Shown: piece by piece, positions 1 to 64,000 of the stretch | Layout of the letters: each line of letters starts with the position of its first letter | Position numbering within the stretch: position 1 is the first letter of the stretch | DNA from: Chytriomyces cf. hyalinus JEL632 | Taxonomy: Eukaryota; Chytridiomycota; Chytridiomycetes; Chytridiales; Chytriomycetaceae | Direction: 5' to 3' | NCBI GenBank assembly: GCA_025435555.1 | Contig: JAIWWG010000002.1 | Location: 682,001 to 746,000 of the forward strand | DNA length: 64,000 nt | The notes under the pieces: model-generated | Database searches by the model: none | What the model saw: only the letters and a program-made list of their open reading frames with translations | What the model was told of the DNA's origin: nothing | Translations under genes and position numbers: made by a program

Positions 1-774
1 TTTCGCGAGAATGAAGTTGGATTGGCGCAGATGAACGGTCGCGAGTCGATCAACGACAGCCATGGTTAATTCGTGAGATCGACCGAGCGTGGTTGTGCGG
101 GCTTCCAAGATTTTTGATAGAATCGGCTCAGCTTCGTCATACTTGCCTTGGATTGAAAGTACTCGTGCCAGCGATGAGAGCGCGTCGAGTGTGGGTAGTG
201 CGGTTTGCCCGTATCGCTCTTCGCAAACGTGAACAGATTCAGCAAGACGTGCTTCAGCTTGAGGGAACCGTGAGTTCCGCTGGTCGAGAATCACTAAGGA
301 CTTGAGCGCGCACAGCAACCGGAACGAGGTCCATTCTGCGTCAGAGGTACCAGTAGCGAGCAGCTCTCTACACTCTGTCACTACTCTGCCAAACAGTGCT
401 GCAGCATCTCCTTCTCTTCCCAAGGCCGTAAGAAGTTGCCCGCGACTAAAGACAGCGTCGAGGATAGGACGCTTTCCTGTGTCAACGCGGCCCGCCTCCG
501 CTTCAAGCGTAGCAACAAGCTTGTCCACACAGGCCTGATGCACCGATTCGGCAAATCCGCTCTCTTCACTCTCTGAAAAGTGGTCGTCCAATGCATGCAG
601 TAGGCCAGGTGCATCGTCAAGAAGGGCCTGAACCAGTTGCTTTGATCCACTCTCGGTCAGTTGGATATGAATGCGAACGACATTAGGCTCCAGCGATGCA
701 GCTTCCTCCTCGAGGATGGCGATCGCTGACGGCGAAGGCAGCTGCCACCACGGGTCCAGTTTGACGATGAACAT
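1..774 (-). CDS. TPR protein (kinesin light chain-like repeats), 3' part beyond window
   Basis: An open frame of 258 codons runs from an ATG at 774 to the left edge without a stop, so the C-terminus lies outside the window. No intron is needed in the part seen. The protein starts MFIVKLDPWWQLP. From about residue 190 on it shows helical repeats of the kinesin light chain TPR type: motif LARVLSIQGKYDEAEPI followed by LEARTTTLGRSHELT, then a second repeat beginning at VVDRLATVHL. TPR arrays of this type bind other proteins; no enzyme domain is visible. The gene diverges from the AAA ATPase at 856 across an 81-bp gap. The repeat class is clear, but the specific role cannot be told. Confidence 0.75.
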   Translation of the reverse strand, partial: MFIVKLDPWWQLPSPSAIAILEEEAASLEPNVVRIHIQLTESGSKQLVQALLDDAPGLLHALDDHFSESEESGFAESVHQACVDKLVATLEAEAGRVDTGKRPILDAVFSRGQLLTALGREGDAAALFGRVVTECRELLATGTSDAEWTSFRLLCALKSLVILDQRNSRFPQAEARLAESVHVCEERYGQTALPTLDALSSLARVLSIQGKYDEAEPILSKILEARTTTLGRSHELTMAVVDRLATVHLRQSNFILAK

Positions 775-855
775 GGTTTGCGTGGAGATGGGAATATATT
801 TACCATTTGCTCATTCGTAAACATTTTTTTACTTTTACTTTTACCAACGTGAGAG
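775..855. promoter_or_regulatory. short divergent intergenic region (shared promoter)
   Basis: Only 81 bp separate the ATG of the TPR gene (minus strand) from the ATG of the AFG2-like gene (plus strand). The gap holds AT-rich runs (ttttttacttttacttttacc) and no clear TATA box. Both genes must start transcription in or beside this gap. That it acts as a bidirectional promoter is inferred from spacing alone. Confidence 0.5.
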
Positions 856-3476
856 ATGCAAGTCGTTGGTTTGGACAAGGCAGCGTTCCAGCGCATCAAA
901 GTCGACGAGCGTATTCTGCTTGTTAGAGAAGAGAATGGTGAAACCAGCGGAGTATCTCAGCAGAGCGAAGGAAGCATCGAGGAAGGCGAGCAATACGCAC
1001 TCGCACGCGCATGGCCCCTTTCTGGATCCTTCCAGCTCAATCCAAAGCTCGTACCTGTTCAGATTCCCGTAAAATCAGTGGTGCTCACTGCAACGCTCTC
1101 AGTGGACTTTGCATTCGCAGACGCAGAGCACGAGATGCAAGTGTGCGCTTGTCGAATCTCGCGCGCTTCAATGCCTGTGCTGTCGAAGGTGTGCTTCCTA
1201 ATGACTTTATTGCTCTTTTAGCGAAATCTGTTGACATGCTTTCATTCTTTTTGTTGAACCTGTTCTTCAGCTTCTCATTCCTCTTCTATTGGACAATTTT
1301 ATCGTCCAAGGCGCGTCAGTTTCCTTGTTTGACGGCGCCGTCATTTTGCGCGTACTGTCGATGCAGTCCTCGCTCGAGGGGAGGAACGAAGCGCTCATCT
1401 CTTCGAAATCAATCATTCGCATCGTCAAGAAGGAATCACCAACCCCGCATTCGAACACATCACCAGCTAACCCCGATTCCTCGCCAACCGCTCCCTCTGC
1501 AATTCCAAAGGGCCTTGAACATGCTTACAACTCCCTCTTTGATCTTGTCAAAATACCGCTGCTTCACGCAGATTTGGTCGCGCAATTGGACGTTGAGTAT
1601 CCGAAAGGCGTGTTACTGTATGGACCTCCGGGTGTCGGAAAGACGATGCTTGTTTCTACAGTTGCCCGGAATTGCGCCTCGCACTTGGTTGTGTTGAATG
1701 GCAGTGACGTGTTTGGGGCTCACTTGGGGGACAGCGAAAAAGGGATCCGTGACAAATTTGAAGAAGCCGTCGGTGTTTCATCCGAAACGGATGCATTGGG
1801 ACACCAGAAAAGCTGCATTTTATTCATTGACGAAATTGTAAGTCTCTGTTTTGGCTGTGGAAGGAAAAGATATCCTATTTCTAAACTGTTTGTTTCGAAA
1901 AATAGGACTCGATCGCACCAAACCGAAACAACGCTTCTCAGTCAGAATCTCGAATGGTAGCAACTCTTCTCACTTTAATGGATGGAATGAAGGCCCGCTC
2001 AAACCGTCTCATTGTCATTGGCGCGACCAATCGGCCAAACGCCATCGACGCTGCTTTGCGGAGGCCTGGTCGTTTCGATCGGGAAATTGCAATCGATGCG
2101 CCAAATGAGTCATCGCGGCTTGCTATTTTGAAGGACCTGGCGGTGGCGTCAAAAGGAACAAGCAATGTAAATACCCTGCTGTTGGCTGAAGACGTGAATT
2201 TTGAAGCACTGGCAATTTCAACAAACGGATACGTCGGCGCAGATTTGGCTGCCTTGTGGAGAGAAGCTTGGGTTCACTGCTTGGAAAATGAGCGCGCATG
2301 GTATATGCCCTTTTGTTTTCCTGATACTGACAGCTGTCATGTGGTTGACTTCATACCCTCAAAACAGCCTGTCAAATCAAGACTTTACGTACGCTCTCGC
2401 AAACACCACCCCCTCCACAACCCGGGGACACGCCGTAAGTGTACCGCATGGTCTCACATGGGACAGCATTGGCGGACTCGAAGACGTAAAACTGAAACTC
2501 AAGCAAAGTGTTGAATGGCCCATCACAAGACGCGCCGTATTTCAGCGGCTAGGGTTGAAGCCGCCGCGTGGCATCTTACTCTACGGTCCTCCCGGCTGTA
2601 GTAAGACTACTCTTGTGCGTGTGATTGCGTCCACTTCGAATGCCACGTTCTTATCAATCAATGGCGCGAGCCTGTATTCACCTTTTGTGGGAGATTCGGA
2701 GCAGTCTGGTGAGCATTTTTGGGAGCTACTTTGCTATCCTTTTATACTTCATTCTCATGATGCTTTTCAGTGCGATCTCTTTTTCAGAGGGCTCGTTTAT
2801 CTTCTCCGAGTGTCATCTTTTTGGATGAAATCGATGCGATTGTGGGAAGCAGAGATCTATCAGGTGGCGGCGGTGGAGGACGGGATTCCACGCAAGAAAG
2901 TGTTTTGAGTACTTTGCTGAACGAAATGGATGGAATTGAGGGTGCGAAAGATGTCCTGGTTGTGGTTTGTATCATTCTCTCTTTGATCTCGAAAGAACAT
3001 TTCTTGACGGGTTCTTGTTTGAATGATGTGGTTACAAGGGCGCCACAAATCGGCCGGACATGATTGATGCGGCCCTGATGAGGCCCGGCCGCTTTGACAA
3101 GATTCTATACGTACGTCCCGTCTCGTTTAAAACCTGTACAGAGTTCTAATTCGACGGACTTCAGGTTCCACCGCCGGATGAACCATCTCGCCTCAAGATC
3201 CTGCATCTCTATTCAAAAGGAATGCCTCTTTCCTCAAACGCATCAAAGTACCTTGAAGCGATAGCCTCAAAAACTGATCGGTACACTGGAGCAGATCTTG
3301 AATCTCTTTGTAGAGAAGCCGCGTTTGCTGCGCTGAGAGAGAGCCAGCATGCAACTGCTGGATATGTTGAGACGCGGCATCTTGAGTCAGCGCTAAACAC
3401 TGTGAAGCCGAGTTTAAGTGTTGAAATGTTGGAGCAGTACGACGCGTTCAGCAAACAGTTTGGAAAGGGTTCTTGA
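856..3476 (+). CDS. AFG2: AFG2/SPATA5-type AAA ATPase
   Basis: Seven exons give a frame-consistent 737-residue protein: 856-1188, 1271-1837, 1906-2300, 2368-2708, 2771-2964, 3039-3110 and 3165-3476. Introns are 54-82 bp with GT-AG ends. It has an N-terminal CDC48-like region and two AAA modules. The first has Walker A GPPGVGKT and Walker B ILFIDEI. The second has Walker A GPPGCSKT, whose Ser before Lys is typical of AFG2 (Drg1/SPATA5), and Walker B VIFLDEID. Both modules carry the GATNRP and RPGRFD motifs. Length matches yeast Afg2 (about 780). In yeast the enzyme strips shuttling factors such as Rlp24 from cytoplasmic pre-60S ribosomes. SPATA5L1 or another CDC48 relative is the alternative, but the GCSK motif favours AFG2. 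Confidence 0.9.
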
Positions 3477-3592
3477 GAAATGCCTCAAAAAAAGGCAGGC
3501 GCTGAAAATATTTAAAAAAATGTCAAAAGTTTGTCAGATAATTTTGAACGGGTTCACAAAAAGTTCCCCAAAATAATTTTAAAAGAAAAACA

Positions 3593-4361
3593 ATGGATCT
3601 GATGGGGACGATCCCCGTCTCGCACAGCGACTTGCTGGACTACAGAATCCCGACCTTCTTCTGCTATTCATGCAACAAGGCGTGTCTGAGTTGAGTTGTT
3701 CAAGTCCCACCCACACACAGCGACACTAAAAAAAGAACGCGCTTCAGTCGGAAGACACGCCCCATGCTGCAGCACCAAAGTATGCCAAGGCTGCTACGTC
3801 AGCAAGTATCGAAATGGACGCGTGACGACAGAAACTTCGGAAAGCAGGGCCAGCTTGGACGCAAGACACAGCGACATCATACCCGCCGACTCCAGCACCA
3901 AAATTGAAGAAATCATTGCAGTGAATCCCCGTGAAAGCAGTTGCGCTGCAGATGCAACTGCCCGCTCCAGCGCGGCAACACGTGTTGTTTGTAGTTCTGT
4001 TGGCACGTGTCCCGTCTGTGAGCAGGCGTTGTTTCTTCCAAAGTCTGGGGCCGAGGGGGGTTCCTCGTGGTGGAATCTGTCCCGCCCATCCAGTACTGTG
4101 GGCGCGAGAGTACAAAAGGGACATGCGGCTGAGGCGGCTGTCCCCGATGCTGGGTTTTCTGCAAAGAGTACGGACGACGCGTTGAGAGCAAGTGTTTCCA
4201 CGCTGGGAGAGGGGAAGAAGTCGTGGCTGTTTGGCTTTGGCGCCAAGGGCCGCAAGCATGATCCCAGCGTCGCTGCTCCTGCCTCTGGCGCCACACGTGA
4301 GGAGATGGATAAGCAGAAGGATATTGACACGGTCTTGTCGCTCGTTCAAGACGTTGTTTAG
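3593..4361 (+). CDS. RING-like zinc-binding protein, copy A
   Basis: Exon 1 starts at the ATG at 3593 and encodes a CxxC knuckle (FFCYSCNKAC). It meets a stop soon after, so an intron of about 58 bp is needed, ending at 3747. The donor is either 3685 or 3690. Exon 2 (3748-4361) supplies PCCSTKVCQGCYVSKYRNG, then after an insertion of roughly 60 residues TCPVCEQAL. This completes a cross-brace cysteine pattern in which the usual RING His is Cys, as in C4C4 RINGs. The C-terminus is basic and aromatic (KKSWLFGFGAKGRK). The next gene has the same core and order, so the two look like a tandem duplication that has diverged. A ubiquitin-ligase role is possible but not shown. Confidence 0.6.
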
Positions 4362-4446
4362 AACCAACTTTTCTTTTGTTTTTTGGGTTCCCTTCAAACG
4401 GTTCTGAGTCTTAAAAAAAATCCCCTGAAATAACAACCTCAGAACC

Positions 4447-4956
4447 ATGTTTGAATACGACATCTCTCTGGAAGGCCCCGTATCCTTCTGCGTCATTTGC
4501 TGCGACAAACTCACGGGTAGGCACGCATCCAGGACAAATGAGGCATTCGAGCGGGACTGAGAGCGCCTCCTAATTCTTCTTTCCCCCCCAACAACCAACC
4601 AACCAAAAGGCGGCAAAGAAGTCCCCTGCTGCGGTGCAAACGTCTGCCACAATTGCTTCTACTCCCGCTACCGCAAATCCGGAACCGACGTCGCTGACTC
4701 ACGCGTCACATGTCCCATCTGCCAGAAGCAGGTCACGTGGGTGGCGCAGTGCTCTGCGCCAAACTTTACACCGCAATTCCACAACTGGTCTCTGTTACCG
4801 GGAGCAGCCAAGGCCGGCAAGAAGCAGGATCATGGCAACACGTCGGCTGCCACGTTGGTGAAGGACTCGGACGATAAAGTGGGGCGTAAACCGTTTTCGT
4901 TTTTCTTTCAGCGTAATCGCGTTGCTGCCATGCAGCAGCCGACCAAGAAGTCCTAG
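4447..4956 (+). CDS. RING-like zinc-binding protein, copy B
   Basis: There are two exons, 4447-4516 and 4610-4956 (139 residues); the intron contains a short ccaa repeat before its acceptor. The N-terminal half is a compact RING-like domain: FCVICCDKL, then PCCGANVCHNCFYSRYRKSG, then VTCPICQKQ. The spacing is C-x2-C, C-C-x4-C-x2-C, C-x2-C. The tail is basic with a phenylalanine cluster (KPFSFFFQRN), echoing copy A's SWLFGFG. The gene follows copy A by 85 bp on the same strand. Copy B lacks the long insertion of copy A and is the likelier ancestral form. The family is not recognised. Confidence 0.65.
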
Positions 4957-5070
4957 TGGTTCGTGAGCACAGCAGCAGCCTGCAACTTGTTGATGTCATA
5001 GTTGTTGCCAACGCTTCTGAGTAAATAATAAAACTTGTGCGTCAAACAAGCGTCCCAACATTTTATTCCA

Positions 5071-6144
5071 TCAAACATTGAGTTCCAAAGTTGCATCCAC
5101 TCGGTTCTCAAAAACCAGTGCGGCATTACGCACGTCGCTCCCATAGATCCGATCCAGCGCCGCCTCTTCAGACGCCGCAACACCCGTCAGCACGTGCCGC
5201 TTCGCAAGACGCTCTATGGCAACCTCCAGAGGGCAATCAATAAACCAGCGCTCATCAAAAAGGTACGTCATTGCGTCCCACGGCTCCATCGACAGATGCA
5301 TGTACAATCCTTCTATGATAATGAACCGCGCCGACGCAGGAATGCTCACTGCATCTTGGACGGGGTCCCCGGCAGCATGGTCAAATGAGGGTGCCAAGAT
5401 GTCAGGTGCTTCAGGAGGTTGGTCGTGCAAGTGTTTTACAAGTCGATACAGTGCACGCGAGTCGAACGTGAAAGGAGCGCCCCTCCTTCTATGAGCTTCT
5501 GCCGGGTTCTTTACGATTATTGCAGGGACCGGTTAGTTGCTGCGAACAATAGAAAAGGAGTAATGAAGAATTGGGTAGGAGTTCTGCTCAGAAAATAAGC
5601 CCTGGTTTTTCTACAACGACGTCGGATGAATGGGTTTGCTTCTTGACGACCCTCATTGCGCCTCGGCGACTTCTCCCAGTCCCAGCAGGGCATCAATCAA
5701 AAATGTCGCGAGACTGAGTGAAATTCACCGACACAGCAAACGAAGTAGGCAAACAAGGCAAAAAACCAGCCAGGAGGACGTCTCACAGTGCAAGGATGGA
5801 GAATTCATCTCGGCAGAATGGCGGAGGAGGAGGACAAGAGAAAGGGGAGGACACTACAAGCAACATACAGGCAGTTTATCCAGCTGGCTGCGATACAAGT
5901 GGAAGCCATCCATCTGAACAATAACAGCAGAGTGCCCTACATTGATCTGAAATGTTTGCATTCGCATTCGTCAGTCTCTGTGGCTTGAAACAAAGGCGGG
6001 CATAACTCACACCAGTTGCTTTGCAACGTCATTCGCGAGAGTCGACTTTCCAGACCCGGGAATGCCTGCGATTGCAACCATGCAGCGCCGCGAGCGTCCG
6101 TGTTTGTCGATGAGATACTTCGACAAAAAGTCAGCGTCCATCAT
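5071..6144 (-). CDS. small P-loop kinase, uridine kinase/phosphoribulokinase superfamily (YFH7-like)
   Basis: Three exons on the minus strand: 6144-6013, 5946-5869 and 5508-5071, giving 215 residues. The start is the first of two adjacent ATGs. Exon 1 holds the Walker A motif AGIPGSGKSTLA. Exon 2 holds MDGFHLYRSQLDKLP, the substrate-loop signature of fungal YFH7-like kinases. Exon 3 continues with NPAEAHRRRGAPFTFD, then FIIIEGLYMHL, LFDERWFID and RHVLTG. The family phosphorylates small molecules such as nucleosides or pantothenate; yeast Yfh7 has no firmly known substrate. The second intron (5509-5868, 360 bp) is about five times longer than its neighbours. Phase 0 at both junctions and the unbroken family motif across it support the model. 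Confidence 0.8.
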
Positions 6145-6212
6145 TTTGAGAACGTTTTCTTCAAAGACAAAAGAGCCGAGATGGTACAGTGAATATATTA
6201 TCTTTTTAATTA

Positions 6213-7147
6213 TTAAATCGCAGAATTTGGAGGCGTGTCATGATGCTCGTGACGTTGATCGTTCAAGAATCGCGTGGCAAGAGTGTTGAGTTTGAGCGGC
6301 CCCGACTGTCGTTGGATGTGTCCGTCCGTCAGCACTTCAGACCATCAAATGAAAGGAAAAAAACTACTCACGCGACCACCAGCACCAGGTAGTCCACCCA
6401 ACGCCATTTTAAGGCCGCTGAAATCTTGAGGTTCCTCATCTTCCCCTCCCCCTTGGACACCGTCAGTCTCCATCATTGTGCCGTCATTGGCATCGTCATA
6501 GTTGATTGGAGCGGCAGATGCATCAACGTCAGCTTGCTCATTTTGAGGCTCGACAGCATTCACTGCGGAAGCCTCTGTTTCGTCCTTCTTGTCCACAGAC
6601 ATGACTTCGTCTTCCTGCTCATCGTCATCTGACACCTCAATAATGTACAAGTCGTCCTCCGAAAAATCAACCGGTTCCTTCTCTGGAGCTGAAAATGGGA
6701 TCCATGCATGGGGGGGAGGGTCGTTAAAAAAACGCTGGGACACAGTGGAATGAGACAAAACTTCGAGCATGCGGAAGTCACACCTGGCTTCCATTTGTAA
6801 AAGTGTGCCTTTGTTGAGGCGACTTTGATACCGGGCGTGTTTCCGATGGCGTGTGCGGGTGGGGCTGGGAAGGGGCGGGCTGCGGACCAGGACCGATCCC
6901 TTTTTCGAAAGAAGCCGCATGAATATGGCGAGTACTTTGAAGGATGTTGAGAAGATGGTCACCATCGCACGACAGGCACGGCGGAACCAGAGCCATCCGC
7001 AACTGACGCCATTGACGAGTTGGTGTTCTGGTGCGAGACCCACGAGCTGCATGGACAAGAGTTTGTTAGCTATACGCTGGGTGGTGCTACAGCTGCTGCA
7101 AAGTGAGTGGCTGGCGTTGGGGCTGACCGTGTTGTTCTGGTCGCCAT
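6213..7147 (-). CDS. acidic, mostly disordered protein with BCL7-like N-terminal patch
   Basis: A five-exon model fits frame and splice signals: 7147-7128, 7046-6963, 6899-6784, 6688-6372 and 6305-6213 (209 residues). Translation could instead start at the ATG at 7012. The N-terminal part has VVRWDRSW and, about 30 residues later, HFYKWKPAPEKEPV, reminiscent of the BCL7 family motif (KWEKKW...KWVPV). BCL7 proteins are SWI/SNF-associated. The middle is strongly acidic (EVSDDDEQEDE). The C-terminus reads LKLNTLATRFLNDQRHE. The stop lies 68 bp upstream of the kinase start on the same strand. The opposite strand of 6960-7100 also looks protein-like, so the 5' exons are the least certain. The BCL7 link is a weak resemblance only. 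Confidence 0.5.
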
Positions 7148-7286
7148 TCTGGTAAAAATATTCTTGAAGGACTGTTTATTTAACGCTGTTCGATATATTT
7201 ACTGGTTCTATTTATTTATGATAAGCTCATTGGACAAAATTAAAATCTTGAAACGAGAAACGAGGGTCAGACACAAAACCCAAGCA

Positions 7287-10200
7287 ATGTCGCCCGGGAT
7301 TGGAAGCCAGGTTCTGCGATGGGGAAACCCCTCGAAGCGGAGTGGAAAGCGCAACGTTTCTTCTGCACCGGGCATGGGCGGGAGACGCTCCGACACGGCA
7401 GACACTCTGCCTAGCCCAGTTGCGGACAACACATCACCCGTGCTGATGGGATCCGTACTAGCTCTTATCCATCCATCAACCCAGTCCGCATTCAGGGCCC
7501 TGCTTTTGCGTGTGGATTCTGTCCACGACATTGACAGAGCCGCTCTCGCCATTCTATCAGCCGCCGAAAACTCGGGCCAAAACACCGTCCCTGCGCCACC
7601 CTCGCAATCGAGCACACGCTCAACCAACTCCACATTATTCAGGTCGGGATCGTTGTACTCGAAGCGGAAGACGGACTTGAGGGATCAAAATCGCCCACGA
7701 TCAAGCTTGACCTTTGCCGCTGCAAAACGAATCGAGGCTGCTGCGTTGGGCCATCTCTCATTCGCTGCAATTGCTGGTGACCTATCTATTGCCAAAAACC
7801 GGAGTAAATGGTTATGATGACTAACTCCGATTTTGCGACGGACTGTGCAGGCCACGCCGTTGTTGTCTTTGTGCCAATCCTTGATGCCAGACAGCGCGAT
7901 GCTGATGAAAGTTTGGAGGAATCTTCCCTGCAAGATCCGTGGTATCTCCACTTGGATCAAGTGTCCAGAATCTTTGACGAAACAGAAATCAACAGCCCAT
8001 GTCAACTCAGCTTTCTCACCAGTTTCGTAGCCATTTTGTATTGCCTCACGCTTCTTTTTCCTGATACTTATCATCCCTTTGCACGAACGATTAAAAACGA
8101 AACAGCAACTCGGGATGAGTACAAATTCCAATGCACTTCATCAACCACATACTCTCGGTGGATTGACGTCCTTGACGAATGCTTTGATGAATGCCATCCA
8201 TACGAGAGCCTGAATCAGCATTATCTTATGCAAGGAAAGCGTGCGAGCTACATTTCGTCGTCTCACGCAACGTACAATAATATCCCATCTTCTCCGACAA
8301 TCTATCTGACGGATCGCTCGAAATCTGGAGAGTCATCTGGTTCTGGAGGAGGGGGCGCGGCGTGGAGCTCTCGCTCGGATACTGCCAAGAAGGTGTCCTC
8401 TCTGACAGATGATGTGAATGGTTACTGGAGCAGTGGGGGTCGCGGTACGAGTGACGCTTCTAGCGGAACTCGGAGGGGCAGAGATCAAGAAGCATTTTCT
8501 CTGAGGCGAGCGAGTACGAAGAGTCCATTGAGCTCCACAACCTTTAGTCAGATAGACTCAATTTTGGAGACGGAGAGAGTGAAATCAATTGACAGCAGTG
8601 AAAGGGGGCGCTCTTCTTCATCAGCCACTCATGGAGATATGGAGAAAAGTGTCTTTGACTCTGTTGAGACTCTGCAGTCGACGAGCCTCAAATCTGAGAA
8701 ATCTGAGGACACTTCTCTTTTCGTCGAACATGAACATTCACCAGCAAGCTCTAAAAGCCCCGTTAAAACTAAACAAAGCTCTGCAACTACTCCAGACACC
8801 AGCGGAACTTCCGGCGTGACTCGCATGGCAAGCTTTATGCAACCCAACAGTATTGTACAAACCAACGATAAACTCCCCAATGTCGATGATGCGCCCAGTG
8901 TCGACGATAAACCACTATATCTTAAGTTCCCGCAAATTTCCAAACCAGTCCTTGATTCTTCAGCATTGATCATCCCAATAACACAACCCGAACGAACTCC
9001 CCGCGCCTTAGAGGTTGTGAATCCGGCCCCTCGCGTGAGGCGAGTCGAAAAGCGTCTCTCCAACTCAAGTCTTGTATCGACGTTAGCGACTTCAGGAGAG
9101 GTCAAAAGCATGTTTTTCAACGCTGGCGGAATTTCGATTGGTAGTCTTTCTCCAGTGATTGAATTGGCGGGGAAACCACAAGATGCGCGAGAACATGGGA
9201 GCTCTACGGTGCGAGTAGAATCCAAGACAGTAGTAACGGAACGTGGGGAAGTGACGCTGACTCAGAATCAAGAAACTCGGAAGGATGAAATCGTTGCATC
9301 AAAGAATGAAGCTGGACAAATCCCAATCGCTGTGTCTGTCAGCAAGTCTGTGCAATTTACTCTCCCAGAGCAATCGGGCGTGCGAAATGCGACTCCGTCA
9401 CAATCCGTTAAGTCCGATCAAGCGAACGCGACAGCTATGAACGATTCACAAAAGCAACACGTCTCTAGTCCTGTGGATTATGCGCAAACTCAAGAGCTGC
9501 AAATGTCGCCTACTTCTTCCGAGCGAACAAGCGAATCACCTTCTCATATCATCAAATCGCCCAATCGGCTGGTCTCTGCTTCACTACGAAATTCACGCAG
9601 ATCTTCTTTCGTGTCTAGTTTACGAGAAACTACTGAGCGGATTTTAAGAGAAACGGGTGTCGGTGTGTCAGGCGATTCCCGCACTTTTGACACCGTAAAG
9701 GCCGATACGTCTAGCACGAGTCCAAAGACGATACTTTTGAATCAGTTGAAGATCGCCATGGACTCTGCAGCTGCTGTGTCTCTGGCGTCTCAGCAGGGAG
9801 ATGGCAAATCCATTGTTTATAAAAATGTGGCTGATGAATCAATTGAAACGTCTCATGCCATGACGCGAGACTTGAATACCACAGTCCCGTTAGGAGCCAT
9901 TGCGGATCAACATAAGGTTTCATTGGGCTTTGTTGGATTATTATCTTGTCATTCATTTTGACTGATGGTTCTTTTCCCCGACAGCCCGATAGCGAAAAAC
10001 CCGTGAAAAAATCTGAAAAAGCCGTCATGGATAAGCATGAAGAAAAGCGCATTGAGGAACAAGCTTTTATCACGGCATTCGAAACTTCCTCTGGTTCAGT
10101 CACAACAAGCAGCCCAGAAACTGTGGTACCGGCGGTACCCTCATTCACCATGCCCGAGATAAGAGCACCAGGGATTCGAAATGATGATCGATTTATATCA

Positions 10201-10977
10201 AGTGGGGTCGGATATACTCCATGGAATTCACCCATTTCCCCAAAGTATGCATTCAATGGTGATGCAACTCCATTCGAGCAAGATTATCTGGGCGAGTTAC
10301 CCAATGTTCCCGCGTATTCATGTTCCAAGCCGCCATCTCCTATTCCATCTGATAGTCTCTTTGATAGCAGTGGTGAGACAGAGACTTCCGGACCCCCGCG
10401 AGAAATCGCATCATCTGAAACATTGGTCATGCATGAGCAAAGCGCGCGTGCAAACGATACCGACTCTTCAAATACCTTGCAACCTCAAGGAAACCATTCT
10501 GCGATGGTTGCTGTTCCGGTTGCGAATATGGATCAATTGAGCATTCCACAAAAACCGGTCGACATCACTGTTGAGCGGACAACTTCAATGCCCTGGATTC
10601 CTGACACATTCAAAGTTCTCGACTCGCCGATCCAAGACCTGCTTGATGAGCTTGCGAAAGAAGAATGGACAGACGTTTACGATGACGTGCTTATGCTGCC
10701 AGAAGTGGCAGCTCAAGATATTGGTGGAGAGTCCGAGTCGTTTTTAACACCGAAAGATGAACCGTTGGTAGTGCAGGTGCCCAGAAACATCGAGCAGATA
10801 CCTATAAAGGATCTTGCCAAACAAAACCTTCACATCAGTTCCGAAAGCTTTGTCACGCTGAAGGATGAGCTCATGGCAGCAGAGAGGATATCAGCGCAGG
10901 AACCGGACTCTCCGATGGAGCCTGTTGTCATTGCCAAGTATGTTTTTAGTGCGCGGTCCTCGTCGCTTCCCAAGTGA
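7287..10977 (+). CDS. large disordered protein with possible PH domain
   Basis: Three exons (7287-7803, 7851-9916, 9985-10977) make a 1191-residue protein; both introns have clean GT-AG ends and matching phases. Residues about 140-300 look like a pleckstrin-homology fold: a strand-rich stretch (GHLSFAAIAGDLSI, then AVVVFVPILD, DPWYLHLDQVSRIFDE) ending with YKFQCTSSTTYSRWIDVLDE, the usual C-terminal helix with Trp. The rest is Ser/Thr/Pro-rich and low in complexity, with acidic patches near the C-terminus. A hydrophobic run inside the candidate domain (near 8020-8070) may be an unrecognised 90-bp intron instead. A membrane-phosphoinositide or signalling scaffold role would fit, but the family is not identified. 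Confidence 0.65.
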
Positions 10978-11163
10978 AATCCCGTCGTTGCTGTCTCATT
11001 TTTTCCTTTCTTAAGTCATCCACATTATTTATTTTTCGGCTTGGAACTAAAAAGTAATGTTACAAAGTACATAATTGTGGTTTGGGTTTCGGGGCGCTCT
11101 TCAGATTGAACGGCGCTGAAAACGAATTTGTTTGTTTTCAAAAAGATTTCCATTGAAAATCGC

Positions 11164-14100
11164 ATGCCAGGTCACCCAGGTCTGACAGGGCCCATCGTCC
11201 TCGGTGATCAGTTGTGCTGGCAACCCAGCAGCACATTGCAGGGGGTTATTCTTGGCCCTTGTAATGCGACGGATACAAACCAGGAATGGGCGCTGCTCCC
11301 ACGATCACTCAGCCGGCGCGATCCATCTCCTCCAGCTTACCAGATTTCCAATTTGGGACGCGATCTCTGCGTTCATGTGTCGAATAATACAGCGTCGTGG
11401 ATTCGTGTGAGTATCTTTTTATTTTATTATGTGATGACTAATCTTGGTGGTCGACAGCTTCTTCCGTGCAACGAAGCAGACAGTGCTCAGCTTTTTGATG
11501 CATTGGATGGTAGCGTTGTATCACGCACGACTGGGACCTGTCTGGAATCTTTCGGAAATAATACCCTTTCGAGGTGCGGACTCTGTGCAGTGCGGGTGTT
11601 TGAAGGCAGCTAACAGAAAACTGTTTTGAAATCAAAAAAGAGATTGCGAGCCCAAAAAGCAGGCATCCCTTCGCTCAAGAGATAGTAGCGACGCGGCTGC
11701 AGCTGGAAGCATTGTTGCCATGAATGGAATGTGCTGGACGCGCAAATCAGATTTCAGCGTGATTTGTTTACCATGTAACGCTACATCCAGTGCTCAGCAG
11801 TTTTCGTTTGTGGCGACTGGAACGAATGTTGTGATTCAGTCGGAGGATAAGCGGACGTGTCTGGAGATTGACAGTTCTGAAGTGTTGGTGCGTGCGTCCT
11901 TATTTTCGTTCGATGTTGGATGTTTTTGGTAATTCTGAAGGGGCTTCCAGATGAAGCCATGCTATAATACTTCCGTGCCGCTCAAGAAGCAGCGATTCTC
12001 AGTGTTCCAGGAGAAAGGGGTCGGCATGGTCACCATTGCCAGCGCTGACTCGGGCCTGTGTCTGGATGTCGAAACGTCCTCAACTTTGGCCCCAGGGCAA
12101 TTGAAGCAATGGTAGAAATCATTTCTTTCGGTTTGGCTCCGTGTTGGTGCTTATCAGGCTCTTTGATGGTGAAAACAGGCTGTGCAACAATCACGTCACC
12201 CAAGTATTTACTCTGCCGCACGGTTTTCCAACACCTGAAAAGATCACTTCTTTAAAAAGTGCATCCCACCTGTCCTCATCATCTCACGTTCCATCGGCGA
12301 CATCCAAAGCATCAGTCACCACCGTTGCACAGCCGTTGACAACCCCGGCTCCAACAACAACAGCGGTACCTTCAGAGTACACCTTAATTCAAGCCGCAGG
12401 GTCCAATGGCGTTAACTGCTGGGAGGTTAGCGCGAAATTCGCAGTGGTAACTGCATCGTGCGATCATTCGAACGGGTCGCAGTGGTGGAAGTCTTCGTTT
12501 GGCCAATTAATCCACACCAACGCATCTGGAAACCCAACGTGCGTTCAAGCTTCCAAGTCGGAGGCTGGAGGTCAACTCATTGTTGCGTGTGCATGACTCC
12601 GCTTGTTTGTTTTGACAGTTCTATTGATGGCTCATGAGTTTTTTTGTTTCAGGTGGCAAACTGCAGCGCTTCCATTGGTCAGGCATTCTTGTTTGATCCC
12701 GTGGCCAACCGAATCCGTGTTGCGGCGACAATGAACTGCGTGGCAGTGAGCGTAAACAAGACGCTGGTTGTCGAGTACGCCTTTTTGCTTTGCTTAAACA
12801 CCACACATCGGCTTATTATTTGATTTGCCAGACTGTGCGTTAATGGCACTGCTGCCGATTCAAGGAGTCAAACATTTACATTCACAAACAACTCGGTCAT
12901 CTTCCCACCACCAAGCAGCAACGGCGTGTGCGCTTCGTTCAAGTACAGAAAGGAATGGCGGGATCTGACACTGGTGGAAAGGAAGGCCTACATAGCGGCT
13001 GTCGAAGGAATACGCCGCTTACCGTCAGCTGTCGGCCATCGCAGCTACTTTGATGACCTTGTGGCAGTGCATGCAACTTTGCTGGACTATTTCCACGGAA
13101 ATGTGAGAACTTGTTTAGCTGTTGCTACTTCTTTTCGGCCGTCTGAGATTCTTGTTTTCCGAAACCCCAACCAGCCAAGTTTCTGGCCATGGCATCGAAA
13201 ACTCACTCTCATGTATGAAGAAGCTCTTCAAAAAGTCGACGCATCCGTCACGCTGCCGTACTGGGATTGGGGGTACGATGGCGACTATCCTTTAGACAAT
13301 ACAGACATATTCGGATCCGGGCCCCTTCAATTCGGAACACGAGGAGATCCCAAGGCACCGTACCCCAGCTGCTTGCACGACGGCTTTGCAAAGTCGTGGA
13401 CATCCATGTTTGGTCAATGCACGTCTCGAAACTACAGCTTGGACGTGGTGATCTACGACGACTCGCACATGATGCCTCTTATTCTGTCCAGTAAGACGTT
13501 TGATGTGTTCTCCAAGGCGGCAGAGTATGCGCACAATGTGGCGCACTTTTTCATTGGTGGGACTCAAGGCGACATGTATTATTTGGAGTTTTCCATCAAC
13601 GATCCTTTGTTCTTCATGATTCACGGGAATGTGGGTGGGTAGTCTGCATAGCTGTGCGTATGTGTGAATCATCACTAAAGGTTTCAGTTGGGTTTTAGAT
13701 CGGTACTGGGATCTGTGGCAGAAACACCACCCAAAGCAAGCGAACACCTATGTTGGAACTCAGAGTCTGCCGCCAAACTCCAAAAACCGAGCAAATGTGC
13801 AGTTATCGGACATTATGCCTGGCTTCAATGTCCCCGTTTCAAGTACAATGTCGGCTGACGGCGGAAACGGCTATTGCGTCAAATATACCCCGTATTCGAA
13901 ATCAAAGGAGGCGATCGCTGCATCGTTGGTTGAAGGGCAAGAGAAGATAACGGTCACTTCTTCGAGTCGGTCACGGTCCCACCGCAAATTCGAGAAGCGG
14001 CAAAGTTACAAGTCTCCTCCATCTCTGCCTGAAAACTGGAACATGGCAAACGCAATGAGGCTCGATGGAGTTGTCGATCACACAGCACGAGCAAACATGA

Positions 14101-14246
14101 TGCAGCGAATGAAGGAGGGCAAGTTGGAGTTGTTACGGCTTGCGGCAGATTTCAAAGCAATGGTTTCGAAGGTGACAGATGCGCGAGACGCGTCCGAGGC
14201 GCGGTTGTCGGTGATCCGCTCACTTGTTGCGGTTGTTGAACAATAG
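11164..14246 (+). CDS. lectin-tyrosinase fusion protein, copy 1
   Basis: Nine exons: 11164-11406, 11458-11573, 11641-11887, 11951-12111, 12179-12581, 12653-12774, 12832-13102, 13175-13634 and 13699-14246 (856 residues). Residues about 1-250 form ricin-type beta-trefoil repeats (CW, LLPCNEADSAQLF, CLEI, LCLDVETS, LKQWLCNN). A Ser/Thr/Pro linker and a second, shorter Cys/Trp lectin-like unit follow. From about residue 430 comes a tyrosinase domain. Its CuA region is HATLLDYFHGN then FWPWHR; its CuB region is AHNVAHFFIGG then NDPLFFMIHGNVDRYW. Tyrosinases oxidise phenols to quinones for melanin or wall cross-linking. Two oddities: no signal peptide is seen, and the usual HH pair of CuB reads IH. 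Exons 4, 6 and 8 have exactly the lengths of copy 2 (161, 122 and 460), which confirms the model. Confidence 0.85.
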
Positions 14247-14401
14247 ACGCGTAAAAGTAAAATAAATTGTTTGAAATTAAATTGGCGGGGCCTTTTGACA
14301 GCAAAACAATTTTGCAAAGCAACGACCTCCGCATTTGCCACCGAATGAAAGCTCGCACTTCACGTCGACGGACCTCGTTCACGTTGTTTCTGTCCGTGTG
14401 C

Positions 14402-17400
14402 ATGTCTGATCTGAAAGCGCCGTGGGCTGTGCTGCTCTTGGCCCTTGCCCTGCAGTCTTCAGCCGCCAATGTGGGGACACTATGCGTTGGATCCAATCTA
14501 TGCTGGCAATCAAACCATGGGCACGCGTTTATTTCAGTTCGGCCGTGTAACAAGTCTGACACGGAGCAGATGTGGTCGTTGGTCAGCTCGAAACGAATTA
14601 CCCGCGTTTCAACGTCTTCCAGGCTCGATTACAGGATCGAATCTCTATCGCATGAATCTTGCGTGACCATTGTGGAAGGGAGCGACGCTGAAACGGGAGT
14701 TTCGGTCAGTGTGAATGCTTGAGTAGCTCGAAATGCGAGTTAGCTGAGGAAATCATGCAAAAAAACAACGACAGATGCTTCCATGCTTGGATACGGAATC
14801 CAGGCAGCTGTTTGACTTATTTGACGGTCAGATTTCTTCACGTGTCTCTGGGAAATGCTTGATGGAGTCTTCTGGGCAGGGACGGCTGATTGAAAGGTGT
14901 CTACGATTTCAATGCAACCTTGTTTATAAAACTAACGCGTTCCTTTACCCCCGCAGTGTATGCCGCACGCAACACGAACCCGTGATAAAACGAGACGACA
15001 GCGTCAACGGCTTTTCTGGCGCGATCAAAGCCTCCAACGGCCAATGCCTGACTCGGCAAGCGGATTCCACAATCACGAGCACCGAATGCTCATCCAGCGA
15101 CTCTCAAAAGTTTGTGATTATTCCCTTTGGAGCAAATGTATTTGTAAAGTCTCCAGACTACGACTGGTGTCTTGAGATTTCTGGGTCTGACGTTGTGGTT
15201 CGTGGTTGGTTGTTGCTTGATTATGTTTATGCTGAGAATGAATGCCCTCTGTTTAGATGAATGAGTGCTCCGGGGATCCCGTCTCGGCCAAAAGTCAGCA
15301 GTTTACGACCGCAAATCGAAAAGACGACTTGACAGTGTCGCTCCAGAACGCGCATTCGGGGTTATGTCTCGACATTTTGGCGGATGACATTGAATCACAA
15401 GGTCGTTTGAAGCAATGGTAGAATCGTTCGGGCAACCAGGATACAAACAATGTACTGACTCTGGTTCTTGACAGGCTATGCAATGATCATGCCACGCAGT
15501 TGTTTACGCTTGCCGGTGAAATCATGGTGTGGACAACTTCAACATCCACATCCACAACCACTTCCACCAAAACAACTACAACTAGCAGCACTACATCCAA
15601 AACAACATCAACAAGCTCAACTACCAGCAAAACCACAACCTCCTCCACCAGCACAAGAACCACAACAACAAGTACAAAAACAACAACAACTAGCCTAACA
15701 TCGACCACCTCAACTTCAACAACATCCACAACGCAAAGTACCACAACAACAACAACTACATTTTCTCCAACATCAACAGCCGTGATGCCTGTGGATAAAA
15801 TGCTCATTCAATCCGATGTACTCATGTTTGGCACGTACCGGGCGTGCTGGGAAGTTGGCTCCCAAAAGAATGTGTTTGCCGCAATCTGCGACCAGTCAAA
15901 CTATAACCAGTGGTGGAGTCTATCCTTTGCGCAGCTCGTTCATGCAGATTCGTCGGGGACGTTGACTTGCGCTGGTGCGTCAAAGTCGAACCTTGGAGCG
16001 CCAATCACAGTTGAGTTTGTTGGTTAAAATTCCAGCTACGATGGTTTATCTAACCTTACACTTGCCAAGGTCACGCCTTGTGGGATAAGCACGAGCCAAT
16101 CCTTCTTCTTTCACCCAAGCAGCAAAAAGATTCGCGTGGCGCAGACTTACAACTGCGTGTCCATCAATACCAACAATTCCATTGTAATTGAGTACGTTGT
16201 GTTCGCTTTTTTGACATGTCCATAAGAGCTGACTTTGTTTGCGGGGTTAGCACTTGTTCCGATTCAACGGAATCAAACCAGACATTTATTGCGAGCAATC
16301 CATTGCTCATGTTCCCTCCTCCAATCAAGAGCGGGTGTTCCTCATACATTGAGCGAAAAGAATGGCGCGATTTGAAAATGGAGGAACGCCAAGCCTTTGT
16401 TTCTGCACTTCAAGGTGTCCGGAAGCTTCCTTCGACAGCCGGACGCCGAAGCTACTTTGACGACCTTGTTGCAGTTCATGCCACTTTGCTGGATTTTATC
16501 CACGGAAATGTGAGATGTTTTTTTTTTTTGGGAACTACAGGCCGCACGAAATCTCACGCAGTTATCTGACTTTCGAACAAAAAAACGAAGCCAAGTTTCT
16601 GGCCGTGGCACCGTCACTACATGCAACTCTTTGAGGATGCATTGCAGAAAGTCGATGCCTCTGTTACCCTGCCATACTGGGACTGGGGATTCGATGGAAG
16701 TGCGCCGTTAAAGAACACGGACATTTTCGGGCCGGGCGACACCCAGTTTGGCACCCGAGGCGACTCTACGAAATCGTACCCAACATGCCTGAAAGACGGC
16801 CTGGCCAAGTCATGGACATCCATGTTTAACCAGTGTGCATCACGCAACTACAGCCTGGACACGGTTGTTTATGACGACGGCTACATGATGCCGCTGGTTC
16901 TGAAAACGAGCGACTTTGAGTCCTTTGCAAAAGCGGCTGAGGCTGCTCATAATGTTATTCACTTTTATATTGGCGGTGCCCAAGGCGACCTTTATTTTAT
17001 TGATCTGTCCACGAACGATCCGCTCTTTTTCATTCATCACGCAAACGTTGGTATGTTGCTCTTCTCCTTGTTTCTCTTCTGGAGCCTCAAGCTGAGAGTA
17101 ACCTTGCTTTTTAGATCGCTACTGGAATCTCTGGCAAAAGCACCACCCAAACTCGGCTAATTCGTACAGCGGAAGCGTCATGCTTCCGCCGGGCTCACAG
17201 AACCGCGCGAGCCTTCAACTGACGGACATTATGCCGGGCTTCAACGTGCCTGCGTCAACAGCCATGTTTTCCGACGCTGGGAACGGCTACTGCATTAAAT
17301 ACATTCCTTACTCACAGTCACAACAGTCCATCGCCGCGTCCGATATGCCCCCACTATTCTACCCAACCTCAACCGTTACAACGACGGGTTCTGTGGTACC

Positions 17401-17710
17401 TACACCCGGACAAGTTTCACCCAAGAGACGAAGCAAAGACGCTGTGCCTCCTATTCCTGATGACTGGGAAATGTTCAGCAGTTTCCGGAGTGGAGAGGGA
17501 TACTTGTACTCGGATGTGGGCATGATGGCCATGAAAGAGGCAATGGTGAGGAGGATTCATGAAGGAGAGATGGAGTTGGTGCGGGTAGCAGCTGACTTTG
17601 ATGCTCTGCTGGCCCTCGCGGGAGACAGCGGGGGTATTCAGGCACGGGTGGATGCCATCCGAGGTCTGATAGCAGAGCTTCATGCAACGGCTCCGCCATT
17701 GCTCGAATGA
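14402..17710 (+). CDS. lectin-tyrosinase fusion protein, copy 2, secreted
   Basis: Nine exons: 14402-14704, 14775-14896, 14957-15197, 15257-15417, 15475-16009, 16070-16191, 16251-16509, 16591-17050 and 17115-17710 (932 residues). An upstream in-frame ATG at 14345 would add 19. After the 14402 start there is a signal peptide (WAVLLLALALQSSAA), so the product should be exported. Ricin-like lectin repeats follow, then a long Thr/Ser linker, a second lectin-like unit (CWEVGSQKN...YNQWW), and a tyrosinase domain with all expected copper motifs: HATLLDFIHGN, FWPWHRH, AHNVIHFYIGG and NDPLFFIHHANVDRYW. The gene lies 155 bp after copy 1 with the same intron positions and phases, so the pair arose by tandem duplication. 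The lectin part probably anchors the oxidase to wall glycans; that is inference. Confidence 0.9.
15531..15770 (+). repeat. ACA/ACC/TCA codon repeat coding a Thr/Ser linker
   Basis: About 240 bp of near-pure aca, acc, act, tcc and aaa codons inside exon 5 of lectin-tyrosinase copy 2. It codes for runs such as TTTSTKTTTTSSTTSKTTS. In copy 1 the matching linker is shorter and less repetitive. Such a tract grows by slippage and would be a heavily O-mannosylated stalk between the lectin and tyrosinase parts. Confidence 0.85.
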
Positions 17711-17810
17711 ATCACAAATAAATACTTCGTAAAATGAGTTGGACATATGGGTCTTGATAAAATAAAATAAAAAGCTTCCGCCCCAAAAAAAACACGCAAA
17801 CAAAAAGGCA

Positions 17811-20309
17811 ATGTCTCAATCCGCAAGACTGTCGGCACTGCAGGAGAACGTGGAGAGATCCAACCGCAACATCGACTGGCCTCAGGTCAACGACCGCCAC
17901 ATGTACCCATCCGAGGTGTTTGGGCAGGACGTGTTTGACCGCAAGACCATGGCAGGCACCCTGCCCAAGCCCGTCTTCCAGGCTTTCAGCAAGCAAGTCC
18001 AGGTGTGTGTTCTTTCCTCCCTCTTTCCCGCGTATCTTCCCCGTCCCGTTCTCACTCTTAGTCTCACGGCTCTCCCCCTGTTCGTGCTTGAAAAAAACTC
18101 GGAACTAATCTCTTGTCACAGGGTCACCGCCAGCTGGACCGCCCAACCGCAGATGCTGTCGCCCACGCCGTCCGAATCTGGGCCATGAACAAGTTCGCTT
18201 TTTTCCTTTCCGATGCGCGATTTTTATCGCATCTGACCCTGTTCCATTCACCAATTCCAGGGGTGCGACCCACTTTACGCACTGGTTCCAACCCCAGACC
18301 GGAACCACCGCTGAGAAGCACGACTCGTTCCTGACTCTCAAGAGCCAGATTATCGACGGCCAGGAGGAGATTTACGCCATCGATGCATTCTCTGGTGGCC
18401 AGCTGCTCCAGTCCGAGCCAGATGCATCTTCTTTCCCCAACGGCGGTATCCGAAGCACCTTCGAGGCCCGTGGTTACACCATCTGGGACCCAGTCAGGTA
18501 CTCAAACCATCCCAATGTTATATTTCAAACTTCACTTTTTCTGAAAAATTAATTTTCGAAACCAGTCCCATGTTCCTTCGTCGTGGTCCTCACGGCACGG
18601 CTGTGCTCTATATCCCTTCCGTCTTCATCTCCTACAACGGTGAAGCCCTCGACGAGAAGACGATTCTTCTTCGTTCCAGCGAGGTTATTTCCAAGGCGAC
18701 TGTCGGCCTTCTTCGCGCGCTTGGAGACAATGAGACTCAGCGTGTCACCACCACTCTGGGATGCGAGCAGGAGTTTTTCCTTATTGACCGTGCCTTGTAC
18801 AACCTCCGCCCAGACTTGAAGATTGCTGGTCGTACTCTGATTGGAGTCCCACCACCAAAGCACCAGCAACTCGAGGACCACTACTTTGGTCAAATCCCAT
18901 CGCGTGTCTTGGCTTGTATTGCTGAGGCTGAGTATGAGCTTGCTCGTATCGGAGTCCCCGTCAAGACCCGTCACAATGAAGTTGCGCCCAACCAGTTCGA
19001 AATTGCCCCAATCTTTGAAGAAGCTTCGATTGCTGTTGACCACAACTTGGCCACCATGGAAGTTTTGCACCAGGTTGCTCACCGTCACAAGCTGAAGGTT
19101 CTGTTCCACGAGAAGCCATTCAAGGGAGTCAACGGAAGCGGAAAGCACGCCAACTGGGCCCTTCAGACTGACAGCGGAGACAACTTGCTGGATCCTACCT
19201 CTACTCCAGAAACCAACTACCGCTTCTTGCTCGTTTTGGTGGCTATTCTCGATGCCATGTACAAGCACGGTGATCTCCTCCGGGCTTCGATTGCATCTGC
19301 TTCTAACGAGCACCGTCTTGGAGCCAACGAAGCACCACCTGCAATTGTGTCTGCTTTCTTGGGTGACCACCTCTCTGAAGTTCTCAACTCTATTGAAGAG
19401 AAACGCCCAGTCGCTGACTTTTCTCAGCCCCACTTGCAAGGAGTGTCTGTTGGAGGCACCACTTTGGATCTTAAGATTTCTTCAATGCCACCCATTGCTC
19501 GTGACTTGACTGACCGTAACCGTACTTCTCCATTTGCGTTCACTGGAAACAAGTTTGAGTTCCGCGCCGTTGGTTCCAAGCAATCTCCATCGTTCCCCGT
19601 CGTTCTTCTCAACGCTGCTGTTGCCAAGTCTCTCCAGCTGGTTACTGAGGCAGTCAAGAAGGCCCAGGGCAAAAAGGCAGCACCTTCTACCGAAGATTTG
19701 CTGAGCGTCATTCGCACATTTGCTGCGTCGTCAAAGAAGGTCCGCTTCGAAGGAAATGGATACTCTGATGAATGGGTTGTCGAGGCTGAGAAGCGTGGTC
19801 TCCCAAACATCAAGTCCTGCCCTGCTGCTTTCAAGCGCTTGTTGTTGGACCACAACAAGCAGCTCCTGACTTCCCTTGGAATCTTGTCTGCTGCTGAACT
19901 GACGTCCCGTTACCACATTCTCCTCGAAAAGTACGCGAAGGATCTGCTCATTGAGGCCAACACTCTGCGTTCGCTGATTGTGAATGGAGTTTTGCCAGCG
20001 GCGTTCACGTACCGCAAGGAGCTTGCGGACTCGATCAACTCTCAAAAGAGCGCTGGAGTGGATGCTATTCCAGAAAAGAAGCTCTTGAACACGTTGACCA
20101 AGGGATCCATTGCGCTTCAGGAGTCTTCGACCAGTCTGGAAGCGCTGATCAGCAAGATTGAATCTCTTGACGAGGAGTCGCAGGGTGAGACTGCCGGAAA
20201 GGAGCTGACTGTTGCGATGGAAGACGTCCGAGAGAAGTCAGATGCTCTCGAGAAGCAGATTGCAGACAAGTACTGGCCTTACCCCAAGTACACTGAGCTC
20301 CTCCTCTGA
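17811..20309 (+). CDS. glutamine synthetase type III, copy A
   Basis: Four exons (17811-18002, 18122-18192, 18261-18497, 18566-20309) code for 747 residues, the normal length of GSIII (about 700-750) and twice that of GSII. Signatures include [88 protein letters not shown] and the C-terminal [19 protein letters not shown] makes glutamine from glutamate, ammonia and ATP in the central route of ammonia assimilation. Unlike copy B it has no intron between the codons for GQEE and the following YAID stretch. The gene starts 100 bp after the tyrosinase stop; that gap contains one TGATAA site at about 17753. Confidence 0.95.
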
Positions 20310-20883
20310 GCGGGAAGCCGTCGTCTGTTCAGATGTCAAATTTCGTTGTTGATTTATTTCCTAACTTTTTATAATGCCAGGGATGTTTTGAGTTTGGACA
20401 AAAAAAAAGGATTTCTCTTTTGATTTATGTTTTGTGAGACAAGGATGCCAGATAGGATTCGCAGCAGATTTAGTAATGCGATAAGATTATCTGTGGTGAC
20501 ACGCCCTGGCTTGCGCGTTTTGTTTTAAGGATCGTGCTTGCATCGAGCTCATGCTGTGCGTGTGTCTGAGGATGCTACCAGCCGCGTATCCAGAGACGCC
20601 CGACACGCTTACAGATATCCCGCCTGGTATGCATGGACATGGATGCAGCTCTTGTCGCTGCTGTTATCGATACCAGTCCCATGTGACAGCCACTTGATAG
20701 ATAAAATGAACGGCTTGTGGGGAAGGAATCTTTTTGTCTTGTCTCCGGCATAGATAAAATCTGGCGAGATATGACCCGACATTTCCCGCGACACAGGGCA
20801 CAAAAAAAGTATAAAAGGCCGATATTTGTCACCGGTAAATGCGTGCAAAGAAAAAGACAACAAAACCAACTCCATCTCACACA
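20310..20883. promoter_or_regulatory. promoter region of GSIII copy B with several GATA-factor sites
   Basis: This 574-bp gap between the two GSIII genes holds at least five HGATAR-type sequences: GATAAG at 20480-20485, TTATCT at 20487-20492, TTATCG near 20664, AGATAA at 20699-20704 and AGATAA at 20752-20757. Fungal nitrogen regulators of the AreA/Nit2 family bind such sites and need two or more nearby. The clustering in front of a glutamine synthetase gene suggests nitrogen control. No binding data can be read from sequence, and AT-rich DNA gives such sites by chance. The first part of the gap is the 3' flank of copy A. Confidence 0.5.
20810..20817 (+). promoter_or_regulatory. TATA box of GSIII copy B
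   Basis: A perfect TATAAAAG lies 67 bp upstream of the ATG at 20884, in the arrangement expected for a strongly expressed or regulated fungal gene with a short 5' leader. Confidence 0.6.
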
Positions 20884-23470
20884 ATGTCCCAATCTGCAAG
20901 ACTGTCAGCTCTCCAGGAGAACGTGGACCGCTCCACGCGCCACATTGACTGGCCCACCGTCGGCGACAGGCACCAGTACCCGTCGGAAATCTTCAACGCC
21001 GACGTGTTTGATCGTCGGACTATGGCATCCACCCTGCCCAAACCCATCTACCAGGCATTCACGAAGCAAATGCAGGTGCGTTAAATGTGTCTTGTGCTTC
21101 TTTCTGCATCGGATGTCTTTTTTGCTCGCTGGGAGACAAGCAGTGCTTATCTGGAACACGAAATCTTATCTTTTTTAAATTTATTTACACAGGGTCACAA
21201 CAAGTTGGACCGCTCCACGGCCGATGCTGTTGCTCACGCCGCGAAAGTTTGGGCCATGGACAAGTGCGTATTCGTGATTGCCCTTTGGCCTTTTTTCAGC
21301 CACCGCTCTCCTTTCTAATAAGCTTTCTTCTTGCAGAGGTGCTACCCACTTTACCCACTGGTTCCAACCGCAGACCGGCACCACTGCCGAGAAGCACGAC
21401 TCCTTCCTCACATTGAAGTCCCAGATTGTCGATGGACAAGAAGAGGTAACGTTCAACAAATCACCTTTTTATGATGATGACGAACCCTGAAACCGCGTGA
21501 TCTCATCTCTTTTTTTTTATTATCATTTCGCCGAAAGACCTATGCTATTGATCACTTCTCTGGAGGTCAGCTGCTGCAAGCAGAGCCAGATGCGTCCTCC
21601 TTCCCCAACGGTGGAATCAGAAGCACTTTCGAAGCCCGTGGTTACACTGTCTGGGACACTCTCAGGTTGGAATTCCACTTACTCACCCACCACACGTGAC
21701 TTGTAGATCTGAAAGCATCTTCTTTTTAGCCCCATGTTCATTCGTCGCGGTCCCCACGGCACTGCCACCCTCTACATTCCCTCAGTCTTCATCTCTTACA
21801 ACGGTGAAGCCCTCGACGAGAAGACTATCCTTCTCCGATCAAACGAAGTCGTCTCCAGAGCAGCCGTCGGTCTTCTTCGTGTCCTCGGAGACACTGAGAC
21901 TCAGCGTGTCTCTACTACCTTGGGATGCGAGCAAGAGTTTTTCCTTATTGACCGCGCTGTCTACAACCTTCGTCCGGACTTGAAGATCACTGGCCGTACT
22001 TTGATTGGAGTCCCACCACCAAAGCACCAGCAGCTTGAGGACCATTACTTTGGTCAAATCCCATCGCGTGTTTTGGCTTGTATTGCCGAGGCTGAATACG
22101 AGCTTGCCCGTATCGGAGTCCCCGTCAAGACCCGCCACAACGAAGTCGCACCCAACCAGTTCGAAGTTGCCCCAATCTTCGAGGGTTCATCCATTGCTGT
22201 TGACCACAACTTGGCTACTATGGAAGTCTTGCACCAAGTTGCTCACCGTCACAAGCTGAAGGTTTTGTTCCACGAGAAGCCATTCAAGGGAGTCAACGGA
22301 AGCGGAAAGCACGCCAACTGGTCTCTCCAGACTGACGGTGGTGACAACTTGTTGGACCCAACTAGCTCTCCACAAACCAACTACCGCTTCTTGCTTGTTT
22401 TGGTCGCCATCCTTGACGCTGTGTACAAGCACGGTGACCTTCTCCGTGCCACAATCGCGTCCGCATCCAACGAGCACCGTCTCGGAGCCAACGAAGCACC
22501 ACCTGCAATTGTGTCTGCTTTCCTCGGAAGCCAACTTTCTGAAGTTCTCAACGCCATTGAGGAGAGCCGTCCAGTTGCTGAACACACTCCAACTGTGCAA
22601 GGAGTCTCTGTTGGAGGCACCACATTGGACCTCAAGATTTCTTCAATGCCACCCATTGCTCGTGACTTGACTGACCGTAACCGTACTTCTCCATTTGCGT
22701 TCACTGGAAACAAGTTTGAGTTCCGTGCCGTTGGTTCCAAGCAATCTCCATCCTTCCCAATTGTCGTGCTGAACGCTGCCGTGGCCCAATCCTTCATTGA
22801 TGTTACTGCTGCACTGAAGGCTGCTCAGGCTGACAAGGAAGCTCCATCTGAGGAGGATATTCTTTCCGTCATTCGTCAATTTGCCATCTCTTCAAAAAAG
22901 ATTCGCTTCGAAGGCAACGGATACTCTGATGAATGGATTGTTGAGGCCGAAAAGCGTGGTCTCCCCAACCTGAAGGCATGTACTGACGCCTTCAAGCGCC
23001 TGCTCGAGCCACACAACAGCAACTTGCTCACTTCTTTGGGTGTGCTCTCTCAATCCGAGTTGTCCTCCCGTTACCACATTATGGTTGAGAAGTACGCCAA
23101 AGATCTCGTGATTGAGGCCAACACTTTGTCTGCGCTCATCAACAATGGAGTCCTTCCAGCCGCGTTCAGCTACCGTAAGGAGCTTGCAGACTCTATCAAC
23201 TCTCAAGCAACTGCTGGTGTGGAAGCTGCCCCAGAAAAGAAGCTGCTGGTTGCACTCACCAAGGGATGCATGGCACTGACTGAGGCTGCCGAGAAGCTCG
23301 ACGCGTTCATTGAGAAGGTGGAGGGTCTCCACGAAGAGGAACAGGGTGAGGCAGCTGGAACTCTGCTGACATCAGCCATGGAAGAGGTGCGCTCCCACGC
23401 CGACGCACTTGAGAAGAAAGTTGCGGACAAGTACTGGCCATTCCCCAAGTACACGGAACTGCTCTTCTAA
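20884..23470 (+). CDS. glutamine synthetase type III, copy B
   Basis: Five exons: 20884-21075, 21193-21263, 21337-21445, 21538-21665 and 21730-23470, giving 746 residues. The protein is close to copy A along its whole length and keeps the same signatures ([50 protein letters not shown]). The first two introns and the last have the same positions as in copy A; intron 3 (21446-21537) is present only here. Exons 1 and 2 have identical lengths in both copies (192 and 71). A tandem duplication is evident. Divergence is concentrated near the C-terminal helical region. The promoter differs greatly: 574 bp with TATA and GATA sites here, against 100 bp for copy A, so the two may be expressed under different nitrogen states. 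Confidence 0.95.
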
Positions 23471-23988
23471 GCAACACACGCTATTCTGTCTGTCATCTGT
23501 TATTTGAAGCCCTTGTGAAATTGTCTATTTGTTGGTCACAAAGTTTATCTGTTCTTGTCACTATGCCCTTTTTCGTTTACTATAATCATATGGTCCCCGC
23601 AAAAATAAAATGCTTTTCTGGAAGTTGTTTTGTTTTTACCGATCGACTTTCTGAAGTCTCAAACTGAGTTCGTTTTAGCAATGGCATGCAACAAGGTGGT
23701 GCGTGTCAGTTCCACGGCGGCATTTCTGGCTGAATATTTCAGCTGCTTTTGGCCAGTCTCTTTCAGAGGTGATGGCGAACGACACGCGATGATAGAGCCC
23801 TTGCTTTTCATGTCATGAGTAAACTACGTTTGTTGCGCAATCTGCGTTTAAGCCTAAGCTGCATTTCTTGCTGCTGGAGTTGTTTCAATAAACAGTTTCA
23901 ACACGCATACTTCATTGGCAAGTGGCATATACGCGCCATCAAATAATAATTATAAGGGGGTGTTCTTGACTGTATGACGAAGGCTGCG
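23471..23988. other. convergent intergenic region
   Basis: 518 bp between the stops of GSIII copy B (plus) and the WOPR gene (minus). It contains AATAAA-like signals (aaaataaaatg near 23605 on plus; aataattat near 23945 on minus). A small open frame at 23630-23818 has no domain and no coding look; no gene is supported. Confidence 0.5.
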
Positions 23989-26900
23989 TCAAAGTGGATA
24001 GTGTCCATTCGATGGAGGAGGACGTGGTCCATAGCCTGATGGCGGTTGGAAATATCCAGGTCCCAGAATATATTGCTGCTGGTACTGCTGCTGTTGGGAC
24101 ATGAAGCCACCCGTCATGCCTTGATATGCATCATACTGATCGGATAAGGAATAATGCAGAGTGTCCCCTTGGTGGCGATACGTGTTGCTATTTGCGGAAG
24201 GTGCACACGCGACAAGAGGAAGAAGGGCAGGTGTGTACAAATATTGCTCCACCGCAATCGCTCTCGAGAATTGTGGAGCTAAAGCTGTTGGTGTGCGTTT
24301 CTGAAGCAATGAAGATGGTTGTCCATTCGAAACTTCTTTTGGGTGCACGAATTTTTCAGTTGTTGAAGGCCTTGCTTGCGAATCATCCGTCGCAACAGGA
24401 TCGTTCCGATACGGAAACATGATTGGGTAGTCGGACATCTGCGGCTCGTATTCAGGATAACGTCGGTCAATCTGCGGTGTCAATACTGCTCTCCTCTTTC
24501 TCTTGTTTCTCCAACCACTCAAGATGGTGGACTCATCAGAATTTTTTGGATACAAGCCAAGCGACGAAAACGATTCGTCTTTTGACGGTCTCAGCAGAGC
24601 CTTGTGTGCAGAAATCCGAGGACTGTCGAGTTCTCGAATATTAATGAGGCTAGTTCGGACCCTCGCATCTTCAGTCTCGTAATACGAAATGACGCGATAG
24701 CTTTGCCGGTCCGATCCAATCATTCCGATGGTCTTTTTTGTGAGTCCATTGGGCAAGACAGTGAATGACTTTCCCTTCGCCAGTTTCGAACCGTCTGCAG
24801 TGGATGGAGTGGTCTGGATTGCCTCAGCTTCGGTTGTTGGAACAACGTCATTCCTCTCAACTTGCCTTCAGGTAAGATGTGATGAATGATGAGCAAGAAT
24901 GAATGAGTTTGTAACTATGCTTTAGGTACCGATATATCAAAAAACCTGTACTGATACGAGAAGGCGACCAATGATACCCATCCTGTCAATCATATTCTCA
25001 TCACAAAGGCTGGACAATCAGCAAACCGAAGATGCACTCACGCGCCATCGATGAATATTGCCATCGCGCTCATGGATCACCAAAACTGTGCCGGATCGAA
25101 TCTCAATCGATGAAACCTCCATTGCACCGCTCACCTCCCTCAAAATCCCCTTGATGCATGCTTCAATCACAATACCTGCGTCCAAAGAATCTTCAATTCG
25201 ACCATAATATGTTGCATTCGAAGTTCGGTGTCTTTTCGTGGACGGTTCACTTGAAGCTTCCAACTGATGCTTGCGCGAAAGTCGAGTGACTCGGCCTGTA
25301 AAAAGGTACATTACACTCCTGCTCAGTTGGGGGTTTGAGAAAAAGGGTTGTTCACCTTCAAACTTGACATCGTCACATTTCGCATCATTCTTGGAGTTCT
25401 GAGGAGGCACTGTCGCAGAGGGAAAAAGGACGTTCGGTAAAATTGAGCTTCATTCCAATGTCTATAAAGATTCTGGGGATTTGATGTTCACCGAAAGTCT
25501 CTGCAGATGATAATGACATCAGTGTTTCTTGTTGAACGAGGAATTTGTTCAGGTTCAAAGATCAGTGTTGTGAGGCAATCGTAAGTGACCAACCTCCCGC
25601 GCGTCCCGATCCATGAGAAGCATCCACATTCAACACCATATCGCTTGCAGTGTCTGTGGGAAATTTTAAGGCAAGAAATATGTATCAGCGCGATTTCGCA
25701 TGTTGGGATTCATCTAAATTCTACCCGCGGGAATATCAGGATGGACAGGCGAGAAAATTGCAGGGTCAACGATGGCAATAATGCCTTTTTCGAGACGGTC
25801 TAAGTGGTGAATGCGTGCGCCAAGCGACGAATTTGTTGTGTGTGGACTTTGAACAACGTCTGACGAAGGAGTTCATAGGTGAGCTCATCAAGCCAACGAA
25901 CAATCCAGCTCCCATATCATCACATTGTCCCTTCGCTCCATTTTTCAAAACCAACTACGGTTCGTCCCGTCCAAGTCATGGTCATCCGAAAAAAGTCATT
26001 TACCTGGAAAGGCCTCACTGTCATTGTCAACCAGGAACCCAGATACGCTGCCAGCGTTCTCTGCAGTGGTAGAACGCAATTGCGTCTTCCGCGGCAAATT
26101 TATCGCAATCATACTTTCAGCACTCGCCGATGATGAATCTGCTATGCCAACCGAAAATGAGTCAGCGTTCTTTCTGCAAAATCCGAACCCCCCACCGCAT
26201 CAGAGCATTGATTTAAAAGCATCGTGCCCATGCTCACAACCCCAATCTTAAACCCCGTGGCGCCTCGGGTCAAGTAACCACCCGCACCTCCAATTTTTCC
26301 ATTCACAAAATCGAAGTGCGAAGACCGGCGAAGACGAATTTGTACTCACGCAAGTGTCTTTCAATATCGATTCCAGCAGATTCGCTCGCGGATGCTTTTG
26401 CCAAAGTTTCACCGGAAGATTGTGTTCTTCGGATAACAAACTCTTGTCCTCCCTCATTCATCTGCCGGCTGATTTCGGTCCTTTGATCAACCTTCGAAAG
26501 ATCCTGTTCTTTAATAACTTCAGTTTGAATCGCACGAGCGATGTCCGCCGAATCCTCAGGTTGATTATGCGCCTCGGAGGAATCTGTTTTGAGGAATGAT
26601 GAGGATGAGCGCTTTCCTGATACATCCGCGACCAGTCGCGAGTCATCCCTTGACGTGATCTTTCAGTCAAGTCAACGAAGTCATTCTCAAATTGCCGTGT
26701 TTACATAACGTGCGCAATCACTTGAGATTCCCAATTTTTTCGCAAGGAAAGTAAGTCCTGCAGGACAACAGTTGGGAGGAGAAATTGCACTCACTTATAC
26801 TGCTGTTGATTCCAGATCCATCATGCTCGGTTCTGACCGTGTTTGATGTGGTGGCACGAGAAAACCAAACTATTTTTTCAGTTTGCTGGGAGCGCGAAGC

Positions 26901-28134
26901 CAATTCTTGCCATTCGACGAGGCTGGCTTGTCCAGTGCCTTTCAAAGTGCCCGCTTTTGGCGAATGTGCGGTGACGCTCGACATTGCGCTTTGCGTGTCC
27001 ACCATTGACGAATCTGAGTTGGGAAATGCAAAAAACGGATGAGTACGTCCGCTGTGAACCTCGGAATCCCGTCAATATGAGGCATTCCTTGAAAAGATCG
27101 TTCAGAGAGCCCATCGATCATAATGCCGTGCGGCCGCTGTTGCATGATTGGGTTACGTAATCAACTCCCAATTTTCCACGACCCCGAATCTGAATCTTTT
27201 CGGGCGGGAATACGGGAAACAAGTACTCACGCGCGTGGTTCCCACCATTAATTGCATCAGTCATGCCGTGGGTTGCATGGGACATGATATGGTCGGACGA
27301 TGCTCCTGTTTCCATTGACAAGCACTGCGGTTATTTGCTTCAATTTAATTGAGCAGGGCTGGACAACATCCACGCCGATGAAATCCGACTCTGGGTGTTC
27401 ATCCTCGAAAATAGCAAAGCGCATACGCCGACCCTCTCGTTGGATATAAAGAATCCATCTGATACGGCAACATTCCACAGTTCAAAAGCGCCGCCAAGGG
27501 CAGATACATGGAGCTGACTGTGGATGTGACGAGGGGAGAGCGGGGAGTCAATTTACCATCAGCACAGCACTCGTTTATGCGCACGAAACGACAATGGTCC
27601 ATGTGTGCAACAAGTTCCCCAGCAGCTCCTTGTCGAGCGGGAACACTGTCGGCGCATACGGGTGCTCGTATGCGCAAGGAGTCTGCTGAATACTCATTGT
27701 ATTCCTCTCTCATGTCTCGCGTTTCTTTCATGGACCCTCCTCTCTTTCCTTTTTGTTTTTATCAAAAGACAAACCGTCAAAGGTCCGCATTTCGCGCGAA
27801 TGCCAACGTTTATACTCACCACAAAATAGCGGGTTTGCTTGTCCTCGTGCGTCGGTGAGTCCAGGCCAGGTTGTAGGTGATGGTCCAGTGTGGTTTCGCT
27901 CAGTCGGTAAAGATTTACCCCAGCCAAATTTCGGAGTAAATTCTATATCGACTAAGCAACGCTCAGTCACTGGCTCATAGCGCACAGTTCCCTCTGGTAC
28001 CAGTCTCATATAAATGACGGCGCGTACTCCAGCTTCTCTTCTCACCTGCCGGCACAGCTTGCGGCACCCTCAACTCCTTGCGAACAGTGGGTGGTCTCGA
28101 CTGCGAACATTGCCAATACACTCGGATTTCTCAT
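23989..28134 (-). CDS. WOPR (Gti1/Pac2-family) transcription factor, many small exons
   Basis: The DNA-binding part is clear. Exon 25295-25042 gives YYGRIEDSLDAGIVIEACIK, then IRSGTVLVIHERDG and IHRWR. Exon 24982-24930 gives DGYHWSPSRISTGFLIYR. The last exon, 24865-23989, gives LPNGLTKKTI and RVISYYETEDAR. These are the two halves of a WOPR domain, found in fungal master regulators such as Wor1, Ryp1, Gti1 and Pac2. The C-terminal tail is Gln/Tyr/Pro-rich (MSQQQQYQQQY). Upstream, a chain of at least ten short disordered exons joined by 40-70-bp introns stays in frame, including a long Ser-rich exon at about 26663-26350. The first exon may be 28134-28046. One join (around 27020-27230) is ambiguous, so the 5' third could be a separate gene. 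WOPR domains are usually N-terminal; here it sits near the C-terminus. Confidence 0.8.
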
Positions 28135-28498
28135 GTATGGATTCTAAGAAAGGTTGTTGTCTCCTCTTTAATGGTTTCATATGCGCCGTTTTGGGTGCCT
28201 TCTTTTGGGTTGAGTTTATCTGAGCCACCGAGTTTATCCAAGCCAGATATTTATAAGATCGTTGTTTCAAATAAAACGCATTGGGGGGGAATGTCAGGGC
28301 AGGACTTGAGTAGCAGCCTCGTCCGACGCGCCACAGTCAGAAACAAGGGTCAGCCGTGTGTATCATCCGAAATGTAAAACGGGAAACTGGAAAATGAGAC
28401 CAGTGTTTTTCAAACTGAAACAAGCAACACAGACAACCAAGAACTGATACACGCTCCATTCATTCATTCAATTCATGTTTAAAAAAAATACACCATCT
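28135..28498. other. intergenic region upstream of WOPR gene
   Basis: 364 bp between the proposed WOPR start (minus) and the 3' end of the carboxylase fragment. It holds a g run (ggggggga near 28284) and a cattcattcattca tract near 28458. No coding signal is seen. It probably contains the WOPR promoter. Confidence 0.45.
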
Positions 28499-28915
28499 TT
28501 ACAAAGGAATGTTTCCATGCTTCTTCCACAGGTTCTTCTTCTTTTTGCTGCAAGTCCTTGATCAGAACCTTTCGCGTTTCATCTCGGCAAAATAATGCCA
28601 TCCACAAATCCGCGCTGCGCTACTGGCAACGAGTTTGCAAACTTTTTGACATACTCCGCCTCCGCCGCGCTCTTGTCCTTGACACGTGTTCTGAAAATGA
28701 TCTCAACGGCACCCTTGGCTCCCATCACCGCAATCTCACCCGTTGGCCATGCGTAGTGCAAGTGCTTCGACGACATGACATCGTACGCGCCTCCGTGCGC
28801 CTTTCGCGTGATCACAGCCAACTTGGGGCGTACAGCAGTTTCGCACCGAATCCTGGCACGTCGACAAACGTGACGAGGGGAATGTTCAAGGCATCACAAA
28901 AGCGGACCCAGCGAG
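28499..28915 (-). pseudogene. decayed fragment of propionyl-CoA carboxylase beta subunit gene
   Basis: The minus strand carries recognisable PCCB blocks in order: [99 protein letters not shown] and finally NLWKKHGNIPL before a stop at 28499-28501. Compared with family members, the stretch after VPGF (about 14 residues) and smaller stretches after LLYA and SKHL are missing. The pieces also sit in different frames with an internal stop, and nothing upstream of the carboxyltransferase C-terminal part is present. A functional copy should exist elsewhere in the genome. It is a partial, non-functional duplicate of a host gene. Confidence 0.8.
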
Positions 28916-29010
28916 TAGAACTTAAACTCATTGGCATGCCAGTTTTCGCGTGTATTTAACTGAGTTATTAGAAAATGTTTTTTATTTTCGCTGACAAAAA
29001 AAATGCTTCC

Positions 29011-30807
29011 TTAAAATGTAAACTTTTCCTGATGAACACCGGGACATCCAGCGTCCTGAAGCCATGTATTCACATTCGCTGACAGTGTCGCAGGACCACA
29101 CAAATACGCCTGTCTATCGCTAAAAGGGGCAAGATCCGCCGCCCGCATTCGGCGAGCAACAGTGCTCACAGCAGGATTCTTTTCCGACTTTCCACTCGAC
29201 GTGAACGCAATCACTGAAACGCGACCCGACCGCAGAATAGGATCCAACAACCGATGATCGTCCCCACTATACGCAAACAAGAGCGTGATATCAGTTTCAA
29301 TGTTCCTTGCAACGATCGCCTGGTGGAATGCAAGGAACGGAGTGAGTCCCACACCGCCAGCGATCCAGAGCATTTTTTTGGGAACGGTGCCGTCATCATT
29401 GAAGCATGAAAAGTTGGATGAGATGCCGAGACAAGGTAGACGCAAGCGCGGGAGCGGGTTCGTGCGGGTCAGTGAATGGAGTAATGGTGAGATTGCGCCG
29501 GAGGATACTTTTTTGATTGTACAAGTGATTTGGTTGTCTTTAACGGCGGAAATGGTCCATGTCCGGATATAGTCGTCGTTGAGAGCTTGAGGTTTGCGTT
29601 CGTTCATGTGAGAGTAGTTGCGTTGAATGGTGTGCGCAAAGCTGAGAACGATGCAGGCACCGGGAGGGAAAGGAGGCACGGGCGTGTCGAGCTCAAAGGT
29701 AAACTCGGCGGATGTCGAAGACACGGGATGAATGCTAACAAGAGTGGCCGTGTTGGATGGGTTGAGCATAGATGCAGCGGCGGCAGATTCGTGAGCCAGG
29801 TATTTGACCTGTGGGTTGTAAGGGGAGAAAGTGTCCGGACTTGTTTGCGCCAAGTTGAGCCCACCCTTGATAAAGACAACGCCGGTAATTTCAACCTTGG
29901 TTATCAACGACATGCCTGGCATCAGCGCCGCAGCCTCCTCATCGAAAAGGTTCACGGCCTTGCCAGTCACGTGACACATGTCACCAGTCTGGAAGTTTGG
30001 AAACAAGACGCCCGCTTGTCCATCTGTCTGAATGTTTCCCAGCGACTGGTAAAACCGGTTCCCGCTGTAATCCGGAATAACGAGATGCCACTGCCCAGCT
30101 TCATCGGCATACACACGCACAAAGCCTGGTGCGCCTCCGCGATGATTCAAACCAACATCCGAGCGTTCAGCCTTCTTATCCACGTGCTTCGTAGCCAAGA
30201 AGATGCTGCTCGCTTGGGCGATCGTGTCTAAACAACTGGCAATGCTGGCACCCTTATCATCATGCCAGGCGTTGACAATAGTCTCGGGCTGACGCCTGCA
30301 ATGCTCAAGATCCCGGAGAGTGATGTATTTCGGACAGTTTCCAAGATTCTCTGTCGTGACAAGGGTCATGGAAAACGCCGCCGCAGTGCCTTTATACTCG
30401 GTCACCACTCCGGCAGCCTTGTTTCTTCGCCGGTTCGTAAAGTCGACCCCAAGCATGGCAAACAACTTGTTCGAGTCCTTACTCTCCTTCACTTGCATAC
30501 AACGCGCGAAGGGATCGTCCTGCGGCAGCGATGACCGTGCCTCGAGCGTGTCTGGCAACGTGACACGGACCATAGGAGCGCCAGCCGCCGGATCTGCGAC
30601 AAGGAGCGTTGTCCAGGGTCTCCCCTCGGCATCAAGTGCAGCTACGGCAACGTAAGGAAGATTGGCAAAGAATGACGCGTGCTGGTCCGGCATCTCGTCG
30701 GATACGAGTCTTTCCAGAAACTGTGACACCTCCTTGGGCACTTGCCGCCGCGCTTGGACAAGCAGCTCGCCTTCGTGCTGCTCGTGATCTTTCAGCAGTA
30801 GTCGCAT
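29011..30807 (-). CDS. PNPOx-like flavin domain fused to FAD/NAD(P) reductase
   Basis: A single uninterrupted frame of 598 residues. Residues about 30-330 contain two passages typical of pyridoxamine 5'-phosphate oxidase-like FMN-binding barrels: MPDQHASFFANLPYVAVAAL with GRPWTTLL, and later GNRFYQSLGNIQTDGQAGVL. The C-terminal half is a ferredoxin-reductase-like module: a FAD-binding barrel (RTWTISAV), a nucleotide-binding motif (MLWIAGGVGLTPFLAFHQ), LLFAYSGDDHRL and the C-terminal YLCGPATLSANV. The family is fused oxidoreductases of uncharacterised substrate in fungi and bacteria. No 2Fe-2S domain follows. Lack of introns and higher GC set it apart from its intron-rich neighbours and raise the possibility of horizontal acquisition, though intron loss would do as well. 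Confidence 0.85.
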   Translation of the reverse strand: MRLLLKDHEQHEGELLVQARRQVPKEVSQFLERLVSDEMPDQHASFFANLPYVAVAALDAEGRPWTTLLVADPAAGAPMVRVTLPDTLEARSSLPQDDPFARCMQVKESKDSNKLFAMLGVDFTNRRRNKAAGVVTEYKGTAAAFSMTLVTTENLGNCPKYITLRDLEHCRRQPETIVNAWHDDKGASIASCLDTIAQASSIFLATKHVDKKAERSDVGLNHRGGAPGFVRVYADEAGQWHLVIPDYSGNRFYQSLGNIQTDGQAGVLFPNFQTGDMCHVTGKAVNLFDEEAAALMPGMSLITKVEITGVVFIKGGLNLAQTSPDTFSPYNPQVKYLAHESAAAASMLNPSNTATLVSIHPVSSTSAEFTFELDTPVPPFPPGACIVLSFAHTIQRNYSHMNERKPQALNDDYIRTWTISAVKDNQITCTIKKVSSGAISPLLHSLTRTNPLPRLRLPCLGISSNFSCFNDDGTVPKKMLWIAGGVGLTPFLAFHQAIVARNIETDITLLFAYSGDDHRLLDPILRSGRVSVIAFTSSGKSEKNPAVSTVARRMRAADLAPFSDRQAYLCGPATLSANVNTWLQDAGCPGVHQEKFTF

Positions 30808-30952
30808 GGTTGTTCGTTGGGATTGTTTGTAGAATGGGTTTATTTGTGGGTCGTTGTTCTGATTGGGTTTTAAATATTTCGTTTTATTGATTGGTTATCA
30901 AACTCTTTTTGGAAGATTTCTTGATTTCAAATTATTTCGAATGCAATGAAAC

Positions 30953-31005
30953 AATCCAGACATCCAGACATCCAGACATCCAGACATCCAGACAGACAGA
31001 CAGAG
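30953..31005. repeat. ATCCAGAC tandem repeat
   Basis: About five copies of an 8-bp unit, passing into a gaca/cagaga run, in the 325-bp gap between the reductase start and the RhoGAP stop. The rest of the gap (30808-31132) is AT-rich with purine runs and holds no gene. Confidence 0.85.
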
Positions 31006-31132
31006 ACTGCCGCCAGTCCATGAACAAAAAGAACAAAACGAAACAAGAAAATGCCTTTACTGAGAGTTGAGATACATAAAAAGGGGCGAGAGAAAAAGAA
31101 AAAAAGAAAAAAAAATAAGATTCTGTATTTGA

Positions 31133-34100
31133 CTAAGGTGACGGCTCGTTCGTCAGCAGCACACGAATGAAGGATTGCTCGTATCTACAGAATAGCAAGG
31201 TATCAGATGTTGTGCAACTGGATGTCAGCTTCTAAAAAAGGGGATGCAAGGCTCACTTGGTGTTTTCAAAAATGATCATAGGGTTGTCACTTGGGCACCG
31301 CAAAAAGTTTGGAGCAAACACGAGTGCAATGTTGGCGTGCGTCATTCTCGTCTTTGAGAGATTTTTCTTTTCGGCAACAACCTGCATGAACCAAAAAACA
31401 TGGTTGTTGAGAACACGCTACAAGTGTCAAAAAACAAACAGTGCAGTTTTCCCCCACCTTCAAAAACTTGATCATGTACAATGCGACTCGGTGATTGATA
31501 TCTGGGAGCTCGGCAAGCAGTTCGTATGCAAGGTCGCCCACGTTTTCTTCTGAATCCATTGCCATAGCTTCTCGTCCAATTTCAATGCAGTCGTCATATA
31601 AAGTGGCAGGAATAAGGGGTTCTGCTAGCTCACGCAGCCACAGTTTTAACAAGGATGATGGGACATGGGGATCTGTGATGTCTTTCAGATCGTATTTTCC
31701 ACGCTCAAGAGTGATACGAAGATCTTGTTATGAAAGAAACGGTTTAACAATGCGTTCACTTGAACGAAACAAATTCGTGTTTTACCGTTGACCAAGTCAA
31801 TGTCTCCAGGCACACGAAAGATTCCCTCCGTGTTGCACCCATCCAGACTCAGAATAGAATCCGTCAAAAACAGCAAAATGCGCGGTAACGCAAGTTTCCG
31901 CCCAGCACTATCTTTAGCATTCTCACGCGCCTGCACAATCATGATATCTTCCAACGTTTCACCAAACAATGATGCCCGGAACGGCGCTTCTTGGGACCGC
32001 TCAATTTCTTGAATTTGAGGCACTTTTCCACGAGCTCCCGTTCGGCAGGTGCGGTTCAGTTTTTTGTTGCAGAATTTGGCAAGGACTCCAATGGCTTCTT
32101 GTTCGCGCGAGTTTTTGTCTTTGCTCCAGGTGGGTTGGACGACGCCGCCCCAAGAGTTGTCGGGCACACCGTTGTAGTGCTCCAAAGTGAATGTTTTCAT
32201 GTATTCTTCAAATTCCTTGGAAGGAGGGAACATGATGGCAATCACGCAGAGTAGGAGCCACCCGCGAAATGTGGATTCACTATTTTTTGTTTTTTAAAAA
32301 AAAAAAGGCATCAGTAAAAAAATAGCGTTATAAACAAGGAATGCTCGCAGTACTCACGCGCTCGAATTGCCGCGAACTTGCTGTAAAATTAAACATTCAA
32401 AGAGAACAAAAAGTGTTAGTCAGTTGTTGATGGGCGGGGAAAAAAAATTGTGTCGAATTTTTTTAAACGCCAAACAAGGGGTGCGCTGTACCTTGCAAAT
32501 TTGAACGTAAATCTCATCCCGAAGAGCTCCGAATGTGATGCCGAGGTGGAGAATCGACTGCACTTCCCTGACTGACCCAATATACGGAGGTCCCGCCGAA
32601 GTGTCCGACATGACTTTTTGCACCAGTCGAAACCCCTTCAGAGCATCCCGATGAAAGTTCTTTGGCAGATCCATCAGCGGTGTACGGAGTGGTTCCTGAA
32701 AAGAATCAAACGAGTCAGCTTAGTGGGGGAGTGAACGGCCCTAACAAAACTTAGAGACTCACTCTCTGAAACTTCAACACTTCTTCAAGAGGAATCGCTG
32801 TACGGAAAATAATACCACGGCGTTGTTCGACAAAGTGCTCTTTCGCAAATGCGTCAATGTTAAACTTGGACACCAATGAACTCAAATCTTGCGCAGCCAG
32901 TTCAGTCACTCTATCAACGATAAATTGGATTAGTCTTGATAGGTGGATAGGATAAAAAAAAACAGAACAAAAACTCACTCTGGCTTCACTTTAGGGAGAG
33001 AGGCCAAGTTGGGATTGTAGACCTGCTCTTGAGGTCTTTTAGGAATTCTATTTGCTCGTGTGGATCCTGGGCTCATGGGGGAAGTCGGAGAGGTGCGATT
33101 TTCTATACGAAAAACAAACCAACACCACGTCAGCGAGAATCAAACAATCCACCATTGAAGTGGTTGTCACCGTAAGAGCTGTCTCTTGATAAGTTAATTG
33201 CGGCAACAGCTGGCGGCGATGAGCCCATGCGCTCCCGTCCAATCCCAGGCTCTGGCCCACGGTATGTCATTTCTCTCACAGTCCCAGTCTCCGATGCACG
33301 CACAACGGCAGCGGCGACGCTGCTGCTCCCACCACTGACCATACCGAGTTGTTCGTACTTTCGATTGTTGGAGGACCCTTGGCGGGTAAAGTTCGAATTG
33401 TTGTTGAATGGGGCCTGAAGGGGAGCCTGCGGCGGCTGCAGAGGCGGCGACTGGGCCGGTGTGTTAAGTCTAGGGGATTGGGGTGTGCCTCCAGCGGTGT
33501 TTGTTGATTGCGTGTCTGAATCGTTATCGTCTGAGTAATACATGATTGAGGCGCTCATAGTGGACATTCGTTTGACGGCTGACGACATTTGTTGTCCGAC
33601 GGCGGAAGTCTGCAAAAAAACAGGAGTTACTTTTCGATCCCCTGTAATTCTGTGCGTCCCAGTGTTTCGCACCTGAAGCGCCCGGAGCTGTTTCAGAGTT
33701 GGAAAAAGGGTTTGGGAATTAGCGGAGTTAGACACAACCTTTCATGGGGCACTTACGGGAATGATGACTCCGTTGGTGGGCCGCTTCCACTCGGTTTGGC
33801 TGGTTCCAGTGTTGTAGTAGTACGGCTTCAAAGGAGATAAGTTCTGATCAGCATCGTTCGAAAAGCCCAGTCTGGGTATGAATGCATCACGCACCAAGTT
33901 CCTGGCCTCATCATGCAGCTCCCACCACTCGTCGTCTGCGCCGTCTGGATTCTTCATCTGGCTGCATTGGGGAAGGATATCGGGGGGGTCAGAGGCGCAC
34001 AAGAAAGCTTTTCTGTTCAAAGTACGCACACAATGCCGTCGATGGGTCTGTCCCACTGGAATTGGCCAGTCGCAATGTCCAGGAAGAATGTGGTTCCAGT

Positions 34101-34151
34101 GTTGGGATCGCAGACCTCCCTGTACACGGCGGCGGTTGCTGACGAAGCCAT
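31133..34151 (-). CDS. WW-MyTH4-RhoGAP protein, ARHGAP39/Vilse type
   Basis: A many-exon gene starting at the ATG at 34151. Exon 1 holds a WW-like element (TTFFLDIATGQFQWDRP) and exon 2 a second (PYYYNTGTSQTEWKRP). A disordered Ser/Pro stretch follows, then a MyTH4 domain split over several exons (PLMDLPKNFHRDALKGF, ALRDEIYVQICK, RGWLLLCVIAIMFPPS). The last part is a RhoGAP domain: FGETLEDIM, TEGIFRVPGD with the arginine finger, PSSLLKLWLRELAEPLIP, and TRMTHANIALVFAPNFLR. The order WW-WW-MyTH4-RhoGAP is that of animal ARHGAP39 (Vilse/CrGAP), which inactivates Rac/Cdc42. The last exon ends YEQSFIRVLL and stops at 31133-31135. A 15-nt microexon (33673-33687) is needed to join the second WW exon to the next. 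Confidence 0.9.
33673..33687 (-). other. 15-nt microexon of the RhoGAP gene
   Basis: Between a gtaagt donor after the second WW exon and the long exon at 33609 lies ctccgggcgcttcag, flanked by ag and gtgcga on the minus strand. It codes LRALQ and keeps phase 0 on both sides; the two introns are then of ordinary size (about 65 bp each). Skipping it would also stay in frame, so it could be alternative. Confidence 0.65.
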
Positions 34152-34461
34152 TTGCTGTGAGTGTTGGGGGTTGGGGGTGAAACCTTTCTTTGGGTGTGTC
34201 CCTGAAACAGAATTGATGAAGTGGGAAATTGGTTTTTTATGCGCGTGACCAACGAAGCGTTTGCTTTATTTTTGTTTGTATTTATTTATCCTTTATTTAT
34301 CCTGCTTATTTTATTTTATTATTGCTCTATTTACCTTCTGAAACCTCTCTCCCGTGCATGCACGCATCCTTCCTTCCTCCCTGACTGCGCTGACGTGTGA
34401 CGGCGCTGTGCAAGTCCGCGTGACCTGCATAAAAAATACATAAATAATCCACCAAAAAAAA
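34152..34461. promoter_or_regulatory. divergent intergenic region, RhoGAP and HSBP1
   Basis: 310 bp between the divergent starts of the RhoGAP gene (minus) and the HSBP1 gene (plus). It contains a strongly T-rich tract (34255-34330, repeats of ttattta). No TATA box at a clear distance was found for either gene, and no coding signal is present. Confidence 0.45.
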
Positions 34462-34844
34462 ATGAACACAAACAACAACAACGCCAAAAACAAAGACGAG
34501 GACCTGTCCGTATTTGTCGAATCGCTCCTTGCCCAGATGGTTAGTACGCCCCCATGCGCCTGGCTATGCCGCACAGACCCCAGCTCTGACGCCAACACAT
34601 CCGCAGCAAAAGAAGTTTGATTCCATGTCCGACCAGATTCTGTCAAAGAGTTGAGTTTTGCTCTCCGCTATCCATGCACAATACATGCCCGTGTACTGAC
34701 TACGCAGCCGCAGTGGACGAAATGGGTTCGCGCATCGAGACGCTCGAATCATCCATCGGGGATCTTGTCCAGCAGGCAGCCAGCGAAGAGTCGGAACTTG
34801 TCAACGCAGCAGCAGCAGCAGCATCTTCAGCTGTCAAAAAATAG
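34462..34844 (+). CDS. HSBP1: heat shock factor-binding protein 1 (HSBP1)
   Basis: Three exons (34462-34539, 34607-34649, 34714-34844) give 83 residues. The core matches the HSBP1 coiled coil: DLSVFVESLLAQMQKKF, SMSDQILSKMDEMGSRI, then ETLESSIGDLVQQA. A GCA repeat near the end codes an Ala run before SSAVKK. The acceptor at 34713 is chosen over one 6 bp upstream because it keeps the heptad spacing of the family. HSBP1 forms trimers that bind heat shock factor trimers and damp the heat-shock response; it also interacts with WASH-complex subunits in other eukaryotes. Confidence 0.85.
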
Positions 34845-35235
34845 CATCCCCACCGCAGCACTCTATCCGTGTTTATTTATTGGGGAACCATCATTGTAAT
34901 CAAAACAAAATCCAGCTAAATTATTATTCCAAATAATACAATTCATAATTATTCCAATAAAGATTGCGTAATTATTGCAAACTCCAAAGCATGGATGTCT
35001 ATTTTGTGGTTGTCAGGGCAAACAATGAATTGTGATACTGTGATTGTTATTCACACGGTTTGTTGGTTTTATTTCTTCATTTTTGGTATTCTTTATTGCC
35101 ACATGACAATCTAACAAATTTAGAATTACACTACAGGTTTTAAAAATGAGTTGAGATGGATTTTTCAACTTTGCAGGAAGAAATTGATTACAATCCAATG
35201 AAACAACAGACATCCCAATAAATTTGCAAAATGTG

Positions 35236-35269
35236 CCATCTCAACACATTTGGAAATGAGTTGAGATGG
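35236..35269. repeat. hairpin with CCATCTCAAC arms
   Basis: CCATCTCAAC at 35236-35245 and its exact reverse complement at 35260-35269 leave a 14-nt loop. The same 10-mer recurs at 35150-35159 (minus sense) and 40541-40550 (plus sense), and a one-base variant lies near 42648. All copies fall inside the AT-rich island, so this may be a terminal motif of a small transposon. Confidence 0.6.
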
Positions 35270-35600
35270 ATTGAGTGACTTCATTGGAACAGAAAAATGA
35301 AACTCTGTCCAACAGATTCTCAAAAAATTTCATGCCAACAGATTCACAAGCATGTCATCTGGACAAGTTCTCAATCTTTGACTTGGTATCAGTTTGGAAG
35401 ATATGAAATAGAATGAGATGGTGAGAATGTGAGTTTGACAAGTAGAATCAATATGACAGAAAATGGAATTTTGACCACATGCAGTTGAATGAGTTATGGA
35501 ATTAATGAATTCAGCAATCCGTGTATTTAAAATCAACAACACAAAGAGACAGAGCAAACTAGGCAGAAAGAGGCAAAAAATCATTGGCTTCCAAATCAGA

Positions 35601-36010
35601 TCAATCATTTTCATTTACTTCCTCAGTAGTTGCTAATGTTCCACTTTCCGGTGCTGTACTTGAAGCATCAGCGTTGGAAACCAAATTCTCCATGAGGAAT
35701 TCATTGAGTGAAGATTGATATTCCGTAGCTTCCACTTCAACATTCCCTTGAACTGGCCAACCAGTACAGTCATGTAATTCCAAAAGTCTTTTTCTGGGAA
35801 TGTCTGATTTTGTGTCATCTTGGTAAAAGCAACCTGAACCAAAAGGCTGTCAAATTTGTGAACAACAAACTGAATGAGTAAGAATTACCAAGCATGCAGT
35901 CATGATTTCCAGTCACGTATCTCCTCTGGAGTTGGAAAAGCTCAAGGATCTGCTGCGTACATATCAACAACTGCTGTTGCCAAATCAAATGGTTTCTTTG
36001 CAAGCTGCTG
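35601..36010 (-). pseudogene. broken coding remains of unknown origin
   Basis: The minus strand has short coding-looking pieces in different frames: LAKKPFDLATAVVDMYAADP near 36000, then VAFTKMTQNQTFPEKDFWNY near 35830, and an acidic end with TLATTEEVNEND before a stop at 35601. Stops separate the pieces. They may be a decayed spliced gene or part of a transposon; the family is not recognised. Confidence 0.35.
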
Positions 36011-36819
36011 CAACTGTGACTAATTATGAGAGAGATTGTAGTGCATGTTGGTTGCTGATCTTACAGAATTTTTAAGCGCAGTACGCAATGCAGATAGACA
36101 CGTAGAAACTTAGGAGTTTGCAATTTTTACCTGACTAGGTGAAATCAAGTCACTGTTGCTCTGTGAACAATACTTAATATGTGACATGATAGAAAAAATT
36201 CTTGCTTACTTTGATATAATCCAAGAAATCTGAAATGCTGCTTAATATGTAAAAAGGACTTCTGTTAAGGTCTTTGAACACAGATACATGGCAAGCTTTA
36301 AAATCAGATAGCGATGTGAATGAGGTAATCCCAAGCTTAGAATGGAAGAAAAGAAGAACTTGAGGAATTGATTTATCCTAAGGAGTAAGAAATGTCATGA
36401 AGAAGATGCAGAAAAAAGCAAAGAAATAAAGAAAAATAGTTCACCTTGAATTCACCCAACCACTTGTCCATATTTGCACATTTATTGCAAAAAAGCTGCA
36501 TACCCACTGCTGTTGGTACAAATGGTGGTGGCATGCTGTACAAGGGTTTGTGACTTGAGGACTAGGTGCTACAACAATGATTTTGGTCTAAGAAAATGTT
36601 TATTTGCCTTGTGGAAGCTCTACCATTTATACCCTTTGGAATAGAGCATGAAAGAATCACTCATGGGTGAAAAATCGTGGGTATCTCCCTGGTTTTCTAT
36701 TTTTTCACAATAGAAATTATAAAGAACTGAGATGGAAAATCCCCAAACGTCCCCAAGGACTGTTGGGCCTTTACCAATCCAAAAAGTTGCGATTTGAATA
36801 AAAAACTATCCAACCAACG

Positions 36820-37510
36820 TCCAAAGTGTATATGACTGTATCCTTGGACCTCTGGCAAGGTCTCTCCCACCTGGGTAGCACCAGTAAGCAGTGCTGCTTG
36901 CTGTCCATGTACATTTCAGTGTGTCAGTTTGACTGTGGTGTACTAACTTTGAACTTTGCTTATGCAAGATCTAGGTCCTCAAGTGATACCTATCTAGGCT
37001 CAAACCTTCGTTTCAACTACACAAGCTATGTACTAGTGTGTTTCTGCCAAATGCTTGGTGTTGCAGGTAGTTTGGCTTAGTACTGTTGGTATTCTCTAGA
37101 GTGATAGAGTCTGACACCTTATGACGACTTGGTGAGGGTGTCACGTGAAGGTGTGTTATTGTGGTGGATTGTTTAAAGTCCCAACTTTGTGTAAATAAAG
37201 ATTTATTGAGGTCTTGGCAGTATGCCTCACAACTTCTCATCCAGTGACCATAAATAGCTGTGGATAGCACGTGGGTGCTCATAGGACTTGGCAGATGTGC
37301 CACAGACCTGTGTATGTGATCAATGGTGTGTTACTGCCCCCATGGCTTGTCTATATTTTCACGAAGTCGTGTGTATTTCACATCTTTGTTACATATGGGG
37401 TCTGCAGGTGCTCAAACACCTGTTTCTCACATCTTCATGCATTCCAGAGATTTTGAGCTCTCCTTTATGTTGAGTACATGAGGAGACCACTAGTCCACCT
37501 TGACCAGGAT
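36820..37510 (-). repeat. inverted repeat, left copy (minus orientation)
   Basis: Read on the minus strand, this segment matches 40598-41240 in the same order: ggtcaaggtggac near its start, then acatagctt-tgtagttgaaac and aaggtttgagcc in the middle, and a gcagcact...ctacc block near its end. The copies look clearly diverged, with many substitutions and small gaps, so the duplication is not recent. The two copies face each other across about 3.1 kb that contains Plavaka and LINE remains. Confidence 0.7.
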
Positions 37511-38713
37511 CCGCAACAACCGCAATGCCTGCCAGAAATTCTGCAGGAGAAAGCTTTGACAGAATGCTCTTAGTTTCACCAATCAATTTGTGATGATACG
37601 TGCACTAACCTCCTTCATGGCATCTACACATCGTTTTTTGGAAGGAGAATACTGGAATGCATTCATAACTCAATCTGCACTGAACTCATCTGGGTTTCCA
37701 TGCAATGAGGTTGGCTGGCCCCTTGGTGATGGTGAAACAGAAGCCTGTTCCTGTAGCAAACAAATCAACAACAAATTGGTTTTTTTCATTCTAATGGAAA
37801 CAACAGTTCGATTAGCATTTGCAAATCTTTTGATCCATAACAGCCTTCAGTTCATGCTAATTATAAGTGTTGAGCAGTCAGAACTTTTCCATGGTTCAAT
37901 GAAATCCTGACACCAATAGTATGCTAGTATTAAGAGTCTACCTATTTTGATGTATTTTTGGGAGAAGCCTACCATTGTCAAGACAATATTAAATAGATAG
38001 TCCCTTTTACATTTGCTCAAAGTTTGGATGGTACAATTCTGGCAAGTGGGAAAAAGGCAAAGCTTGAACAAGGAAACTTGTATGTGTATGACACAGAGAC
38101 AGTTAAATTTATCAATGCTATTACTACTATAGTCAATTTGGATGGAGTCACAAATTATTATTTTGGGAGCTCTGTTGCTGCAGATATCCAAGCATTGGTG
38201 CAAAATTTGTCTCCTGTGCAGTTACAAGCAAGCAGCCATCAAGTCTTCCATGTTCCATTGACACTTTTCAATAATGACACAAGTGGAAACTCCTCCAAAA
38301 AATGGAACAAGTATGAATTTTGGTCATTCACTTTTGCAAGACTTCCCTTCAAAAAAACTCAATTGCAAGAGAACACGAATTTCACCTGCTCTTCAAAACA
38401 CGCTTCAGCTATTGAATCTGCAAGCATCATTGTGGATAGTTTATGGGAATTAAGAAAAGGAATTTTTGTATATGATGCGGTGCTTTGTGAAGACGTCTTT
38501 GTTACAGGTGCACATTTTAAAAACGGTAAATATATACCTACCTAACAATCTCACAGTGGTATTTAATTAGTTAAGAAAAAGAGCACAATTTGAAATAGTG
38601 GGGCGTTTGCCAGAAAAATTGGAAGAACTTAGACAAAATTCAAAGCAAGAAAAAGTGTGAAAACTAGGTGGAATAATAGTGAAAGTGAAGCAAGTGAAGA
38701 AAGAAAATAGAAA

Positions 38714-40437
38714 TGTTTTTTTTTATTTTTTTATTTTTTTATTTTTTATATCTGTTACTGCGACGTCTGGGCCTACAACTGCGATTGTCCCTGGCCTCAA
38801 CTGTGCCAATTGGATGATTGACTGCAATGTGGCAGTGTAAAGTTCACTGGTTGGAAACTTGATGTGAGAATCCATGTAGCTTGATGGCGAATAAATTGGG
38901 GTCCCTCGTAGGTATTGAAGATTGCATTGAGCTCTTGTTGTAGTGTCACTGTGCTCATGTCAATGATTTCTTGGTATCCACTGCATGTTGTTCTGATGGT
39001 GTTGATGGCTTTGTAGATGGCTTCAATTTTGGCATGTTCAGAGTTCCCACAAACAATGTCATTTGGATGGCTTCGTCAATGATTGTGGCCCCTGATGCAA
39101 TGAGATTGGGTGGTGGTCCCAGAGTCCCAGCAAACATGGCATTAAGATCGGGTTTGATTCCTGCACATTTGATGCCATGTTGGTGAGAAGTTGGTTCTCC
39201 ACAGTTTCGACAGTCCTGGTAGTTGCAGATGCAGCCAAGGATCCACAGAAAGATCAAGCACTGAATGCAGCGCGGAATTGTTGATGCGGAAAGAATGATG
39301 GGGTGTTGTTTTCACATGAGCAGGACAGGGAGAATCTTCGCAACACGGGATGTGGATTTTGTTTGGAGATCAGCGCGGTGCCATTTGTCAATGGTCTCCT
39401 CTTTGATTTTGTGGGCACGCGTATGATCTGGTAGTAGTGACGGTACTGCATTGTTGGTGATAAGCAGGTTGTTGATGAGAGGCAGCCTGTCCAAGCTGGA
39501 GAAGTGGCAGTTGTGGCAGAGAGTGGCATTAATGATTGATGTTGAGTGCGGTGGGTGGACGGCTTCAAGGCCTTGACAATATGTGTAGTGTGAGGTTGTG
39601 CACATCTTTGGTTTGATGAAGACAGTAAAAATACAATGTGTTGAGTGTGAGATGACGCATTTCAATAGTGGGAACAAAGCGATAAGATGCAAAGCTGCAA
39701 TAGACATAGAAGATGGAACAGAAAATAAGGTGCGTAAACAAGTGTTTTGAAATTTTTGTAATGGTAAGAGTTCAAGGGTGGTTAAAGGGCGTAAAGCAAG
39801 ACCATATTCCAACTGAGATTGAATAAAATGGGGTACATGTATAACGAGTGGAGGTTCCAGAATCCAAAACCCATTTAATCCTTTTCTGCACATCAATGCC
39901 AGTGTTTTTTTTGCATCCTCCATCCTGCGTGCGCATGATTTTTCCATTTTTTGTCATAACCATACCAACATATACCATTTCCTCCTTTTGCGCTATCCTG
40001 TGGTTGCCCATTTTGATGTTCAGCCATGTTGATCCAACTGCAAACGATTTTCCCAGTGCCCAAATGACGCCTTTCCATTTTCTCCAATCCAGTGCATGGC
40101 TGAGTATTCGTTGAAGATTTGCTATGTTGTGGTATCATCTGCGAATAGCAGGGAATTAATTCGGTGGGGCCCAATTTGGATGCATGCTTCCTGGAACAGT
40201 GTCTGGAGTTCATGTGGCAGCGAGTTGATTGATACATTGAATGGTAGAGGAGCTGACATTGTGCCTTGCAGTAGTCCACATTTAACAGGTATGTCCTCCG
40301 ATTTCGATCCATTGACAAGTAAGGGAGCAAAATTGTGATCAAACAGACAGCGCATGATTGGGATAAGAGTGCTGTGGGTGTATTGTGGGTTCGGGTCTGA
40401 TGCCGCCAACCTAACTGTAAAGTCAAGCCTCTGTTCT
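38714..40437 (-). mobile_element. non-LTR retrotransposon (LINE) fragment, 5'-truncated
   Basis: On the minus strand the reverse transcriptase core is visible: LLQGTMSAPLPFNVSINSLP and, 30 residues later, NSLLFADDTT (the YADD-type catalytic motif). Downstream in a shifted frame come VGSTWLNIKMG, YVGMVMTKNGKI and a helical C-terminal domain. Near 39000-39230 there is a Cys/His cluster, CRNCGEPTSHQHGIKC, a typical LINE C-terminal zinc knuckle. The 3' end is an A-rich tail of taaaaaa units (38714-38748). Endonuclease and N-terminal parts are missing, and at least one frameshift splits the transcriptase, so the copy is dead. Confidence 0.75.
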
Positions 40438-40597
40438 ACAAATACTGGGGGACAATCCTGCTTTGGCTAATATTGTTTCTTGCACTGGCATGACATCTTC
40501 AACTCCTTGCCACTTCTGCAACATAAAATCACCAAAAAGTCCATCTCAACCAGTACTATATCTATGCTTGGGGTAACCCACAGTACAGTGTTGCGGA

Positions 40598-41240
40598 CCA
40601 TGGTCAAGGTGGACCACTGGTTCTCATTATGTACTCTATACAATAAAGATAGTGAACTTTATGTACATGAAGAGCAGTAGACATCACTTCTACAGCAAGC
40701 GCAACAAAAAGCAGAACCCACACGTGCTGATTGCACAAGGCTAGTGAAGTTATTCCCAAACAACTCCATCACTTGTTTGGCGCAGTGGTTAAGACATAAC
40801 AGTTGGCACAATTGAACCACGGTTCAATACCCATCACCGACTTTCAGTGTTTTGACCACTAACACTTACCCGAGCCTCTAGCAACACCGCCAGGCTGTTG
40901 AACTCTGTTAACACACACCACTTGAGGTCTTCACCACACCATCAAGGGTGTCGGATCTATCCTCTATAGAAAACCAGTCGTACTGCACACACATCTAAAC
41001 ACCTTGGCTGAAAATACATACAGTACATAGCTTATGTAGTTGAAACAAAGGTTTGAGCCCGGATGGGCGCTATTTGAGAAGTAGGGATCACCAGACCCTC
41101 TGGAACAGAGGGGATCAGGGATCTGAATACAGTACACAAAGTAAAACGAGAACGCTGCAACGTGCAGACATGGTAGGCAGCACTACCAGTCAGCATTCGA
41201 TAGCCAGACATCAGGGCTACCGCTGCCAGGTGCAGCGGTT
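40598..41240 (+). repeat. inverted repeat, right copy, with tRNA-like Pol III promoter boxes
   Basis: This is the plus-oriented partner of 36820-37510. Inside it, TGGCGCAGTGG at 40778-40788 fits the tRNA A box (TRGYNNARNGG) and GGTTCAATACC at 40821-40831 fits the B box (GGTTCRANNCC), 32 bp apart as in a tRNA gene. No cloverleaf with good stems forms around them, so this is a tRNA-derived SINE head and not a working tRNA. The boxes are not obvious in the left copy. The repeat either is a SINE family or carries a SINE. Confidence 0.6.
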
Positions 41241-41249
41241 ACGCTAGCA

Positions 41250-41566
41250 GGTGTTGGGCATCACTCAGAGTCACTTTGTACATTGGTTGGATAGTTTTCG
41301 ATTTAATCACCAACAGAGCAGCGCCAAGGCAAAAAGGCACTCTAGGGAACAATCTCCACGACTCATGGGCCCTGCCACCCAATTTGAGATGATTTCACCC
41401 CCATGTGAAGGCTGGCTGTGCCCAAAAGTGGAGATATGTCCCTTAAAGTCGTGACAAACTGTTTTATGTGAAAAGGGTATAAAGGTAGCACCTCAGAATA
41501 GGCAATAAACATCAACTTGAACTACTACTCGAATTTATAACCATTGTACCGCATGCTAGACCCTCC
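41250..41566 (+). mobile_element. possible solo LTR, fossil
   Basis: The segment starts tgttgggcatcac and ends ctcctaca. It carries a promoter-like tataaagg near 41481 and an aataaa signal near 41505 close to the 3' end, the layout of an LTR of the Copia/Gypsy kind. No second LTR, internal region or target duplication was found. If real, it is a lone old LTR left after recombination. Confidence 0.3.
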
Positions 41567-44329
41567 TACACCGACATACAGCATTCCTTTTTGGTAGTGA
41601 AAAGCCAATTAACGGAATGGAAAAGGAAGGTTCTTACCAAGGAGGTGTCCATTGCATCTGCGGTCGAAATATGAAAGTGAATAGAATCAAAGATATCTTT
41701 TTCTCCAAGTTCTTGGAAAATCATTTTTGCCTTCCATACATGAACCCACTGCTTGGAGATGAATGGGAGCAGCCTTTCATCCATGGTAGTGCTGATGCAC
41801 CGGTGTGGAGTGTGAGTCGGCTGAGGCATGAGATGGCTAAGGTGACATGTCTGTTCTTTTGTTTTGATGTTCTGTTGTTGTTGTCTTTCTTTTTGAAGGT
41901 TTGTCAGATTTATTTCAGTTTAGCAATTTTTACAGTTAAGTCAGTTGATAAGGTTCAGCTGAGGTTCAAGAGAACACCAACAGCATTATCAGCAATTGAA
42001 ACACACTTAGGATATAGAGAGATATTGCTTTGTGTCAGTCAATTGGCTGGGATCTACAGTGTCAATCAATTGTCGTCTACATCTACATCTACTACCACAG
42101 TTGCTGCTCCAGACTTGTCCTCATACCTGTCTAGGAGTCCCTTGCACAAGCAAACCCTTTTCTGATACGAGTTCAGAGCAATAAGACAAGCAGACACATC
42201 ATTTATTCTACACTTGACACCAGTAGAAATTTTGCACTGTATGTTGCTTGGTATTTTCAAGTATTCCATGCATGATTTGGTAGAATCTCTCTCCTCTCAA
42301 GCAGCACAAGATTTGAAAGCAACTTTGGAAGGTATATCTTATATTGGGATGCCTAGCAGAATTCATGGTCACTCAATGGTAGCTCACTTCTACGTTGCAT
42401 GTTAACAATTTTGCTGATAACTTGTTTTATAGGTACATTATGTTGGCTTTTTGATTGGAAAGGATTTTTGCACTTTTAGTCAGATTGCTCCATTTGCACT
42501 TTCAGCAGTTCTGTCTGAATCAGTTCCAAAAATGGGGATGTCGCTTTCCCATTTAATGTGCTACTTGTACTCATCTACATTACATGCCCCCTCCTACAAT
42601 AACAATCTTAATACTTGTCTGGATCAGTTTATACTGTGTCAGAAATCCATCTCAATCCTACAACATAGAATAGTAGATGGTGCTGATTTGGACAGGAGAA
42701 ATGTCTGGACACTCAAGGTGGTCCAAAATCCTTGAGGAAGGTCTGAGGAATGGGTGGCTACATTCGTCGGTGAATGAAATTAAGGTAGGTATGGAAATCG
42801 ATGTGTTTATCTAAGAGATCAAAACAAACAAAACAACATGTAAAGTAAACAACACAAATAAAACCGTCACTCGCCACTGTGATTTTACTGCGTCACCCTC
42901 TATACTTCGCAGTGCACTGCCTTTCGAGAACTGGATAATTCCCATTAAAACGCAGTTTGGTAAATACTATCTTCTTCCATCTTGGCATCTGACCATCTTC
43001 CCCCAATGGCTTTGCATTAGTAAGGGTTAACATAGCGTTACGCATCCTGAATTTTGGCCTGATTGTAAACCAATTTCACATGTGGTCGGTACTCTTTTTC
43101 CCTACACTGTTCCACCAGTAAGTATTTGTCCTCTGATAGCGTCATAGTATCCTTGTCCTGCCTGCTACGCCATAGGGAACGTGAATGGGATAGCTTCTGT
43201 TCGTGACAAACAGGAAAAGTAGCACAATATGTCAACCCCCTTTATTGCGAATAGAGAACTCACATAGCCTCTAGCTTTCGCCTTTGGAGGCTGACTGCTA
43301 ACACCACCTTTCATGCAAAAAGGAGCAGTTCAGGGCACTTCCATATGAGAATCCTAAGACCTGGAACTCGGATTCCTCCCAGAGGGCTGCGTCGCTGCTT
43401 TGTACTTGACAGGAGTTCTATCTGCCTCGCATCTAGTTCAGAGCCACCTTCCCTAGACGATTGATTTCAGCGTACTTCTAGATTTATTGCATTGTCACGG
43501 GGCGATCTCTTGCCCACAAATAAAACAACAATGAACAATAAGTAAAACAGAAGAAAAAGGAAAGAACAAAAGAAAAGAACTAACAACTAGCAAGGAAGAA
43601 GGATGAACTCCCATGAATAACAGTCGTTACTTCACACTAGATGCAACTGGTACTGCATTCTTTAGCACCATTGTGAAACCAAAAGTGCATCTATTAAGAC
43701 ACATTGCATCTTGCGTCAATCACTTTGGTCCACCACAATTGAGTGCAACTGAATCATTTGAAAGCTTCAATAAGGTCATGAGGAACTGCTTTTACCAAAA
43801 GCAAGGATATTTTTCAAACAGATACACTGAGGTACTATGAAAGATGCTTGTATTCCAGCTCCAGTATAGATTGTCTTTGAGAGGAAAACACAATCTATAT
43901 TCAGGTACAATAAAGTAGCATACCCCACTTTCATTTTCGTCCATGGTATTGTAGCCTATTATGCAAATATGAGTTTGATATTTACAATCATTGCAGTTTT
44001 GATTTAGTACCTATTCCGTACGAATGCATCCCACATTTACAATCTTCGTCCTCATGAATACTATTGGAGTGGTTTGAAGTGTGGAAAACTTGAACTAAAT
44101 GAACAGGACCTACAACATAAACCCATTATTTAATTTACAAAATATTCAAAGAACTTGACCTTACCAATACTTTTTTTTGGTATCACACTCTTATCTAGCA
44201 TTCCACTTCACAAATTTCTATTGTAATGTCATAGAAATATTTAAACATGGTTTCTTTTTTTCATGTCTCTCCAACTTTTTCCTGCCATTCAATTTGCTTT
44301 GACATGTCAAGTAATTGGTACGCTAACTC

Positions 44330-45165
44330 TTAACGTGCAACGGTGGATAACACAAATGATCTGGCTGACTTGTATGGGCTTACTCTACTTTTGCAAAGCC
44401 CATGCTCGCCACAAGGCTTAAGCCCAGATGCAACCATTTTTGAATGGTCCATATGCCCCTTCCATTTTGAGCTCCCACAAACATCATTCCACATCCCACA
44501 CTCAAACTTCTCAATGCTTTGCGCCAAGTCCCTGAAACACTTTTGCATTGCATTGGCTTCGAAATACCCAATGAACATTCCAGTCTCTGCATCCAGAAAT
44601 AAATGGCATCCTTTGTTCATAGGGTATTTTGTCATTCCTAGGATCTTCCAAAAAACAGGTAGCTCAGTTCCTTCAATAGGTGCAGGCTTTCCCTCTTTAT
44701 CTACTGAAGTTTATAAGTAAAAGTAACACGTTTATCAAAGTATTAATCTTACCAAACAGATAATGATATCTAGACACAATATATTTGCCTTTTGTGATGT
44801 TCATGTTTTTGGGTTTCAGCATCAAGTAATAAAATTTCCAGTATGCACACATGACAATTGTTCATGCCTGCCTTGCGACCCATTGTGGAAGGGTAGTTCA
44901 AAAAATTCGCAGTTGGCCAGTCCTTCTTCAATGGCATTAGCACAAATCTTACAGCATTTTTGAAAGCTTCATAAGAAAGCACCCATATTGTCATTTCATT
45001 GGGGATACCTGATAAAACTCTTACTTCTTTGGATAGATGACCAAGGACAGAATGGAAAAGATACAGTTGCTCCAAGTATAAGTTTTGATCATTTGTTTCA
45101 GCCGATTCCAATAGGTTGCAGATTGCTGCATTTAAAGCTTCATGGTTGCTTGCAAGCAAATTCAT
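44330..45165 (-). CDS. spliced gene of unknown function in AT-rich island
   Basis: From the ATG at 45165 a coding-looking frame runs MNLLASNHEALNAAI, LYLFHSVLGHLSKEV and FVLMPLKKDWPTANF. After at least one intron (one has a clean gtaaga donor and cttcag acceptor at about 44755-44708), a second exon reads LFVDKEGKPAPIEGTELPV, GCHLFLDAETGMFIGYFEAN and KPCGEHGLCKSRV before a stop at 44330. No family is recognised. It lies between a dead transposon and another unknown gene, so it could be transposon cargo or a lineage-specific host gene. Confidence 0.4.
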
Positions 45166-45196
45166 ACTGCAGTAGTTTTGCACAGGTTGTCAGAAT

Positions 45197-47342
45197 TCAG
45201 AATGAAGTGAAATCATCATCAACATTGTCAACGTCCTCCAAAATGTTTGCTGCAGAAGCATTTTCAGTCGGAGTGATTGCATTCAAGACATTGTGGATGG
45301 TGCGCTTGTGCACCTTTAGATTTCGCTGTTGCTCCTTCATTAGATTTTTGAGATCCAGATAAGAGTATTCAAATGCGCGCATCAAAGCTTCCACTGCATT
45401 GTGCTGATCATCCACCAGTTCAATTGCAATACGCAAAGAGTGCCTCACGTTTTGCAGTTGCTGCTCTGATTGGGTCTGGCGCTCAAACAACAGTGTGACT
45501 TCAGAAGGTGGTGGCAATCTGATTCTCTCTTCCAGGATTTCTTGATTTCGCAAAAGGATTCCAGCCCAGCTGTTCCAGATCATATCTTCTCCTTCAAGAT
45601 GTGGATGGAGTTGTTTGAGTCGTGCCATAACGGTATTGTATTGATTTTGATTTGGCGCCCCAGAACGATCAGCTGCTGCTGCTCCACCAGTTATTGATGC
45701 CATCACAGGTTCATAATCCCCGACTTTCATAACGTTTGGCGAATACACGTAGATGAACGTTGTCAGACTTTCGACAGCACTGCGTTTTGTTATTATATTC
45801 GACAGATCATTGTGGATGGCATACATTGGAGAAGTAACATCTGAAGCAGATTAAAGCATTAGAATGAGCCCTTATAATGCCGACTGATCAATCCAAGAGA
45901 CTGACCTCCAAATGTGTATGACCTGCTGCTTTTGCTGATGACCACAAAGTTCGATATTTGATCAATCTGCTGCACAGTGGTATCCAATTCAACTACGTTG
46001 TCTGTAATTCGCGCAAGGCCTTTGATGTGCTGTTGCGCAATCCCCCAGAGGGTTTGCTTGAGTTGATCGTATGATCCATCAAACTCAATAGCATCCAGTT
46101 GAACAGCTCCTTGCTCAAGCTTTTGGGACTTGTACTTCTTGACCACTGGAAGGAGTCGCAATGGTGGCATTGGGTGGGCAGAGATCTCAGCAACTTGATG
46201 TTGAGGAAAAGAGCAGAAAATCAATTTTACTCGAAAATGACAATATAGCTTGAAGGAATTTCATCCTCAAGTGAAGTTGATAATCTCCCCAACAAGTCAA
46301 ACTTGCCAAAAACACAGAACTCTAAATACTGCAAGGTTTCAAATGAATATTCTACTTTAAACACTAAATGTGCAAAGAATACTGATCAGCTTTAAATACC
46401 AATGTTTATATGCTCATTGCAAAATGCAAAAATGCTCATAGACAACTAAAAGCAATACCCTCCTTTTCAAAAAAACAAAGCAAACTACAAAAGCAACAAT
46501 CAAATCATGGCAAGCATTGAATGTGTCATTTTGTTTACATCCAACTTCTGCAAGACATTTGAACAATATAGGTTCATTTTTAACAAAATCAAGTAAAAGT
46601 GAGCAACAGGAGGGAACACTTACATTTTTGGAAACCTTTTTTTCAGTGGTATTGAATTCATTCAAAAATGCCATCATATTAGTTTCAGCATCTGCAGCTT
46701 GATATTTTTCATCTAACAGGTAAAGTACTGTCAAAAAATCTTCCTTCAAAGTGTTTATCAAAAAAATAAAATAAAAGAAGGTCACACCTGCATTTTTCAT
46801 TCCATTCATAAGATCATCACGTGCAATGCTCAATGCAGCTGTGTTTGCATCCAGTTTCTTGTGCAGCAATGCCAGATTTCCCTGAATACAAATAATTTTT
46901 AGACAGCGGAACAGAAACGCGAAAAAAAAAAAAAAAAAAAAAAAAAAAAGGACAAAAAAGGACAAAAAAGGAAGGGGGGAAGATAGTACTCACATGAATG
47001 GACTGCAAAACAAAGATTGACTTTTGAACAGATTCCAAGGCAGTGGAGAACTCCTCTTCATGTTTGCGCTTTGCCGCTTTCAGGGTCGGGATTCTGTGGA
47101 GGAAGATCAAACGCAGAAAAAACAGGCATGGATAGAAGCATGTTAAGAAGATCAGAAGTTGCTTGCTGAAAAGAAAAGCAGATGCATTGAATTCGGGATG
47201 GCGGACGGTACATTTGTTCCGCGTCCAATCGCGCAACAGCATTGAGTGAGTTTGCCATGCTTTCGATCTGCGCAGAGAGAGCATTGTGGAGTTTGTTTGC
47301 TGTTGATGCGACTTGGCCGTCAAAGAATGAGTTGATGGACAT
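45197..47342 (-). CDS. coiled-coil protein of unknown function, multi-exon
   Basis: The start at 47342 gives MSINSFFDGQVASTANKLHN. Following exons joined in phase read IPTLKAAKRKHEEEFSTAL, GNLALLHKKLDANTAALSI, DEKYQAADAETNMMAFLNEF and YLEFCVFGKFDLLGRLS. Then come WGIAQQHIKGLARITDNVVE and, across a clean intron (about 45901-45845), FGDVTSPMYAIHNDLSNI. The protein ends ILEDVDNVDDDFTSF. Long heptad-like stretches predict coiled coil. One internal junction (near 46220) could not be resolved. One intron contains an uninterrupted 28-base A/T run (46922-46949). Codon use is AT-rich like the island. Function and family are unknown. Confidence 0.5.
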
Positions 47343-47821
47343 GTTGCCGTGTTTGGAGGCCGCCCTGGTTTCATGAACGCGCGTCAGACAGCGCGAGGAT
47401 TAAGAACCCTTCAGCAGCATGAACCTGTCTGCAGAGGCCTTTAGTTGGAGACGGAATGCATGGACTCATCTTGAACTTTACCTTCGGTGGGAACTTCAAA
47501 CTCTGTGTCACTGCTCATTTTTTTCACCAAGAATTTAAATGCTTGACCGAAGAAAACAAAAAATCGGACGGCTCTTGCATCGGAATTCGGACACAAGAGA
47601 TACAATGACAAATGCAATGTGGTACTTCGATTATGGGCATGCAATCTCATTTCTCAGTTGCCAAAATCGATCATGTCCGCACCTACTCCACCAAGGCAAT
47701 CCTTATCATGGCAGCTGTATTTTATTTTCAGCCTTTTGGGTGAAGAACGCTCATTGGGTGACATCCCCATTTATTTTGGTTGATTAGATATTCCATTGTT
47801 TGACATGTAAATGAAACTTGC
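47343..47821. other. intergenic region, island boundary
   Basis: 479 bp between the start of the coiled-coil gene and the stop of the SLP1-like gene, both on minus. Base composition changes here from AT-rich to mixed. A 25-codon frame starting at 47518 (MSSDTEFEVP) has no supported splice partner and is not called. Confidence 0.4.
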
Positions 47822-50800
47822 TTATTTTGCTGTCTCTGATAGTGATTCGAGTCGGAGTCCTGCAAGGGACCGTCTTCGCTTCTTCTTTTTCTTGGACATT
47901 GCATTCATACCAGGCGGTGAAAGGCTGCTGCAAAGAATGGGGCGTGTCATTTTTCCCCATCTTCAGAGAAGGCCAAATAAAAAAAGCAGCTAACCTGTTC
48001 AGAGTAACACCATTCGAATTCCCATTGGTCCTGCTCGATGAGCTCATGTGTGGCGTGACTGGTTCGGATTTTGCGCTGCTTGGACTTCCATCCAATGGAG
48101 CAGAGTCGATAATAACATTCACGCGCCCTTTCCCTGGATTTCCTTTCCCGCCCATGTCACTTCCCACTTGTTCTCCCACTTGACTGTTTGATGTGTCGAT
48201 TTGAAGAGCCTGCTTCACTTTTGTCCCGTTCGTCAAGTCTCCTGCCGGCATCGGAACAAGCGGGACACCTAGGCCGTCGAAATCCAAGGCAGTGGCTACT
48301 TGCGGCGGCGAATCCACACCAAACCGATACGACTCGCTCACGGATGCATAATCCACATCGGACCCTTCCGATTCTTGCTCGTCCGGCACCCGCTGTGCAA
48401 AAGACGAGGAATAGGTTCCATCTTCTTGCACCTGGATTTCGCCCGCTTCCTCCTCGACCGCCAATTGTGCCTCTTCGCTATCTTCCAGCTCATCGCGCAC
48501 CTCCTCTTCTTCTTCTTCGTGCATAAACGCAAACTCAGCGCTTGGAACACCTAAACTGCGGAATTGAGGCCTGCTTGACGCTGTTCGCCGGTACGCGTCA
48601 GAGTCCATAGCAGAATCCAGCTGCCGAGGCTTCGTAGCGTATCGAGCAAAGTACGGCGAGAGGCGTTTACGAAACCCGCGCGGCGAGCCCAGCGGTGTAA
48701 CGTTGGATTCGGTGCTGAGCCCGTTGATGGGTGTTGGAGTGAAGATGCGCGTCAAAATGAGAACGAGGAGAATGACAAGGATAAATTCGTAAAAGATTTG
48801 CCGTGTCATCTGTCATTTTTGGTCTTGTTAAGAACAACTTGGTTGAGAAGAAGATGCATGTCCTCACCCTCTCACTCAATTTTTCCAAACTTTTTTCGAC
48901 ATCTTTGATACGCGAATCGGATAATTTGCGCTGTCGCTCCAGATCTCGAAGCAATAGTCCCCACGCTGCTTCGTAATCCTTTGCCTAAACGAAACAAATT
49001 TGAGTTCTAAAATAAGCCTTAACGGAATAACAAACCAGCTCGCGGACTACACGTGTCATGGTTTTGTTGCATTCTCCAAGAGCTTTCCGAATGGAATCCG
49101 AACGCGCAATTTCAACGCGAACAAATGCTGCATGATACGCTCGAGACTGCTCCTCAATGTACTTGTACGACAAGGTTGCGTTCCGTTCCAACAGCGTCAA
49201 TCGTTTTGAAATAGTTTTAAAGATTGATTCTTGACTAGATGAACCAAGCGGCACGCTACTCGGCGATGGCACAGGCGGTGCATGGGAGTTGGACGCAGCG
49301 ACTGGAGTCCCATGTTCTCCGACACCTTCGTCTTTGACAGGAGAGTAATTATCAGCCAGATGAAGCGTTTGAAAAGTTGGATCCTGGTTTTCCATAAAAA
49401 GCCGGAAATAATCGGCACTGAGAATATAAGACTGTGGATTCTCAGCTGGAGACATGCCAGAAGAAGAACTCGCTTCTGTCGAATGTGGAGAAGCTGCAGC
49501 TGTGTCGGTTGACGTCGAGCTTGTTCCGGTCATGAGGGTTTTGGCAGTTTCTACTCCTTCACTGCCGCCAACGTCGCCAATGCCAGTCCCAAACAGAATT
49601 CCACTTCCATTTTCTTCACCACTACCTGGTGTCCCGAAAATAGCAGTCCCGGATGCCCCGGGTGCTATATCCCCAAGAACGAACCTCTCGGCAACTGCCG
49701 CCGCAGCTTCTTCGCAGGCGACATCTCCCGGAATACATGCCGCCGCGTCAATCTCTTTCACGGCCCTCAAAGCAATGGTTCGCAGAGTTTCTTCGGCAGC
49801 TTCCTCTTGTTCAGCGAGCTCGGCGGCCATGCTTATGATCTCTTCCTCTCTGAATGCTTCAATCTCAGTCTTTCCAAAGGCTTTCACTTGAGTGAGTGGG
49901 CAGTAGTATTCGTTCCCAAAGTAAGTCAGAAATTCAATCTTGACAAATCGCGTGAAAAAGAGCGGCTCCTTCACTTTAAAATACTGCAAGGACGGGGATG
50001 ATGTCAGAAAAGAGCGGCGCACTGCGCAATCAAGAGGTCAAAAATCACCTGAAAATCTCGGACATTTGCAGCATGAAAAGACCCCAGTAAACTCCATCCA
50101 CCTAGCGGCGCATCCACTTTGGGGGGGTACTGATCCGTAATGTACACATTAAAATCCTTGAACGTGCTCGAAAAATATTCGAAATTGGCCAGAACGAGGG
50201 TATCGATTTTGATGGTATTGCAGAGTTCGATAATGACAAAGTTGGCGCCGGCCCCACTCCCAACGGAATTCGCAGCGTTTCCTCCTCGTACTCCACGTTT
50301 TGGCGAGCCGTTCGCTCCAGAGTTGTTTGAGAGTGCATACGAGGATGCCGCAGCTTTCGGATCCACATTTTTGCACCGATTGAGCATATATTGATCTTTG
50401 CTCTTGTTCAGGATTGAAGTTGTGGAAGACGCGCCTTTATTTGTGGCCAGGATGAGCGCTCCGCAATCGAACGATGCTTGGTTATACGGGTCATCCTTTT
50501 TCTTTCTTTTTGACGGTGCCATTTTTGGGACAGTGGATGCTGATGGAGGTTCGACAAGCTTGGACGAACGCGGTTGCCGTTTTTCGCCTTTTTTTGGATT
50601 TGGTGGGGCCGTTGGGTTCGCATTGGATGCATTTAAAGTACGAGGTTTTGTTTGAATGCTTTCAGTGGTTGTCTGAATGGTATGCGCGAGAGTTTCTGTG
50701 AACGTGTCGGGTTTTTTTTCGACAGTGGTTGGAGCCTCCAAATTCGCCGAAACTTTGCTGTCACTCGAGACAGAAGATTCTGCGGCCGAGGAAGCTAGGG

Positions 50801-51713
50801 CAGTTACATCCACTTCTTTCGCCGAGGGTGCTGCGGTCTCAGTTTGAGTTTTGGATGTCCCCACATCAGTGCCTGGCGCAATTTCAGCGGACTCTGACCT
50901 TGTCGCATTCAATGCATACATAGTACTCTCTTGATACATGTTTGGCATGGTGCCTGTGGAATTGATGGTCTCATACTCCACCGCCAGCGCCACTTCCTCC
51001 AACGTATTTTCGAGCGTCCGAGCCATAATGTCCTTGATGATTTTAACATCAGTCCCATCATCGCCATCTTCATGATCGAAATTGAGAGCAGATGACGCAT
51101 TCGAATTGAAGCACATTGTGACGGAAGAGTCGGACGCAGCTGTGAGAGTAGGTGAAAACGTGGTATATGGGTCGTCATGGACATCGGGATTTGTTACAGC
51201 AGTTTTGGCTTCCGCGCTGTGGTGTTCTATCGATTCGTGACTGGGCCATCCTATGATGACATCTTCAATTGCGGCGACAGCTTTAGCAACAGCACCTACA
51301 AATGATATAGATGAATGCGAGGACGTTTTGGCTGCATCCAGCGTCTCTAATTCTCCTGATGGGGTGGCTGCAGAAGCATCGACCGTGTGCGAGGAAGTTG
51401 ATACAGTAGTTGACAGATGTGCGAGTGGGGGCAGGTTGAGTTTAAGCGATGTGAGGGTTGTCGAAGACTCAGATGGTTCGAGAGTTTGAGTATCCGCATG
51501 CATGGCTTTAGGTACCGTCCGGCTGGATAGGTCTGTTTGGGTTTCAAAAAACGGTGGTTTTGAGGGTCAGTGGAATTGGGGTGGATCTTGCGTCACAAAC
51601 TGACCACAATGTCCGGGAGTGTTTACATCCACTTCAATCGTAGTCGCAGTGATTTCTGGAGGCTCGAGAGCAGCCGCGGCCATGGCCGCACACAGCAGGC
51701 CTATTAAGCGCAT
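47822..51713 (-). CDS. SLP1: SLP1-like mid-SUN domain membrane protein
   Basis: Six exons: 51713-51608, 51532-50049, 49983-49036, 48984-48868, 48809-47995 and 47927-47822, giving 1191 residues. The signal peptide is MRLIGLLCAAMAAAAL. A long disordered lumenal part follows. The SUN domain is central: YNQASFDCGALIL, SILNKSKDQYMLNRC, VIIELCNTIKIDTLVLANFE, FSSTFKDFNVYITD and FGNEYYCPLTQVKAFG. A coiled coil (exon 4), a single membrane segment (FYEFILVILLVLILTRIF), an acidic cytosolic region and a basic end (KKKKKRRRSLAGL) follow. This is the layout of mid-SUN proteins (yeast Slp1, SUCO/osteopotentia), which sit in the ER and, with Emp65 in yeast, protect soluble proteins from degradation. Confidence 0.9.
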
Positions 51714-52141
51714 GGATTTTGTACAATTTACTGGGATATTTTAAACCGGGCTGGATAAACTTAAAAGCCTTGACATATTCGCACAAGCTACACGTTACAA
51801 TGGCCCCAACCGTCAAGCGACGCGTTGAAAATTGAAACATGGCATGAAAAGTAGAGTGGGGGGGGGGGGGGTGTTGTTCTTCTGCCACTCAATGGCACTT
51901 GCATCGCATCCATCCATCACTCCATCACTCCATCCAGACTCGCTGCCTCTTGCTCCTCTCTCAGCAATCTCTCAGCCATACCATGCCATGCCATTTCATC
52001 CATCCAGACTCGCTCTCCTGAAACGGGCAAATAAAAAATGTTCGCCGTTGTTCGCGCTGAAATTCTTGTTTCACATCAGATGAAACTTTTATAAATATTT
52101 ATCGAAATTGGACATCAAACTAAAAACGTTTTAGAAAAAAG

Positions 52142-53732
52142 ATGCAGCTCACCTTGATCGGACTCGCCGTTGCCGCCGCCGTTGCCAGTGCGCAGACCGT
52201 TCCATTGCAGCCATGCCAGGACCCGTAAGCGTCTCTACAGCAATGTCCGCGCATTCCATCCATGCTCACTCACTCACCTCCTTCACCACAGCAACTTCCC
52301 TGCTTGCAATGTCATCCAGCTGCCAGCCCCCGAGGACCCATACGCCTCATACAGAGTCCCAAAGCCACCCACCGTGCCCAAGTGGACCGCATTCGTCAAG
52401 AGTCTCAGCGACGAGGCCGCCTACCCTTGGGCCAACCTCGCTGCCATGCCCGGCCCAGCCGACGGTGGTGCCACGCCAGGTCTTGCCAACGCCAAGGGCG
52501 CTGCATGGGGAACCAAAGAAAACGCTGCAACGGAAGTGTACACGTGCCCTGCCGGCAAGTGGGCCCTTACGTGAGTGGTTCTTCTGCAAAAATTTAATCT
52601 CTTGCATTGAGCTGAACGAAATTGAATTTCTCGTTTCGATGCACACCAGTTTCGATGACGGCCCAGTTCTGACTGACCGCTCCCTCGCCATCCTCAAGGC
52701 CAACAAGGTCGTGGGTACCTACTTCCTGGTTGGATCTGCCATCGTCAACAACGCTACCCATGCCCAGTACGTCAAGGACATCTATGACAACGGCCACCAG
52801 ATTGCTCTGCACTCATGGTAAAGAGCATTTGTGAACACCTGATATTCCCGTGACTTATCACTGATGTGCTCTTGTGTGTTTTTTTAATAGGTCCCACAGA
52901 CCAATTTCTCTGCAATCCACGGACGCGGTCATTTCCGAGTTGTTCCTCAACATCCTTGCCATATACAAAGTCATTGGAAAAGTTCCAAGATACTACCGCC
53001 CTGCATGTGAGTCTCGAAACAGTGGTGTGCGGTCGTGCTATTTAAACTGACGGAAAACGACAAACAGACTCTGCAATCGATGACCGTGTCCGTTACATTC
53101 TTAAATCTATGGGCCTGCGTCCAGTCATCTGGAATATGGAATCTCTGGATGCCGCTGTCGGAACCACCGCCCCAGCCGGTATCGATATCACTGGAATTGT
53201 GACTGTGGAGAAGGCCGTCGCCCACGTCAAGACGATTTTCAAGGAAAAGACCGACCCCCGATGGAACTACTTCCCAGGCACTCCTGATGCCACTGGCAGA
53301 AACACCTATGAAGGTTTCCTTTCCCTCGAACACGACATCAACGATGACGAAATCAAAGTGGCCGAGCAAGTTGTCGCTTTTGCCGCTCAATCCGGTTACG
53401 AATCCGTCTATGTGAACGCATGTGACCAGATTATGCCTGGAGCCGATTTCTACCTCGATGACAACAGCGCGCTTGTTCAATTCATCAAAACCATCAACTT
53501 GCCCCTCACTGCCGCTGATCTTGAACCATTCACTGGATCATTTACTGCTAACCCTGCCGGTGGTGCTGCTGTTGGTGGTGTTGTTGCAACTGGAGGAGGT
53601 GCAGTCGCTTCCAAGACTGGCAGTGCTGCAGTCACCGCCACTGGAGGTGCTGCTGTCTCCACCACCAAGAGCTCTGGCCTGCGTTCAGCTGTTGCCCTTG
53701 TCGCATCTGCTATTTCATTCCTCTTCATCTAA
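52142..53732 (+). CDS. secreted, probably GPI-anchored chitin deacetylase
   Basis: Five exons: 52142-52224, 52292-52570, 52650-52817, 52891-53006 and 53068-53732. The signal peptide is LTLIGLAVAAAVASAQ. The NodB (CE4) motifs appear in order: TFDDGP with the catalytic and metal Asp, HSWSH with the two metal His, RYYRPAYS, WNMESLD and LEHD. The end is a Gly/Ala/Thr-rich stalk and a hydrophobic tail (VALVASAISFLFI) typical of a GPI signal. The enzyme removes acetyl groups from chitin at the cell surface to make chitosan, changing wall charge and hiding chitin from chitinases. The start is fixed by the signal peptide. Confidence 0.93.
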
Positions 53733-54060
53733 ATCTAAAAAAGTGAACTTTTCCTTTTTTTTTTTTTGCACTTTTACGCCTCTTTTCTTTTCACTTTTTT
53801 TATCGTCTCACGTCTTTCCTCTTTTCCGTTCGTTCGTGAAGTTTTTGGTGCTGTTTAGTAGAGAAAATGGGGCTCATGTCGCTAGAATGGGTACCATGCA
53901 TGAAAGTAAATGGACCTGAACCTATGATTTATATCCATGTGATTATCTGTCTGCCAAAGGGGTGGCTATTAAGTAACATCAGAAGATGAACAAAGTTTTA
54001 CTTCATGGTAAAAGGAAACGAACACACATAAATGTGAATAGTTTTGAAAAAGTTAAAAGT
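53733..54060. other. convergent intergenic region
   Basis: 328 bp between the stops of the chitin deacetylase (plus) and the DAHP synthase (minus). It starts with a T-rich run (ttttccttttttttttttgc) that suits a 3' end. No coding signal is seen. Confidence 0.5.
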
Positions 54061-55897
54061 TCATCCCAAGCGAATAGGCGATCTCTGGTCCTGAAAGTAC
54101 TTGGCGATGGAGAAAGCAATGTCCAAACTCTGCTCGTAATTCAACCTTTTTTTTTGGAAGACATTAGACTATGAAACAAATAGAGAAATTGAGTAAAAAA
54201 AAAAAAACCTAGGGTCGCAGAATGTTTGGTAATTTGTTGACAGATCGTCTGCCGAGAGCTCCATCGATCCTCCAATCGCCTCCGTGACGTGGTCTCCAGT
54301 CAGCTCAAAGTGAACACCACCCAAGCTCGAGTCGTTTTGCAGATGAATTCGGAAAGCCTTTCCAAGTTCCTAAAATTGATCCAAAATCAGTTTTTTTTTG
54401 TGCATGAGCAAAACACAGTGTGTAGTAAGCAAGGGGAAAGTAGAAATACCTCAGCAATGTTGTCAAATCTTCTCGTCTTGACAGAGTTTACGGTTTCAGT
54501 GTTTCCGTGCATAGGGTCGCAGCACCAGACGACTTTGTGATTCGATTTTTTGACGGCTTGGATATGTCCGGGGAGATGTTTCTGGATTTTGTCGTGCCCG
54601 TAGCGAGTAATTAAAGTGATTTTTCCTTAAATGGGGGGACTTTTAGCGTCTGGAGAGAGAGAGAGAGAGAGAGAGGGGTATACAATCATTTATGGAAAGC
54701 ACCGCACACTTACCAGTTTCAAAGTTGGGGTCCAAGATATCAAGCACGCGAACAAGTTCTTCAGGGTCCATGCTGGGACCAACTTTCACTCCCACTGGAT
54801 TGGCCAAACCACGGAAATATTCGACATGCGCCCCGTCCAGCTGCCTAGTGCGGTCACCGATCCAGAGAAAGTGTGTTCCGAGATTGTAATACTTCTTGTC
54901 TGAGCCTTGCTGGGTGAACTGCTGCTCGTAGTCCAGGAGTAAACCTTCGTGAGACATGAACATGTCGACAGTGCTGATGCTGTCTTGCGACTCATCGTCA
55001 GCGCCAATGGTTCTGTTGTAATGTTTTGAGTTTTGGTGTGATTTGTTATCTTGATCTTCATAAACACAAACTTCATGAAATCGAGGGCATCGTGCAGCCT
55101 GTCGACAATTCCTTGGTATTCGTTCCGAATCTTTGGATTGCGCACGTGAGCCAAATCCCAGGAGTCGAGATTCCTGATAAGAAAGACTCAGGATAGATCC
55201 CCCACTGACTGCAACCAAGAACACAACTCACCAGGAATCGGGATGGTGCAGATCGGCGAAACCACCCGCCAGCAACAGACGCACGTAGTTGTTTGTAGCG
55301 GCAGAGTGGAAGTAGGCGCCGAGCAATCGTTCCGGGTCCGGGACACGGTCTTCGAGATCAATGCCGTTAACATTGTCTCCACGGAATGCATGGTACTCCT
55401 TTCCGTCAATCATCTCTGTTGGTTTTGAGCGTGGCTTGGCGTATTGGCCAGCCATGCGTGCAATGCGGACCACGGATGTCCGACCTCCCCAGGTGAGAAT
55501 CAGCGACATTTGCAGCAGCACTTTGAGCTTGCTCTCGATTTGATCCTACATTGTCCGAGATGGGGGAGAGTAAGTATTGGATGTGTGTGTCTTGTTTTTT
55601 TTGTGGTTGCGCTGCCTTTGCTGGCTCAGCGAGACTGGGATTGATTGAATGGGGGGTTACCTGTGAACAGTAGTCAAACAGCTCTGCGCAGTCCCCGCCC
55701 TGCAGAAGAAAGCGTTTGTTTTCTGCAACCTCCGCCAGCTGCTTCCTGAGACGTCTTATCTCCGCCTCTGACACCAAGGGCGGGAGACGCTTGAGTTTGC
55801 CGAGCACCTTGTTCAGCTTGTCCTGGTCTTCGTAGACAACGTCCTGGACAATCTTTTTTGTCTTCCACGACTCTGGGGACCATTCGTTCTGCGACAT
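54061..55897 (-). CDS. DAHP synthase, class II (shikimate pathway entry enzyme)
   Basis: A multi-exon gene from the ATG at 55897 to the stop at 54061-54063. Recognisable blocks in order are FLLQGGDCAELFDYC, LTWGGRTSVVRIARMAGQYA, FRGDNVNGIDL, GGFADLHHPDSW, MFMSHEGLLLDYEQ, FLWIGDRTRQLDGAHVEYF, NPVGVKVGPSMDP, VVWCCDPMHGNT and SLGGVHFELTGDHVTEAIGG. These are hallmarks of the plant/bacterial (class II, AroA-II) DAHP synthase and not the yeast Aro3/Aro4 type. It condenses phosphoenolpyruvate with erythrose 4-phosphate, the first step to aromatic amino acids. Introns are mostly 50-90 bp; one holds a (GA)n tract. The final exon ends IAKYFQDQRSPIRLG. Confidence 0.93.
54653..54676. repeat. GA microsatellite in a DAHP synthase intron
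   Basis: About eleven ga units (tc on the coding strand) lie within an intron of the DAHP synthase gene, next to the exon ending DILDPNFETG. Confidence 0.9.
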
Positions 55898-56864
55898 AGT
55901 TGTGGTGTTTCTTGGGTCTTTTCAGAGTGTGACTGTTTGAATTTCTTTGGTTTTGCATCCGGCGCTGACGTCATATTAAATTAACTCAGCGAACGAGCAG
56001 CAAGCAAAGAAGCAGCGTTGTTTGGATGTTTGGATGAAGGGTTTGGACTGGACGCGTGCGCGATTGAGCATTTCTGTTACTTCCTTCCTTCCTCTCGTCT
56101 GTCTGTTCTTGAACCCTTTTCATACCCTTACCCAGTCAAAATATCCATGTTTTCAGTGGAAATCCCTTCTCGTACATTGGCAATCGACAGCCAGCGGGGG
56201 TCTGTTGAAAGCAGCATCTGCTGACGTGACAGCTCTTCTTTCACGTTTTCTTGATTCCTCAAAATATTTGATGCCTGAAAACAGGTAGAACGGGTATCTT
56301 ATGATCAGAGAAACTCACAAGTTCCATCCCCCAGCTGTCACACCACTCCTGGCCAACATCATCTGCCTCACGCCCACGAATCCACTTTTTTTTTTTTTTT
56401 GCAGAGAGACCACGTCGGCTGTTAGTTCACTGCACCACGAGAACTTTCGTATTTTCCAAATTTTAGCAGATAAAGATAACTGCAATACATCATTGTTTAA
56501 ACTGAGAAGCAGTGAGCGAGATTGAGATATTCACTCCTGTGAATCTGATGGCAGAAACCATACTGCAATCAATTTCCTACTTGTTTTTATTCAGTCGTTT
56601 AATTATTGTAGCAAGAGTAAAATGTTCCTGTTTAGCATCATCCGGTAGTTTCATAAGGTTCTGATGTTATGACAGGTGACAGTTGAAAGCAACGCGAGTT
56701 ATATTCTCGAGCATTACAAAAATGCGTTTGTGTTTTGAGGTAGGAATGTATGCTTTTAATGACTTTGAGACTGCAGTGTTCCTTTCAATCGCCGGCGGAT
56801 TAAGGGGGGTATTTTTGCCAATTACTTTTTTGTTTTGTTTTATGTACACATGTTGGTTTATAAA
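55898..56864. other. intergenic region, no gene seen
   Basis: 967 bp between the DAHP synthase start and the stop of the F-box/ankyrin gene, both on minus. It contains a 16-base T run near 56387 and several T-rich tracts. Open frames here are short and lack coding character. It should hold the DAHP synthase promoter and the ankyrin gene 3' end. Confidence 0.5.
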
Positions 56865-58114
56865 CTATGGTCCCTGGAGCAGGTGCACGATTTCAGTATG
56901 GTTGTTTTGTACAGCCCATTTGAGTGCGCAGTCGTCTTCGGCATGTTTATCGATTCGCGGGTCCGCCAGCAGCAGTTTGACGACTTCAACGTGGCCATTC
57001 CCGGCACTCCATTTGATGGCGTACTGGTCCTCCGCTGTTGGATCCACCCTATCATCTGCTAGCAATAGCGCAACAACTTCAGCGTGTCCTTCCCTAGCAG
57101 CTCGTTTGATGTTGAAATTGTTTCGGTTTCCTGGATCAATCCTGCCATCTTCCAGAAGCAACTGCACAACCAACGTGTGACCATTTTCACAGCTCCATTT
57201 CAAAGGAGCATTGTCCGTTTGTTCCAGCAAAAGACGAGTATCTTTGAGAAGCAACCGAACTACATTCGCATGCCCATTCTCAGCAGCCCTATTGAGAGCA
57301 TAGTTGGTCGGTTCCGCCCGCCCATCAAGCAACAAAAGACGCACACACGCTTCATGGCCTTCACACGCACTGCTCACAAGGACAAACGAATTGTTCCAAC
57401 AAGGATCCATGTCTCCATGACGAAGCAGCAGTTCAAGCACCCCCGCGTGTCCGTTCTCGGACGCCCATTTAAGTGCGACCATTGTTGTATTGAGGGGATC
57501 AGTTGATGAGTCGAGTGCACTGATTGACGTTGCTTCGTTTGAACTCGATGACGAGGCAATCGATGTGGGGCGGGGTTGTGCGAGAAGATGCTCGGCGACA
57601 CCCGTGAACCCGTGGAATGCCGCCCAATTGAGTAGAGCAGGATGTTTGAGCGGAAGTCTGTAGAGCATGGGCATTGTTTCGAAACAGTGGACAACCCGTA
57701 GCGCGGCATCTGTGAAATACCAAGAGTCATGATGAGTTATAACTAGGAGCCCAATCGGTCCGAAACAAAACAAAAGTCACCTTCACTCATATGGGGAGGT
57801 GTCGCCGCTACCAGCAGATCAGAGTCCACAGCAAATGCGTTGCTGTGAACAAGCCAGGCAAACAGTGCGGCCCTGTACGAGAGGGGTAACTTCTCAGCCT
57901 CGCACATTTCCCACACATCGTAGAGATCCATTTCAGATGAATGAAGCAGCATTGTCATCTGCCGACCCGCATGGCGCATCGCAAACGCATATCCTGATAT
58001 TACGCAGTTCATGCTGCGACATAGTCTGGCGAGACATCCCAGCTGGGCACTGATGGGCAAGTTTTCGACCACGGACTGGAGCAGTTCAGGCGGCAGCGAC
58101 TGCAGTCGTCCCAT
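56865..58114 (-). CDS. F-box and ankyrin-repeat protein
   Basis: Two exons, 58114-57781 and 57709-56865, give 392 residues. The N-terminus is F-box-like: LQSLPPELLQSVVENLPISA, then LGCLARLCRSMN. Exon 2 holds about six ankyrin-like repeats of the form ALKWASENGHAGVLELLLRH, each starting with AL or YAI and ending with VVxLLLxDxRID. The array ends KWAVQNNHTEIVHLLQGP just before the stop. F-box proteins recruit targets to SCF ubiquitin ligases through such repeats. This repeat style (KW/RAAxNGHxEVV) is common in expanded families of zoosporic fungi. The target is unknown. Confidence 0.85.
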
Positions 58115-58495
58115 GCTTTCTTGCTTGGAGGTGATCTTGTTCTATTTCAGGACCTTTTTCTCGTAAACTTAAAAAATAAAAGCAAAAATATTCCACCCAG
58201 GAACTTAATTACTAACCTTCTGATTGCCACCATTGATTGTGTTGCTCTCCATCATAATATCCATTTTCGATTTGTTGTTCTCTACCACTGGTGCTGTTGG
58301 GTTTTACTTTTTGCTGCTATTTCATTGCCGGCTCTATGCGTGCGTGTATGTGGGAATGCACCTTGCATATTGCTAGCTCAGCCACAAGATCAGCCCAGAT
58401 CACAAAATGATAATATCAAGCAAGTTGGACACTTGGATTCTTGATTTTTTTTAACTTCACGGGAGCCAGCACAAATCGTGTCCATCAAAACAAAA
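58115..58495. promoter_or_regulatory. divergent intergenic region, F-box/ankyrin and DPCD
   Basis: 381 bp between two divergent starts. No coding signal is seen and no TATA box at a fixed distance was recognised. Confidence 0.45.
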
Positions 58496-59181
58496 ATGAT
58501 TGCAAACTCAGCACCCGCAACGCGTCAACCCAAGCAACCCAACCGCCTCATAATCTCCACACGCCCCTCAGACCCCAGCGTTGAGCTCGTCGAGGAGTTT
58601 GACGCCAGCACAGACCTTCTCTTAGTCCGAAAGTCACGCAAAAAGTCGGTGCTCGGCCGGGATGGAGACTGGGTCTACGAAGTCGGAGAACCTTCTCCTG
58701 CAGAAAACGCGCTCGTGAGCTTTACGCGGGATATCCGAGAGTGCGCTGAGACTACGCCGAAAGCCACGCGTCGCGATTCGTTGCACGCGTTTGTGTTTCG
58801 TATTCGGAATTTGCCGTATCCAAAAAGCGTGTATGCTGTTACCGCTGAAGGGTCTCACATTGTTGTGAGGACCACAAACAAAAAGTATAAGTCTTGACTC
58901 TATTTATCTTCCATCAACACTCATCAATGCTGCCAAACAGATACTTCACACGGCTGTCCATCACAGATTTAGACCGCATCAATGTCAAAGCATTGCAACA
59001 AAGCGACTTGTCAGTCGACCACCAAAACGACACGCTCATCATCTCGTACCAGAAACCGGCATCAATACTGGAAAAAGAGGCCACAGACCGTCAGCAACGC
59101 AAACTGGCGCAGCAGAAGGAGTCACATCGCGACGGCGCAGACCACGTAAACAAAATCAAGGACGAATGCAGAACTCAGTGA
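58496..59181 (+). CDS. DPCD: DPCD-like protein (motile cilium-associated)
   Basis: Two exons, 58496-58884 and 58941-59181, code for 209 residues, against about 203 in human DPCD. Matching blocks are VELVEEFDASTDLLLVRKSR, FRIRNLPYPKSVYAV, HIVVRTTNKKYFTRLSI, DLDRINV and DTLIISYQKP, with the basic, charged tail of the family ending DECRTQ. DPCD is an R2TP/RUVBL co-factor linked to cilium formation; loss gives ciliary defects in mammals. Its presence fits an organism with a flagellated stage. The ATG at 58496 is preferred because the frame upstream lacks another ATG. Confidence 0.9.
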
Positions 59182-59345
59182 AACAATAGCAACGACATCA
59201 CGAAAATAAAAAAGAACACACTTTATGCCCAATCTTGACACAGTCGTGGGAACATCAAAACTGATTGAAGAAAAAAAAAACCAGGGCAGATTTCCCTCTC
59301 CACCCCTTCATGATTCATATCTCTTTTCTGTTGTCATCCTCCGGC

Positions 59346-60814
59346 TACTACAGCTGCGGCAAATCAGCAAAGTTTTCCTCATCATATTTGAACTCAAAGT
59401 AGTCCTCATCCAAGTGATGCACACGAATGAAACCGTCTTCTCCACCACTCGAGAAGCTGTAGAAAGATATGACACATGGTCCGTCGGTTAAAAAAAACCC
59501 TCGCCAAGTAGCAGGACAGAAAAAATAGCAGTATTTCTCACCTGCGACCGCTGGGGTGAAACGCCAAAGTGTTGATGGGTCCAAAGTGTCCCTTCACCCG
59601 TCCAATTTCGTCTTCAAACACTGCATGGTAGAAACGACTCTCAAACTTGTTTCCTTTTAGCGAAGTCGTCGTCACATCCATTGCGTCCTGTCCTCCACCC
59701 AACACAACGTGCGGGCGCAGTGGGGAAAGACACGCGCTGTTGACGGGTCTTTCGGTAACAAAGCTCTTCATCACTTTCAGCGTCTTGGAGTCGGTAAGAT
59801 GTGCGGTGTGATCTTTTGAGCTGGACATGAAGTGAGATTTGTCGGCAGAGAATTGAATGTCGGTGATGGCTTTTTCGTGGTTTTTTGAGGACTTGACTTT
59901 TGCGCCAGTCTGGAAAAATCGGGGTGCACATATCGTTGAGTGGAATTCGACGGGCAAACTCTTCAAGCCTCTCTCTCTCGCGAGAAGGAAAGTGAGGAAA
60001 AGAAAAAGATTATTGTGCTCTCACGTCAGGGTTCCATTCCGTGATAGTTCCATCTTCGTGTCCAGTAACGATCGTGCGGTTCAGGTTTCCCCACACGGCA
60101 ACTGTAACCTTTGCTCCCGTGACAACAATTGTTCTCAAAACATCCGATGTTTCTGTCGACCGCAAAATGAATGCACAAGCGAGACCAGGGAAGGAATTCG
60201 TTCAGCACCCAAAAAAGCAATCCCAAGAAGTTGCAAAAAGACTCACGATCTTCAGGATCCGCTTCGATAGGCACGATGTGAATCGTAGATTGCTGTCCCA
60301 TGGTTGCGTCCGTCACAAACAATGCCTTTTCGTCACCCAATGCAAACGAGACGGCACGCACGGCCGTTCTCGTTTCCCAGGTGTAGACGCACTTTCCAGT
60401 TTCGACTTCCCACATTTTGCAAGTATTGTCGGCGGAGCCAGTCATGAGATATCTGCTGTTGTCTGCAGTGGGGTGGTGGAGTATGTTTGTGGATCAGCGA
60501 CTGCCTCGTCCACAAAGACAATGACGGGGGAAAGAGAGAGAGCAGAGAATAGAAAACGCACGGGTCACATCCAGGTCCCAGACAGCACCGTTGTGGCCGT
60601 TGAATGTGCCGAGTCTCTCTCCGTTGGCTGAGTACCAGACGCATGGTTTGTTGTCTTTCGAGGCTGAGAAGAGCAGGTCTCCGTCCGAGTTGTAGCGGAT
60701 GCGTGTAAGCGACCGAAGATGGCCGTGAAGAAGGATGGGTCTCTGTTTTCGGCCGAGGGAGACGGGTTTACTGCCAGTCGTTTATGCGTACGAGTTGAGT
60801 TTGGTTCTCACCAT
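59346..60814 (-). CDS. TIF34: translation initiation factor eIF3 subunit I (TIF34)
   Basis: A WD40 protein spread over several exons. Exon 2 starts at 60742 with [18 protein letters not shown], then [17 protein letters not shown] and [18 protein letters not shown]. Later exons give [57 protein letters not shown] and the C-terminal [20 protein letters not shown], then [17 protein letters not shown]. These are eIF3i motifs; eIF3 assembles the 43S pre-initiation complex. The only start that fits is the ATG at 60814, followed at once by a gtgaga donor, so exon 1 codes for Met alone and a 69-bp intron follows. The gene is divergent from the SAM carrier. Confidence 0.93.
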
Positions 60815-60875
60815 TTTCCGTGTTTTTTTTAAAGTACAGAAAAAAGGAAAGAAATCCAATCTACCAACACAAACA
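60815..60875. promoter_or_regulatory. 61-bp divergent promoter of eIF3i and SAM carrier
   Basis: Only 61 bp lie between the two ATGs. The sequence is A/T-rich (gtttttttaaagtac, then aaaaaggaaagaaatcc) with no TATA box. Both 5' leaders and the core promoter must fit here unless transcription starts inside the opposite gene. Confidence 0.6.
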
Positions 60876-61884
60876 ATGCCCTCGTTCAATGCAGCGCTTG
60901 CCGCTGGAGCCGTTGCTGGAATGACTGTCGATATTGTCTTGTTCCCTCTCGACACTGTCAAGACCCGATTGGTGCGAGCTTGCTTCGATTCTTTGATGCT
61001 GACCTCCCCACGATCATCACTGACATCTCCAACCAGCAATCGAAGGAGGGCTTCCGTGCCGCAGGCGGGTTCCGCGGAATCTACTCAGGACTCTCTTCAG
61101 CCGCGATTGGATCCGCGCCAGGAGGTTTGCCGTCTCCCGGGCTCTATCTTGCACATCTAACCATTTCAGACTCGCAGCGGCTGCATTCTTTTCCGTGTAC
61201 GAACTGCTGAAGAAGAAGCTGGGCAATTCATCCATCAGCACTGGCAAGAACGATGCATTGATTCATATGATGGCAGCGTCTGGGGGTGAAGTGGTTAGTT
61301 GGCGCTTGTTTTCGCGTCGAATCAAATCACGACCCGTTTAATCTCAGTTAAAAAACAAACACATGGTGTGTTAGACGGCGTGCTTGATCCGAGTGCCAAC
61401 CGAGGTCGTTAAGCAGCGAATGCAGACTGGACAATACAACAGCGTTTCAACAGCATTGACGTCCATCGTGCAGTCGGACGGCGTGCGCGGGATCTACCGC
61501 GGCTTTGCCATGACCGTCTTTCGCGAGATTCCATTCTGCTGCGTGCAGTTCCCTCTATTCGAATACATGAAGAAGTCATGGGCACTGCGGAAGGGGTCAG
61601 CGCCGGAACCATGGGAGGCAGGCTTGTGTGGAAGTGTGGCAGGAGGGTTTGCGGCGGCTGTGACGACGCCTTTAGATGTGGTCAAGACACGGATCATGCT
61701 TTCAGCAAAGAGTCTGGCTGGGGAGCGTGAGTACAACAGTATTCCTGGCAGCTTTCGGAAAATTGTGGCCGAGGAAGGATTTGGCGCTTTGTTCAAGGGC
61801 ATTGGGCCTCGAGTCACTTGGATTTCAATTGGCGGCGCAGTGTTTCTTGGGAGTTATGAGTTTGTTATCAAGATGGTCAAGTAA
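60876..61884 (+). CDS. mitochondrial S-adenosylmethionine carrier (SLC25A26/PET8 type)
   Basis: Four exons (60876-60971, 61037-61124, 61178-61293, 61375-61884) give 269 residues. All three carrier repeats are present with Px[DE]xx[KR] signatures: [20 protein letters not shown] and [10 protein letters not shown]. Other SAM-carrier hallmarks are [50 protein letters not shown] and [12 protein letters not shown]. The protein brings S-adenosylmethionine into mitochondria in exchange for S-adenosylhomocysteine, for methylation and for biotin and lipoate synthesis. The third signature has Ile where many carriers have Leu; that is normal. Confidence 0.95.
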
Positions 61885-62006
61885 TTGCACACTAATAAAA
61901 GAAGGTAATCTTTCACGGTCAAACAACTTCTGTAGCGTGCAATCTTGTACAACAATACTCTTTATTCTGTGCGTCTATTTCATTTGTTTTTGTGTTGCTC
62001 GGAATG

Positions 62007-63039
62007 TCAACTGAGATCACACGATTCCTTCAAAGTGTCACTGGATTCCATGACGTCACACTGAGTTTTCGACACTTTGCAGACTTGATTCACATTTCCA
62101 GAAGAAGCATGCAATGAATCCACCGACTTTGCCGCACGCAAGGTTGTCATGGGCGGCTGGGCATTCCGGACATGTCCGAGGGGTGGCAGCGGAGTCCCTT
62201 TTGTCTTTTCCGGAACAACTTTCTCAGAGCGCAACCATTTCCTAACGCATTCGACGAGCGCGTCTTCTCGGTCAAACCAGAAATGATCCATTCCATCCAC
62301 GATTTCGACTTTCTTGCGTTCGGGAACTGTGTCTGCAAATTGTTGGAAAGCTTTGATTCCTGTAAAGTTGTCGCAGTCTCCTGGAGTGGGTGTTGTTGAT
62401 TGTCAGAGATAACAGGAGATTATAGGATCACAACGAATAACGTGCACCCATGATCAGCAGCTTCGGCGTGCTCTGCGGACATGCGCGCAATGCGTCGATA
62501 TACTTGTGGCCGTTGCCCATTGTCAAGAACCACATTACGCTCGCAGGAAAGCTGATCGCAACGACGCCTGATGCGATATTGATATGTAAGTTCAAGTCTG
62601 CCCAGTGAAGATGTTCAAAACACCAACCAATGCATCCCTCCAATTCCGAGCTCAACGCACAAACTGGGATGGTACCATAACTATATCCAACAAGGACAAA
62701 ATACTTTGGATTCAAATCCACGCGCGCTTTGACATATTTACACACAGATGCAAGATCATCCACCTCCCCCGATCCCGAAAACGACCCCCGCCCAGTGCTT
62801 TGCCCGACACCCCTGAAGTTGAACCGGACAGTGATAAAGTCTTTTGAAAAGGAGTGGCGCAGCGCTTCGACCACGTTGTTTTGCAGGTTTCCGCCCAGTT
62901 TTCCATACGGGTGAGTGAAGATCAGGCAGACGTCTTTGCGGGCAGTGGTGCTTGTGCATGGGACGCCGATGCGGGCTTCGAGGCTGACGTTGTTGGTGGA
63001 TGGGATAAAGACGAGTTGTTCTGGAGGTTGTTGTGGCAT
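62007..63039 (-). CDS. alpha/beta hydrolase (COG2945-like)
   Basis: Three exons from the ATG at 63039; introns lie around 62580-62640 and 62385-62450. Motifs: FTHPYGKLGGNLQNNVV (oxyanion region), VRFNFRGVGQSTG, LVGYSYGTIP with nucleophile Ser in GYSYG, AISFPASVMWF, GDCDNFTG with the likely acid Asp, and VDGMDHFWFDRED with the catalytic His. After the fold a 60-residue tail rich in Ser follows. The layout is that of small alpha/beta hydrolases related to COG2945, seen in fungi and bacteria; the substrate is not known. Its stop faces that of the SAM carrier across 122 bp. Confidence 0.85.
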
Positions 63040-63121
63040 TTTCTATCAAAATATTTTAATAAAATCCATTGCCTTCCCCGACATGATCTTTTTTTTTGGT
63101 TTATTTAGCACTCAACCAGAA

Positions 63122-63842
63122 CTAGAACTGGTTTGCAAAGTACAGCTTGTACGTGTACGGCATGAGACCTTGAAGGGGCGCATCAGTCACGAAGCAGGTC
63201 AACAAGAGCGGTAAAGGAACAGAAAACGCACCCATCGATTGAGCCCGTTTGATAGCTTTCGAAAGCCTTTTTTGGTTCACAATGCTCAACCCAGTCTCCG
63301 TTCGAGGTTTGATGTGTCCGATTTCGGTGACAAAGTCGGACAGCAAGCGAGTGTTCTATATTCGCAAAAAGAGGTATCCATGTGAGATCCCATATTTCGA
63401 TTCGATTCGATTCGATTCGCTTGGGGAGGGGCATATACCTTGTACATGTCCATTGGGTTCAAGTTCAGCACTGCAAAAATATCGACTTTGGGTTCTTTTA
63501 GCTTTGCGGCCTGGTAGAAGCTGGCGTCTTTTTGGTTGAGGTCTTTGGGGTCGTAGGTCTGTGCAGGTTTCGATGACGAGGAGTTTAGAGCAGGGGCATT
63601 GATGCGAAGCGATATCCGTGCATGTGCTTAGATTGCTGGACTGCCCAGATTGACGAGACAAGGGCTGTGTGCATGGATATGCAGGCAAGGTTGTCAGTCA
63701 CCTGGTACGGTTTGAAAAGCCGACGTGGGGGCATGTTTCCACGAGTGAGAATGTCGAGGTCCTTGTTGGCGCCGGTGTAAACGTTTGCCGACGCAGAGCG
63801 CGGGGTGGTTGACAGGCAGCGGCGCACGCACGATTGCAACAT
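63122..63842 (-). CDS. RSM18: mitochondrial ribosomal protein bS18m
   Basis: Four exons on minus from the ATG at 63842, which begins a mitochondrial presequence (MLQSCVRRCLSTTPRSA). The conserved bS18 core follows: DIFAVLNLNPMDMYK, then LLSDFVTEIGHIKPRTETGL and QKRLSKAIKRAQSMG, then LMPYTYKLYFANQF before the stop at 63122-63124. The first intron is about 145 bp. The third junction (K then NTRLL) crosses a short ttcga repeat tract near 63395-63420. bS18m is a small-subunit protein of the mitoribosome. Confidence 0.9.
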
Positions 63843-63955
63843 GATTTTATAATAAAAAGTGCAAACTGAATCTCAATATTTATTCAAAGGCAACAGGGCC
63901 ATATAAGACTGATGATCCAGCGTATAGTTATGGGGGGGAACAAGCGCGCAGTGTT

Positions 63956-64000
63956 TTACTGGATGTACTTTGAGCGGATGTCCTTCCATTGACGCTGAGA
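63956..64000 (-). CDS. partial gene at right edge, C-terminus only
   Basis: The minus strand reads SQRQWKDIRSKYIQ up to a stop at 63956-63958. An AATAAA-like signal follows downstream (about 63880-63890, minus sense), which suits a 3' end before the bS18m start. Too short to identify. Confidence 0.35.
   Translation of the reverse strand, partial: SQRQWKDIRSKYIQ

What the first reader, a model, noticed from the sequence alone, without database searches (positions are those of the whole stretch)
11164..17710. Tandem pair of lectin-tyrosinase fusion proteins
Both genes join ricin-type beta-trefoil repeats, a Thr/Ser stalk and a second lectin-like unit to a C-terminal tyrosinase. They share nine exons with matching phases; three exons have identical lengths. 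Tyrosinases are common in fungi, but I know of no described enzyme with this order. A lectin that fixes a phenol oxidase onto wall or host glycans would give local cross-linking or melanin.
Basis: partly seen in the sequence, partly recalled or inferred. Interest (0 to 1): 0.8.

Follow-up and report, generated by a model that had tools for sequence, protein, structure and literature searches.

The report
Lectin-armed tyrosinase gene pair
Two neighbouring genes in a eukaryote (probably a zoosporic fungus) each encode a phenol-oxidising copper enzyme carrying three sugar-binding modules on the same chain, so the enzyme is probably held on sugar-coated surfaces where it would cross-link or darken material; the combination looks undescribed in the papers searched, although looser versions are known.

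Summary
Two tandem nine-exon genes (11164-14246 and 14402-17710; 856 and 931 aa) share intron phases 0,2,0,2,0,2,0,1 and three equal exon lengths. Each product has THREE ricin-type beta-trefoils (two N-terminal, one after the stalk), each passing Pfam's curated cut-off alone, followed by a tyrosinase domain with all six copper-ligand histidines and a short C-terminal tail. The "second lectin-like unit" is a full beta-trefoil. In all six trefoils a phase-0 intron sits at the same alignment column in repeat 2 and a phase-2 intron sits just before the second cysteine of repeat 3, so the lectins arose by domain triplication before the gene duplicated. Every domain junction lies inside an exon, which argues strongly against separate mRNAs. 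Synonymous sites are saturated while the tyrosinase domains stay 68% identical: an old pair kept by selection. Gene 2 has a signal-peptide-like start; gene 1, as readable here, does not. Best reading: a secreted, lectin-tethered phenol oxidase. Precedents: the Agaricus PPO3-Abmb complex and chytrid CBM18-tyrosinases. A covalent R-type-lectin tyrosinase was not found in the papers searched or in 80 prokaryotic loci; eukaryotic databases could not be searched. Activity, sugar and location are untested.

The parts
11164..14246 (+). Gene 1 (856 aa): exons 11164-11406, 11458-11573, 11641-11887, 11951-12111, 12179-12581, 12653-12774, 12832-13102, 13175-13634, 13699-14246
   Evidence: Spliced translation open, all introns GT-AG; start codon uncertain, no signal peptide
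14402..17710 (+). Gene 2 (931 aa): exons 14402-14704, 14775-14896, 14957-15194, 15257-15417, 15475-16009, 16070-16191, 16251-16509, 16591-17050, 17115-17710
   Evidence: Spliced translation open, same phases as gene 1; signal-peptide-like N-terminus MSDLKAPWAVLLLALALQSSAA
11194..11674 (+). Gene 1 beta-trefoil T1 (aa 11-131), introns included
   Evidence: Pfam Ricin_B_lectin 40.2 bits alone, cut-off 29
11705..12227 (+). Gene 1 beta-trefoil T2 (aa 142-272), with the one canonical sugar-site repeat (T2 gamma, CLDV...KQWLC...TQVF)
   Evidence: Pfam Ricin_B_lectin 40.4 bits; residues
12228..12374 (+). Gene 1 Ser/Thr/Pro linker (aa 273-321), inside exon 5
   Evidence: Composition
12375..12904 (+). 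Gene 1 beta-trefoil T3 (aa 322-455); its last strands lie in exon 7 together with the start of the tyrosinase
   Evidence: Pfam Ricin_B_lectin 38.8 bits alone
13043..13724 (+). Gene 1 tyrosinase domain (aa 502-683); copper ligands H511, H519, H528, H641, H645, H671; IH instead of HH at the last ligand
   Evidence: Pfam Tyrosinase E 2.3e-29; alignment to bacterial relatives
14480..14990 (+). Gene 2 beta-trefoil T1 (aa 27-153)
   Evidence: Pfam Ricin_B_lectin 40.2 bits alone
15018..15523 (+). Gene 2 beta-trefoil T2 (aa 163-291), with canonical sugar-site repeat T2 gamma (CLDI...KQWLC...TQLF)
   Evidence: Pfam Ricin_B_lectin 38.6 and RicinB_lectin_2 46.8 bits; residues
15524..15796 (+). Gene 2 Thr/Ser stalk (about aa 292-382), inside exon 5; 30-nt imperfect tandem repeat at 15567-15639
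   Evidence: 86% S/T over 85 aa; tandem repeat
15797..16314 (+). Gene 2 beta-trefoil T3 (aa 383-515)
   Evidence: Pfam Ricin_B_lectin 34.7 bits alone
16450..17140 (+). Gene 2 tyrosinase domain (aa 561-742); copper ligands H570, H578, H587, H700, H704, H730
   Evidence: Pfam Tyrosinase E 9.2e-34; best single-domain PDB match Streptomyces tyrosinase 1wx2, E 1e-23
13725..14246 (+). Gene 1 C-terminal tail with dibasic KR (aa 774-775)
   Evidence: No Pfam match; dibasic site; conserved with gene 2
17141..17710 (+). Gene 2 C-terminal tail with dibasic KRR (aa 837-839)
   Evidence: No Pfam match; AlphaFold model of exon 9 uninformative, pLDDT 41

Best explanation
A tandem pair of lectin-tethered type-3 copper phenol oxidases. 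The chain is [ricin-type beta-trefoil x2] - Ser/Thr-rich stalk - [ricin-type beta-trefoil] - tyrosinase - short tail. At least the product of gene 2 is secreted. The trefoils hold the oxidase on glycans, most likely of the cell's own wall or extracellular matrix, or of a surface it sits on. There it turns phenols or tyrosyl groups into quinones that cross-link protein or form melanin locally. Shown here: the domain content, gene structure, copper ligands, and homology to R-type lectins and tyrosinases. Inferred: secretion, sugar binding (probably one canonical site, T2 gamma), catalysis, activation by cleavage at the C-terminal dibasic site, and the biological role.
For: Each of the six trefoils alone passes the Ricin_B_lectin cut-off, and their profile matches solved ricin B-type lectins (best E 1.7e-15, SNA-II). 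All 18 repeats keep a Cys pair and 16 of 18 a QxW/QxF motif. T2 gamma of both proteins keeps the Cys-Leu-Asp, Trp and Gln pattern seen in abrin and CBM13 repeats. All six copper-ligand histidines align with bacterial tyrosinases, with Asn at HisB1+1, the position associated with monophenolase activity (PMC10526336). Exons 5 and 7 span the domain junctions in both genes. Synonymous sites are saturated while the tyrosinase domain is 68% identical, so both copies have been kept by selection. In A. bisporus a ricin-fold lectin subunit sits on PPO3 and agglutinates cells only in that complex (PMC7287795), a working precedent for lectin plus tyrosinase.
Against: No enzyme, glycan, expression or localisation data. 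Gene 1 has no recognisable signal peptide. Gene 1 has lost the conserved non-ligand His beside the last CuB ligand (IH for HH), although 4 of about 84 bacterial relatives have LH there. Eight of nine repeats per protein lack the canonical sugar-binding Asp, so sugar binding may be weak or non-classical. No trusted 3D model was made.
Confidence: 0.62

Rival explanations
1. Same proteins, but used outward as a defence or competition weapon: the trefoils bind glycans of bacteria, predators or a host and the oxidase makes toxic quinones on them.
For: Melanin and quinone chemistry with lectin synergy has been proposed as defence for Abmb-PPO3 (PMC7287795). In Bsal, ricin-like lectins are linked to early infection (PMC9926174).
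Against: No evidence on target glycans; nothing in the neighbourhood (glutamine synthetase III genes, housekeeping genes) suggests a defence cluster.
Confidence: 0.2
2. Gene 1 is a diverged, non-secreted or non-catalytic copy that acts as a lectin or regulator, and only gene 2 is the working enzyme.
For: No signal peptide found for gene 1; HH changed to IH and AN to GN at CuB; weak stalk.
Against: All six ligands kept; 68% identity in the tyrosinase domain under saturated synonymous divergence; all nine cysteine pairs kept; 12 N-glycosylation sequons in gene 1, odd for a cytosolic protein; LH occurs naturally in relatives.
Confidence: 0.3
3. The tyrosinase domain is a catechol oxidase or an oxygen-carrying, haemocyanin-like site and not a true tyrosinase.
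For: Molluscan haemocyanins and the A. oryzae catechol oxidase (4j3p) are among the matches; the domain lacks the Cys two residues before the second CuA histidine.
Against: The best single-domain match is Streptomyces tyrosinase; HisB1+1 is Asn as in nearly all structurally known tyrosinases (PMC10526336); some true tyrosinases lack the thioether.
Confidence: 0.2
4. Gene-model artefact: lectin and tyrosinase exons belong to separate transcripts.
For: No RNA evidence was available.
Against: Exon 7 of both genes encodes the last strands of trefoil 3 and the first two CuA histidines in one open frame; exon 5 spans trefoil 2, stalk and trefoil 3; the whole structure is conserved between two old copies.
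Confidence: 0.02

Closest known systems
Agaricus bisporus tyrosinase PPO3 with its light subunit Abmb/LSMT (PDB 2y9w)
   Same: Ricin-B-like beta-trefoil associated with a tyrosinase; predicted single sugar site; the lectin agglutinates only in the complex (PMC7287795)
   Different: Two separate gene products in a non-covalent complex, one trefoil per light subunit; here three trefoils are fused on one chain, and the oxidase is much nearer to short bacterial or AoCO4-type enzymes than to PPO3 (2y9w E 0.006, 1wx2 E 1e-23)
CBM18-tyrosinase ('TL') proteins of Batrachochytrium
   Same: Carbohydrate-binding modules fused to a tyrosinase domain in chytrid fungi (PMC3569864, PMC5364385)
   Different: The binding module is the hevein-like CBM18 (chitin), not an R-type beta-trefoil; CBM18-tyrosinases were reported absent from 'Sp' (Spizellomyces) in PMC5364385
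Ricin_B_lectin / R-type lectins (CBM13; SNA-II, ebulin, ricin B chain)
   Same: Three QxW repeats with Cys pairs per trefoil; sequence profile match
   Different: Three trefoils per chain split around a stalk; only T2 gamma keeps the classical sugar-site Asp; no toxin A chain is present
Short bacterial tyrosinases (Streptomyces) and A. oryzae catechol oxidase AoCO4
   Same: Type-3 copper domain, about 30% identity to the bacterial ones, all six ligands
   Different: No lectin modules; none of 80 prokaryotic loci carried a trefoil
Saprolegnia parasitica novel combinations using ricin or tyrosinase domains
   Same: An aquatic eukaryote that recruits ricin-type and tyrosinase domains into new composites (PMC3681718)
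   Different: The text does not describe a ricin-tyrosinase fusion; its supplementary list was not readable here

Membership tests
Type-3 copper (tyrosinase) family, PF00264 | Match to the common central domain above curated cut-off | tested here: met
   103.7 and 118.1 bits against 22.6
Type-3 copper (tyrosinase) family, PF00264 | Six copper-ligand histidines | tested here: met
   Aligned with bacterial tyrosinases in both genes
Type-3 copper (tyrosinase) family, PF00264 | Extra conserved, non-ligand His beside the third CuB ligand (common, not strictly defining) | tested here: inconclusive
   Gene 2 HH kept; gene 1 IH. Not a ligand; LH seen in 4 of about 84 bacterial relatives
True tyrosinase (monophenolase) | Asn or Asp at HisB1+1 | tested here: met
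   HN in both; criterion from PMC10526336
True tyrosinase (monophenolase) | Hydroxylates monophenols | not testable with these tools
   Needs enzyme assay
Ricin-type beta-trefoil lectin, PF00652 | Three repeats with QxW-type motif, profile match per domain | tested here: met
   All six trefoils above cut-off alone; QxW/QxF in 16 of 18 repeats
Ricin-type beta-trefoil lectin, PF00652 | Sugar-binding Asp/aromatic/Gln site | tested here: inconclusive
   Canonical pattern only in T2 gamma of each protein
Ricin-type beta-trefoil lectin, PF00652 | Beta-trefoil fold in a solved or predicted structure | not tested
   The structure tool takes unspliced window translations only; the fold is inferred from sequence profiles
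CBM18-tyrosinase (chytrid TL proteins) | CBM18 hevein-like chitin-binding modules | tested here: not met
   No chitin-binding (CBM18) match in Pfam at E up to 10
Agaricus PPO3-Abmb type assembly | Separate lectin subunit bound to a tyrosinase | tested here: not met
   The lectins are fused to the enzyme in one chain

The most novel reading that the evidence does not exclude
A lineage-specific class of covalent R-type-lectin phenol oxidases that works as a self-targeting biological glue: the trefoils bring the enzyme to glycans of a substrate surface or spore/cyst wall, and quinone cross-linking sets the attachment, with the two paralogues dividing the work (one secreted enzyme, one altered copy).
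Probability: 0.12. Interest if true: 0.75.

Novelty: new variant of a known kind. Interest (0 to 1): 0.47.

Why it matters
It joins on one chain what the button mushroom does with two proteins (a ricin-fold lectin on a tyrosinase) and what chytrids do with chitin-binding modules, suggesting that tying phenol oxidases to glycans evolved more than once. The repeated intron pattern records how a three-lectin module was built by copying one two-intron domain, and gives a sequence-level marker for finding relatives. Lectin-targeted tyrosinases would also be useful for site-directed cross-linking.

Tried and rejected
Own-genome search: no genome held for this window. Upstream exon with a signal peptide for gene 1: 111 formal combinations, none convincing. 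Close relatives in prokaryotic genomes by the two-sequence profile: none; with a broader profile, 80 tyrosinases without a lectin. IMG/VR: one unrelated phage-like tyrosinase. C-terminal tails: no Pfam family; AlphaFold model of exon 9 too poor to use (pLDDT 41). dN/dS could not be estimated because synonymous sites are saturated. Placing the organism with conserved neighbours against PDB sequences gave no clear taxon. Separate-transcript idea rejected because domain junctions lie inside exons. The idea that gene 1 is dead because of IH was weakened by LH in natural relatives. Ten literature searches found no described ricin-tyrosinase fusion.

Full report
OBSERVATION. I rebuilt both genes from the raw sequence. 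Gene 1 (11164-14246) and gene 2 (14402-17710) each splice from nine exons with GT-AG introns of 51-81 nt into uninterrupted proteins of 856 and 931 aa. Intron phases are 0,2,0,2,0,2,0,1 in both, and exons 4, 6 and 8 have identical lengths (161, 122, 460). The proteins are 47% identical overall and 68% identical in the tyrosinase domain. Differences sit mostly at third codon positions (362, 264 and 540 at positions 1, 2 and 3 of 849 aligned codons), and synonymous sites are saturated. That is the pattern of an old duplication whose copies have both been kept by selection, and it supports the exon models, which were chosen partly by comparing the two copies.

DOMAINS. Pfam gives Ricin_B_lectin (E 7e-27 and 2e-21) and Tyrosinase (E 2e-29 and 9e-34) and no other convincing domain type (a CDtoxinA match to gene 1 at E 2.7e-09 overlaps the trefoils, and I know those domains to share the beta-trefoil fold). 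Tested one at a time, each of three segments in each protein passes the curated Ricin_B_lectin cut-off: T1 40.2/40.2, T2 40.4/38.6, T3 38.8/34.7 bits against 29. All nine repeats of both proteins keep a cysteine pair, and eight of nine keep a QxW/QxF motif. A profile of the six trefoils finds solved R-type lectins, best SNA-II at E 1.7e-15, then ebulin, CEL-III and ricin-type B chains. A stalk rich in Ser/Thr lies between T2 and T3: 86% S/T over 85 aa in gene 2, only 38% over 52 aa in gene 1.

HOW THE LECTIN PART WAS BUILT. When the six trefoils are aligned, the phase-0 intron falls on the same column in repeat 2 of every trefoil, and the phase-2 intron falls immediately before the second cysteine of repeat 3 in every trefoil. 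In 200,000 random placements of two introns per domain, no run gave this agreement within three residues with matching phase. So a single two-intron trefoil was probably copied into three, and the finished gene was later duplicated as a whole.

ONE TRANSCRIPT. Exon 5 contains the end of T2, the stalk and the start of T3; exon 7 contains the last strands of T3 and the first two copper-A histidines. Every domain junction from T2 onwards is inside an exon in both copies, so separate lectin and tyrosinase mRNAs are very unlikely. RNA evidence is still missing.

ACTIVE SITE. The six ligands align with bacterial tyrosinases: H511, 519, 528, 641, 645, 671 in gene 1 and H570, 578, 587, 700, 704, 730 in gene 2. 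Both have Asn after the first copper-B histidine, the 'activity controller' position that is Asn or Asp in almost all structurally known tyrosinases (PMC10526336). Neither has the Cys two residues before the second copper-A histidine; some true tyrosinases also lack that thioether (PMC10526336). Gene 1 has IH where HH is usual; I take the lost His to be the conserved extra histidine near CuB that is not a ligand but may help hold the site (PMC10526336). Four of about 84 bacterial relatives have LH there, so this alone does not mean a dead enzyme. By single-domain score the nearest solved enzymes are Streptomyces tyrosinases, then A. oryzae catechol oxidase and haemocyanin units; mushroom PPO3 is far weaker.

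TARGETING. Gene 2 starts with a typical hydrophobic leader. Gene 1 does not, and no upstream exon gives one convincingly, yet it keeps all nine cysteine pairs and has 12 N-glycosylation sequons; its 5' end needs transcript data. Both tails carry a dibasic site followed by a short, probably helical segment (the model is too weak to rely on), which is compatible with a pro-enzyme cleaved on activation, as in other fungal tyrosinases (inference). Only repeat T2 gamma keeps the classical sugar-site pattern Cys-Leu-Asp...Trp...Gln in both proteins, so one main sugar site per chain is predicted.

MECHANISM. The best-supported account is a secreted oxidase held on glycans by its trefoils, producing quinones locally for cross-linking or melanin. 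A. bisporus Abmb, a ricin-fold lectin bound to PPO3, agglutinates cells only in that complex (PMC7287795), which shows that lectin and tyrosinase can work together. Whether the target is the cell's own wall (my preference), a solid surface, or another organism is open.

KNOWN OR NEW. Related solutions are known: the non-covalent Abmb-PPO3 complex and the covalent CBM18-tyrosinases of Batrachochytrium (PMC3569864; PMC5364385). A covalent R-type-lectin tyrosinase was not found in ten full-text searches or in 80 prokaryotic tyrosinase loci. Eukaryotic protein databases could not be searched, so unpublished or merely annotated relatives are quite possible. I rate it a new variant of a known kind.

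CONTEXT AND LIMITS. The next genes downstream are a tandem pair of type III glutamine synthetases 83% identical to each other. No further lectin or tyrosinase genes lie in the window.

Noticed in passing
window 17811-20309 and about 20700-23467: Tandem pair of type III glutamine synthetase genes, 83% identical over 581 aa, directly downstream; the GSIII type could help place the organism.
   Followed up: partly
L001 3569-5080: A tyrosinase gene in an IMG/VR viral contig (IMGVR_UViG_3300044614_002230), between what look like phage structural genes; a tyrosinase carried by a phage would be unusual.
   Followed up: partly
L005 3851-7024, L006 3965-6985, L012 3890-7156: Bacterial proteins of about 1000 aa that join a tyrosinase domain to a von Willebrand factor A domain, in Pseudomonadota, Mesorhizobium and Pseudonocardia.
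   Followed up: partly
window 7808-10977: Long open frames (717 and 353 aa) just upstream of gene 1 with no Pfam match.
   Followed up: partly
window 14897-14956: Intron 2 of gene 2 is 60 nt, a multiple of three and free of stops, so its retention would only insert 20 residues into trefoil 1.
   Followed up: no
window 11164-11205: Gene 1 keeps all disulfide cysteines but has no recognisable signal peptide; its true 5' end may be missed or lost.
   Followed up: partly
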